From: Acidobacteriaceae bacterium
GTDB taxonomy: Bacteria > Acidobacteriota > Terriglobia > Terriglobales > Acidobacteriaceae
Direction of reading: 5' to 3'
Length of the DNA stretch: 40,427 bases
Assembly (NCBI GenBank): GCA_003131315.1
Contig: PKUV01000115.1
Span: forward strand, 5,690-46,116
A model generated the notes under the pieces. It was not told the DNA's origin, searched no databases, and saw only the letters and a list, made by a program, of their open reading frames with translations. Positions 1 through 40,427 of this stretch are shown piece after piece; position 1 is the stretch's first letter, and each line of letters opens with the position of its first letter. The translations under genes were made by a program, and so were the position numbers.

Positions 1-7
1 CATACGG

Positions 8-60
8 TGGAGGGACGGGCGTATCGCCCGTCCAGCCGGGCGGCGACGCCCGGCTCTCCA
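8..60. repeat. Composite REP-like element, two hairpins closed by an outer stem
   Basis: Two perfect hairpins lie side by side: GGACGGGCG (13-21) pairs with CGCCCGTCC (25-33), and GCCGGGCG (35-42) pairs with CGCCCGGC (47-54). An outer TGGAG (8-12) pairs with CTCCA (56-60), so the whole can fold as a three-way junction. The same GGACGGGCG/CGCCCGTCC arm recurs at 28646-28664 and inside pcrA (30256-30278, 30968-30989), so this is a repeat family. The window edge leaves its left context unknown. Confidence 0.8.
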
Positions 61-280
61 CCAGCATCATGACGGCCAAATGAATCCCGAACATATCCGT
101 GTCATACCAGCCGGCGAGCGTCTGCAGGTAACCCATTGCTGGCAAAATGGAGCAGCCGCGGCCCACAGGCAGGCGCAGTATTATCTGGTGTAAGGAAGTC
201 GCGGATCTGTCTGGCGTCCGGCAGTCCCTGGTGATTGGCGCCTGGGAGATTGCCGGACCTGAGAAAACGGAGACTTGCAA
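61..280. other. Intergenic stretch, no gene recognised
   Basis: I see no convincing coding frame here. It separates the REP element from the DUF1684 gene and must carry that gene's promoter, but no strong -35/-10 pair stands out. The only clear signal is the ribosome binding site GGAG at 269-272. Confidence 0.5.
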
Positions 281-1237
281 ATGAAAAGAAAATTCCTGCT
301 GGCCGCAGCGTTCGTTCTAGTGGCGATGCTCTCGCAGTCGCTCGTCGCCGGTTCCGACGGTCGCAATTCCGACGGTCGAGGTTCCGACGATCAAAGTTCA
401 TGGCAGCACGATCTGCTCGCTTGGCGCGCTCAGCGGGCAACCAACCTCCAGGCTCCAGAAGGCTGGCTTTCTTTGATCGCCCTCGGGTGGCTGAAGGAAG
501 GGGACAACAGTTTTGGTTCCGCTGAAGACAGCCGCGTTCAGATCGCGGGAAAGGGGCCAGCGCACATTGCGATTGTGCGCCTTGAGAAAGGTGCGCTGCG
601 CTTGCTGCCTCCGGCCGGGGGTTTCCCTAAAGACCTTCTGGTCGATGGTCAACCCGCGAAGGAGCAGGCCCTGCTTGCCGACGATGCCGACAAAGCCTCG
701 AAGCTGACGATCGGCACGCTCACCATCATTGTGATCCATCGTGACGACCAATTCGCTCTGCGCATCAAGGATCTGCAAGCCCCCACGCGCGTCGCCTTCC
801 ACGGATTGCGCTGGTATGCGCCGAGTGCGGCCTATCGCGTTCACGCGCGCTGGATCCCGTACAACCCTCCCAAAGTGCTCGACATCCCAACCGTCCTCGG
901 CACCACGACCCATCTTCCCGCACCCGGCGTTGCCGAATTCACTCTGGATGGACAAGTTCTCCGGCTCGAGCCTGTGCTCGAAGATCCGAAGTCGACCGAT
1001 CTTTTCTTTATTCTTCGCGACGCCACCAGCAAAACCACGACGTACGGTGCGGGACGCTTTCTGTATACCGAACTTCCCGACCACGGCGTAACCCAGCCCG
1101 GCGAAGTCTGGCTCGATTTCAATCGACTGGAGAACCCGCCCTGCGCATTCACCGCCTACGCGACGTGTCCGTTGCCTCCGGCGCAGAATCGCCTCAGCGT
1201 CCCGATACCGGCGGGCGAGCAACGTTACCACGATTGA
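281..1237 (+). CDS. DUF1684 family exported protein
   Basis: A protein of about 318 aa with an N-terminal hydrophobic signal peptide (MKRKFLLAAAFVLVAML), so probably exported. The C-terminal motif FNRLENPPCAFTAYATCPLP followed by QNRL is the hallmark of the DUF1684 family; its cysteines and prolines are the family's most conserved residues. The molecular function of DUF1684 is not established. The ATG at 281 is preferred over the TTG at 275 because GGAG (269-272) sits 8 nt upstream of it. Residues about 25-39 are a degenerate five-residue repeat (SDGRN, SDGRG, SDDQS) made by a 15-bp tandem repeat, probably a disordered linker after the signal peptide. The gene appears monocistronic; the VKOR gene starts 83 nt downstream. 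Confidence 0.85.
   Translation: MKRKFLLAAAFVLVAMLSQSLVAGSDGRNSDGRGSDDQSSWQHDLLAWRAQRATNLQAPEGWLSLIALGWLKEGDNSFGSAEDSRVQIAGKGPAHIAIVRLEKGALRLLPPAGGFPKDLLVDGQPAKEQALLADDADKASKLTIGTLTIIVIHRDDQFALRIKDLQAPTRVAFHGLRWYAPSAAYRVHARWIPYNPPKVLDIPTVLGTTTHLPAPGVAEFTLDGQVLRLEPVLEDPKSTDLFFILRDATSKTTTYGAGRFLYTELPDHGVTQPGEVWLDFNRLENPPCAFTAYATCPLPPAQNRLSVPIPAGEQRYHD
352..396 (+). repeat. 15-bp tandem repeat, three units, in coding sequence
   Basis: Three adjacent 15-nt units starting TTCCGACG (352-366, 367-381, 382-396) encode SDGRN/SDGRG/SDDQS just after the signal peptide of the DUF1684 protein. The unit length is a multiple of three, so copy-number change would keep frame. Confidence 0.8.
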
Positions 1238-1320
1238 TTAGGCAATATTGATTGACGGAAATCGTGGATAATATCTCTTTCAGGAATGCAACTTCATTTA
1301 CCTTGGTGTGGGAGTCCTGC

Positions 1321-1731
1321 ATGAGATGGGTGCTGATTGTGCTCGCCGTCGTCGGTATCGCCGCTTCTTCGCTCGCGTTGCGCGAGCATTACCGCACCGA
1401 CACTTCACCTTGCAGCATCAATGAACGCTGGGACTGCGGCATCGTGAACCACAGCCCGTACGCCATGCTTTTCGGAATTCCCGTGGCCGTGATTGGCATC
1501 GCCGGATATCTGCTGCTCGGCGTGCTGGCTTTCATGAAAGCTTATCGGATGACGTTGGTGGCCGCACTTGGTGGCCTGGGCTTTGCGCTCTATCTCGCCC
1601 ACATTGAGTCCGCGGTGTTGGGCGTGTGGTGCATCTACTGCGTCATATCGCAGGGAGTAATTTCTCTGCTGAGCTTGCTGGTTCTGGGTAGAGTGATCGT
1701 CGGCTTAATAAGCCGAGTCTGGGCAGAGTGA
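1321..1731 (+). CDS. Vitamin K epoxide reductase (VKOR) family membrane protein
   Basis: About 136 aa with four hydrophobic segments. It has the VKOR signature: a loop cysteine pair (C31 and C39, the second in RWDCG) and the active-site CxxC written as CIYC near residue 103. Bacterial VKOR homologues oxidise DsbA-like thioredoxin-fold partners and pass electrons to quinone, so the likely role is disulfide bond formation in the periplasm. No fused thioredoxin domain is present, so a separate partner is needed. The start is taken at ATG 1321, with GGGAG at 1310-1314 six nt upstream, rather than the earlier in-frame start at 1252. The 3' end lies in a 35-bp tandem duplication that supplies the stop codon. 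Confidence 0.88.
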   Translation: MRWVLIVLAVVGIAASSLALREHYRTDTSPCSINERWDCGIVNHSPYAMLFGIPVAVIGIAGYLLLGVLAFMKAYRMTLVAALGGLGFALYLAHIESAVLGVWCIYCVISQGVISLLSLLVLGRVIVGLISRVWAE

Positions 1732-1755
1732 TCGTAGGCTCGATAAGCCGAGCTC
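1686..1755 (+). repeat. 35-bp tandem duplication across the 3' end of the VKOR gene
   Basis: Unit 1 (1686-1720) and unit 2 (1721-1755) are near-identical, differing at a handful of positions. Each contains an inverted pair of the form GGCT-N-AGCC around its middle. Since 35 is not a multiple of three, unit 2 is read in another frame, and its GAGTGA gives the stop codon of the VKOR gene. Confidence 0.85.
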
Positions 1756-1827
1756 GGTGAGCCGATCGCAAAAGACGGCCTGACCAAGTTGTTCAGAAGA
1801 ACGGCATCACGCGAACCGCCGCATCCT

Positions 1828-2583
1828 CTATTCGTGGTCCTTTTCGGTTGCGCCCAGCTTCCACGCCATCTGGCGCAGCATTCCCAACCACATATCCGTA
1901 TCGTTTGCGTTCAACTCCATGCGCCGGACCATGCGCCGCAAATTCTCCTCCGTCGCCGCTGCTGCTCGTGGCTTCACGTATCCGCTGGCGTCCAGAACCT
2001 TCAACAGCACTTGCGTCAGCCGCTCCACGTCTCCCGACGTGGCGGAAGCATTTTCTTTTTTCCCGGGCGCAGTCTTTGCCGCCGCTGTCTTCTTTCCTCG
2101 CACCAGTTCGTACAGGCAGACCGCCACCGCCTGCCCCAGATTCATCGAACCGTGCTCTTCTCGCGTGGGAATCCGCATCACCCAATGGCAGTGGCTCAGT
2201 TCCTGATTCGATAGCCCGAACCTTTCCGAGCCGAACAGCAATGCCACGGGTCCCGTCTTCAGTTGCCGCTTGATCGCCCGCGCGCCCTCATCCAGCCGCT
2301 GCAACCGATGCTGCAAATCCCGCCGAGCCCCGGCCACGGTCGTGCCGACTACCAACTTGCAGTCCGCGATTGCTTCGGCCACGCTCTCGTACTGTTCCGC
2401 CTTCGCCAGCAACCCCGACGCGCCCACCGCCGACCGCGCCTCTCGAAACGCTACTTCGTAGGGATTCACCACCCGCAATCGCCGGACCCCAAAATTACTC
2501 ATGGCTCGCGCCGCCGCCCCAATATTCAGCGGATTCCGCGCTGCCACGAGCACCACTCGGAGATTATCGAGATTGCCTGTCAT
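1828..2583 (-). CDS. trmJ: tRNA 2'-O-methyltransferase TrmJ-like (SPOUT superfamily)
   Basis: A 251-aa SPOUT methyltransferase. The N-terminal motif LVAARNPLNIGAAARAMSNF, the central LLFGSERFGLSNQEL and the later SMNLGQAVAVCLYEL are the SpoU/TrmH motifs 1-3 that form the trefoil-knot SAM site. The arrangement matches TrmJ, which 2'-O-methylates position 32 of tRNAs. The C-terminal tail after residue 170 is Ala/Lys-rich and then helical, as in TrmJ dimers. No ribosome binding site precedes ATG 2583; a TATATC box (2593-2598 on the complement) lies nine nt before it, so a very short or absent leader is possible. It is transcribed divergently from trxA. Confidence 0.88.
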   Translation of the reverse strand: MTGNLDNLRVVLVAARNPLNIGAAARAMSNFGVRRLRVVNPYEVAFREARSAVGASGLLAKAEQYESVAEAIADCKLVVGTTVAGARRDLQHRLQRLDEGARAIKRQLKTGPVALLFGSERFGLSNQELSHCHWVMRIPTREEHGSMNLGQAVAVCLYELVRGKKTAAAKTAPGKKENASATSGDVERLTQVLLKVLDASGYVKPRAAAATEENLRRMVRRMELNANDTDMWLGMLRQMAWKLGATEKDHE

Positions 2584-2771
2584 TGATATGAGGATATAAG
2601 ACCTTCATTCTACGGTGCCTGCACCCCGCATCCCACTCCCGGCAGCGCCTGCGACTTCTGTCCTTGCGGAGCATCCAATCAACAGTGCTAGGATAGAAGT
2701 CCCGCCCCAAGGAGACCATACGGTCCACCCTGACGGGGAACCGATAGATTTTTTAGAACTCTGGAGGATGA

Positions 2772-3104
2772 ATGGCAAGCAACACCACCGTCGAAGTCAC
2801 CGACGCTAATTTCGATTCCGATGTATTGAAGTCCGACAAGCCCGTGCTGATCGATTTCTGGGCCGCCTGGTGTGGCCCCTGCCGCGCCATCGCTCCGATC
2901 GTCGAAGAACTCGCCGGCGAATATCAGGGTAAAGTCACGTTTGGCAAAATGGATGTCGACCGCAACGCGGCCACGCCCATGCGCTACAAAGTCACCGGCA
3001 TTCCTACCTTGCTCGTTTTCAAGAACGGACAGGTCGTAGAACAGCTCGTCGGCTACCGCTCCAAAGACGACATTCAGAAAGCCCTGGATCGCCACCTGAG
3101 CTAA
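2772..3104 (+). CDS. trxA: Thioredoxin
   Basis: 110 aa, the normal length for a single-domain thioredoxin. The redox site is WCGPC (C34, C37), with the cis-proline loop TGIPTLLVF further on. It is cytosolic, with no signal peptide, and reduces protein disulfides (ribonucleotide reductase, peroxiredoxins) using thioredoxin reductase, which is not in this window. The strong ribosome binding site GGAGG (2763-2767) fixes the start at 2772. A weak promoter candidate upstream is TTGCGG (2664-2669) with TAGGAT (2689-2694), spacing 19. Monocistronic; convergent with lexA. Confidence 0.95.
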   Translation: MASNTTVEVTDANFDSDVLKSDKPVLIDFWAAWCGPCRAIAPIVEELAGEYQGKVTFGKMDVDRNAATPMRYKVTGIPTLLVFKNGQVVEQLVGYRSKDDIQKALDRHLS

Positions 3105-3197
3105 GCTGTCAGCTTTCAGCGTCAGCTCTCGAACAAATAAAGGCACGGGCGCACACTTGGCCTTTTGCCGCGCGGAAGCGAGCGCGATTTACTGGCA

Positions 3198-3222
3198 ACT
3201 GACCACTGACCACTGACCACTG
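3198..3222. repeat. Word-like direct repeat (ACTGACC)n between trxA and lexA
   Basis: ACTGACC is repeated three times in a row, followed by ACTG. The same intergenic gap also has diverged CAGCTTTCAGC/GTCAGCT words near 3107-3127. It lies between two convergent genes. It belongs to a class of intergenic low-complexity word repeats seen throughout this window. Confidence 0.7.
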
Positions 3223-3226
3223 CTCT

Positions 3227-3847
3227 TCAGTACTTCCGCAGCACGCCAATCACCCGTCCCTGAATCTCGACCGACGCCGCAGGCACAATGATGGGTTTCA
3301 TGGCAGCGTTCGAGGGCTGCAGACGAATGTTCTCTCCCTCGCGAAAGAACCGCTTCAGCGTCGCGTCCGTCGAATCGAGCAACGCCACCACAATATCCCC
3401 GTTGTGCGCCGTTTTGGTCTTCTCGACCAGCACGTAGTCGCCATCAAGAATGGCTTCGTCCTGCATGGATTCGCCGCGCACTTGGAGCACGAACACTTCC
3501 TTCGAGCGCACGAAATCCGCCAGCGAGATCGTCTCGTTGTGCTCCACCGCCTCAATCGGACGCCCCGCCGCAATCCTTCCCACCAGCGGCAGCACCACCG
3601 CCGTGTTCACCGCCATCGACTGCTTCAACTTTCCCCGCGGCGGCAGCAGATCAATCGAACGGCTGCGGTTATAGTCCCGCGTCAGCAGCCCTTTTTTCTC
3701 CAGATTGGTAACGTGCTTGTGCACCGTGGCCAAAGAACTCAGCCCCATGCCTTCCTTGATCTCTTCAAACGAAGGGGAGTATTGTTTCTCCGCCACGAAG
3801 CGCGAAATAAAGTCATACAGCTCGCGTTGACGCCGAGTGATCGCCAT
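3227..3847 (-). CDS. lexA: LexA repressor (SOS regulator, S24 autoprotease)
   Basis: 206 aa from ATG 3847. The N-terminal winged helix (about 1-70, with LSSLATVHKHVTNLEKKGLL as the recognition region) binds SOS operators. The C-terminal S24 domain carries the self-cleavage bond A94-G95 (RIAAGRP), catalytic S127 (RGESMQDEAI) and K165 (DATLKRF). RecA filaments trigger autocleavage and derepress DNA-repair genes. The longer frame from 3889 would add 14 residues but runs through the promoter, so ATG 3847 is preferred. No ribosome binding site is present, and the -10 box ends only 6 nt before the ATG, so the mRNA is probably leaderless. Autoregulation through the direct repeat in the promoter spacer is likely. 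Confidence 0.95.
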   Translation of the reverse strand: MAITRRQRELYDFISRFVAEKQYSPSFEEIKEGMGLSSLATVHKHVTNLEKKGLLTRDYNRSRSIDLLPPRGKLKQSMAVNTAVVLPLVGRIAAGRPIEAVEHNETISLADFVRSKEVFVLQVRGESMQDEAILDGDYVLVEKTKTAHNGDIVVALLDSTDATLKRFFREGENIRLQPSNAAMKPIIVPAASVEIQGRVIGVLRKY

Positions 3848-3853
3848 GCGCGC

Positions 3854-3882
3854 AGCATAGGCGAATGTATGGCGAATGTCAA
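3854..3882 (-). promoter_or_regulatory. lexA promoter with direct repeat TTCGCC in the spacer
   Basis: Read on the minus strand, TTGACA (3877-3882) and TATGCT (3854-3859) are separated by exactly 17 nt. The spacer is TTCGCC-ATACA-TTCGCC, a direct repeat with an 11-bp period, one DNA turn, that exactly fills the gap. The site is ideal for repression and is the best candidate LexA operator. Direct-repeat LexA boxes with an 11-bp period are known in Alphaproteobacteria, with another sequence. Confidence 0.75.
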
Positions 3883-4107
3883 TATCCACGTAGGCACGGA
3901 CACCCTCCTTCGACTTCGCTCAGGACCCGTCCAGCAGGGCCGAGCCCCATAGGCGCTAACTTATGGCAGAATTCCTTCCGAGTGGCCCGTCATCCAGGAG
4001 GTATACGTCCGACCAAGCCGCCAAGACATTAACGAACTCGGGGCGAGGAACTACGAGTAAAGCGTCAAAGAAGACAGTTTGCCAACTTTCCGAGCACGGC
4101 ACAGAGC

Positions 4108-5067
4108 CTACTCAGGTTTTCCTGTGTAGTGTTGTTCGCGGTGGACATCGGCATGGTCTTCCAAGGATTCCAGGTGAGTCGTAACTTCAGCGGGCATCCC
4201 CAGTTCGACCGGCAGGCGTTCTTCAAGAATGGTCGCGAGGCGGTGGGCCTCGCTGACCGAGGTCAGGCGCGGGAACAACAAGTGCACTTCGATGATCTGG
4301 CGGTATCCGGTGGTCCGGAAGCGTACGCCATGGTATTGAATGGCCAGTTCCGAGCAAATTGCATCCAGCTTGTCCCGAATTTTCCGGCCGTCTTTCGGAT
4401 CGGAATAATCCAGAAGCCCGACTGCCGAACGCCAGACCAGGTGCCCTCCGGACCAGAGGATATTTGCCGCGACAGCGATGGCCACCAGGGGATCGAAAGG
4501 TTTCCAGTGCGTCAGCAGCACCAGCCCTAATCCTCCCACAACGCCAAAGCTGGTCCAGCTATCGGTCAAGACGTGTTTGCCATTGGCTTCGAGAATGAGT
4601 GAATTGATCCGCCGGCCGGTCCGCAGGAGATAGTAACCGAGACCGGCATTGAGTATTCCAGCCATCAGAACCAGCAGTGCGCCTGTTCCCACGTGCTCCA
4701 GCTGTAGCCCGGCAATCCACCTCCTGATCGACTCAAAGAAAATTGCGATCGCGGCCACGACGATCATTGCTCCTTCAAATCCAGCGGAGAAGAAGGTGAT
4801 CCGCTCGTAACCGTAGAGGAATTGGGAGGAAGCTGGTTTTGTGCTGAGCCGAAGACTAAAACTGGCAAACCCAACGGCGATCACGTGGATGACCGACTCG
4901 GCTGCGTCGGAAAAAATGGCCGCCGAATGCGTCATGAAATAGGCTGTGGTTTTACCGATCAGCATTACCAAACCAAAGATCAGGGAGAGACGCATGGCGA
5001 AGCGCGCCTCGCGCAACTCCCGTTCGTCTCTCCGTGTTGTGGAGCTAACCGTGGCTTGCGTAGACAC
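4108..5067 (-). CDS. Cation diffusion facilitator (CDF) family metal exporter
   Basis: 319 aa, six predicted membrane helices and a cytosolic C-terminal domain, the usual CDF size. The metal site is visible as FSDAAES in helix 2 (Asp) and HVLTDSW in helix 5 (HxxxD). CDF proteins export Zn2+, Fe2+, Co2+ or Mn2+ in exchange for protons; the exact metal cannot be read from sequence. The C-terminal part (from about 210) has the ferredoxin-like regulatory domain and a His-rich end (HADVHREQH). The start is a GTG at 5067 with AGGGA about 10 nt upstream. A CRP-like palindrome at 5135-5148 lies 68 nt upstream and may regulate it. Confidence 0.9.
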   Translation of the reverse strand: MSTQATVSSTTRRDERELREARFAMRLSLIFGLVMLIGKTTAYFMTHSAAIFSDAAESVIHVIAVGFASFSLRLSTKPASSQFLYGYERITFFSAGFEGAMIVVAAIAIFFESIRRWIAGLQLEHVGTGALLVLMAGILNAGLGYYLLRTGRRINSLILEANGKHVLTDSWTSFGVVGGLGLVLLTHWKPFDPLVAIAVAANILWSGGHLVWRSAVGLLDYSDPKDGRKIRDKLDAICSELAIQYHGVRFRTTGYRQIIEVHLLFPRLTSVSEAHRLATILEERLPVELGMPAEVTTHLESLEDHADVHREQHYTGKPE

Positions 5068-5356
5068 GCTCTGTATCCCTGGCTGAGAAGCTTAGCATTT
5101 GGCGCATAGTTCCACAGAAATCGCACTACAAGATGTGATGTTGCTCACGCACCAGTCCGGCGGGCTTGGTGATTCTGAACGAGTGGTCGGCTACCCGGAG
5201 AGCGAACGTCCAGGAACGAGCGCACCTCCACCATTACATGTTGAACGTCGGCTTCCAGCCCAAACAGCTTAAGTTAGCGCTTACGGGGCAAAGCCTCGCC
5301 GACTTCTTTCAGCATTAGCGGCCTTTGTTCTGGCGAACCGCTGAGTGCTTACCGCC
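5068..5356. other. Intergenic region with a CRP-like site and a doubtful 50-codon frame
   Basis: Between the CDF gene and the M20 peptidase gene. It holds the GTGA-N6-TCAC palindrome at 5135-5148. A plus-strand frame from TTG 5166 to TAG 5316-5318 would encode about 50 aa containing WSATRRANVQERAHLHHY. It reads like protein but has no good ribosome binding site, so it may be a gene remnant. I do not call it as a gene. Confidence 0.4.
5135..5148. promoter_or_regulatory. CRP/FNR-family-like operator GTGATGTTGCTCAC
   Basis: GTGA (5135-5138) and TCAC (5145-5148) are separated by six bases, the CRP half-site geometry. It is preceded by T, giving TGTGA. It lies upstream of the minus-strand CDF gene. 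A possible -10 (TATGCG, complement of 5103-5108) would place the start site about 45 nt from the site centre, near class II spacing. The same 14-mer pattern occurs at three other intergenic places. Confidence 0.5.
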
Positions 5357-6799
5357 CTACTCCGCCGTAACGCCCTTCAAAAACACGTAGTAAAAATCCA
5401 CGCCCCGGGCAAACGCCTCGACCCCCGTCCGCTCATCTTTTCCATGCGCCCGTATATCGTCCCGGTCGTACTGCTCGCCCGACACACAATACGTCGGCAT
5501 CCCCGCTGCATTCGTGTACACGCCATCCGACGCGCCTGTGCTCATGTTCGGAAGCACCGGAATCCCCGGCCACATTTTCGCCACGATCTTGTCCAGCGGT
5601 TCGAACACTTCCTTCCGCGGAGCCGGCGGCACATAACTATGCCGGTCCGATCCGTGATCCATCAGCGCGTTGTTGTTCTCGCGGAACTGCACTTTAACCT
5701 TTGGATCGGCCACCACTTTCTCCAGCGTCAACCGGATTTCCTCGAGCGTGTGTCCGGGCTCGATGCGGCAGTTCACGTTCGCCTGCGCCATCTGCGGCAG
5801 CGCGTTGTTGGCATGGCCTCCGCTCAACCGCGTTGCCACGCACGTCGTGTGCGTGGTCGAGTTATCCAGCGGATCCTTCGACAGCCGTGCCACCGCCTCC
5901 ACGTCCGGAGGATTCTTCAGCATCGCCACCAGATCCGCCGCCCGCTGCCCCGTCGCCATCTTCACCTGCCGCTCGTAATAGGCGCGCGTGATGTTGTTCA
6001 GCTCGAAGGGGAACTGGTAGTGCGCGATCCGCGTCAACGCACCGGCGAGTTCGTAGATCGCGTTCTCCGGACGTGGCAGCGAACTGTGGCCGCCCGGATT
6101 GGTCGCCGTCAGCACGAAATCGCCGTACAATTTTTCGGTGGCGTTCACTTCCATCATTACCGGCTTGCCGTGATCTGCCAGCACGCCGCCGCCATCGTGG
6201 TTGAGCACGAACTCCGCATCGATCAGTTCGCGATGATTCTTGATCAGCCAATCAACTCCATTCGATGTGCCGCCTTCTTCATCCGCCGTCATCGCAAGAA
6301 TAATGTCGCGGCTCGGCACGTATCCTTCTTTCTTCATGCGGATGAGCGTGGCCGACATGATCGCGTCGCCATCCTTCATGTCGCTGGTGCCGCGCCCGTA
6401 GTAGTATCCGTCCTTCTCGATAAACTGAAACGGATCGGTCGTCCAGTCCTCGCGCCGCGCTTCCACCACGTCCAGATGCCCGATCAGCAGCACCGGCTTG
6501 TGCTTGCCCGATCCATGCAGCCGCACCACCACGTTCTTCTTGCGGTCATTGGAACTCGGACCCAGCACCTGAATGTCGCTCTCCGGAAATCCGGCGTCCC
6601 GAAACCGCTGCGCCATCGCTTCCGCGGCCGCCGTCACGCTGCCCACCGAATCCGTCGTATTGATCTCGATCAGCTGTTTGAAAATGTCCAACGCCAGCCG
6701 CCGCGTAGCCTCGTCCGCTGGCGCTGTTTGTTGCGCCTGCATCGAGACAGTAAATACCAGACAGAAAAACAGGGCCAGCCACCATTTTTGAGATCCCAC
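5357..6799 (-). CDS. Exported M20-family zinc peptidase/deacylase
   Basis: About 480 aa with a signal peptide (WWLALFFCLVFTVSMQAQQ). M20 motifs are in order: GHLDVV (first metal His, Asp), YGRGTSDMKDGDA (bridging Asp), TADEEGG (catalytic Glu) and a later GASDGVY. The internal dimerisation domain begins near NPGGHSSLPRPENA. M20 enzymes (ArgE/DapE/carboxypeptidase G2 type) hydrolyse dipeptides or N-acyl amino acids. The substrate is unknown; the signal peptide points to periplasmic peptide scavenging. The start GTG 6799 is chosen because GGAGG (complement of 6806-6810) lies 6 nt upstream; the longest frame begins at TTG 6826. Confidence 0.88.
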   Translation of the reverse strand: MGSQKWWLALFFCLVFTVSMQAQQTAPADEATRRLALDIFKQLIEINTTDSVGSVTAAAEAMAQRFRDAGFPESDIQVLGPSSNDRKKNVVVRLHGSGKHKPVLLIGHLDVVEARREDWTTDPFQFIEKDGYYYGRGTSDMKDGDAIMSATLIRMKKEGYVPSRDIILAMTADEEGGTSNGVDWLIKNHRELIDAEFVLNHDGGGVLADHGKPVMMEVNATEKLYGDFVLTATNPGGHSSLPRPENAIYELAGALTRIAHYQFPFELNNITRAYYERQVKMATGQRAADLVAMLKNPPDVEAVARLSKDPLDNSTTHTTCVATRLSGGHANNALPQMAQANVNCRIEPGHTLEEIRLTLEKVVADPKVKVQFRENNNALMDHGSDRHSYVPPAPRKEVFEPLDKIVAKMWPGIPVLPNMSTGASDGVYTNAAGMPTYCVSGEQYDRDDIRAHGKDERTGVEAFARGVDFYYVFLKGVTAE

Positions 6800-6963
6800 G
6801 TCCACCCTCCACAAAGATTTCGGCAAAAAAGCTCGGTCACACGCTGAGGCTGAAAGCTAACAGATTCGTTTCGCAAAACCAAGCTTGCTCGGCTCACGTG
6901 CCAGCGACTTTTGAGTTGCAATGTCGAACCACTGACGCTACCTTCCCATTTACCGCCTGACAA

Positions 6964-8004
6964 ATGACGAGCCCGCATGACAACCGGACGAAAATCGCGA
7001 CCGCCAGACTGGCGTTGCTCTTTTGTGTTTTCTTCCTGATCGCGTGCGGCCTGGGCTACCCGGTCCTCAACCGATTCGACCCGCGCCAGACGCCGGGACT
7101 CTCCGACGTTAAAATCTACGCATCGCTCGTAACCGGAACAGCCAGCCTTGACGCCGGGCACGTCCGCTTCCGCGTACTGGTTCCGTGGCTTGCCAAGCCC
7201 TTTTACCTGCTCGCCCAAAGACGATTCGCAACTTGGGATCCGGTGATGTTCGGACTTCTCGTTGCCGACTCTTTGTTCGTTGCCGGAACCGCCGTTCTTA
7301 TTGTTATTCTCGGGGTCATTCTCGGGAACCGTCAGACGGGCAGTTCCGCAGCAGGCCCGATTGGCGCTTTGCTCTACCTCGTCAACTTTGCCGTCCCGAA
7401 TCTTCGCCTGGCCGGGCTGGTCGACGCCGGCGAAGGCTTCTTCCTGCTGGCACTCCTCTGGAGTTTGTCGGAGGGTGAACGGTGGGCCTTGCCCGTGATC
7501 GCCGTGCTGGGAGCACTGACCAAAGAATCGTTCATCCCCTTCAGCATCGTGCTTACATCCGCCTGGTGGTTCTCAACCCGGCTCGATCGCAATCGCGCTC
7601 GAAGTCATTTCTTGCCGGGCGCAGCCTGGATCCTGAGCAGTTGGGTGCTAAGTCTCGCCGCGATGATCGGCCTGCAATGGTCGATCACCGGCAGGTTTGT
7701 AAGTCCGCTGGAGTTTGGTCTCGCTCTTCATCGCAGCGACGACTACCTCGGCCACTTCGCTTCCTCGCTCCATGATCGAAATCTCTGGTACATCTTCTTA
7801 TGGCTATTGCCCACCGCCATCCCGAACCTGAAGCGCCTTCCAAAATCGTGGCTCATTCCAGTCGGCGCGACCTGCGCCATGGCGTTTGTGCTGGACGCGT
7901 ATTTTGGGGGCGCGCCCGGGACCGTTGGCAGAGCGCTCTTTAGTATCGCCGGTCCGGTGCTCAGCCTGTCGTCCGCGTTACTCCTGCTGCGGATTTCCAG
8001 CTAG
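6964..8004 (+). CDS. Polytopic membrane protein of unknown function, possibly GT-C-like
   Basis: 346 aa with about eight to nine hydrophobic helices. The first loop after helix 1 carries LNRFDPRQTPGLSDVKIY and then HVRFRVLVPWLAKP, polar and charged. A later loop has GALTKESFIPF. Loop acidic residues after helix 1 and a K-E-S/T motif in a later loop are seen in GT-C glycosyltransferase-like membrane proteins, but no signature is decisive. No clear ribosome binding site precedes ATG 6964. It is divergent from the M20 gene and convergent with the DUF2934 gene. I do not assign a substrate. Confidence 0.7.
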   Translation: MTSPHDNRTKIATARLALLFCVFFLIACGLGYPVLNRFDPRQTPGLSDVKIYASLVTGTASLDAGHVRFRVLVPWLAKPFYLLAQRRFATWDPVMFGLLVADSLFVAGTAVLIVILGVILGNRQTGSSAAGPIGALLYLVNFAVPNLRLAGLVDAGEGFFLLALLWSLSEGERWALPVIAVLGALTKESFIPFSIVLTSAWWFSTRLDRNRARSHFLPGAAWILSSWVLSLAAMIGLQWSITGRFVSPLEFGLALHRSDDYLGHFASSLHDRNLWYIFLWLLPTAIPNLKRLPKSWLIPVGATCAMAFVLDAYFGGAPGTVGRALFSIAGPVLSLSSALLLLRISS

Positions 8005-8105
8005 CGTCAAGATTGTTGGGTACGCCGTCCAAAGGTTGGTGGACGGATCGAAGCGCGGCGACGCCAAGAACAGCTCGGCGACATTTTTCGCTCTACGCTC
8101 TTACT

Positions 8106-8345
8106 CTATACTTCCACCAGCTCCCGCTCCTGGCGCGTGTTCCACAGCGGCGCAAGAATACTCGATTTCAGAACTTCCGACTCGGCTCTCACCCAGTCTT
8201 CCAGCGCTAGTCCTTTCACCTGTCCGCGCTCATCGTAAATCTGGCGCGCACGCAGCCGTATTTTTCTCTCCAGCAATTCCACCATCAGTTTTTGCCGTTC
8301 GTGAGTTCTCGTTACGCTGTCCACTGCTGACACCCCACAATTCAT
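8106..8345 (-). CDS. DUF2934 family small protein
   Basis: 79 aa. The core KIRLRARQIYDERGQVKGLALEDW is split between IRxRAxxIYxERG and xALEDWxRAExE, which is the DUF2934 pattern, common in Acidobacteriota and some Proteobacteria. Its function is not known; the family is small, soluble and highly charged. The start is uncertain: ATG 8345 gives the full frame but has no ribosome binding site, and internal starts before MVELLERK are possible. It is convergent with the membrane protein gene, with about 100 nt between. Confidence 0.7.
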   Translation of the reverse strand: MNCGVSAVDSVTRTHERQKLMVELLERKIRLRARQIYDERGQVKGLALEDWVRAESEVLKSSILAPLWNTRQERELVEV

Positions 8346-8666
8346 CTGTCTACAAATATTGTAACCGGTGAACTGTTAAAGGGTCATGAAGAAGAGGGTT
8401 ACTATCTAATTTAGAAGAAAATCCCCCGTGGAGCGGTCGCCGCAAACAACCAATCCCGGCAGTTGGGGTCTTGGCCGCCGCCTATTCCCTGCGCTCTCCA
8501 CAATTGTGCAAATAATTGCTCCTACCCCCCGCAACCCCCGTAAGCCGCCGTTTCACCCCGGCAAAGTTTGGTACCGGGCTTGCTCTTACTCTTCCCGGAG
8601 GAGCCAACATCCTCGGCTTTGTCCGCGGATGATCTCTCGCTTCCTCCACAGTCTGGAGACCTTGCG
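8346..8666. other. Gene-poor gap of about 320 bp with no clear element
   Basis: Divergent spacer between the DUF2934 gene and the small secreted protein gene. An inverted pair GTAACC (near 8362) and GGTTAC (near 8396) flanks an A-rich stretch close to the DUF2934 start and could be an operator. Further right is C-rich sequence without a credible frame. GGAG at 8655-8658 is the ribosome binding site of the next gene. Confidence 0.45.
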
Positions 8667-8978
8667 ATGAAAAAGGCCCTGTTCGTGCTCTGCCTACTTT
8701 CCGCCACTGCGGCATTTGCGCAGTATGGTGGCGCATCCTATATCAGCAGTGAGCCGCATATTCCCCAGTCGCCGAGTCATCCGGCGCACGCATCTTATGC
8801 GCCCATGTCTCAGGAACAGACCGTCCTCGCCACGTCGAGTTACTCCTCCGCCCAGGGAGAAAGACCGGCTTCGGATTTCCCGCAGCAAGAAGCCGTTTCT
8901 CTCGGCGCCGCTGCCCGCGAACTTAGGAATCAGCACGCCCAGCCGAAAAAATCCCGCGTCGTTTGGGTAAACCAGTAG
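8667..8978 (+). CDS. Small secreted protein of unknown function
   Basis: 103 aa from ATG 8667, with GGAG (8655-8658) eight nt upstream. A classic signal peptide (MKKALFVLCLLSATAAFAQ, cleavage after AFA) is followed by a low-complexity Ser/Pro/His/Tyr region. A charged tail follows, LGAAARELRNQHAQPKKSR ending VVWVNQ. Short exported proteins with an AREL-R-K-rich end and a terminal VWxN-like motif recur in Acidobacteriota, as far as I know uncharacterised. The stop codon is followed one base later by a REP element (8980-9006), which may stabilise the 3' end. Confidence 0.7.
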   Translation: MKKALFVLCLLSATAAFAQYGGASYISSEPHIPQSPSHPAHASYAPMSQEQTVLATSSYSSAQGERPASDFPQQEAVSLGAAARELRNQHAQPKKSRVVWVNQ

Positions 8979-8979
8979 A

Positions 8980-9006
8980 GTGTGGCGCGGACACTCTTGT
9001 CCGCGC
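8980..9006 (+). repeat. REP-like hairpin, family with GCGCGGACA arms
   Basis: GCGCGGACA (8985-8993) pairs with TGTCCGCGC (8998-9006) over a four-base loop, preceded by GTGTG. The same 27-mer with one difference is present inverted at 22985-23011. It starts one base after the stop of the small secreted protein gene. Confidence 0.85.
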
Positions 9007-9032
9007 AATCTCGAACTGCAATCTAAGAGATG

Positions 9033-9060
9033 AAAAGGCCGCCGTTTTGCGGGCGGCCTT
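9033..9060 (-). terminator. Intrinsic terminator for the LssY_C gene
   Basis: AAGGCCGCC (9035-9043) pairs perfectly with GGCGGCCTT (9052-9060). On the minus strand the stem is followed by TTTT (9033-9036). It lies 45 nt past the stop of the minus-strand gene at 9106. It may also slow plus-strand transcription from the small secreted protein gene. Confidence 0.7.
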
Positions 9061-9105
9061 GGCGCAACGTCGAAAAACTTCGCGCCCCGCTTCCTGCGAA
9101 ACATA

Positions 9106-10335
9106 CTACTTTCCCGCCCCACCACTCTTCAGCACCAGCACCAGAATCCGTCCATCGGAGTGAAATTCCCCGCCCGTTGCCGTCTTCGCCTCGGTTACCG
9201 GATGCGTCGGAACAACGTGTCCCCGCGTCGCCACCAGTCCCATCCCGGAGAGCGTCTGGTTCAGAAACTCGCGCTCGCCATCGATCGCCGGATCGATCTT
9301 GTGCGTCACCCCGTTGTTCCTCCGATCGCGCTCGAACCCGATATCGTGCGTCGCGGCAACGCACCACAGCGGCCGTCCATTCACCTTGTACGGCGACTTC
9401 CACACCCGCAAATGATTTCGCGACATAATCACCCGCACTGGCTCCGCGTGCGCAAACCCGTAATCCTGCGGACGATCGAACAAATACAGCGTGCTCATCG
9501 GCATCGTCAGATAGTCCTTTTTCTCGAGCGTAGCCATCAGCCCCGACAGCACCGTGCTCTCCACCGATTTATCCACCTTCACCCACGCCGCGGTCGTGAA
9601 CGCTTTCACCATTTCTTCTTCCGTCCCGACGATCAGGATATTCACCATATCGCCCGGGCTGTGGTTCTGATCCGTAACCCGCCGCGGGATCGAATCCAGC
9701 AGCTTCGGTGTAATCGCCGGCATTGCCGTTTCCGGTGGACCGCCCACCACTGTCGCATCTGCGGCGCCCAGCCCCTCATTCAACACTTCGATCTTCACCT
9801 GGAAACTTCCCGTTGCCCCCGCCGCGTCTCGCATGCTCTGGTTGATTCCCAGAAACAGCCGCCCCGCTACCGGGGCGGTATACGTGGCGCTCGCTCCCAC
9901 CTCAAACGCCTCCGCCGCATCGCCCGATCCCAGCCGCCCAATCAACTCCCCGTGTCCCCCGTTCGGCACCGCGTATTCATGAATCACATCCGCAAGGCTC
10001 CGCGGGATTCCTGCCGGGCCAAAATGGTTTCCCTTGGCATAAGTGATCGTCCCCTTCGCCGTGATCTGCAACTTCTTGCCGCCGCGCAAGTCGATGTTCG
10101 TATCCATCCACTGCTTCGACCCGCTCACTTCGACCGTGTACGACGGTGTGTGACAGGAAGCACTGCTCCCCTCCGCCGTGGTCGCGGCCGTCGTCTGTGC
10201 AGCCTGCGTTTCCGCAGCCGCCGCTGAATCCGTCGTCTGTTGCCGCCCGGACTCAGCCCAAGTCGAGCCCACCATCACTACTGCGAAAATCACCATGGCG
10301 ATCGTCGCCAGCACGATCCGCTTCGTCGTCTTCAT
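9106..10335 (-). CDS. Exported protein with LecA-like lectin fold and LssY_C domain
   Basis: About 409 aa. There is an N-terminal signal segment (IVLATIAMVIFAVVMVGSTW), then an Ala/Thr/Gln-rich linker. A beta-sandwich region (about 65-190: WMDTNIDLRGGKKLQITAKG, GPAGIP, GELIGRLG, GRLFLGINQ) resembles the PA-IL/LecA galactose-lectin family. The C-terminal half (about 225-395: GDMVNILIVGTEEEMVKAF, LYLFDRPQDYGFA, RNHLRVWKSP, ATHDIGFE, THKIDPAIDGER) matches the LssY C-terminal domain. LssY_C function is unknown; the domain is often linked to lipid-phosphatase-like membrane proteins. I infer an envelope protein binding a glycan. ATG 10335 is preferred over the GTG 10365 start. Confidence 0.8.
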   Translation of the reverse strand: MKTTKRIVLATIAMVIFAVVMVGSTWAESGRQQTTDSAAAAETQAAQTTAATTAEGSSASCHTPSYTVEVSGSKQWMDTNIDLRGGKKLQITAKGTITYAKGNHFGPAGIPRSLADVIHEYAVPNGGHGELIGRLGSGDAAEAFEVGASATYTAPVAGRLFLGINQSMRDAAGATGSFQVKIEVLNEGLGAADATVVGGPPETAMPAITPKLLDSIPRRVTDQNHSPGDMVNILIVGTEEEMVKAFTTAAWVKVDKSVESTVLSGLMATLEKKDYLTMPMSTLYLFDRPQDYGFAHAEPVRVIMSRNHLRVWKSPYKVNGRPLWCVAATHDIGFERDRRNNGVTHKIDPAIDGEREFLNQTLSGMGLVATRGHVVPTHPVTEAKTATGGEFHSDGRILVLVLKSGGAGK

Positions 10336-10409
10336 ATAAATTCCGTTCCTCACTAGCCATTGCACTCCGATGCTCTTAAGAAAAGAAATGTTACCCTAGG
10401 AGAAATTCA

Positions 10410-11246
10410 ATGACCATTCTGGACTTCACCGCCGTCGTCGCGATCGTCTCCTTCGTCGCGGGACTTCTCGGATCTCTCACCGGCCTCGGTGGTGGTGTCG
10501 TCCTCGTGCCCCTGCTCACCATCTTCTTCCACGTGGATATCCGCTACGCCATCGGAGCCTCGCTCGTCTCCGTGATCGCGACCTCCTCCGGCGCTGCCGC
10601 CTCCTATGTGAAAGAAGGATTCTCCAACATTCGCATCGGCATGTTTTTGGAAATCGCCACCACGTTCGGCGCGTTGCTCGGAGCCTTCCTGGCCACCCGG
10701 ATTCCGACCAGCGCCTTGGCGATCATCTTCGGCGCTGTCCTGCTCTACTCGGCGTATCTTTCCCGCAAGCCGCGCCCGCAGGCCCAGCGCAGCCTGCCAC
10801 CCGATCCGCTCGCCACCCGTCTGCGGATGAACGGCAGCTTCCCCGACCTCGAAGGCCCGCGCAGTTACAACGTCCAGCACGTCCCCACCGGCTTCAGCCT
10901 CATGTTCGGCGCCGGCGCGCTCTCCGGATTGCTCGGTATCGGCTCCGGAGCCGTCAAAGTACTCGCCATGGATCAGGCCATGCAGATCCCCTTCAAAGTT
11001 TCCACCACCACCAGCAACTTCATGATCGGCGTGACCGCCGCCGCCAGCGCCGGTGTCTACCTCAGCCGCGGGTACGTCGATCCCGGCCTCGCCATGCCCG
11101 TCATGTTAGGTGTCCTGGCCGGCTCCTTGCTCGGCAGCCGCATCCTGGTCAAAGCCGAAACCAAATCGCTCCGCCTCGTCTTCAGCGTGGTGATTCTCGT
11201 TCTAGGCCTGCAAATGCTCTACCAAGGATTCTGGGGGAAAATCTGA
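10410..11246 (+). CDS. TauE/SafE (TSUP) family anion transporter
   Basis: 278 aa, eight hydrophobic helices, two-fold repeated organisation typical of TSUP proteins: N-terminal GLLGSLTGLGGGVVLVPLL and, in the second half, GLLGIGSGAVKVLAMD. These proteins move sulfite, sulfoacetate, thiosulfate or other organic anions across the inner membrane; the substrate is not readable here. The ribosome binding site AGGAG sits about 8 nt before ATG 10410. The stop overlaps the start of the DUF1634 gene (TGATG at 11244-11248), so the two are translationally coupled and likely work together. Confidence 0.92.
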   Translation: MTILDFTAVVAIVSFVAGLLGSLTGLGGGVVLVPLLTIFFHVDIRYAIGASLVSVIATSSGAAASYVKEGFSNIRIGMFLEIATTFGALLGAFLATRIPTSALAIIFGAVLLYSAYLSRKPRPQAQRSLPPDPLATRLRMNGSFPDLEGPRSYNVQHVPTGFSLMFGAGALSGLLGIGSGAVKVLAMDQAMQIPFKVSTTTSNFMIGVTAAASAGVYLSRGYVDPGLAMPVMLGVLAGSLLGSRILVKAETKSLRLVFSVVILVLGLQMLYQGFWGKI

Positions 11247-11680
11247 TGCCCGCCGCCCCAGCGCCCGCGCGCCAACCTCATCCGTTCCAACCCCAACCGT
11301 GGAGAGATCGCCGCATGGAAGTCATCCTCGGCAACCTGCTCCGCGCCGGAGTCCTGCTCTCGGCGGCTGTCGTTCTCTCGGGAGCGTGTATCTACCTCTC
11401 CCACCACGCGCACGAACCCGCCGATTACCGCATCTTTCGCGGCGAGCCCTCCGAATTCCGCACCATCCCCGGAGTCATTCAAAGCGTCATCAACGGCCGA
11501 GGCCGAGGCTTAATCCAACTCGGATTGCTCCTCCTCATCGCCACCCCCATCGCCCGCGTAGCCTTCTCCATCGTAGGATTCGCCATCGAACGCGATCGCA
11601 TGTACGTAGCCTTCACCCTGATCGTGCTCGCCATCCTGCTCTACAGCCTCCTCGGCTCCGGCCTGGGCACCCATCCTTAG
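11246..11680 (+). CDS. DUF1634 membrane protein, partner of TauE/SafE
   Basis: 144 aa with three hydrophobic helices (VLLSAAVVLSGACIYL, LIQLGLLLLIATPIARVAFS, VAFTLIVLAILLYSLLG). The motif G-LLRAGVLLS near the start and TPIARV match DUF1634. This family is nearly always encoded next to TauE/SafE, as here, and is presumed to be an accessory subunit. Its ATG overlaps the TauE stop by one base. A CRP-like palindrome begins directly after its stop codon, at 11681. Confidence 0.88.
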   Translation: MPAAPAPARQPHPFQPQPWRDRRMEVILGNLLRAGVLLSAAVVLSGACIYLSHHAHEPADYRIFRGEPSEFRTIPGVIQSVINGRGRGLIQLGLLLLIATPIARVAFSIVGFAIERDRMYVAFTLIVLAILLYSLLGSGLGTHP

Positions 11681-11694
11681 GTGATGTAGATCAC
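11681..11694. promoter_or_regulatory. CRP/FNR-family-like operator GTGATGTAGATCAC
   Basis: GTGAT and ATCAC arms are perfect, with four central bases. The site centre is 11687.5. A possible -10 CACAAT (11717-11722) would give a start near 11729, exactly 41.5 nt from the centre, the class II activator position used by CRP and FNR. The target would be the small membrane protein gene at 11742. The spacing match is post hoc. Confidence 0.55.
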
Positions 11695-11741
11695 GGCAGG
11701 TTCAGACACCAAGACTCACAATAGATATTGGCTCGGACGCG

Positions 11742-11990
11742 ATGAGTTCCGAGTCTGACGAACACGTCGCCATGATGGACATAGAGGAAAAACGAGAAAC
11801 TGGCGCCAGCTTGATATTCCTTGGGCTGGGGATCTGGATGATGGATTTGCTCGTGGTCTTCTTTCTGCCGTCCGGTATTAAGTTTGGGCACTATGCGACG
11901 TTCCTCGACATCATCATCGCGATGGGCGTACTGGGCCTGGTTCTGCTGATCATTGGCTATAAGGTACGGGGCAAGTCCAGCGCCGAGTAA
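11742..11990 (+). CDS. Small two-helix membrane protein
   Basis: 82 aa. A charged N-terminus of about 22 residues (MSSESDEHVAMMDIEEKRET) is followed by two hydrophobic helices (SLIFLGLGIWMMDLLVVFFL and IIIAMGVLGLVLLIIGYKV) with a short loop FGHYATFL, then a charged tail. I recognise no family. The start is ATG 11742 with only a weak ribosome binding site (CGGA). The upstream CRP/FNR-like palindrome suggests a role tied to redox or carbon state, but this is inference. The next gene begins 33 nt downstream with its own strong ribosome binding site. Confidence 0.65.
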   Translation: MSSESDEHVAMMDIEEKRETGASLIFLGLGIWMMDLLVVFFLPSGIKFGHYATFLDIIIAMGVLGLVLLIIGYKVRGKSSAE

Positions 11991-12023
11991 TCTTTCGAAT
12001 TCCCGACACGATGGAAGGAAACT

Positions 12024-13235
12024 ATGGCTTACTCATACTTGGTTCTGGGAGCCGGACGGCAAGGCATCGCCGCGGCATATGATCTGGCGCGTTTTGGCGA
12101 GGCCTCGCAAGTTACGCTGGCCGACTTCAATCGAGAACGAGCGCAGGCTGCAGCGGATAGAGTGAACCACCTTGTGCGCAACCGAATCGCCGATGCGATC
12201 GGGTTGGATGTCCGCGATGAAGGTGCTTCGCGCCGCACGCTGAAGGGTTACGACGTCGCGCTGAGTGCGGTACCGTACTTCTACAACCTCGACTTGACCC
12301 GGGCAGCGATCGAAACTGGCGTGTCGTTCTGCGATCTGGGCGGCAACACGGAGATCGTCCGGCAGCAGCACGCGCTCAATCCGGAGGCATGCCGTGCGGG
12401 GGTGAGCGTAATCCCCGACTGCGGCATGGGACCCGGCATAGGCAATAACCTCGCAGTCTATGCCATGGAACTGGTGGGCGATGCGGAGGATGTGTATCTC
12501 TACGACGGTGGCCTGCCACAAAAGCCGCAGCCCCCTTGGAACTACGCGCTGACGTTTGCCATCGAGGGTTTGACCAATGAATATTACGGAGGAATGACCG
12601 TCCTGCGGGATGGCAAACTGTTCCACGCACCCTGCTTCACTGAATTCGAGATGAAAGATATTCCGCCGATCGGCAAGCTGGAGGCGTTTCTGATCGCGGG
12701 CGGCGCCTCGACCGCACCGTGGAGCTTTCAAGGCAAGCTGCGCACCTACGAACTCAAAGTGTTGCGGTATCCCGGCACCTTCGCGCAATTGAAGGCTTTC
12801 TCCGACCTCGGGCTATTCGACCTCAAACCAGTTCGTGTGAACGGAACGGAAGTGGTTCCGCGCGAGCTCTTCAATGCTTTATTCGAGCCTCAAGTCCGAA
12901 TGGACGACCGAGTGGACGGCGTACGGGACGTGTGCATTGTTCGGGCGCACGCGAAAGGAAAGAAAAACGGGCAGCCCACCGAAGCAGTCGTGGAGGTCAT
13001 CGATTACTATGACGAGGCTACCGGATTTACCGCGATGCAACGGATGACGGGTTGGCACATTTCAATCGTTGCCGCGATGATGGCGAAGCACGACATCCCA
13101 ACCGGCGCGATACCGTTGGAGCTGGCAGTGCCGGGCAGGGCTTTTGTGCGCGAAGCGAAAAGGCGCGGATTCAAGATCTCGGAACGCAGTGGGCCGGCCG
13201 AAGTAGTCGAAGAAGCGTTCGCCCAGATGGGTTAA
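12024..13235 (+). CDS. Saccharopine dehydrogenase family oxidoreductase
   Basis: 403 aa. The N-terminal Rossmann fold has YLVLGAGRQGIAAAYDLARF (GxGxxG) for NAD(P). Conserved middle motifs are CDLGGNTEIV and VIPDCGMGPGIGNNLAVYA, as in lysine 6-dehydrogenase and carboxynorspermidine-synthase-like members. The C-terminal region carries TGFTAMQRMTGWHISIVAAM. The family oxidises or reduces secondary-amine amino-acid conjugates or the epsilon-amino group of lysine; the precise substrate is open. GGAAGGAA immediately upstream fixes ATG 12024. It stands alone; a structured RNA-like region follows its stop. Confidence 0.85.
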   Translation: MAYSYLVLGAGRQGIAAAYDLARFGEASQVTLADFNRERAQAAADRVNHLVRNRIADAIGLDVRDEGASRRTLKGYDVALSAVPYFYNLDLTRAAIETGVSFCDLGGNTEIVRQQHALNPEACRAGVSVIPDCGMGPGIGNNLAVYAMELVGDAEDVYLYDGGLPQKPQPPWNYALTFAIEGLTNEYYGGMTVLRDGKLFHAPCFTEFEMKDIPPIGKLEAFLIAGGASTAPWSFQGKLRTYELKVLRYPGTFAQLKAFSDLGLFDLKPVRVNGTEVVPRELFNALFEPQVRMDDRVDGVRDVCIVRAHAKGKKNGQPTEAVVEVIDYYDEATGFTAMQRMTGWHISIVAAMMAKHDIPTGAIPLELAVPGRAFVREAKRRGFKISERSGPAEVVEEAFAQMG

Positions 13236-13271
13236 CCAGATCCCAGGATTTGCTTAAGAATTCTTAGGCAC

Positions 13272-13353
13272 CCTGCGGGAAATGCAGGAGGCCCGGCCAT
13301 TCGCCGTCGAGCGGCGGCTGAGCGAGTGACCTCACTCTTGGCATGGCCGGGCC
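13272..13353 (+). ncRNA. Candidate structured RNA with three-way junction
   Basis: There are four helices in 82 nt. P1 is CCTGC (13272-13276) with GCAGG (13284-13288). An 11-bp perfect outer stem, GGCCCGGCCAT (13290-13300) with ATGGCCGGGCC (13343-13353), encloses two hairpins: CGCCG/CGGCG (13302-13316) and GAGTG/CACTC (13324-13337). A 12-bp palindrome TAAGAATTCTTA (13255-13266) lies just before. The region has no gene, starts about 40 nt after the saccharopine dehydrogenase stop and about 360 nt before citrate synthase. It could be a riboswitch-like leader, a small RNA or a branched terminator; I recognise no known class. Strand is assumed from the flanking genes. Confidence 0.45.
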
Positions 13354-13420
13354 CCAATTTGCGGTATTCAGTTTTTAGTCCTCCTAAATCATTACTAGAC
13401 CCTTCTGACCTCGGCTGTCG

Positions 13421-13434
13421 GTGACAATTATCAC
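13421..13434. promoter_or_regulatory. CRP/FNR-family-like operator GTGACAATTATCAC
   Basis: GTGA and TCAC are separated by six A+T-rich bases, upstream of citrate synthase. First of two sites in this leader. Confidence 0.45.
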
Positions 13435-13533
13435 GAATGCACGGTCAATTCGCCGTCGATTCTGGACCTCCGTCCTGTGCGCGCAATCAGTGACGAACCA
13501 CTCGAACACGCCGGCCGGTAACTGCAGCGGCGA

Positions 13534-13547
13534 GTGACTCCAATCAC
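13534..13547. promoter_or_regulatory. CRP/FNR-family-like operator GTGACTCCAATCAC
   Basis: GTGA and TCAC with a six-base spacer, followed by A (TCACA). It lies 170 bp before the citrate synthase start. An A-rich -10-like AATACT (13596-13601) sits downstream at roughly class I distance, but no good -35 accompanies it. Confidence 0.45.
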
Positions 13548-13717
13548 AGGTTTGGGTGAGCAAGGGCACTGCGGCACCTTCCCAGAACAGCAGAAAATAC
13601 TGTGGGGGCAAGTTCGGGACGTCTGCAGTTCCAGGCAATCGGGATGGCTTGAATTTTGCGCCCAGCTCAGCTCCCCGCGATTGGCTCCAAGGGCACCGGC
13701 ATCAAGGAGGATTCAAA

Positions 13718-15028
13718 ATGGCATCAAACACTCTCACCATCACCGATAATCGCACCGCCACAAACTACAGCCTGCCGATTGAGAATGGCACGATCCGGGC
13801 CATGGACTTGCGGAAAATCAGGACTGGCCCAGACGATTTTGGGCTCATGACCTACGATCCCGCGTTCATGAATACTGCGTCCTGCCACAGCAGCATCACC
13901 TTTATTGACGGCGAACGCGGCATCCTTCGCTACCGGGGCTACCCCATCGAAGTGCTGGCGGAACACTGCACCTTCCTCGAGGTTGCCTACCTGCTGCTGT
14001 TCGGTGACCTGCCCACTCCAGAGGAGCTGAAAACCTGGGTCAACGAAATCACCCATCACACGATGTTGCATGAAACGACGAAGAAGTTCATGGAGGGCTT
14101 CCGCCACGATGCCCATCCGATGGCCATGCTGGTGAGTACGGTGGCAGCCTTGTCCACCGTCTATCCCGAGTCTAGAAAGATTCACGATCCCGCCAACCGG
14201 CTGCTGCAGATCAAACGGCTGATTGGCAAGATGCCGTCCATTGCGGCCCTGTCGTACCGGCACAGTCTCGGTTTTCCGTACGTTTACCCGGACAACGATC
14301 TCAGCTATCCGGAAAATTTCATGAACATGTTGTGGAGGATGGTTGAGCCGAAGTACGTGGCCCATCCTGTAATCGCCCGCGCGTTGGACATTCTCTTCAT
14401 TCTGCATGCCGACCACGAGCAGAACTGCAGCGCCAACGCCATGCGGGCAGTGGGCAGCGCCCAAACCGATCCGTACCTGTCAACCGCAGCCGCGGCGGCG
14501 GCCTTGGCCGGACCTCTGCACGGCGGAGCCAATGAGGCCGTTCTGGAGATGCTCGACGAAATCGGCTCCAAGGCGAATGTCCCTGCCTACATCAAGAAGA
14601 TTAAAGAAGGACACGGCAAGCTGATGGGCTTTGGCCACCGCGTCTATAAGAACTACGATCCGCGCGCCAAGATCATCAAGTGGACGGCGGAGAAGGTATT
14701 CGCAGTCACGGGCGGAAACCCCAAACTTGACATCGCGCTGGAACTGGAGCGAATCGCTCTTGAGGATGAATATTTCGTCACGCGCAAACTGTATCCCAAC
14801 GTGGATTTTTACTCGGGAATCATCTATCAGGCCATGGGCTTCAAGCCGGAAATGTTTACCGTGCTGTTTGCCATCCCGCGCACCGCAGGCTGGCTGGCCC
14901 AATGGCAGGAGATGCTCACCGACCCGGAGCAGAAGATCGCGCGTCCGCGGCAGATCTACACCGGACACGAAGTACGGGAGTTTGTGCCGGCTGAAAAACG
15001 CACGCCGGTCTTGGCCACGACGCGTTAG
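13718..15028 (+). CDS. gltA: Citrate synthase (type II)
   Basis: 436 aa from ATG 13718, whose AAGGAGG ribosome binding site is at 13704-13710. The family motifs are present: ILRYRGYPIEVLAE near residue 70, LHGGANEAVLEML (catalytic His) and GFGHRVYKNYDPRA (second catalytic His). The C-terminal RPRQIYTG is typical. It condenses oxaloacetate and acetyl-CoA to citrate, the entry step of the TCA cycle, in the cytosol. Length fits the hexameric Gram-negative-type enzyme, which is allosterically inhibited by NADH. The long leader with two CRP-like sites suggests transcriptional control by carbon or redox state. The first copy of an intergenic hairpin repeat follows about 85 nt after the stop and may end transcription. 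Confidence 0.95.
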   Translation: MASNTLTITDNRTATNYSLPIENGTIRAMDLRKIRTGPDDFGLMTYDPAFMNTASCHSSITFIDGERGILRYRGYPIEVLAEHCTFLEVAYLLLFGDLPTPEELKTWVNEITHHTMLHETTKKFMEGFRHDAHPMAMLVSTVAALSTVYPESRKIHDPANRLLQIKRLIGKMPSIAALSYRHSLGFPYVYPDNDLSYPENFMNMLWRMVEPKYVAHPVIARALDILFILHADHEQNCSANAMRAVGSAQTDPYLSTAAAAAALAGPLHGGANEAVLEMLDEIGSKANVPAYIKKIKEGHGKLMGFGHRVYKNYDPRAKIIKWTAEKVFAVTGGNPKLDIALELERIALEDEYFVTRKLYPNVDFYSGIIYQAMGFKPEMFTVLFAIPRTAGWLAQWQEMLTDPEQKIARPRQIYTGHEVREFVPAEKRTPVLATTR

Positions 15029-15112
15029 AGCCTGGCGTCTTTGTGGTGCTGGCGCGGATCCATGATCATCAATGGCCGGTGGCCCACGTCTCCGGGCGGG
15101 AGCAGACAATTT

Positions 15113-15153
15113 CGAGGGTGCCCCATTTCTCGTGCTTTTCGAGAAGTGGGGCC
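15113..15153 (+). repeat. Intergenic hairpin repeat (GGGTGCCCC family), copy A
   Basis: It begins CGAGGGTGCCCC and ends GTGGGGCC. GCCCCA-TTTCTCG pairs with CGAGAA-TGGGGC around a TGCTTTT loop. CCTTTT follows the stem, so it could act as a terminator for citrate synthase. Copies B (15341-15382) and C (38640-38680) lie in the opposite orientation. Confidence 0.75.
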
Positions 15154-15340
15154 TTTTCGCTGCAATTGCCTAGTCCGTTGTTCGATACTTTTTTCATTAC
15201 CGTTGGACGGTATGCGCTGTCACGCGCCTACGCCTTCGGCGACGCCGGTCCGGTGAAACTGAACAAGGGGCAAGTCCTCAAGATGAAGGTTCGAACCCCG
15301 GCGGCGTAAAACAGGAACCCACTCCGGTGCTGGCCGTCCA

Positions 15341-15382
15341 GCGGCCCACTTTTCGAAAGACGCGAAAAGCGGGGCACCCTCG
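15341..15382 (-). repeat. Intergenic hairpin repeat (GGGTGCCCC family), copy B
   Basis: Read on the minus strand it starts CGAGGGTGCCCCGC and ends AAGTGGGCCGC, with arms CTTTTCG and CGAAAAG. It directly abuts the broken ParE-type toxin frame, so it may mark the point where that gene was interrupted. Confidence 0.75.
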
Positions 15383-15535
15383 TGTTCTTCTCTGCCAACA
15401 ATAAGAACAACCCGCGCTACACTTACACGCCGGAGATGGGTGCCACCCGCCAGCAGCGTCGGGATTGTCCTGCTGAAGGCGGCGAACAATATTGTAGAGG
15501 TCTTGGGTGGCGGGTGTGGTCCAGCGCAAACGCAT
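15383..15535 (-). pseudogene. Truncated RelE/ParE-type toxin
   Basis: From ATG 15535 the frame reads MRLRWTTPATQDLYNIVRRL then QQDNPDAA, the usual ParE/RelE N-terminus (helix 1). After about 28 residues it loses similarity, becoming Cys-rich and then running into repeat copy B. The normal length is about 95-100 aa with a C-terminal beta-sheet carrying the active Arg, which is missing. It overlaps the antitoxin stop in a TAATG arrangement, the standard antitoxin-toxin coupling. I infer a formerly intact toxin inactivated by deletion or repeat insertion. Confidence 0.65.
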
Positions 15536-15759
15536 TACGGCCGCAGTATCTTTTGAATCTTGGCGCCGACTTCGTCATGCTCCACAAACTCCCCGCGGTC
15601 GGCAGCCGCCATGCCAAGATTCACGGCGTCGATGAAACGGGTGTCGTTTTCCAGATAGCGGCTCAGGACCTGCTGCGCCAGTTCGTCGGTTTTCAGCCCT
15701 CGCTGGGCGGCGATTTGCGCTAGTTGGGCTTCCTTCTCGGGCTGAAGACGCACTTCCAT
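15535..15759 (-). CDS. ParD/ribbon-helix-helix-type antitoxin
   Basis: About 74 aa. The N-terminus MEVRLQPEKEAQLAQIAAQR followed by GLKTDELAQQVLSRYLE has the beta strand and two helices of ribbon-helix-helix DNA-binding antitoxins. The C-terminal half (from about 45) is the toxin-wrapping region. It would neutralise the ParE-type toxin encoded immediately after it, but that toxin gene is truncated, so the antitoxin is probably an orphan or keeps only a regulatory role. The start may be GTG 15765 or ATG 15759; neither has a good ribosome binding site. Confidence 0.72.
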   Translation of the reverse strand: MEVRLQPEKEAQLAQIAAQRGLKTDELAQQVLSRYLENDTRFIDAVNLGMAAADRGEFVEHDEVGAKIQKILRP

Positions 15760-15966
15760 GGTCACAGTCTAGGAAGGTTTGCGAGGGCTGTCAAACAGTC
15801 GGTAGGATAGCTATAGGCGTGGGGAAAATCCGGACACCCTGGCGGACTGGTGTGACTTGAACGATACCCTACATCCTTGGAATGTGTGGCCCACCATCAC
15901 TGTGAATCACGAGGCGATGTGAGGTGAAACATTGCAGTTCGAAGGCTCGCAGAATACGCTCTGCTG

Positions 15967-16791
15967 ATGAGACATGTGTGTGCCGTGGCCATCCTTCTGG
16001 TGCTTTTCGCGACTTCGTGCGGACGACCCGAACCGAAGCTGCCTCAAACCGAGCCTGAAAAAATACGCTCCGACGCGGAGCAAAAACTGGCTGAGTTGAA
16101 GGGATGGTCGCTCTCCACCGAAACTGACCCGATGGACAATACGCCGACCGTGTATCTTTCGAAGTTCGCCGAGAGCGGGCAAGGCGGAATGCTCACAATC
16201 CAGTGTATTCGTCGCAAGACCGAGTTGGTCGTGGCGACTGACGACATCCTCGACAACGGTAACGTGCGGATGAGATTCGACGATGCGAAGCCGCAACAAC
16301 AGGTTTGGAGTGAGTCGTCCAACCACAGAGGTTTATTCGCACCCGACCCTATCAGCCTCGCCAGGCAGCTCACTAAGATGGACTCGTTCCTGTTCGAGTA
16401 CAGACCGTTCCAGAAGCAGCCGACGACCATTGTGTTCAAAGTTAACGGATTGGCCGAGATGCTCAGCTCAGTCGCGGAGCCCTGCGGATGGGCCAAGATT
16501 GACCAGGCTAAGGCGAGCGCCAACGCCGCTGCAAAGGTTGAGGCTGAACGTGCCCATAAGCGAGACCAAATGATTCGAGACATGCTTTCAAAACACGTCG
16601 AGCCTTGCCACGAAGAGTGGCTACGGGTGCAGGGCCGTTGGTGCTGGTACGACGCAGGAGACCCTTATTTCAAGAACGGTGGAGCACCGGCGGAAAGCAG
16701 GGAGGCTGCGCTCGAAGATGCAATCCAGACGGCCAAGTCGGGCAGAGTGTTTGCACGTGAGATGGAGAAGATCGACAGCGAACTCAAGTAG
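15967..16791 (+). CDS. Lipoprotein with VasI/EvfG-like domain
   Basis: 274 aa. The lipoprotein signal peptide ends in a lipobox LFATSC (Cys about 18). Residues about 40-175 (LTIQCIRRKTELVVATDDIL, VRMRFDDAKPQQQVW, then SSNHRGLFAPDPI, FKVNGL and EPCGW) follow the pattern of type VI secretion VasI/EvfG proteins and related phage or orphan proteins: a beta-rich domain with a Cys pair and a terminal CGW. The C-terminal part (175-274) is helical and charged, with three further cysteines. No other type VI gene is in the window, so this is an orphan and its function is unknown. It is convergent with the HEPN-like gene. Confidence 0.65.
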   Translation: MRHVCAVAILLVLFATSCGRPEPKLPQTEPEKIRSDAEQKLAELKGWSLSTETDPMDNTPTVYLSKFAESGQGGMLTIQCIRRKTELVVATDDILDNGNVRMRFDDAKPQQQVWSESSNHRGLFAPDPISLARQLTKMDSFLFEYRPFQKQPTTIVFKVNGLAEMLSSVAEPCGWAKIDQAKASANAAAKVEAERAHKRDQMIRDMLSKHVEPCHEEWLRVQGRWCWYDAGDPYFKNGGAPAESREAALEDAIQTAKSGRVFAREMEKIDSELK

Positions 16792-16840
16792 CAATGCGGC
16801 TGAGGACGCGGCAGTCCCTCCCGCATTGGAAGAGAATTTC

Positions 16841-17944
16841 TTACTTTGTCACTTTCAACGTGACTTGGATTCCACCGATTATGTCTTCAGGGCCTATGTG
16901 AATAGGTTTAGGGGCAATTGGTGAGCGGGCTACCAGCATGAGCGATAACTCCGCAAACTGATTGATGCAGGCGTGCAGGTAGTCGAGCGTGTCGGGCTCT
17001 GAGGTTCGCTCATGTCGACGGGATGATGCAGCACTTAATTCTTCCAAAGAATTGAAGAAAATGCCTTGTGATCGCTTGCTCCTAAACTCTGCGGCGTCTC
17101 GGGGAAGCGCGTAGTAAACCTGCGGTATCGATAAGCCGCCGGAGAGGTTGCGTACATCTTGCACAGCAAAAGCAATATTCGCCGCTTGTTCCATGGGTGC
17201 GACGTGTGTGAAGAAATTCCGGTAGTTGGTGAACGTCGCCAGCCATCCACGAGAAGATTGATCCGTGGCCCGCAGGATTTCGTCGGCCAGTGGATCACAG
17301 GAAGGATTTTCATCAAGTGATTTGAGGAGTTTACTCAGCCTCCTCACTCCGACTCGCGAGAAGCAGAAGGCCGCGGCGAATTCGGCTAGAGTGTCGCGTA
17401 GGACGGCCATTTCCCAAAACAAGGCGTGAATGGCTTTGTAGACTTCAAAACTGTTCGTGTCTTTGAACGCTTGATAGTCTTTGGCTTCACTTTCGTGAAG
17501 GCGACCACGCAACTGAACGCTGTATGCCGTTAGCAGGTCATGAAGGCGCATCTGACTGTACCCAAGGCTGGACGCGATGCGGGACGCCACGTCCATCAAA
17601 GGCATATGACCGCTCGTGCCAGCGGCAAAAGCGATTTGTCGCCACTGCTGTTGGACATCCCATACGAGCCAACCTTTAGTTGGACTAATTGCACGAAACT
17701 CTGGGCGACGCAGTCCTTGCAACTCTTCAGGACCCACTACAAACGTGGCGCCTAGAATCGGAAAACCTTCCTTTCGAAGAGCATCAAAGAGGTTCGGATA
17801 GGTACTAATGCGCAACCTGCAAATACTGCGGCCAGCCATCCCGGCGTTAATCTGGATGTCGGGTCCGGGTTCGTTGACTGCAACAACTCCGCCAGCGATC
17901 CATACGAGCCTCAGCACTTTGTGCCATTCTGAGTTTGAATTCAT
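16841..17944 (-). CDS. Protein of unknown function with HEPN-like RxxxxH motif
   Basis: 367 aa from ATG 17944 (a TTG 9 codons upstream is possible). It has no signal peptide or membrane helix. The second half is all-helical. It contains TNYRNFFTH, an R-x4-H motif at about R242/H247, after long helices such as EVYKAIHALFWEMAVLRDTL. That is the signature of HEPN domains, which include many RNases acting as toxins or antiviral effectors. The N-terminal 140 residues form a separate mixed region that I do not recognise. The neighbours (broken ParE system, orphan lipoprotein) suggest an accessory region. A HEPN assignment is inference from one motif and helix content. Confidence 0.55.
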   Translation of the reverse strand: MNSNSEWHKVLRLVWIAGGVVAVNEPGPDIQINAGMAGRSICRLRISTYPNLFDALRKEGFPILGATFVVGPEELQGLRRPEFRAISPTKGWLVWDVQQQWRQIAFAAGTSGHMPLMDVASRIASSLGYSQMRLHDLLTAYSVQLRGRLHESEAKDYQAFKDTNSFEVYKAIHALFWEMAVLRDTLAEFAAAFCFSRVGVRRLSKLLKSLDENPSCDPLADEILRATDQSSRGWLATFTNYRNFFTHVAPMEQAANIAFAVQDVRNLSGGLSIPQVYYALPRDAAEFRSKRSQGIFFNSLEELSAASSRRHERTSEPDTLDYLHACINQFAELSLMLVARSPIAPKPIHIGPEDIIGGIQVTLKVTK

Positions 17945-18237
17945 CGCATGTTCAGTATCTACTACTCCCAAGAATGCTCGACTCGTAATTCCCTACATCG
18001 AGAGCCCGCCGCGCGAGGACGGCGATGCGATACCAGAGTTTCTAGCGACGAGTCAGTTGGCGCGTGGTCGCCAACTCGGGAACTACCCCAGCGGCTTGCG
18101 GGGTTTCCTCTTGCTAGGACTGATGAATCCATAGCGAATACAAGGCGAAACTATTATACTCCGGCTGTTGATGAAGGCCGCAAGTCGGGTGGCCCGGCCT
18201 TGATCTGGGACTATAGCCTTGGAGGCAACGTGCGTCG
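17945..18237. other. Intergenic spacer with a CCCC/GGGG hairpin
   Basis: No gene was recognised. Near 18082-18105 the sequence CCCCAGCGGCTTGCGGGG, followed by TTTCCTC, could form a weak hairpin with a partial T tract on the plus strand. Otherwise I see nothing. Confidence 0.35.
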
Positions 18238-19017
18238 TCACGTGAGGATGGAGTCGTCGAGTCGTTTGCGGCGGAAGTCGGCTACGTGTTGCACGAACGC
18301 CATGATCAGCGGGTGCGGGTTGTCCTCGCGTGACGAAAGTTGCGGTTGGAACAATGTCGCGATGTAAAACAAGTGCGCGGGAGATTCGATGGCCCGGCAT
18401 TCTTCCTTGGAGCCGCGGGCTACGACCGGAAAGCCCGCTTCCATTGCCATCCATTCGAACTCGGGATTCAGTTCGTAGTTGCAGAAGAATTCTTCCTCGA
18501 TCGTTTCTTTTCCGTAATACGCCGCGAGGTAGGAGCCGGGACGGAGGCGGATCTGGCTAACTTTTCCGGAGAGCTTGGGCGCCTTCGGATCGCGGTTCGG
18601 AACCGCGCAGGCAACGGGATAGATGACGATGTTCTTGGCGTGCGGGTCTTCTTCGGCGGTGGTGGCGTCGTGGACGCCGAGCACGTTGCGGGCGCACTCG
18701 ATGAGCGTGTACTGGAAGCCTCCGCAGGTGCCGAGGAATGGCCGGTCGTGGACGCGGGCGAACTCGATACCTTTGAGCATGCCGTCGAAACTTTTGTAGG
18801 GGCTGCCCGCCGAGGCCCACAGACCATCGAAGGAATCGAGTGTGGCGGCAGCGCCCGGTTCGAGGAGCGAAGGCGTCGGAAGCCAGGCCGATTCTACTTT
18901 GAGTTGGAGCTTCCGAGCGGCGTGCTGGAGCGAATCGTTGGTCGCGTGATGGGAACGGAATTCGGGATTGAAGTCACCGAGAATGCCGATCCGGACGGGT
19001 TCGGTCACAAGCGACAT
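18238..19017 (-). CDS. CTP synthase C-terminal-like class I glutamine amidotransferase (Cys form)
   Basis: 259 aa, a stand-alone class I amidotransferase fold. GILGDFN opens the Rossmann-like fold, and FLGTCGGFQY holds the nucleophile elbow with Cys98. The usual HPE of the triad reads FQPQ (Q224, Q226), so the catalytic His and Glu are not conserved here and glutaminase activity is doubtful. This fits the group annotated as CTP synthase C-terminal region-related (seleno)proteins, some of which carry selenocysteine in the elbow. Its function is unknown. It lacks the N-terminal synthetase domain of PyrG. It lies among other minus-strand genes with separate spacing, so no operon is evident. Confidence 0.75.
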   Translation of the reverse strand: MSLVTEPVRIGILGDFNPEFRSHHATNDSLQHAARKLQLKVESAWLPTPSLLEPGAAATLDSFDGLWASAGSPYKSFDGMLKGIEFARVHDRPFLGTCGGFQYTLIECARNVLGVHDATTAEEDPHAKNIVIYPVACAVPNRDPKAPKLSGKVSQIRLRPGSYLAAYYGKETIEEEFFCNYELNPEFEWMAMEAGFPVVARGSKEECRAIESPAHLFYIATLFQPQLSSREDNPHPLIMAFVQHVADFRRKRLDDSILT

Positions 19018-19095
19018 TCTAAATTAGCGGTTCGCACTTGGCGTTGAGCAGTTAGCTACCGGCTTCGTCACGTTCGAAGAAACGGTCGAATAACG

Positions 19096-19124
19096 CCACG
19101 AGCCACGAGCTACGAGCCAAGAGC
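19096..19124. repeat. Word-like direct repeat (ACGAGCC)n
   Basis: Four tandem seven-base words, ACGAGCC, ACGAGCT, ACGAGCC and AAGAGCC, lie between the amidotransferase-like gene and the GIDE gene. Same class as 3198-3222 and 21555-21620. Confidence 0.65.
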
Positions 19125-19133
19125 CTCCGTCGG

Positions 19134-20207
19134 CTACAGCAACTCCATCTGCGCCAGCAGCATGTAGAGGCCGAGCAGCGTGATGGCGGCGCCTCCCCAG
19201 ACCATGGCGGCGGATTTCCACGCCAGCGCGCTGACGAATTCCTTCTGGCTGCGGAAGGAGATCACGAACGTACGATCATTTGCGCCTTTCATCAATACGA
19301 CGGGCGGAGTGAGATTGAAGTCGGATGGCTTGAGCTGGTTTTCGTGCAGACGCTCTTCGTGCAGACGCTCTCCGTTGTGGGCGGAGACTGGCTCGGGCGG
19401 TGCGTTCTCTTCGACGGCTACAGAGTGGTACGGGACGCCGGCAGCGGACCACGCCTCTGGTTTGGTGATGCCGGCGCGAGTGAGCGCAGCCGCGATTTTC
19501 GACTGCTGGCTCATATCTTGACTGATGGATGGAGCCGCGCCAGTGGCAAGTCTGATGATCTGCGGAGCGGGAAGCCGCTCCGAACAATTGCCTGGCGCCA
19601 GGTTGCGCGGCGAAAACGGACGCACCTGGACGCCCGGATTTTCCGTGAGAGTTCCGGCGATGAAGAGCGCGTCTTCGGGCTCGATCGAGTGTTCTTCGAT
19701 GCGCAAGCGGCGGGCCGGAACGACGCCGTGGCGCGAAAGAAAAACGCTAACGCGCGGCGGAACGTCGTCCAGGCTCGAGGAGAAAAACGATGCGCCATAT
19801 TCTTCACGAAAGTTACAGTGCAGGTCGAGATCGGCTCCGAGAGGTTCGATGAGCAACTGTCCGGTCGAGTCGTCGATGAAGAAGGGCAGATGCAGAGTTT
19901 CGTCCGCAACTTTTTCCCACTCCTGTTTCTTGCCCTCGCGCTGCTGCCATGCGGTGGTTTGGTATAGAAAGCAAGGCTTGGCGGTGATGGGCGCCGACAT
20001 GGTGTAAGGACCGGAAGCCACGCCGCTGACCTCGACCAGTCCCAAGGCGGCGCTGCGAATCTTGGAGGTTGGTGTGGTAAGCAACAAGCGCTTGCGGGCG
20101 AGCAGATGGAATCCGAAAAAGAAAAAGTACAAACCGCCCGCAATCGCGACCGACGAAACAATCGTGAGGTAGTTGATCGGGATGAAGAGGGAAAGGCAGA
20201 CGGTCAC
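19134..20207 (-). CDS. GIDE-domain membrane protein
   Basis: 357 aa. One or two N-terminal helices (IVSSVAIAGGLYFFFFGFHL) are followed by KRLLLTTPTSKIRSAALGLV and EVSGVASGP, then APITAKPCFLYQT and LPFFIDDSTGQLLIEPLGAD. This is the GIDE domain pattern first named in a mitochondrial E3 ligase, here without any RING finger. A C-terminal helix (AAMVWGGAAITLLGLYMLLA) anchors the other end, so the GIDE domain lies between two membrane anchors. The bacterial role is unknown. The region before the last helix holds a 15-bp tandem repeat giving ERLHE-ERLHE. The start is GTG 20207, and a weak ribosome binding site leaves it uncertain. Confidence 0.78.
   Translation of the reverse strand: MTVCLSLFIPINYLTIVSSVAIAGGLYFFFFGFHLLARKRLLLTTPTSKIRSAALGLVEVSGVASGPYTMSAPITAKPCFLYQTTAWQQREGKKQEWEKVADETLHLPFFIDDSTGQLLIEPLGADLDLHCNFREEYGASFFSSSLDDVPPRVSVFLSRHGVVPARRLRIEEHSIEPEDALFIAGTLTENPGVQVRPFSPRNLAPGNCSERLPAPQIIRLATGAAPSISQDMSQQSKIAAALTRAGITKPEAWSAAGVPYHSVAVEENAPPEPVSAHNGERLHEERLHENQLKPSDFNLTPPVVLMKGANDRTFVISFRSQKEFVSALAWKSAAMVWGGAAITLLGLYMLLAQMELL
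19342..19371 (-). repeat. 15-bp tandem repeat, two exact units, in coding sequence
   Basis: Two identical 15-nt units (19342-19356, 19357-19371) encode ERLHE twice on the minus strand in the linker of the GIDE protein. Confidence 0.85.
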
Positions 20208-20328
20208 AGTGCTTTTCTGGATTGCCTCGGATGATCTGATATGAGGATAAGAAGAGATTTGAAAAACGACACGGAGAAAGAGACGGGATGGGCTTACGGA
20301 AGTAACGTTACGGACTGCGATTGCAGCG

Positions 20329-20350
20329 GAGACGAGGCGAACCTCGTCTC
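20329..20350. repeat. REP-like hairpin, GAGACGAGG arms
   Basis: GAGACGAGG (20329-20337), loop CGAA, CCTCGTCTC (20342-20350): perfect nine-base arms in the gap between the class V aminotransferase-fold gene and the GIDE gene. A ten-base palindrome GTAACGTTAC lies about 20 nt to the left. Its position 20 nt after the stop of the minus-strand gene at 20370 fits a transcript end. Confidence 0.75.
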
Positions 20351-20369
20351 TACTAACCGTGTCTCCTAA

Positions 20370-21542
20370 CTATGCGGTCACAGCTCGAGCTTTCAGAATG
20401 TCGGCTACGACCGCCATGGCTGCATCTACTTCGGCGTCGGTGTTGTAGAAGTGAGGCGAGAAGCGCACTCCGGCTTTGGGACGCCAGTCTACGAGGATGT
20501 CGCGGGCGAGGAGCTCCCGGCTCACCTGTTGGGAATCGGGCATGTCGATGGAGACGGTGCCGCCGCGTCGCTCGGGATCGCGGGGAGTGTTGACGCGCCA
20601 TCCGTGCTGGTCGGCGAACTCGATGAGCCGCGCGGTCTGACGTTTGGATTTCTCGCGGATTTTTTCTACACCAACTTCCTGAATGATTCTTAGGCCGGGA
20701 CGCGCCGCCTCGATCGCGGGAATGTGTGAGGTTCCGTTCATGAATCGGAACGGAGGATCGGCGTAGCGGATGGGACCGGTTTCGAAGGCAAAAGAATTTT
20801 GGTGCGCGAACCATCCGGTAAGCTTCGGCTCCAATTTCTTGCCGAGGTCGGGGCGGACGTAGAGGTAGGCAACGCCGGGACCGCCGCAGAGCCACTTGAG
20901 CACGCCTCCGCAGGCGAAGTCCGCGTTCAGAGACTGGATGTCGACGGGAACGGTGCCGAGAGACTGGAAAGTGTCGAGGACGACGTGGGCTCCAACTGTG
21001 TGCGCTTTGTCAATGATGGCTTTGGCGTCGTTGATGTAGGAGCTGCGAAAAATAACGTGAGAGATGGGGACGATCAGAGTTTGCTCGTCGATGGCGTCGA
21101 GCAGGCGATCGGTGGGGACGGTGACGCCATCGTCGGTCTTGACCATGTGAACCTGCGCGCCGTACTGCCGCTGCGCTTCCCAGAAATACATGACGGAGGG
21201 AAAGTTCATGTCGCTGTAAACGACTTTGTTGCGCTTTCCGGTGAAGTCGAAACAGGAAGCCACTACGGCCTGGCAGATGGTGACGTTCTGGTGGAGAGAG
21301 ACGGAATCTTTGGGCGCGTTCATTAGGGCGCCGAGTTCGTTGCCGACTTCGATGGCGAGCATCCACCAGCGCTCTTCCCAGGCGCGAACGCCGCGAGTTG
21401 CCCAGACATCGGCGTAGGCACGGAGCGCGTCGTAAACGGCGCGAGGCATGGCTCCAAGGGAGTTGGAGATCATGTAGTTGGTGCGCTCGAGGATGGGAAA
21501 CTCGGAGCGGTAGCGCAGGAGATCGTCGGGCATGGAGGTCAT
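20370..21542 (-). CDS. Class V aminotransferase-fold PLP enzyme, kynureninase-like
   Basis: 390 aa, fold type I. N-terminal FPILERTNYMISNSLGAMPR resembles the kynureninase opening (Y-x-NSLG). Central VVLDTFQSLGTVPVDI carries the PLP-pairing Asp, and CGGVLKWLCGGPG holds the Schiff-base Lys. C-terminal VDWRPKAGVRFSPHFYNTDA fits kynureninase and related class V enzymes. Kynureninase cleaves kynurenine to anthranilate and alanine, but no other tryptophan-catabolism gene is present, so the substrate is unproved; desulfurase- or isopenicillin-epimerase-like activities are alternatives. The ATG at 21542 lacks a clear ribosome binding site, and a second ATG lies three codons downstream. Confidence 0.85.
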   Translation of the reverse strand: MTSMPDDLLRYRSEFPILERTNYMISNSLGAMPRAVYDALRAYADVWATRGVRAWEERWWMLAIEVGNELGALMNAPKDSVSLHQNVTICQAVVASCFDFTGKRNKVVYSDMNFPSVMYFWEAQRQYGAQVHMVKTDDGVTVPTDRLLDAIDEQTLIVPISHVIFRSSYINDAKAIIDKAHTVGAHVVLDTFQSLGTVPVDIQSLNADFACGGVLKWLCGGPGVAYLYVRPDLGKKLEPKLTGWFAHQNSFAFETGPIRYADPPFRFMNGTSHIPAIEAARPGLRIIQEVGVEKIREKSKRQTARLIEFADQHGWRVNTPRDPERRGGTVSIDMPDSQQVSRELLARDILVDWRPKAGVRFSPHFYNTDAEVDAAMAVVADILKARAVTA

Positions 21543-21554
21543 TGTAATGCGGGA

Positions 21555-21620
21555 CAGCTTTTCGCTCCTAAGCTCTTAGCTTCTGGCTCTTGGCTTCCCG
21601 TCTTTCGCTCTTCGCTTAGC
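21555..21620. repeat. Word-like repeats (TTCGCTC / TTAGCTTC / TCTTGGCTTC)
   Basis: Diverged short words of the TTCGCTC, CTCTTAGC, TCTTGGC type are run together in the spacer upstream of the PLP enzyme gene. No coding potential. Same class as the blocks near 19096, 26737, 33265 and 34390. Confidence 0.6.
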
Positions 21621-21648
21621 TATCCGGGGACCTGCTTAATCAGAATTT

Positions 21649-22749
21649 CTACGGGACGGGTTCGCTGGTTTCCTCGGACCGCTGGCTTTCGTTTCCACGC
21701 ACGTCCACTGCAGAAACTGAGTAGATATAGGTTTTGCCTGAGGCGACGGCGAGGTCGCGGTACGACGGCGATTTCACCACTTCGGAATTCAGCTTGACCA
21801 TCACCTTGACTTCGGTGCCATTTGTTTCGCTGCGATAGACGTTGTATCCCGCGAGATCGGCGTTCGTGACCGGCGCCCAGATGAGATCGATAAATGGTTT
21901 TTGTCCTTCGCCTGAGTACGCCGCCTGCAACCCGGCGGGGACAGAGGGCGGGAAGACGTCATGGGCGATGATGCGCACTGGCGGAGTGTCGTCTCCCTCA
22001 ACCTGCACCTCGTTGTCGGGCCGTTTGACGATGCTCACCGCGGTGATGCGGTAGAGATAGGTCTTTTCCCATTCGAAGCTTGAGTCCGTGAAGTGCGCAG
22101 GGCCAGGCTCGCCCAAGGGGACTTCGCCTGCAATCGCGTCTTTGCCGGAGCTTTCGTCGCGCCGATAGATTCGATAACGATGTTGAACGCCTGTGGAGTT
22201 CAGTGATTCGGCGGCGCTTGTCCATGTGAGCACGACGCCATCGCCGGTGAGTTCGGCGGCCAGATCGCCCGGCGGAGGCAGGGTCATGACGGCGGGCACG
22301 CGCACGCGATTCGATAATCCCGCCCCCCGGGCGTTGCGGTTCAAGACCTCGACGGCGTAGGTGACTTCGGTGGCCGGGGCCTGCTGTTGCATGGTTGAGG
22401 GCAGTGTGTCGGTGTAGGTCTGAGGGGCGGGGCGCGGGGCGCCTGACTTCTGCGGGGCGGCAGATGGTGCGGGTAGCATGGCGGCGGGATTCCCACATGC
22501 GGTGATTTCAGGATCTACGCTGCGGCAGACGAGGGTCGGACCGAGGTAGCGTACGCTTTGGCGGTCGGTGGTGAGCGTGGGCTCGCTCCAGTTCAGCGTG
22601 ACGCGATTGCCTTTGCGGCTGGCGCGCAGATCCGTAGGCGGCTTGGGCAGTTCGAGCGATGGCGGCAGCGGCGGTCCGGTCTGGGCGCAACTGGCCAGCA
22701 GCAGGCAGAGTGCGGTCGGCGCGATAAACTTTCCAAGATGTACTTTCAT
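21649..22749 (-). CDS. Lipoprotein with fibronectin type III repeats
   Basis: 366 aa. The lipoprotein signal ends at LLLASC (Cys 22). The mature part begins AQTGPPLPPSLELPKPPTDL and has three FN3-like beta-sandwich units: from about 35 (VTLNWSEPTL), about 155 (GVVLTWTSAAESL, KTYLYRITAV) and about 260 (IDLIWAPVTNADLAGYNVYR, KTYIYSVSAVDVRGNES). It is anchored in the outer or inner membrane facing the periplasm or surface. FN3 arrays usually mediate protein or carbohydrate contacts; no catalytic domain is present. A Pro/Ala-rich stretch links the first two units. Single gene, no operon. Confidence 0.85.
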   Translation of the reverse strand: MKVHLGKFIAPTALCLLLASCAQTGPPLPPSLELPKPPTDLRASRKGNRVTLNWSEPTLTTDRQSVRYLGPTLVCRSVDPEITACGNPAAMLPAPSAAPQKSGAPRPAPQTYTDTLPSTMQQQAPATEVTYAVEVLNRNARGAGLSNRVRVPAVMTLPPPGDLAAELTGDGVVLTWTSAAESLNSTGVQHRYRIYRRDESSGKDAIAGEVPLGEPGPAHFTDSSFEWEKTYLYRITAVSIVKRPDNEVQVEGDDTPPVRIIAHDVFPPSVPAGLQAAYSGEGQKPFIDLIWAPVTNADLAGYNVYRSETNGTEVKVMVKLNSEVVKSPSYRDLAVASGKTYIYSVSAVDVRGNESQRSEETSEPVP

Positions 22750-22984
22750 GCGGAAAAGGAAAGAGTATCAGAGGCAGAGAGCGGGAAGGCGAACTTTGGA
22801 CTCGGTGAATTCTAGCAGGCTGCGGACGACTCGATTTCCGGTGCCCAGCCCCTAAAGGGGCGTCTGATTTCGAAGAATTTTCGGCATCGCTAAAGCGATG
22901 CCCTGATACGAAGCGCGTCGTGGCTAACGCGATGGCCTGCTACGGAGCCGGAGTTTTTCCGCAGTCTGCCAGGCTCCGCGAACA
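22750..22984. other. Intergenic repeat cluster
   Basis: No gene. It carries the TAAA-loop hairpins at 22848-22902 and is followed by the REP copy at 22985-23011. A degenerate third relative of the TAAA hairpins (CGTGGCTAACGCGATGGCC, near 22918) follows them. Confidence 0.6.
22848..22902. repeat. Paired hairpins sharing TAAA loops
   Basis: GCCCC-TAAA-GGGGC (22848-22861) and GGCATCGC-TAAA-GCGATGCC (22883-22902) are both perfect, have identical loops and are separated by 21 nt. This is a distinct intergenic palindrome family from the GGACGGGCG elements. Confidence 0.8.
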
Positions 22985-23011
22985 GCGCGGACAGGAGTGT
23001 CCGCGCCACAC
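22985..23011 (-). repeat. REP-like hairpin, family with GCGCGGACA arms (inverted copy)
   Basis: GCGCGGACA (22985-22993) with TGTCCGCGC (22998-23006), then CACAC. As a 27-mer it matches 8980-9006 in reverse complement except for one base. It lies seven nt past the stop of the transaminase-like gene, so again just after a stop codon. Confidence 0.85.
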
Positions 23012-23017
23012 GGACTC

Positions 23018-24373
23018 TCATCCCGACAGTTCGCGCACGGCTTCGCGAAAGACCTTGCTGTGGTAGTCGACGTCCTCCGGTGCGGTGGCTGGCGACATCA
23101 GCGCCATGTTGTGGAAGGGCGTGAGCAGGATGCCGCGATTCATGGCGTAGAGATGCATGAAGCGTTCCAGCTCGAAGTCCATGGCATCGTGGGCTTCGGT
23201 TCCATTCTTTGGCTCGTTGGAACTGAATAGATACTCGGCGCGGCAACCGAGGCGCGTGACGTGCCACGGGAGACCGAAATCCTGGATGACTTTTTGTACG
23301 CCGGCGGTCCAGCGCTCGGCCATGGGGATCATGCGGTCGAAGGCTTCTTTGGTCAGAACTTTTGTGAGCGTGGCGCGCATCGCAGCGAGGGACAAAGCAT
23401 TGCCGGCGAGGGTTCCACCGATTCCGCCGGTATCGCAGTCTTCGAGGCTGTGGCGCTCAAGAATCATGTCCGCGACTTTTTGGGTGAAGCCGTAGGCCGC
23501 GCCGGGGAGTCCGCCAGCGATCGGCTTGCCGAAGACGAGGAAGTCGGGGTCGAGGTTTTCGGCGCGGGTGTAGCCGCCGGGGCCGGCGCAGATGGTGTGC
23601 GTCTCGTCGATGATGAGCAGAGTGCCGTACTTGCGCGTGAGCTCGCGCAGCGCATGGTGGTAGCCGGGAATGGGATGCACGATGCCAACGTTGGTCAAGG
23701 CAGGCTCAGCCAGCACGCAGGCTACGTCGCCGTGAGCGAGCGCCTGTTCAAGAGCGGGGACATCGTTGAATTCCACGACGCGCGTGGTCACGGAAGGATC
23801 GACCGGTGGGCCGATGTTGCCGCGTCGCGCTCCGGAAGTGCCATCGGGATGAAGCGTGATGAAAGTTTCATCGACCGTACCGTGGTAACACCAATTGAAG
23901 ACGAGGATTTTTGCGCGGCCGGTAATCTGGCGCGAGAGGCGAATCGAGAAACGGTTAGCGTCGGTGGCAGTCAGCGCAAACTGCCAGTAGGTCAAGCCGA
24001 AGCGCTGCTGCAGTTCTTCGGCGACAAAGACGGCATCTTCGGAGGGCAGCATGAGGGTGATGCCGCGTTTGACCTGCTCCTCGATGGCTTTGGCGGTGGC
24101 GAAGGGAGAATGTCCGGTCATGGCGCCCGTGTCGCCGAGGCAGAAGTCCACATAGCGATGGCCGTCGACATCGTAGAAGTGCGCGCCCTGGGCGTCGCGG
24201 ACAACGGGTGGAAAAGCTCCAGCCCACTTCACCATCCAGTTCATGGGGACGCCGGAGAGCAGCGACTTCTTGCCGCGCTCGTAAATGGATTTCGATTTAG
24301 GGCGCTCGTCGACGAAGCGCTTTTGCTCGCGCTCGGTGAGGGATTTCAGGCGGTTGCGGTCGAGAGTAGACAT
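23018..24373 (-). CDS. Class III aminotransferase (glutamate-1-semialdehyde mutase-like)
   Basis: About 451 aa. Fold type I PLP enzyme of the class III group: VDFCLGDTGAMTGHSP near residue 80, NWCYHGTVDET, LLIIDETHTICAGPGGYT (PLP-binding Asp), and FGKPIAGGLPGAAYG with the Schiff-base Lys. The overall order resembles glutamate-1-semialdehyde 2,1-aminomutase, but the N-terminus is longer and some motifs differ, so a general transaminase is safer. No heme-biosynthesis gene is adjacent. The start is ATG 24373; the longer TTG frame from 24388 is less likely. The stop is followed at once by a REP element. Confidence 0.85.
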   Translation of the reverse strand: MSTLDRNRLKSLTEREQKRFVDERPKSKSIYERGKKSLLSGVPMNWMVKWAGAFPPVVRDAQGAHFYDVDGHRYVDFCLGDTGAMTGHSPFATAKAIEEQVKRGITLMLPSEDAVFVAEELQQRFGLTYWQFALTATDANRFSIRLSRQITGRAKILVFNWCYHGTVDETFITLHPDGTSGARRGNIGPPVDPSVTTRVVEFNDVPALEQALAHGDVACVLAEPALTNVGIVHPIPGYHHALRELTRKYGTLLIIDETHTICAGPGGYTRAENLDPDFLVFGKPIAGGLPGAAYGFTQKVADMILERHSLEDCDTGGIGGTLAGNALSLAAMRATLTKVLTKEAFDRMIPMAERWTAGVQKVIQDFGLPWHVTRLGCRAEYLFSSNEPKNGTEAHDAMDFELERFMHLYAMNRGILLTPFHNMALMSPATAPEDVDYHSKVFREAVRELSG

Positions 24374-24394
24374 GATTGCGGAAATCAAAGGCTA

Positions 24395-25228
24395 CTAGGA
24401 AGCGGCGGGGCCGCCAGCATCTTCTTCGATTCGTTCGCGGTAAAGGAACCACATGATACCAAAAATCGCCCACAATACAAGGGTTTGAAAGATGAGAGCG
24501 TGAGCGTGAAACGTTGGCTCGATTTTATTCACAGAATACAGTGCGGTATTCCAGGATACATGGAAGACAATGGGCAAGATCAGATTCTGGCCGCTTACAA
24601 AGTAGAGAGTGGCCAGTATCAGCGAGATTGCGACGAGGCCTATAAAGTTTATTGTGAACGAGAACAGGGACACCCGCAGAATCAGCTCATACAATGCAAA
24701 GTGCCAGATTGCCCATACAGCACTCACAACCGCGAATGCACGGCGCAATGAGTTTCCCTTGCTCAGCATCGGCAATAGATATCCCCGCCAGCCAATTTCT
24801 TCCCAAAGGGGGGCAAGAAATAAGTTCAGCAAGAAAGTTTTTGAAAATGTGACAATCAGAGTCTTGTCAAGAGAATTAATATTGATGCCGTCTTCGGCCC
24901 AGAGCATTACCAAATTAAGGGCGATTGGGATTGTGATCGCAAACAGGCAAAGGAGCTTTGAGCACCGAGGAAGGCTGAACTGCACGAATAGAGGGCGCAG
25001 CCCTCTTCCGCCCGCCAGCAGCATCAAGATCGCAACCACGCCCGGTGCGATATTTCCGAGTAATGCTAATGCGCCTTCGCGTGTCAGCTTGACGGATAGA
25101 GCGAATACCCTGAACTCTACGGGGGAACTACCTGCTCTTGCAGCAAATATCCAAGCCGTCCAAGAAACCGCGAACGTAATAAAGCAGTATGCTATGGCGA
25201 TGTTGTTCGCACGGTCCCTAGTCCTCAT
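24395..25228 (-). CDS. CPBP family intramembrane glutamic protease
   Basis: About 277 aa from ATG 25228 (the longest frame starts at 25273). Eight or so hydrophobic helices. The CPBP/Rce1 motifs are present: EEIGWRGYL (EExxxR), WAIWHFAL (FxxxH-type motif) and HVSWNTAL (HxxxN). These membrane proteases act on prenylated or peptide substrates in eukaryotes, and on bacteriocin maturation or immunity in bacteria. Codon use here is clearly more A+T-rich than in neighbouring genes, suggesting recent transfer. It ends 22 nt before the transaminase gene start in the same direction, so cotranscription is possible. Confidence 0.88.
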   Translation of the reverse strand: MRTRDRANNIAIAYCFITFAVSWTAWIFAARAGSSPVEFRVFALSVKLTREGALALLGNIAPGVVAILMLLAGGRGLRPLFVQFSLPRCSKLLCLFAITIPIALNLVMLWAEDGININSLDKTLIVTFSKTFLLNLFLAPLWEEIGWRGYLLPMLSKGNSLRRAFAVVSAVWAIWHFALYELILRVSLFSFTINFIGLVAISLILATLYFVSGQNLILPIVFHVSWNTALYSVNKIEPTFHAHALIFQTLVLWAIFGIMWFLYRERIEEDAGGPAAS

Positions 25229-25307
25229 TGCGCTTGGGTTCCAATCACAGAATTGTCCCCCCGCTAACAACACAACCTGAGGCTGTGTCCCCTGTGGTTG
25301 AGAATTT

Positions 25308-26723
<1,416 letters not shown>

Positions 26724-26736
26724 AAAAAATCAGGTG

Positions 26737-26791
26737 TCAGGTGTCAGGTCTCAGGTGTCAGGTTTTGGTTTCCCTGAGACCTGACACCTGA
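26737..26791. repeat. Perfect 19-bp hairpin built of GTGTCAG words, between hslV and hslU
   Basis: TCAGGTGTCAGGTCTCAGG (26737-26755) pairs perfectly with 26773-26791 around a 17-nt loop containing GGTTTTGGTTT. The arms are made of tandem words GTGTCAG/GTCTCAG that also extend to the left (26730-26746). It lies inside the presumed hslVU transcript. Confidence 0.85.
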
Positions 26792-26807
26792 GAGCTGAGA
26801 CCTCAAC

Positions 26808-27398
26808 TCACAGCTCTTCAATCGTAATCCTGTCATTGGTATAGATGCACATCCGGCCGGCAATCTTCATCGCTTCTTCGGCGATTTCGCGCGGCGAGAG
26901 CTGGGTGTGATCGGCCAGGGCCTGCGCTGCCGCCTGGGCAAACGGGCCGCCGGAGCCGATCGCCGCAATGCCGGTATCGGGCTCGATCACGTCTCCCTGG
27001 CCGCTCAGCAGGAACGTCGTATCCTTGTCGGAAACCAGCAGCAGGGCTTCCAGATGCCGCAGAAATTTGTCGGTGCGCCAGTCTTTCGCGAGTTCGACGG
27101 CGGCGCGGCCGAGGTTGCCGTGATACTGCTCCAGCTTGGCCTCGAAACGGCTGAACAGAGTGAAAGCGTCGGCGGTCGAGCCGGCAAATCCGGCCAGAAT
27201 CTTGTCCTGATAGAGGCGGCGAATCTTCTTAGCTCCGTGCTTGATGATGGACTCACCGAGCGTGACCTGGCCGTCGCCGGCCATGACAACTTTATTGTCG
27301 CGGCGGACGCAGAGAACCGTGGTCGAACGGATTAGGCGGCGAGTGGGGGCTTGGGCGGCGGATTCGCCGGCCGTCACTTCTAATGTGTTCTTCTTCAT
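26808..27398 (-). CDS. hslV: HslV, peptidase subunit of the HslVU protease
   Basis: 196 aa from ATG 27398. The proteasome-like core starts [20 protein letters not shown] with the N-terminal Thr nucleophile (T26 here), and [20 protein letters not shown] and [15 protein letters not shown] are conserved. In most bacteria only Met, or a few residues, precede the Thr; here a 25-residue extension ([13 protein letters not shown]...RRLIRS) precedes it and must be removed to expose the nucleophile. No alternative start codon lies close to the Thr; the nearest is GTG at codon 8, still 18 residues away. The -10 box TATAAT is at 27413-27418. hslU follows. Confidence 0.93.
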
Positions 27399-27412
27399 GG
27401 GCACAATCGTTG

Positions 27413-27418
27413 ATTATA
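27413..27418 (-). promoter_or_regulatory. hslVU -10 box TATAAT
   Basis: A perfect TATAAT on the minus strand, preceded by TG. No good -35 is seen. The start site should be near 27406, giving a leader of about eight nt before ATG 27398. Confidence 0.6.
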
Positions 27419-27560
27419 CAGCCCAATCGACGGCTGGATTCTCATTCGCGCATTCCGGCGAAAATGTAAGAGGATATCTTCGTGGCCACCGTCACGAATG
27501 GTTGCATAAGCGATCTCAGCTCGATTCCGTCAAAATCAAGCGAGATCCAGACGACTTAAT

Positions 27561-27932
27561 TCAGGATCGCTGGTTTGGCGTCCGGCGCACGCGGATTTTT
27601 TGATCGGTCACGACGACAAAGCAACCCGCCCACTCGCTGACCACTTCGCCCTGAAATACTTCTTCCAAGCGTTCCAATAACCGCAACCGGCTGGGCGAGT
27701 GCAGCCGAACGAGCACGATACCGTGGTGGGTACCAGGCGTGAAGCGACGGCTGTCCGAGAAATCCAGGTCTTGTGTGATGAGGGTGCGGCCTTCTCGCTG
27801 GGCCTGTGCCCAAAGCTCGGAATCCTCGCAACCCGAGAGGTTCTCTTGTTGGGCCGTATGAACGTCGTGTCCAAGCTCCCGGAGACGAGTTGCGATCCGC
27901 AGCGGAAGGTTCTCGTCGAGCTTGGCTTTCAT
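27561..27932 (-). CDS. DUF5615 PIN-like toxin
   Basis: 123 aa. MKAKLDENLPLRIATRLREL starts the fold with the metal-ligand DEN; D/E-rich points follow (CEDSELWAQAQREGRTLITQ then DLDFSD). This is the DUF5615 (Mut7-C/PIN-like) pattern, a predicted metal-dependent RNase. Its start overlaps the stop of the DUF433 gene by ATGA (27929-27932), the usual antitoxin-toxin order, so the two likely form a type II toxin-antitoxin system. All predicted acidic residues appear present, so the toxin could be active. Confidence 0.82.
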   Translation of the reverse strand: MKAKLDENLPLRIATRLRELGHDVHTAQQENLSGCEDSELWAQAQREGRTLITQDLDFSDSRRFTPGTHHGIVLVRLHSPSRLRLLERLEEVFQGEVVSEWAGCFVVVTDQKIRVRRTPNQRS

Positions 27933-28192
27933 TGGACGTTAGGAACGGCCGGGACGGGAAGGTCCTCTTCGGCCGAGGCGGCCGCGAACGCGATTGCCGC
28001 CCGGACATCCTCGGCTTTGAGACTCGGGAAGTCGGCGAGAATGTCTTCCGCCGCATCGCCAGCCGCAAGACTGGCCAGCACGGTCCGGAGTAGGACGCGT
28101 GTGCCCTTGAATACCGGCTCTCCGCCGCAGATTTCGCGGTCTCGAACAATACGGTCGCCGAAATGATGGTGAGGTGTGACTGTCCCGCTCAT
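27929..28192 (-). CDS. DUF433 antitoxin
   Basis: 87 aa. The core RIVRDREICGGEPVFKGTRV followed by LLRTVLASLAAGDAAEDILA is the DUF433 winged-helix signature (I-x-GxPxxxGTRV). The protein binds DNA and neutralises the partner DUF5615 toxin. It ends in the ATGA overlap with the toxin gene. A TAAAAT box about 17 nt upstream of ATG 28192 may be its -10. Confidence 0.85.
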   Translation of the reverse strand: MSGTVTPHHHFGDRIVRDREICGGEPVFKGTRVLLRTVLASLAAGDAAEDILADFPSLKAEDVRAAIAFAAASAEEDLPVPAVPNVQ

Positions 28193-28322
28193 GGGCCTAC
28201 GCCTGATCGCATTTTATCACCGGCTTGCTAGACGGCTTACTGATATGCAAGACCGGCCCGAGCTCAATTTGTAATTGTAACAGCGGTGGTAGACGCTCAT
28301 TCGCCGCTGGAGATCACGAGTG

Positions 28323-28616
28323 TTACTGGGCTGCCATGCAACTGCCACAGAGTTTCGCTTGCGGAGTCCGTAAAGGTTTGCCGCAACGTTTACAGGGAGG
28401 ACCGTAGAGCGAGAGCGCATGGTGAAAGACGGCATTGGGATTAGTTTCCCTAAAGCCGGTGATTCTTTCGTACTCTGCCAGAGAGTTGTCGAAGCGCTCC
28501 TTCAAATTGTGTTTGGTGAGGTCCTGCTTGGACAGAACCTGGCTGAATTCCGCGGGGTCGAGCATGGGTACTTCGCGTTTACAGCGCCAGCACCATAACA
28601 TCTGCATAGGCGGCAT
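28323..28616 (-). CDS. Zinc-ribbon protein of unknown function
   Basis: 97 aa. Two metal-binding ends frame a helical middle: N-terminal MLWCWRCKREVPML (CxxC) and C-terminal PPCKRCGKPLRTPQAKLCGS ending CMAAQ (CxxC and CxxC). Acidobacteriota carry several such small proteins; function unknown, possibly nucleic-acid or protein binding. The start is uncertain, as ATG codons lie at 28616 and at residues 4 and 6, and none has a ribosome binding site. It is divergent from pcrA. Confidence 0.65.
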   Translation of the reverse strand: MPPMQMLWCWRCKREVPMLDPAEFSQVLSKQDLTKHNLKERFDNSLAEYERITGFRETNPNAVFHHALSLYGPPCKRCGKPLRTPQAKLCGSCMAAQ

Positions 28617-28645
28617 TCTAAATCTTTACGGACGAATTTGTGGCG

Positions 28646-28664
28646 GACGGGCGGGGCGCCCGTC
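28646..28664. repeat. REP-like hairpin before pcrA
   Basis: GACGGGCG (28646-28653), loop GGG, CGCCCGTC (28657-28664), followed by TCTCCA as in the element at 8-60. It lies 47 nt upstream of the pcrA start codon. Confidence 0.8.
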
Positions 28665-28710
28665 TCTCCAGCGACGCAATGTAGAATTCAAGTACTGGAG
28701 CCATTCTCTT

Positions 28711-31362
28711 TTGTCATTTTTGGACGAGTTAAATCCGCAACAACGCGAGGCGGTCGAGACTACCGAGGGGCCGGTGCTTATCCTGGCCGGGGCGGGCAGC
28801 GGGAAGACTCGCGTCATTACGTTTCGGATTGCCTATCTGATCGAGAAGATGGGCGTGATGCCGGAATCGATTCTGGCCGTTACTTTTACCAACAAGGCTT
28901 CGTCGGAGATGGCCGAGCGCGTGGAAAAGCTTGTCGGCGGGCTCAGCATTGCCAAGCCGGTGATTTCCACGTTTCACTCGTTTTGCGTGCGGGTGCTGCG
29001 GCGGGACATTGAGGCTTTGCGGATTCCCTCTACCGTGCCCGGACAGCCGTCGATCGGGCTCACGAAAAATTTCGTCATCTACGACGAGAGCGATCAGCAG
29101 CAGGTGGTCAAGGGCATCATCCGGCGACTGGGGCTGGACGACAAGCAATTGACGCCGCGCAACGTGCTTTCGCGGATTTCCTGGGCCAAGAATCACATGC
29201 TCGATCCGCAGGAAATCTACCTGCAATCGGGGGACCCGAAGACTGAAAAGATCGCGCACATTTTCGAGGAGTACCGCAAGGAACTGCGCAAGGCGAATGC
29301 GATGGACTTCGACGATCTGTTGCTCGAAGCCATGCGCCTGCTCAAGTCGGTGGCGGCGGTGCGCGAATACTACAACCGGCGATTCCAGTACCTTTTGGTG
29401 GATGAATACCAGGACACGAACCGTCCGCAGTACGAACTGATGCGGTTGCTGGCGGGCGACGGGCACAACGTCTGCGCGGTGGGCGATGAAGATCAGTCGA
29501 TCTACTCGTGGCGTGGGGCGGACATTCGGAACATTCTGGAGTTTGAGCGCGACTTTCCGGAAGCGAAAATCGTGCGGCTGGAGCAGAACTACCGCTCGAC
29601 GCAAAACATTCTGGAGGCGGCGTCGACGGTGGTGGCGAACAACGTCCGGCGCAAGGGCAAGAATTTGTGGACGGCACGGCAGGGTGGGGCGAAGATCGGC
29701 TACTACGAGGCTCCGGACGGCGAGAACGAGGCGCTGTTTGCGGCCGATACGATCAACCGCTACGTGCGGCAGGCAGGCGAGAACGGCGAAACGGCGCGAG
29801 CGGCCGTGCTCTACCGGACGAACTCGCAATCGCGATTGTTCGAAGAGGCAATGCGCCGCTATCAGTTGAAGTATCACGTGGTCGGCGGCTTCTCGTTCTA
29901 CGAGCGGGCTGAGATCAAGGACTTGACCTCGTACTTGAAGGTCATCCAGAACCCGGATGATTCGGTTTCACTGCTGCGCGTGATCAACACACCAGTGCGC
30001 GGGATCGGCAAGACGACGATTGAGATGATAGAGCGGCTCGCGCTCGAAACGGGATTGTCGATGTGGGGCGCGGTTGGCGAAGCAATTACGCGGCAGTTGT
30101 TGCCGGCGCGGGCGTTGGCCGCGTTGAAGAGCTTCCGCGAGCTGATTGAGGACGGGCGCGCGATGCTGGCGGGGACGTATGGGGAGCGGGTGGAGGAGAC
30201 GGCTGGGGCGAAGACGGGCGGCGATGCGGGGGACACTGCCGAGCTGCGCTCGGCTGGGACGGGCGGGACGCCCGTCCCCACAAAACCCGGCGCCAACACC
30301 GATTTCGATCCTGGCAACTTTAGCTTTGATTTTGCCGCCAGCGATTCTGCGGGTGAGGACGTCGCTCCCTCCACTGATGATGCGGCCGATGAGGCGGTCG
30401 AGGGTTTCCGGACTCCGGGCGCGGCGGCGAATACCGCCGAGATTCTCAAATTCCTGATCGACCGCACTGGATACATCAAGCAACTGGAAGACGAGGACAC
30501 GCCGGAGTCTTACTCACGCATCGAGAACCTGCGCGAACTGGTGAATGCGGCCATGGACTCGCGCGATCGCGGGGAGACGCTCGATCAGTTTCTCGATCAC
30601 GCCGCCCTGGTTAGCGATGCCGACCAGTACGACGAGCACGCGCAGATCACGCTGATGACTCTGCACGCGGCCAAGGGGCTGGAGTTCCCTCTGGTGGTTC
30701 TTGCCGGAATGGAGGAAGGCCTGTTTCCGCATTCGCGCACCATGCTCGAGCCCGATTCGATCGAAGAAGAACGGCGGCTCTGCTACGTCGGCATGACGCG
30801 CGCCATGGACACGCTGATTTTGTCGCGAGCCGTGTATCGGCGGCGGTATGGGACTGATATGCCCGAGGCTAGCGTGCCGTCGCGGTTCCTGGAAGAGGTT
30901 CCGCCGCAGTTGGTGGAAGAGATGGGCGGATCGCGGGCGAGTCGCCCGCGGCCACACGATCGTGTGGGGACGGGCGCCCTCGCCCGTCCAGCGGGGCGAA
31001 GCCCCGCAGCCGCCGAAAGCACACACTACTCCTACGAAGACGAAGACCAGAGCGCCACCTGGAACCCGGCGCGGGTCAAGCCGAAAACGGCAACTCCGCT
31101 CGGGAACTACAACTCGATCGACAACATTGCCGAGTTTTTTACCTCGCGCGGCAAGAAGTTCAATGTTCCGAAAATGCCGTCCGAAGAGCCCAAAGGCAGG
31201 CGGGGATTCCGTCCCGGGCAGAAGGTGAAGCACCCGAAATATGGGGAAGGGACGGTGTATCGGCGCGAAGGGGATGGGGAAGACGCCAAGATTACGGTAC
31301 AATTTCCTCGCTTCGGTTTGAAAAAGCTGGTGGAGCGGTACGCCCAGCTGGAGCAAGCTTAG
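28711..31362 (+). CDS. pcrA: UvrD/PcrA superfamily 1A DNA helicase
   Basis: 883 aa from TTG 28711, with GGAG (28697-28700) ten nt upstream; earlier in-frame starts would overlap the divergent zinc-ribbon gene. SF1A motifs: LNPQQREAV (Q motif), AGAGSGKT (26-33), FTNKASSEMAERV, LLVDEYQDTN (about 230), GDEDQSIYSWRGAD, QNYRST, and near 660 THAAKGLEF-type LMTLHAAKGLEFPLVVLAGM. The C-terminus FRPGQKVKHPKYGEGTVYRR is the PcrA Tudor-like domain that contacts RNA polymerase. A 3'-5' helicase for repair and fork maintenance. It is longer than the usual 720-750 aa because of two linkers: about 490-575 in domain 2B and about 735-770 before the Tudor domain, each carrying REP palindromes in frame. Confidence 0.95.
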   Translation: MSFLDELNPQQREAVETTEGPVLILAGAGSGKTRVITFRIAYLIEKMGVMPESILAVTFTNKASSEMAERVEKLVGGLSIAKPVISTFHSFCVRVLRRDIEALRIPSTVPGQPSIGLTKNFVIYDESDQQQVVKGIIRRLGLDDKQLTPRNVLSRISWAKNHMLDPQEIYLQSGDPKTEKIAHIFEEYRKELRKANAMDFDDLLLEAMRLLKSVAAVREYYNRRFQYLLVDEYQDTNRPQYELMRLLAGDGHNVCAVGDEDQSIYSWRGADIRNILEFERDFPEAKIVRLEQNYRSTQNILEAASTVVANNVRRKGKNLWTARQGGAKIGYYEAPDGENEALFAADTINRYVRQAGENGETARAAVLYRTNSQSRLFEEAMRRYQLKYHVVGGFSFYERAEIKDLTSYLKVIQNPDDSVSLLRVINTPVRGIGKTTIEMIERLALETGLSMWGAVGEAITRQLLPARALAALKSFRELIEDGRAMLAGTYGERVEETAGAKTGGDAGDTAELRSAGTGGTPVPTKPGANTDFDPGNFSFDFAASDSAGEDVAPSTDDAADEAVEGFRTPGAAANTAEILKFLIDRTGYIKQLEDEDTPESYSRIENLRELVNAAMDSRDRGETLDQFLDHAALVSDADQYDEHAQITLMTLHAAKGLEFPLVVLAGMEEGLFPHSRTMLEPDSIEEERRLCYVGMTRAMDTLILSRAVYRRRYGTDMPEASVPSRFLEEVPPQLVEEMGGSRASRPRPHDRVGTGALARPAGRSPAAAESTHYSYEDEDQSATWNPARVKPKTATPLGNYNSIDNIAEFFTSRGKKFNVPKMPSEEPKGRRGFRPGQKVKHPKYGEGTVYRREGDGEDAKITVQFPRFGLKKLVERYAQLEQA
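30256..30278. repeat. REP-like hairpin in frame inside pcrA, domain 2B insert
   Basis: GGGACGGGCG (30256-30265), loop GGA, CGCCCGTCCC (30269-30278): perfect ten-base arms. It encodes AGTGGTPVPT in a Gly/Ala/Asp-rich insert of about 85 residues lacking in ordinary PcrA. Confidence 0.85.
30932..31007. repeat. Cluster of four palindromes in frame inside pcrA, pre-Tudor linker
   Basis: Consecutive perfect palindromes: CGCGGGCG/CGCCCGCG (30932-30950), CCACACGATCGTGTGG (30952-30967), GGACGGGCG/CGCCCGTCC (30968-30989) and GCGGGGC/GCCCCGC (30991-31007). The third and fourth correspond to the two hairpins at 13-54. Together they encode a basic linker (SRASRPRPHDRVGTGALARP...) with no stop codon. Confidence 0.88.
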
Positions 31363-31432
31363 AGCTGCGGGCCGCGGGCTTCGAGTTTTGAGATACGCAC
31401 CAAGAATTTCAGAGAGGATTTAAAACGCACTG

Positions 31433-31594
31433 ATGGCAAACACAAAGACGCTCACCAAAGACGAACGTAAGAAGACCAAGCGAGCCGCCCGCAAGAAGAT
31501 CAAAGCGGAAAAGCCGAAGAAGCCCCGCGATTACGCGCGCGGATCGAAGAAGCGCAAGGTGAAAAAGCTGGCACGCGGTCAGGCGAAACGGTAA
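31433..31594 (+). CDS. Small Lys/Arg-rich protein, 53 aa
   Basis: An ORF of 53 codons starting ATG 31433 and ending TAA 31592-31594. By my count about 17 Lys and 8 Arg (nearly half basic) with only four acidic residues. It begins MANTKTLTKDERKKTKRAAR and ends KKRKVKKLARGQAKR. No domain recognised; composition suggests a nucleic-acid or ribosome-binding small protein. The purine-rich AGAGAGGA (31411-31418) is about 14 nt upstream, long for a ribosome binding site. It sits 70 nt after pcrA in the same direction and is followed by a strong hairpin (31622-31649), so it may form a short transcript or the tail of the pcrA operon. Confidence 0.6.
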   Translation: MANTKTLTKDERKKTKRAARKKIKAEKPKKPRDYARGSKKRKVKKLARGQAKR

Positions 31595-31621
31595 GCCGTT
31601 AGCCTGAACTGTGAGCATTTA

Positions 31622-31649
31622 CGGGCATGGGCCAGCGCGCCCATGCCCG
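31622..31649. terminator. Strong hairpin after the 53-aa gene
   Basis: CGGGCATGGGC (31622-31632) pairs with GCCCATGCCCG (31639-31649), 11 perfect pairs, loop CAGCGC. There is no T tract, so it may be a REP-like transcript-stabilising hairpin instead of a true intrinsic terminator. Confidence 0.6.
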
Positions 31650-31677
31650 ACTCCCGCTGTGAGGAGACAACGAACTC

Positions 31678-33261
31678 TTGTCGCAATCATCCCCTGAGCC
31701 AGCAGCCGGCGTCGTCCGCACTTCTAACAGCCAGCTTCTCTGTTGCAAGTCCATCGACAAACTGATCTCGGAGTCGGAGAACCCGGAAACCCGGCTCAGC
31801 AAAACGCTCGGCCCGTGGTCGCTTACAGCGCTCGGCATCGGCGCCATCATCGGTTCGGGAATCTTCGTGCTTACGGGAACGGCAGCGGCCGGAGAATATT
31901 TCCAGGCGCCTTCCCTCCTGCATGCGCAGGCGCTCGATCTGATTGTGAATTTCCTGCGCACCGGCAGCACGGCCGGAGCGCTCATGCATGGCCGTCCGCC
32001 CGCCGGGCCTTCGATTGCAATTTCGTTTTTGCTGGTGGCGATCGCCTGCAGTTTTGCCGGATTGTGCTACGCCGAGTTGGCGTCGATGATCCCCATTGCG
32101 GGCAGCGCCTACACCTACTCGTACGCGACGCTCGGCGAAATCTTTGCCTGGATCATCGGCTGGGACCTGATTCTCGAATATGTGGTCAGCAACGTGGCGG
32201 TGGCGGTTGGCTTCGCCGGTTATACGAAGGCGCAATTCGCGGCGTTTGGTGTCATCTTGCCGGACAAATGGGCGAGCCCCGTCTGGGCCTCGGGACAGTG
32301 GACGGGCGCTTACTTCAATCTTCCCGGCTTCCTGATCGTTTTCATTCTCACACTGCTGCTGGTGCGCGGAGTGAAGGAATCGGCCGAGACCAACAACATC
32401 ATGGTCGCCATTAAGATCGGCGCGATCCTGACCTTCCTGGTTGTCGGTGGAATGCTGGTGAAGCCCGCGAACTGGACGCCCTTCGCACCTTCTGGCTTTG
32501 CGGGGATCGTGACGGGCGGGGCGATCGTTTTCTTTACCTACATCGGATTCGATTCGGTCTCGACCGCCGCCGAGGAATCCCGCAATCCGCAAAAAGACTT
32601 GCCCTTCGGCATTATCATGTCGCTGATTGTCTGTACTTTGCTGTACGTCGGTGTCGCTTTGGTGCTGCTCGGCATGATGAAGTACACGACCTTCGTTTCC
32701 GGTGAAGCCGCCGAAGCGCCCGTCGCCTACGCGATGAAGTATCTGGGAGTGCACCCGCTCTTCCGGTCTGTGATTGTGATTGGAGCGCTGACGGGGATGA
32801 TCTCTTCGTTGCTTGTGTTTCAGTACGGGCAGGCGCGGATCTGGTACGCCATGTCTCGCGACGGCTTGTTGCCGAAGTTGTTCTCGGCAGTGCATCCGAA
32901 GTATAAGACACCGCACTGGTCCACTTGGATCGCCTGTTTTGCGGTGGGAATCCCCGCCGGGCTCGTGGATATTGGGGATGCGGCCGACCTCGCTAACATT
33001 GGGACGCTGTTTGCCTTCGTGCTGGTTTCGTTGGGGGTCATCTTTCTTCGACGCAGGCAGCCCGATCGCAAGCGTGCGTTCCGCGTGCCCTTTGTGCCGT
33101 GGTTCCCGCTGATCTCAGTGGTTCTGTGCGGCGGACTGATGTTCGGGCTGACGCTCATTACCTGGCTGCGCTTTGTGATCTGGCTGGCGCTGGGGCTGGT
33201 GATCTACATCTTCTACAGCCGCCACCATAGCGAGTTCTGCAAAGAGAAAAAAAACGGGTGA
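31678..33261 (+). CDS. APC-family amino-acid permease (cationic amino-acid transporter type)
   Basis: 527 aa, 12 or more hydrophobic helices. The N-terminal signature TLGPWSLTALGIGAIIGSGI followed by FVLTG is the conserved helix 1 motif of the CAT/YfnA group, and SFLLVAIACSFAGLCYAELA and GFDSVSTAAEESRNPQKDLP are also diagnostic. It imports amino acids, probably by proton symport, across the inner membrane. The start is TTG 31678, with GAGGAG (31661-31666) 11 nt upstream; no ATG lies close enough to be an alternative. An extended loop between helices 1 and 2 (about 65-110) is typical of this subgroup. A 25-bp hairpin follows the stop. Confidence 0.9.
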   Translation: MSQSSPEPAAGVVRTSNSQLLCCKSIDKLISESENPETRLSKTLGPWSLTALGIGAIIGSGIFVLTGTAAAGEYFQAPSLLHAQALDLIVNFLRTGSTAGALMHGRPPAGPSIAISFLLVAIACSFAGLCYAELASMIPIAGSAYTYSYATLGEIFAWIIGWDLILEYVVSNVAVAVGFAGYTKAQFAAFGVILPDKWASPVWASGQWTGAYFNLPGFLIVFILTLLLVRGVKESAETNNIMVAIKIGAILTFLVVGGMLVKPANWTPFAPSGFAGIVTGGAIVFFTYIGFDSVSTAAEESRNPQKDLPFGIIMSLIVCTLLYVGVALVLLGMMKYTTFVSGEAAEAPVAYAMKYLGVHPLFRSVIVIGALTGMISSLLVFQYGQARIWYAMSRDGLLPKLFSAVHPKYKTPHWSTWIACFAVGIPAGLVDIGDAADLANIGTLFAFVLVSLGVIFLRRRQPDRKRAFRVPFVPWFPLISVVLCGGLMFGLTLITWLRFVIWLALGLVIYIFYSRHHSEFCKEKKNG

Positions 33262-33264
33262 TCG

Positions 33265-33331
33265 GGTGATCGGGCCATCGGGTGATCTGGATTCTGATTT
33301 TGAACTCAGATCACCCGATGGCCCGATCACC
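33265..33331. repeat. Perfect 25-bp hairpin built of GATCGGG words
   Basis: The left arm 33265-33289 (begins GGTGATCGGGCCATCGGG) pairs perfectly with the right arm 33307-33331 around a 17-nt loop containing GATTTTGA. Further GATCGGG/CCCGATC words flank it (33256-33264, 33333-33360). It follows the permease stop by three nt and could terminate or stabilise the transcript. Confidence 0.85.
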
Positions 33332-33375
33332 AGATGACCCGATCTTCACATCACCCGATCCTTTAGAATCGTTGC

Positions 33376-34386
33376 ATGCCTTCGGAGCCCTCCCGCTTCG
33401 TCCTCTCGCTCCCCAAGGCCGAGCTCCATCTGCATCTCGAAGGCTCAATCGAGCCATCCACGCTGCTGGAACTGCGTCGACGTCACGGGATGGGCGGGGC
33501 CTCGCTCGCCGAAGTCGACCAACTCTACAACTACAAAGACTTCACGGGTTTCCTCACGGCTTTCAAGGATGTGACGGGACACTTGCGCACTCCCGAAGAC
33601 TACGAGCTGATTACTTGCCGGCTGATGGAGCGCCTGAAATCGCAGAACGTTCTGCATGCGGAGGTTATAGTTTCGGCCGGCGTCTGCCTTTGGCGCAAAC
33701 AGGATTTCGCCGCGATTTTCGAGGGGCTAGAACGTGGCCGCGAGCGCGGCGAGAAAGACTTCGGCATTTCGCTGTTGTGGATATTCGATGCCGTCCGGCA
33801 GTTCGGCGCCGACAAAGCGCAGAGCGTGCTTGATCTCGCCATCCATTTTCGCGAGCGCAACGTGGTTGGCTTCGGCATTGGCGGCGACGAGCGCGCGGGC
33901 CCGCCGGAGTGGTTCACGGCGGTTTACGCTCGCGCCGCGGAGCACGGTCTTCATCTCACGGCTCACGCCGGTGAAAAAGCCGGGCCGGAGTCCATCTGGG
34001 GCGCGCTGAACCTCAAAGCGGAACGCATCGGCCACGGCCTTACCGCCGGGCAGGATCCGGAATTGATCGAAGAGTTGGCCGGGAGCCAGGTTCCGATTGA
34101 AATCTGCGTGACCAGCAATCTGCGGACGGGCTGCTGCACCGAACTCGCGCAACATCCGGTGCGCCGCTACTTCGACCAGGGCCTGATGCTGACCCTCAAC
34201 ACCGACGATCCCGCCATGTTTCGTACCTCGCTGGTCGAAGAGTACTGTCTGGTTCAGGAGACGTTCGGCTTCACCGACGAACACCTGCGAGAATTGGCGC
34301 GCAATTCCTTCGAGGCGTCCTTCCTGCCGCCAGAAAAGAAAATAGAATTTCTGAATCTGTTTGACTCCGCGGCCCTGCGGTCGTGA
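33376..34386 (+). CDS. add: Adenosine deaminase family enzyme
   Basis: 336 aa. All metal and catalytic motifs are visible: KAELHLHLEGS (zinc His18 and His20), LTAHAGEKAGP (zinc His and catalytic Glu), RIGHGLTA (catalytic His) and TLNTDDPAMF (zinc Asp). These enzymes deaminate adenosine to inosine; related members act on 6-amino-6-deoxyfutalosine or adenine, so the exact purine substrate is uncertain, and the symbol is used in the family sense. Cytosolic, single gene. It is preceded by the GATCGGG repeat hairpin and followed by word-like TTCGC repeats. Confidence 0.9.
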   Translation: MPSEPSRFVLSLPKAELHLHLEGSIEPSTLLELRRRHGMGGASLAEVDQLYNYKDFTGFLTAFKDVTGHLRTPEDYELITCRLMERLKSQNVLHAEVIVSAGVCLWRKQDFAAIFEGLERGRERGEKDFGISLLWIFDAVRQFGADKAQSVLDLAIHFRERNVVGFGIGGDERAGPPEWFTAVYARAAEHGLHLTAHAGEKAGPESIWGALNLKAERIGHGLTAGQDPELIEELAGSQVPIEICVTSNLRTGCCTELAQHPVRRYFDQGLMLTLNTDDPAMFRTSLVEEYCLVQETFGFTDEHLRELARNSFEASFLPPEKKIEFLNLFDSAALRS

Positions 34387-34389
34387 GGC

Positions 34390-34440
34390 GCGTCGTTCGC
34401 TGGTCGCTGTTCGCTATTCGTCGTTCGCTCTTCGCTTCCC
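34390..34440. repeat. Word-like TTCGCT repeats before the carboxyltransferase gene
   Basis: TTCGCT recurs several times with changes (GTTCGCTGGTCGCTGTTCGC and on), ending near 34437. Non-coding; same class as 21555-21620. Confidence 0.6.
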
Positions 34441-34482
34441 AAAAGCCGAGAGCCGATCAGCGAAACGCGATCCTCCCTCGCC

Positions 34483-34488
34483 TATAAT
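34483..34488 (+). promoter_or_regulatory. -10 box TATAAT for the carboxyltransferase gene (leaderless)
   Basis: A perfect TATAAT ends eight nt before ATG 34497, so transcription should start one or two bases before the ATG. No ribosome binding site is present. No good -35 is visible at 16-18 nt. Confidence 0.65.
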
Positions 34489-34496
34489 GTCTGCCT

Positions 34497-36047
<1,551 letters not shown>

Positions 36048-36095
36048 ATAGCTCTCAGCTCTCAGCCGTCAGTAGAAGCGACTTGACCGGAGCGA

Positions 36096-36112
36096 CTGGG
36101 GTACCCCCCACC
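36096..36112 (+). repeat. 17-bp direct repeat, left copy
   Basis: CTGGGGTACCCCCCACC. It recurs as CTGGGGTACCCGCCACC at 38688-38704 (one mismatch, same orientation), so the two copies flank the XRE/ImmA operon. Confidence 0.65.
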
Positions 36113-36123
36113 CCCCCCTATTT

Positions 36124-36264
36124 TATTAAAATCCTCATTTTAAAGGAGTTAATGCAAAATATTCATAACAAAGGAGTTACCGGCCTCTTTTTCGGACTTA
36201 GTCTTTAGAATCAAGGAGTTGGACTTACTAAGTCGCGCAAAATATAGATTTCAAAGAACTTACG
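36124..36264 (+). repeat. A+T-rich degenerate unit repeated four times
   Basis: Units of about 28 nt with the pattern AAAAT-N8-9-AAAGGAGTTA occur at 36124-36151 and 36153-36180, and in weaker form at 36200-36222 and 36236-36264 (ending AAAGAACTTAC). Each looks like an A-rich box followed by an SD-like AAGGAGTT, but no proper gene follows; an 18-codon frame from ATG 36152 is the only candidate. Confidence 0.6.
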
Positions 36265-36321
36265 TAGAAATCGGCGCGGCCGCACTGGACTGCAACCTAA
36301 GTTCTATTATAGCTCTTATTG

Positions 36322-36747
36322 TCAAGCGTCTTGGCGTTCCAATTCGTCAAATACTTCGTCTGCCGGGCGGCCTGCGCCTTTTCGAGCTTGCGCAAGGCCG
36401 CGGCGAATGCTCGCCACTACCTCGAAGCGGACTTTTTCTTTGCGCTGAAGATACTCGACAATTTCGAACAGGTTGCGGGCCTGCGGGTTGCCGGAGGGGC
36501 TCAGCATCCGCATCAGGCTCTTGGCAGAGTGGTGCGTGGCTTCTGCGAGTTTGGCAAAACCGATGGTGGCGTTAATGTAATCGCGCAGCACAGCCTTGCC
36601 GGTTTCGATGTCTCCAAGGACAAAGCATTCGACACTTTCGCGCAAAAGTTCCTTGCGGAACGCAGCGTCGCGCTTTACGCGGGCTTGTATGGTTTCTTTG
36701 AAACTGCGGGTTAAGGGCATGGGTAGTGTCGGTTTGGAGTAGATCAT
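36322..36747 (-). CDS. Small HTH protein, addiction-module antidote (HigA/HI1420)-like
   Basis: 141 aa. Residues about 55-110 (LRDYINATIGFAKLAEATHH, SAKSLMRMLSPSGNPQARNL) follow the helix-turn-helix of HigA-like probable addiction module antidotes (GFxxLAxxTGxxxxSLxRxLSxxGNP). The C-terminal tail GAGRPADEVFDELERQDA is acidic. It is the third gene of the operon: its ATG overlaps the stop of the XRE/ImmA gene (ATGA at 36744-36747). No toxin follows; its stop meets the A+T-rich repeat region, so it may regulate the operon or act as antidote for an upstream gene product. Confidence 0.72.
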   Translation of the reverse strand: MIYSKPTLPMPLTRSFKETIQARVKRDAAFRKELLRESVECFVLGDIETGKAVLRDYINATIGFAKLAEATHHSAKSLMRMLSPSGNPQARNLFEIVEYLQRKEKVRFEVVASIRRGLAQARKGAGRPADEVFDELERQDA

Positions 36748-37883
36748 CGGGGGAAGGGAATTGGCTCGACTTTATTGGGGCTGGAGGGCGAAACGACAAC
36801 TCCAGTAATTTCCTTGAACGTGTCAGCATTGAAGTGAAGTTGCTTGCACAACGCCTCAACTGTCAATTCGATTCTAGTTCCCAGCGAGTTCAGTGCCGTG
36901 GCAAGGACCTCTGGTTCTTGGAAAGAGGGTTCCTCGGGTTCACCATGAGTGGGCCATCCTTTCCAAGCCATGTGCTTACACGCCTTTCGATATTCAACGG
37001 CTCCGAGCAGCCCTAGCTCGTATGCCCGTCTGACAATGGCCGATGCGCTAGCACGCCAACGTCGCTTTAGCGCGAAAATATGCGGCCACGAGAAAGATGC
37101 GACTCGAAAATCACGGGCGAATGCTTTGCGCGGCAACAAGAACGCACTAGCGAATCTATTGGCCGCCATTTCGGTCTCTACACTTCCGGTGTGGATGCCG
37201 GGATGCATCACGAGATGCCCGCATTCGTGGGCGATGTCAAAATTCCAGCGCGATGTGCTCCGAATAGTCTGATTCAAGAAGATAATAGCCGTTGGGCCGC
37301 AACGCGAGAAAGCGTCCACCTTTTTTGATTCAGCCAGATGAGGCACAACGATCACGCCAGCATGTTCCATGGCGCGGCAAATCTGCATGAGTGGACTATC
37401 AAGAGAGAGCTTCCAATGCGTGCGGCATTGTTCGGCGGCGGCTTCGATTTCTTCAGCGCTGGAAACCGAAGCTGGTATATGTGGAATGTCTTGAGCAGGG
37501 AAACGAAACAGTAATTTTAGTTGGGCAATTACCATGCCGATCAGCGTTGCATGTGCTCGAATCTTGTTCTTCGTCCGCTCAGGAGTGGAGCGTCTATGCC
37601 TAAAGCTGCATTGTTCCTCGCGGAACACGTCTTCGATTTCACCATAAAAGAACTCAGGCTCGAATCCGAGGACGGAGCCGAACGCTTCAACGAGATCGCG
37701 AGAGGGATTCTTCTTGCCTGCTTCGCACAAAGACACCAATGCAGTGGAGGCCGATACCGCTTCACTAACTTCCTTCTGTGTCAGACCTTTAAATTCTCGC
37801 GCAACCTGTAGTCGCTCTCCCCAAAAAACATCCCGTGCTCGTGCTTCCCAAAGTGATCCGCTATACGCCAGCGTTTCGGTCAT
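36744..37883 (-). CDS. XRE-family regulator fused to ImmA/IrrE metallopeptidase
   Basis: 379 aa. An N-terminal XRE helix-turn-helix (about 23-77: RLQVAREFKGLTQKEVSEAV, then SASTALVSLCEAGKKNPSRD) is joined to an ImmA/IrrE domain with the zinc motif H219-E-C-G-H223 (FDIAHECGHLVMHPG) and the following MAANRFASAFLLPRKAF. ImmA relatives cleave phage repressors or regulators (ICEBs1 ImmR, Deinococcus DdrO) on stress, so this is a predicted protease-regulator. It is translationally coupled on both sides (ATGA overlaps at 37880-37883 and 36744-36747). Codon use is more A+T-rich than in housekeeping neighbours. Confidence 0.9.
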   Translation of the reverse strand: MTETLAYSGSLWEARARDVFWGERLQVAREFKGLTQKEVSEAVSASTALVSLCEAGKKNPSRDLVEAFGSVLGFEPEFFYGEIEDVFREEQCSFRHRRSTPERTKNKIRAHATLIGMVIAQLKLLFRFPAQDIPHIPASVSSAEEIEAAAEQCRTHWKLSLDSPLMQICRAMEHAGVIVVPHLAESKKVDAFSRCGPTAIIFLNQTIRSTSRWNFDIAHECGHLVMHPGIHTGSVETEMAANRFASAFLLPRKAFARDFRVASFSWPHIFALKRRWRASASAIVRRAYELGLLGAVEYRKACKHMAWKGWPTHGEPEEPSFQEPEVLATALNSLGTRIELTVEALCKQLHFNADTFKEITGVVVSPSSPNKVEPIPFPR

Positions 37884-38497
37884 TGCGTCTTCTTTTTCTT
37901 CTCTTTCTTCTTGTCTTGCTGTTCTTCTTCGGTTTCCAGCGGCTCAAGTTCAACAGGCGCTAGATCAACTGGCTTGGTTTCGATAGGAACAACATTGCTG
38001 GGGGCGGTGCCAAATGGGACGAGATGGACGCCGACTGCTTCCCCTGCTTCATCCAATTCCACAAGTTTGACAGTGGATACCTGACCTTCACGATCTGTCT
38101 CAATGGCAAGCCTCAGAATCTTGTCTAACGGGCGCAGTCCCTCGAATAGTTGACGCTGTTGTAATTCCCCGTAGGTTGTAATGAGATAGTTGTCTGGGGG
38201 ATCATCGGGGGCCCCCTTATAAAACCTGATTGGAATGCCGTCAATTGCGAAGGTGAAACGAAGTTTGGGCGCTTCTGCCACAAGACTCAACCAGAGTTGC
38301 TTCTTTGACAGTTCCCTTATCGTGAAACACGACCGTACATAAACCCGGCAACCGTGAGACCATTCATTGTCCCCGTTGAGTGGGTCGTACAGAGCCAACG
38401 TGTTCTTGCGCACGTCACGCAGAGCGCTAGCAATTACCGATAGACGCTCATCTGTCAGGGATGGATACTTATCGTAAGGCTTAAAATCGTCGTCCAT
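37880..38497 (-). CDS. Unknown 205-aa protein, first gene of the XRE/ImmA operon
   Basis: 205 aa, no family recognised. An alpha/beta N-terminal part (about 1-150) contains GCRVYVRSCFTIRELSKKQL and FAIDGIPIRFYKGAPDDPPD then NYL. A tail rich in Pro, Glu and Val (APVELEPLETEEEQQDKKK) ends in a Lys run. No signal peptide, membrane helix or catalytic motif. It is the first gene and overlaps the XRE/ImmA gene by ATGA. The promoter TTGCGC-N17-TATACT ends seven nt before its ATG, with no ribosome binding site. It may be a substrate or partner of the ImmA protease; that is inference from coupling only. Confidence 0.7.
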   Translation of the reverse strand: MDDDFKPYDKYPSLTDERLSVIASALRDVRKNTLALYDPLNGDNEWSHGCRVYVRSCFTIRELSKKQLWLSLVAEAPKLRFTFAIDGIPIRFYKGAPDDPPDNYLITTYGELQQRQLFEGLRPLDKILRLAIETDREGQVSTVKLVELDEAGEAVGVHLVPFGTAPSNVVPIETKPVDLAPVELEPLETEEEQQDKKKEKKKKTQ

Positions 38498-38504
38498 GCG
38501 AATG

Positions 38505-38533
38505 AGTATACACAGGACTAGATATTAGCGCAA
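38505..38533 (-). promoter_or_regulatory. Promoter of the XRE/ImmA operon (leaderless)
   Basis: On the minus strand, TTGCGC (38528-38533) and TATACT (38505-38510) are spaced by 17 nt. The -10 ends seven nt before ATG 38497, so the start site falls at or next to the ATG. The operator array lies directly upstream of the -35. Confidence 0.65.
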
Positions 38534-38537
38534 GGAA

Positions 38538-38610
38538 ATTTACGGCTTTGTAAATCTTTACTGGGTGATTAAATATTTACACGGTGCGAAATTATTTACA
38601 TGGCTGTAAA
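38538..38610. promoter_or_regulatory. Iteron-like operator array, four TTTAC units
   Basis: TTTAC occurs at 38539, 38557, 38576 and 38595, spacings 18, 19 and 19 bp. The outer two units are full inverted repeats: ATTTAC-GGCTTT-GTAAAT (38538-38555) and TTTACA-TGGC-TGTAAA (38595-38610). The array sits just upstream of the -35 of the XRE/ImmA operon, so it is the likely binding site of that operon's XRE or HTH protein. Confidence 0.7.
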
Positions 38611-38639
38611 GAATTAACCATCTGTTTCCTGACCGCAAG

Positions 38640-38680
38640 TCCCACTCATTCGCAAAAGCGCGAATGGGTGCGGCACCCCG
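38640..38680 (-). repeat. Intergenic hairpin repeat (GGGTGCCCC family), copy C
   Basis: On the minus strand it reads GGGGTGCCGCACCCATTCGC with arms ATTCGC/GCGAAT and loop GCTTTT, ending GAGTGGGAC. It is diverged but recognisable against copies at 15113-15153 and 15341-15382. It sits between the stop of the 109-aa gene and the operator array. Confidence 0.65.
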
Positions 38681-38687
38681 AGGTTAG

Positions 38688-38704
38688 CTGGGGTACCCGC
38701 CACC
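38688..38704 (+). repeat. 17-bp direct repeat, right copy
   Basis: CTGGGGTACCCGCCACC, matching 36096-36112 with one mismatch, same orientation. It lies two nt from the stop of the 109-aa gene. Confidence 0.65.
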
Positions 38705-38705
38705 T

Positions 38706-39035
38706 TCAAAGCTCTTTCAGAAACTTCTCCAATTCCTTAAGCCCGTCGTAAACCTTCCTCGCTGAAGTTGTGAATCTAACATCGCTCCGCCCGTAGGTGG
38801 TGGCGAGGTATCGACGCAACTGATTGAACCCCAATTCAACGACACGGCCCGTTTCGATGAACGCCACGTTGCTTTCATTGAGATTGTTAGCTTGGCAGAA
38901 CGTTCCCCGCGATAAAGGAGTACCGTTCGAAGACTTGAATCTTCTTTCCCGATGAGACTCCAAGAGATTTCCGAGCGTACTCAGCAACAGTTCACGGGTT
39001 TGCTTTACCACCTTCTTGTCGTTGCCCTTAGCCAT
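38706..39035 (-). CDS. XRE-like DNA-binding protein, 109 aa
   Basis: 109 aa. LSRGTFCQANNLNESNVAFI followed by ETGRVVELGF is an XRE-type helix-turn-helix with the typical IETGR ending of helix 3-4. The rest, QLRRYLATTYGRSDVRFTTS and a helical KVYDGLKELEKFLKEL, completes the fold. A basic N-terminus (MAKGNDKKVVKQTRELLL) precedes. Second gene of a two-gene operon: its ribosome binding site GAGGAGG overlaps the stop region of the 58-aa gene. It probably represses its own or the neighbouring operon. Confidence 0.7.
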   Translation of the reverse strand: MAKGNDKKVVKQTRELLLSTLGNLLESHRERRFKSSNGTPLSRGTFCQANNLNESNVAFIETGRVVELGFNQLRRYLATTYGRSDVRFTTSARKVYDGLKELEKFLKEL

Positions 39036-39047
39036 GTACGGCCTCCT

Positions 39048-39224
39048 CTATTTGGGGACGCTGAAAATGGCGATTCGCTTATCGCCAATATTGATAGTCT
39101 CAAGCAACGTGCCTACAAAAATTCGCTTATCCCCTTTTAGGACTGCAAGCCTCCATCCCTTGCCCTTCGTCATCCTGTCACCGCGCTTAGCTTTCTTGCC
39201 CATGATCTGAATCTGATCTGCCAT
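39048..39224 (-). CDS. Small basic protein, 58 aa
   Basis: 58 codons from ATG 39224 to TAG at 39048-39050. It begins MADQIQIMGKKAKRGDRMTK and ends IAIFSVPK; the motif GDKRI occurs twice (GDKRIFVG and GDKRIAIF), suggesting a small beta-rich fold. A very good ribosome binding site GGAGGAA lies about seven nt upstream, so it is almost certainly translated. It ends 12 nt before the XRE-like gene and is cotranscribed with it. A -10-like TAAAAT (complement of 39244-39249) with TTGGCG 15 nt further upstream is a possible promoter. No family recognised. Confidence 0.65.
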   Translation of the reverse strand: MADQIQIMGKKAKRGDRMTKGKGWRLAVLKGDKRIFVGTLLETINIGDKRIAIFSVPK

Positions 39225-39302
39225 TGAGTGTTCCTCCGCGAAGATTTTATTGGGGACCGAACTACGCCAAGGGGAAGGCCGGAATTATCTCACAGACAGT
39301 CG

Positions 39303-39308
39303 TATAAT
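39303..39308 (+). promoter_or_regulatory. -10 box TATAAT in the divergent spacer
   Basis: A perfect TATAAT facing the Gp37/Gp68 gene, giving a leader of about 80 nt with a hairpin GCCCGC/GCGGGC near 39320-39340. No strong -35 seen. Confidence 0.5.
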
Positions 39309-39396
39309 CGGCGGGAAAATGCCCGCTGGCAGGCGGGCTTCGCTGAAACTATCGGCGTACAAATCCTATGGTAATAAATCTTTCTGGGGCTAGACC

Positions 39397-40212
39397 TTGT
39401 CACTGAACTCCCACATCGAATGGACCGACGCAACATGGAACCCCGTCCGGGGCTGCGTCAAGATTAGTCCTGGGTGCAAGCATTGCTATGCCGAGACGTT
39501 TGCGGAGCGGTTTCGCGGGGTTAAGGGGCATCCTTATGAACAGGGGTTTGATCTGCGGCTGGTGCCGGAGAAGCTGACGGAGCCTTTTGGATGGCGGTCT
39601 CCCAAGTTGGTGTTCGTGAATTCGATGAGCGATCTGTTTCAGACGGGAGTGCCGGATGAGTATGCGGAGGCCGTCTCGCGGGTGATGGCTACGGCGAATT
39701 GGCACACCTATCAGGTGCTGACGAAGAGGTCGGAGAGGCTGCTGCAGTTGCTCAAGGGCAGGTTGCGTTTTGCGGCGGAGCAGGAAAATATCTGGTGGGG
39801 CGTCAGCGTTGAGGATCGGAAACATGGTTTGCCCCGAGTGGATCATCTTCGACAGGCGCCTGCGAAAGTCCGATTCCTATCCATCGAGCCGTTGCTGGAA
39901 GACCTCGGCGAAATCAACCTGTCAGGCATTACCTGGGCGATTGTCGGCGGCGAGAGCGGGCCGGGGGCACGTCCGATGAAGCGGGAGTGGGTGGTCTCCA
40001 TTCGGAAGCAGTGCCGGATGCAAGGCGTGCCCTTCTTCTTTAAGCAATGGGGCGGGGTGCGAAAAGCTAAGAACGGCAGATTGCTCGATGGGCGGACTTA
40101 TGATGAGTATCCGGAGCGCGTTCTTAGAGCTGTGCCGGAGAGAGCGGAGTGCCTTGCTTGGGCTGAGGAGTTCGGGAAAGGCTTTCAGGATTGGGCGCTG
40201 GCAGTGGGGTGA
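39397..40212 (+). CDS. Phage Gp37/Gp68 family (DUF5131) protein
   Basis: 271 aa from TTG 39397. IEWTDATWNPVRGCVKISPG followed by CKHCYAE gives the cysteine cluster GCxxxxxGCxxCYA, which resembles an iron-sulfur site of radical-SAM-like proteins. FVNSMSDLF, YQVLTKRSERL, WWGVSVEDR, IEPLLEDLG and VGGESGPGARPM are the other DUF5131 motifs. It is found in phages and bacteria, often beside a three-Cys-motif partner gene (TcmP), which is not visible here but could lie to the right. Its function is unproved. The start codon TTG has GGGG about nine nt upstream. Confidence 0.85.
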   Translation: MSLNSHIEWTDATWNPVRGCVKISPGCKHCYAETFAERFRGVKGHPYEQGFDLRLVPEKLTEPFGWRSPKLVFVNSMSDLFQTGVPDEYAEAVSRVMATANWHTYQVLTKRSERLLQLLKGRLRFAAEQENIWWGVSVEDRKHGLPRVDHLRQAPAKVRFLSIEPLLEDLGEINLSGITWAIVGGESGPGARPMKREWVVSIRKQCRMQGVPFFFKQWGGVRKAKNGRLLDGRTYDEYPERVLRAVPERAECLAWAEEFGKGFQDWALAVG

Positions 40213-40364
40213 TGCTGACTGCGTCGCGAATTATCGAGCTTTGCTGGATTTCGCGGAAACTGTCGTCCGGAGTACACCAGAGAAGGTTACGGTAGCCGAG
40301 AAAAGGCGGAACCACAGGGGACACAGAGGAACACAGGGGAAACCCTAGGCGCGAGGAAGTGCGG
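40213..40364. other. Intergenic spacer with word-like repeats
   Basis: Includes CACAGGGGACACAGAGGAAC followed by ACAGGGG, ACAGAGG-type words (40311-40341). No gene recognised. Confidence 0.5.
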
Positions 40365-40427
40365 TCAAAACGTAGAGAGTCCCGAGGTGATGTTGAACTC
40401 ATTCTTCTCGGCCAGTAGCTCGCGTTT
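40365..40427 (-). CDS. Possible C-terminal end of a gene continuing beyond the window
   Basis: An open minus-strand frame enters from the right edge and ends with TGA (40365-40367). It would give KRELLAEKNEFNITSGLSTF as the last 20 residues. That is protein-like and has no internal stop, but is too short to identify. Confidence 0.4.
   Translation of the reverse strand, partial: KRELLAEKNEFNITSGLSTF

What the first reader, a model, noticed from the sequence alone, without database searches (positions are those of the whole stretch)
36096..38704. Three-gene XRE-ImmA/IrrE islet flanked by 17-bp direct repeats
A 205-aa unknown protein, an XRE+ImmA/IrrE metallopeptidase and a HigA-like HTH protein are encoded with ATGA overlaps at both junctions, so they are translated as one unit. 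The block is A+T-richer than its surroundings, lies between two same-orientation 17-bp repeats with one mismatch, and has its own operator array. ImmA-type proteases normally cleave a partner repressor. Here a second HTH protein (third gene) and a novel first protein are locked to the protease, which looks like a self-contained stress- or phage-responsive module. I know of no described system with this exact gene set. Coordinates and overlaps are seen in sequence; the function is inference.
Basis: partly seen in the sequence, partly recalled or inferred. Interest (0 to 1): 0.75.

Follow-up and report, generated by a model that had tools for sequence, protein, structure and literature searches.

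The report
Known RosmerTA pair plus stray antitoxin
Two of the three genes are a member of a known bacterial toxin-antitoxin family used against phages (RosmerTA); the third is a stray, apparently hybrid antitoxin gene lying next to it, and the flanking repeats are better explained by dispersed DNA than by an insertion.

Summary
The three ORFs, both ATGA strings, the A+T-rich block, the 16/17 repeat and an operator-like array are in the sequence. Genes 1 and 2 are a RosmerTA toxin-antitoxin pair: the 205-aa protein is RmrT (PADLOC E=1.6e-18), the 379-aa XRE-M78 protein is RmrA (E=1.5e-70). RmrA directly follows RmrT in 13 of 53 genome loci and 8 of 11 plasmid/phage-record loci; the other RmrT relatives are orphans. 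Gene 3 belongs to an HI1420-like antitoxin family: 14 of 29 loci of relatives have an HI1419-type toxin directly upstream, none has RmrA, and no RmrT-family locus has gene 3. 26 of 28 aligned relatives have Met in the place of its residue 10, so the second ATGA is probably not the start. Its last 30 residues match a Phd-type antitoxin tail; one relative carries such an antitoxin at this same site, so it looks like a hybrid orphan antitoxin. The left 17-bp copy lies in a dispersed repeat, the right one beside another. Likely mechanism: RmrA represses and neutralises RmrT; infection frees RmrT, which stops the cell. New member of a known kind.

The parts
37880..38497 (-). rmrT: 205-aa RosmerTA toxin (PADLOC PDLC03929; PHROG 5786)
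   Evidence: 39 of 39 members of alignment A3, window included, match the same PADLOC model
36744..37883 (-). rmrA: 379-aa XRE HTH + ImmA/IrrE (Peptidase_M78) antitoxin; HECGH zinc motif intact
   Evidence: HExxH present in 21 of 21 relatives examined
36322..36747 (-). third gene: 141-aa orphan HI1420-like antitoxin with a Phd/YefM-like C-terminal tail; probable true start at 36720 (Met10)
38539..38554 (.). palindrome TTTACGGCTTTGTAAA, candidate RmrA operator
   Evidence: the GTAAA half is kept at the same distance from the ATG in L047, the other arm is not
38595..38610 (.). palindrome TTTACATGGCTGTAAA, candidate RmrA operator
   Evidence: GTAAA half kept at the same distance in L047 with a degenerate other arm
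38505..38533 (-). candidate promoter TTGCGC-17-TATACT, ending 7 nt before the ATG
   Evidence: kept as TTGCAC-17-TATAGT in L047 (read by eye); the consensus scan found no promoter in the region
36054..36266 (+). dispersed intergenic repeat containing the left 17-bp copy and the AAAGGAGTTA-type repeats
   Evidence: 11 further matches in the genome, best 86% over 206 bp
38641..38703 (.). dispersed palindromic repeat (common part about 38641-38680) next to the right 17-bp copy
   Evidence: 15 further matches in the genome; one (C109) covers the whole stretch at 84%
38706..39035 (-). 109-aa ORF, weak HTH_31 match below cut-off; neighbour, probably not part of RosmerTA
   Evidence: found in 1 of 199 phylum genomes, the window's own
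34497..36047 (+). acyl-CoA carboxyltransferase gene, left neighbour of the interval
39397..40212 (+). DUF5131 gene, right neighbour; the stretch that precedes it in five relatives is replaced here

Best explanation
Genes 1 and 2 form a RosmerTA toxin-antitoxin module. RmrA (XRE + ImmA/IrrE metallopeptidase) binds palindromic TTTAC-N6-GTAAA sites upstream of rmrT to repress the operon, and neutralises RmrT by binding or by cleavage. When infection or another stress upsets RmrA, RmrT stops growth of the infected cell and so limits phage spread. Gene 3 is a separate orphan antitoxin: an HI1420-like DNA-binding part joined to a Phd/YefM-type toxin-binding tail, lying downstream without its own toxin. 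Shown here: family membership, gene order, intact protease motif, excess of silent over protein-changing differences, and lack of linkage of gene 3. Inferred: repression, neutralisation, trigger, the target of RmrT, and any activity of gene 3.
For: PADLOC RmrT E=1.6e-18 and RmrA E=1.5e-70; RmrA directly after RmrT in 13 of 53 genome loci and 8 of 11 plasmid/phage-record loci (two of these eight carry the same RmrA accession); HExxH in 21 of 21 RmrA; few protein changes against L047 (RmrT pN 0.18, pS 0.79; RmrA residues 1-262 pN 0.10, pS 0.72; silent sites near saturation); operator half-sites and promoter-like box kept in L047. RosmerTA is described as a phage-defence TA with RmrA as antitoxin (PMC10440598, passages), and pneumococcal RipAB as a Rosmer TA whose toxin acts on DnaN (PMC12795458: outline, passages and sections 8 and 12). 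Gene 3: HI1419-type toxin directly upstream in 14 of 29 loci of relatives (12 long hits, four of which built the model, and 2 partial); RmrA in none; its tail matches Phd-type antitoxin tails in 4 other genomes of 247 and a Phd-like antitoxin beside the same carboxyltransferase gene in L126.
Against: No toxicity or phage assay was possible. 40 of 53 RmrT-family loci show no RmrA (36 of them with at least 1.5 kb of downstream DNA), which is odd for a toxin, though the scan pattern came from six sequences, three of them Roseomonas or Azospirillum among the five relatives, and is no census. RmrT has no fold match (best E 0.015-0.019 with TM about 0.2), so its action is unknown. S. thermophilus RosmerTA homologues protected poorly against most phages tested (PMC12322248, passages). 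The consensus promoter scan found nothing.
Confidence: 0.82

Rival explanations
1. A true three-component module: gene 3 is a functional third partner of RmrTA, for example a second repressor or a substrate of the RmrA protease.
For: Same strand, 23 nt (or a 4-nt overlap) after rmrA; gene 3's family part is conserved (dN/dS 0.13 against L008, silent sites near saturation); it carries a toxin-binding-like tail.
Against: No gene 3 in 53 genome loci or 11 plasmid/phage-record loci of the RmrT family; in the closest, L047, only 160 bp remain after rmrA, but the start of gene 3 would fall there. Its relatives keep company with HI1419-type toxins.
Confidence: 0.1
2. A mobile islet inserted between 17-bp target repeats.
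For: 16/17 direct repeat flanking the block; two of only four exact TGGGGTACCC in the genome; block A+T-richer; RmrT absent from relatives sampled; 14 of 15 copies of the right-hand dispersed repeat end before the right 17-bp copy.
Against: The left copy belongs to a dispersed repeat whose C153 copy has the same motif; one paralogue of the right-hand repeat aligns through the right copy; the A+T-rich stretch and the enlarged interval extend beyond the right repeat; the three proteins and the 109-aa ORF match no integrase or transposase (other ORFs were not scanned).
Confidence: 0.08
3. RmrT is no toxin but a clamp- or DNA-associated regulator, and RmrA its transcriptional controller.
For: 40 of 53 loci carry RmrT-family genes without RmrA, up to four in one genome; 22 of 26 aligned orphan proteins have a QLxL motif in the tail.
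Against: The window's protein matches the PADLOC toxin model and lies in the toxin-first order beside RmrA (PMC10440598).
Confidence: 0.1

Closest known systems
RosmerTA (RmrT-RmrA): Millman et al. 2022 (known only from citations and memory; not read) and Ernits et al. 2023 (PMC10440598, passages read)
   Same: XRE + ImmA/IrrE antitoxin next to a small toxin; toxin-first order; PADLOC RmrT and RmrA models both match
   Different: No hydrophobic membrane stretch is evident by eye in this RmrT (no membrane predictor was run), unlike the membrane-depolarising toxin of phage Kita; extra downstream orphan antitoxin
RipAB (Spr1630-Spr1629) of Streptococcus pneumoniae (PMC12795458)
   Same: Rosmer-family antitoxin: the window RmrA scores 139.8 bits, E=1.2e-40, with the NCBIfam spr1629 model
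   Different: Below that model's cut-off of 335 bits; similarity of the two toxins was not tested
HI1419/HI1420 (TIGR02683/TIGR02684) toxin-antitoxin
   Same: Relatives of gene 3 lie directly after a toxin of this type; the L003 toxin passes TIGR02683 (88.2 bits, cut-off 62.85)
   Different: Gene 3 itself scores only 12.9 bits (cut-off 53.7) with TIGR02684, has no toxin beside it, and ends in a Phd-type tail
ImmA/ImmR of ICEBs1 (as described in PMC10440598)
   Same: ImmA-type protease and HTH
   Different: HTH and protease are fused in one protein; no integrative element was seen here

Membership tests
RosmerTA | RmrA: N-terminal XRE HTH fused to ImmA/IrrE (M78) with HExxH | tested here: met
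   HTH_31 39.2 bits and Peptidase_M78 54 bits, both above cut-off; RmrA E=1.5e-70; HECGH in the window sequence
RosmerTA | RmrT toxin-family gene directly beside rmrA | tested here: met
   PADLOC RmrT E=1.6e-18 over residues 3-200; 4-nt overlap
RosmerTA | Gene pair conserved across distant genomes | tested here: met
   13 of 53 genome loci; 8 of 11 plasmid/phage-record loci; the rest are orphan RmrT
RosmerTA | Toxin toxic alone and neutralised by RmrA | not testable with these tools
   needs expression
RosmerTA | Anti-phage activity | not testable with these tools
   needs phage challenge
HI1419/HI1420 TA (gene 3) | Antitoxin reaches the curated HI1420 cut-off | tested here: not met
   Pfam PF21716 14.3 bits against 27; TIGR02684 12.9 against 53.7
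HI1419/HI1420 TA (gene 3) | HI1419-type toxin directly upstream | tested here: not met
   none in the window and none found in the genome (no positive control); present in 14 of 29 loci of relatives
Mobile islet with target-site duplication | Flanking repeats that arose on insertion | tested here: inconclusive
   left copy explained by a dispersed repeat; right copy lies beside one, with a single paralogue running through it; no empty site with clean ends was found
Beta-clamp binding toxin | QLxL-type clamp-binding motif (motif recalled, from no call) in the C-terminal tail | tested here: not met
   absent from the tail of the window's RmrT and from 12 of 13 TA-linked members (window included); present in 22 of 26 orphan members

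The most novel reading that the evidence does not exclude
The RmrT fold, which matches no solved structure, works at the DNA sliding clamp. An Acetobacteraceae branch has lost the antitoxin and kept a QLxL clamp-binding-like motif in an otherwise variable tail, while TA-linked members reach the clamp by the folded core or by their [VI][DE]LP-type tail. In the window this toxin operon has in addition been joined to a hybrid antitoxin, born where an HI1420-like gene met a Phd-ParE pair resident beside the carboxyltransferase gene, and now acting in trans on a ParE toxin elsewhere in the genome (contig C133).
Probability: 0.15. Interest if true: 0.6.

Novelty: new member of a known kind. Interest (0 to 1): 0.34.

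Why it matters
It settles an apparent new gene set as a known anti-phage toxin-antitoxin family and separates it from an unrelated neighbour. It leaves two testable points: a possible target for one RmrT branch (the sliding clamp, as shown for the pneumococcal Rosmer toxin), and a natural hybrid antitoxin whose DNA-binding and toxin-binding parts come from two different TA families.

Tried and rejected
Structure: AlphaFold2 of RmrT with 38 relatives gave mean pLDDT 78.3, pTM 0.69. Foldseek found nothing at E<=0.001 in PDB or BFVD; sequence searches of the PDB gave only chance-level hits (E 0.65 or worse). Weak fold hits to restriction and splicing endonucleases (E 0.17-0.68, TM 0.24-0.34) are too poor to support a nuclease reading. 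The pdb_via library was not available.

Viral contigs: 12 stretches matched a pattern, 0 confirmed. Rfam: 0 matches in 35900-40427. Shared neighbours in the 53 RmrT loci: besides RmrA, RmrT itself and frames overlapping them, the larger groups were ORFs in 6-8 loci (all orphans) that look like a type IV secretion cluster; the naming rests on L037, where SLT and VirB3 pass Pfam cut-offs. Literature: the search for three-gene or clamp-related RosmerTA listed 8 of 273 papers, none on the subject; the RosmerTA search listed 29 papers, several about plants, of which two were opened for passages; the RmrT search listed 20 of 36, all unrelated. So I cannot say that a three-gene or orphan form is unpublished.

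The QLxL count is not phylogenetically independent: the 26 orphans form 11 clusters at 80% core identity (10 with the motif), 3 at 70% (3) and 1 at 60%.

Rows dropped before counts: of 53 RmrT loci, 3 frames were skipped (a stop inside, a fused frame, too short) and 38 of the remaining 50 went into alignment A3 with the window. Four of the 40 orphans (L070, L079, L095, L098) have under 1.5 kb of downstream DNA. Of 14 plasmid/phage-record hits 11 were fetched; H2 and H9 (near-duplicates of H1 and H8) and H12 (42% of the query) were left out. Of 31 gene-3 matches outside the window's own, 29 came with loci (two weak ones did not), L023 and L031 overlap, and L029 gave no tblastn alignment.
Full report
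What is in the sequence. Three minus-strand ORFs lie at 37880-38497, 36744-37883 and 36322-36747, with ATGA at both junctions. The block has GC 0.48-0.55, against 0.56-0.65 at 30000-35750. A 17-bp repeat with one mismatch flanks it at 36096 and 38688. Upstream of gene 1 are two perfect palindromes TTTAC-N6-GTAAA at 38539-38554 and 38595-38610.

Genes 1 and 2. PADLOC names the 205-aa protein RmrT (E=1.6e-18, residues 3-200) and the 379-aa protein RmrA (E=1.5e-70; 14 RmrA models match). Pfam gives HTH_31 and Peptidase_M78 above cut-off in the second and nothing in the first. RmrT and RmrA are the two parts of RosmerTA: PMC10440598 (passages) describes RmrA as the ImmA-protease-domain antitoxin, the toxins as diverse and RosmerTA as phage defence, and reports that the member of Gordonia phage Kita is toxic, depolarises membranes and protects against two coliphages, with incomplete neutralisation by its antitoxin. 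The statement that no system with this gene set is known therefore fails for genes 1 and 2.

Linkage. A scan of the species-genome collection with a six-sequence alignment gave 53 RmrT-family loci (79 pattern matches). In 13 of 53 an RmrA relative follows directly; in 40 no RmrA was found in the fetched DNA, 36 of these having at least 1.5 kb downstream. The titles of the 40 are genera or families that I recall as Acetobacteraceae; this was not looked up, and since the pattern was drawn from few sequences the proportion is no census. Of 11 loci fetched from plasmid and phage records (of 14 hits), 8 have RmrA directly downstream (L043 and L044 the same protein) and 3, all Roseomonas or Pseudoroseomonas, do not. 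HExxH is present in 21 of 21 RmrA relatives. Taking the start nearest the match, rmrA overlaps the rmrT stop in 9 of 21 and begins 12-106 nt after the first base of the stop in 12; L047 and L039 have exactly the window's overlap. The nearest relative, L047 (a MAG titled Acidobacteriaceae), shares 71% of RmrT, 82% of RmrA residues 1-262 and 65% of 270-379 (an N-gap breaks its frame). Only 160 bp of its contig remain after rmrA; gene 3 does not begin there. In a phylum sample RmrT was found in 2 of 347 genomes: the window's own, and a weak 38-residue match (E=5e-4) inside an 843-aa frame.

Regulation. In L047 GTAAA half-sites lie at the same two distances (46 and 102 nt) before the start codon as in the window, though the opposite arms are degenerate; a TTGC[GA]C-17-TATA[CG]T box is kept, ending 7 nt before the ATG. 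The consensus scan found no promoter, so this candidate rests on two sequences.

Gene 3. Its family occurs in 28 of 347 phylum genomes, own included. In none of the 29 other loci does an RmrA or RmrT relative lie within the 1.5-kb flanks. A model built from four HI1419-type toxins hits directly upstream in 14 of 29 loci (12 long, of which four built the model; 2 partial), and weakly in L012; the L003 toxin passes the TIGR02683 cut-off. Gene 3 itself stays below the HI1420 cut-offs. No alignment of a relative reaches before residue 8, and 26 of 28 aligned loci have Met in the place of residue 10, so 36720 is the likelier start. Most relatives align only to about residue 110. The extra tail matches, in 4 of 247 phylum genomes besides its own (E 5.6e-5 to 8.1e-4), the C-terminus of antitoxins that precede a ParE-like toxin; the one pair tested passes TIGR01552 (Phd family, 22.7 bits, cut-off 20.8) and Pfam ParE_toxin (40.8 bits, cut-off 23), though NCBIfam named no family for that toxin.

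Origin of the tail. Rechecking the relatives of the carboxyltransferase gene showed two more pieces. In L126 a 93-aa Phd-like antitoxin (by eye), 50% identical to gene 3 over residues 108-139, lies beside the carboxyltransferase gene and convergent with it, as gene 3 does in the window; a ParE-like C-terminal remnant (by eye) follows it. In L158 (same place as L145) an HI1420-like gene 71% identical to gene 3 over residues 10-110 lies about 1.1 kb past the carboxyltransferase gene, on its strand, with no toxin seen by eye. So both halves of gene 3 have relatives at this chromosomal site, which fits a hybrid made there. The genome holds a ParE toxin (50.7 bits) behind a Phd-like antitoxin on contig C133; no HI1419-type toxin was found (no positive control).

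Repeats and site. The left repeat copy is part of a ~210-bp element with 11 further matches in the genome, the best 86% over 206 bp with the same CTGGGGTACCCC. The AAAGGAGTTA repeats between gene 3 and the carboxyltransferase gene belong to it. The right copy lies just past a ~40-bp palindrome with 15 further matches; only the C109 copy aligns through the 17-bp stretch, and it differs at the motif. In 5 of 26 relative loci the carboxyltransferase gene is followed after 0.73, 0.92, 0.92, 0.93 and 1.23 kb by the same DUF5131 gene; most of the 26 hold only about 1.5 kb past the gene, so the other 21 are not all true absences. The gap of L138 encodes TcmP (TIGR04474, 121.8 bits); the other gaps were not scanned. 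Here the gap is 3.35 kb and holds RosmerTA, gene 3 and two small ORFs. The same-genus genome G369 has other genes in the 3.3 kb up to its contig end. So the interval exchanges genes, and its ends are probably not the 17-bp repeats, but no clean empty site was found.

How it may work. By analogy with RosmerTA the pair is an antitoxin-repressed toxin freed on infection (inferred). The target of this RmrT is unknown: its model has two long helices and six strands, with no fold match. Two facts point to the sliding clamp. The pneumococcal Rosmer toxin RipA is suppressed by changes in the protein-binding pocket of DnaN (PMC12795458, sections 8 and 12). And 22 of 26 orphan RmrT relatives carry QLxL, a clamp-binding motif as I recall it, at one alignment column in an otherwise variable tail (1000 shuffles: mean 0.94, maximum 5; reversed motif 0). 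Against it: only 1 of 13 TA-linked members, and not the window's, has the motif in the tail; the orphans are related to each other; and a QLxL in the folded core is common in both groups (23 of 26 and 9 of 13). I hold the clamp reading at about 15%.

Verdict. A new member of RosmerTA with a stray, probably hybrid antitoxin behind it. Useful, not very surprising. That the genome is an acidobacterium is inferred only from the title of L047.

Noticed in passing
L052-L099 (the 40 of 53 loci without RmrA): Family of orphan RmrT-like proteins, up to four in one genome, with no antitoxin found; 22 of 26 aligned carry QLxL at one column of the tail.
   Followed up: partly
window 39397-40212; L129, L136, L138, L141, L155: The DUF5131 gene here lacks the stretch that precedes it in five relatives; in L138 that stretch encodes TcmP, and in L155 the gap holds two separate frames.
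   Followed up: partly
L126 869-1150; L158 2922-3248: Beside the same carboxyltransferase gene, one relative has a Phd-like antitoxin and another an HI1420-like antitoxin, each resembling one half of gene 3.
   Followed up: partly
window 38706-39035 and 39048-39224: Two small minus-strand ORFs (109 and 58 aa); the first is found only in the window's own genome of 199 searched.
   Followed up: partly
window 36054-36266 and 38641-38703: Two dispersed intergenic repeat families of this genome with 12 and 16 matches, own included.
   Followed up: partly
L156 1218-1532 (contig C133 of the window's genome): A ParE toxin behind a Phd-like antitoxin whose tail resembles that of gene 3 by eye.
   Followed up: partly
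window 40427: The window ends at the end of its contig (46116), so the far side of the DUF5131 gene cannot be read.
   Followed up: yes
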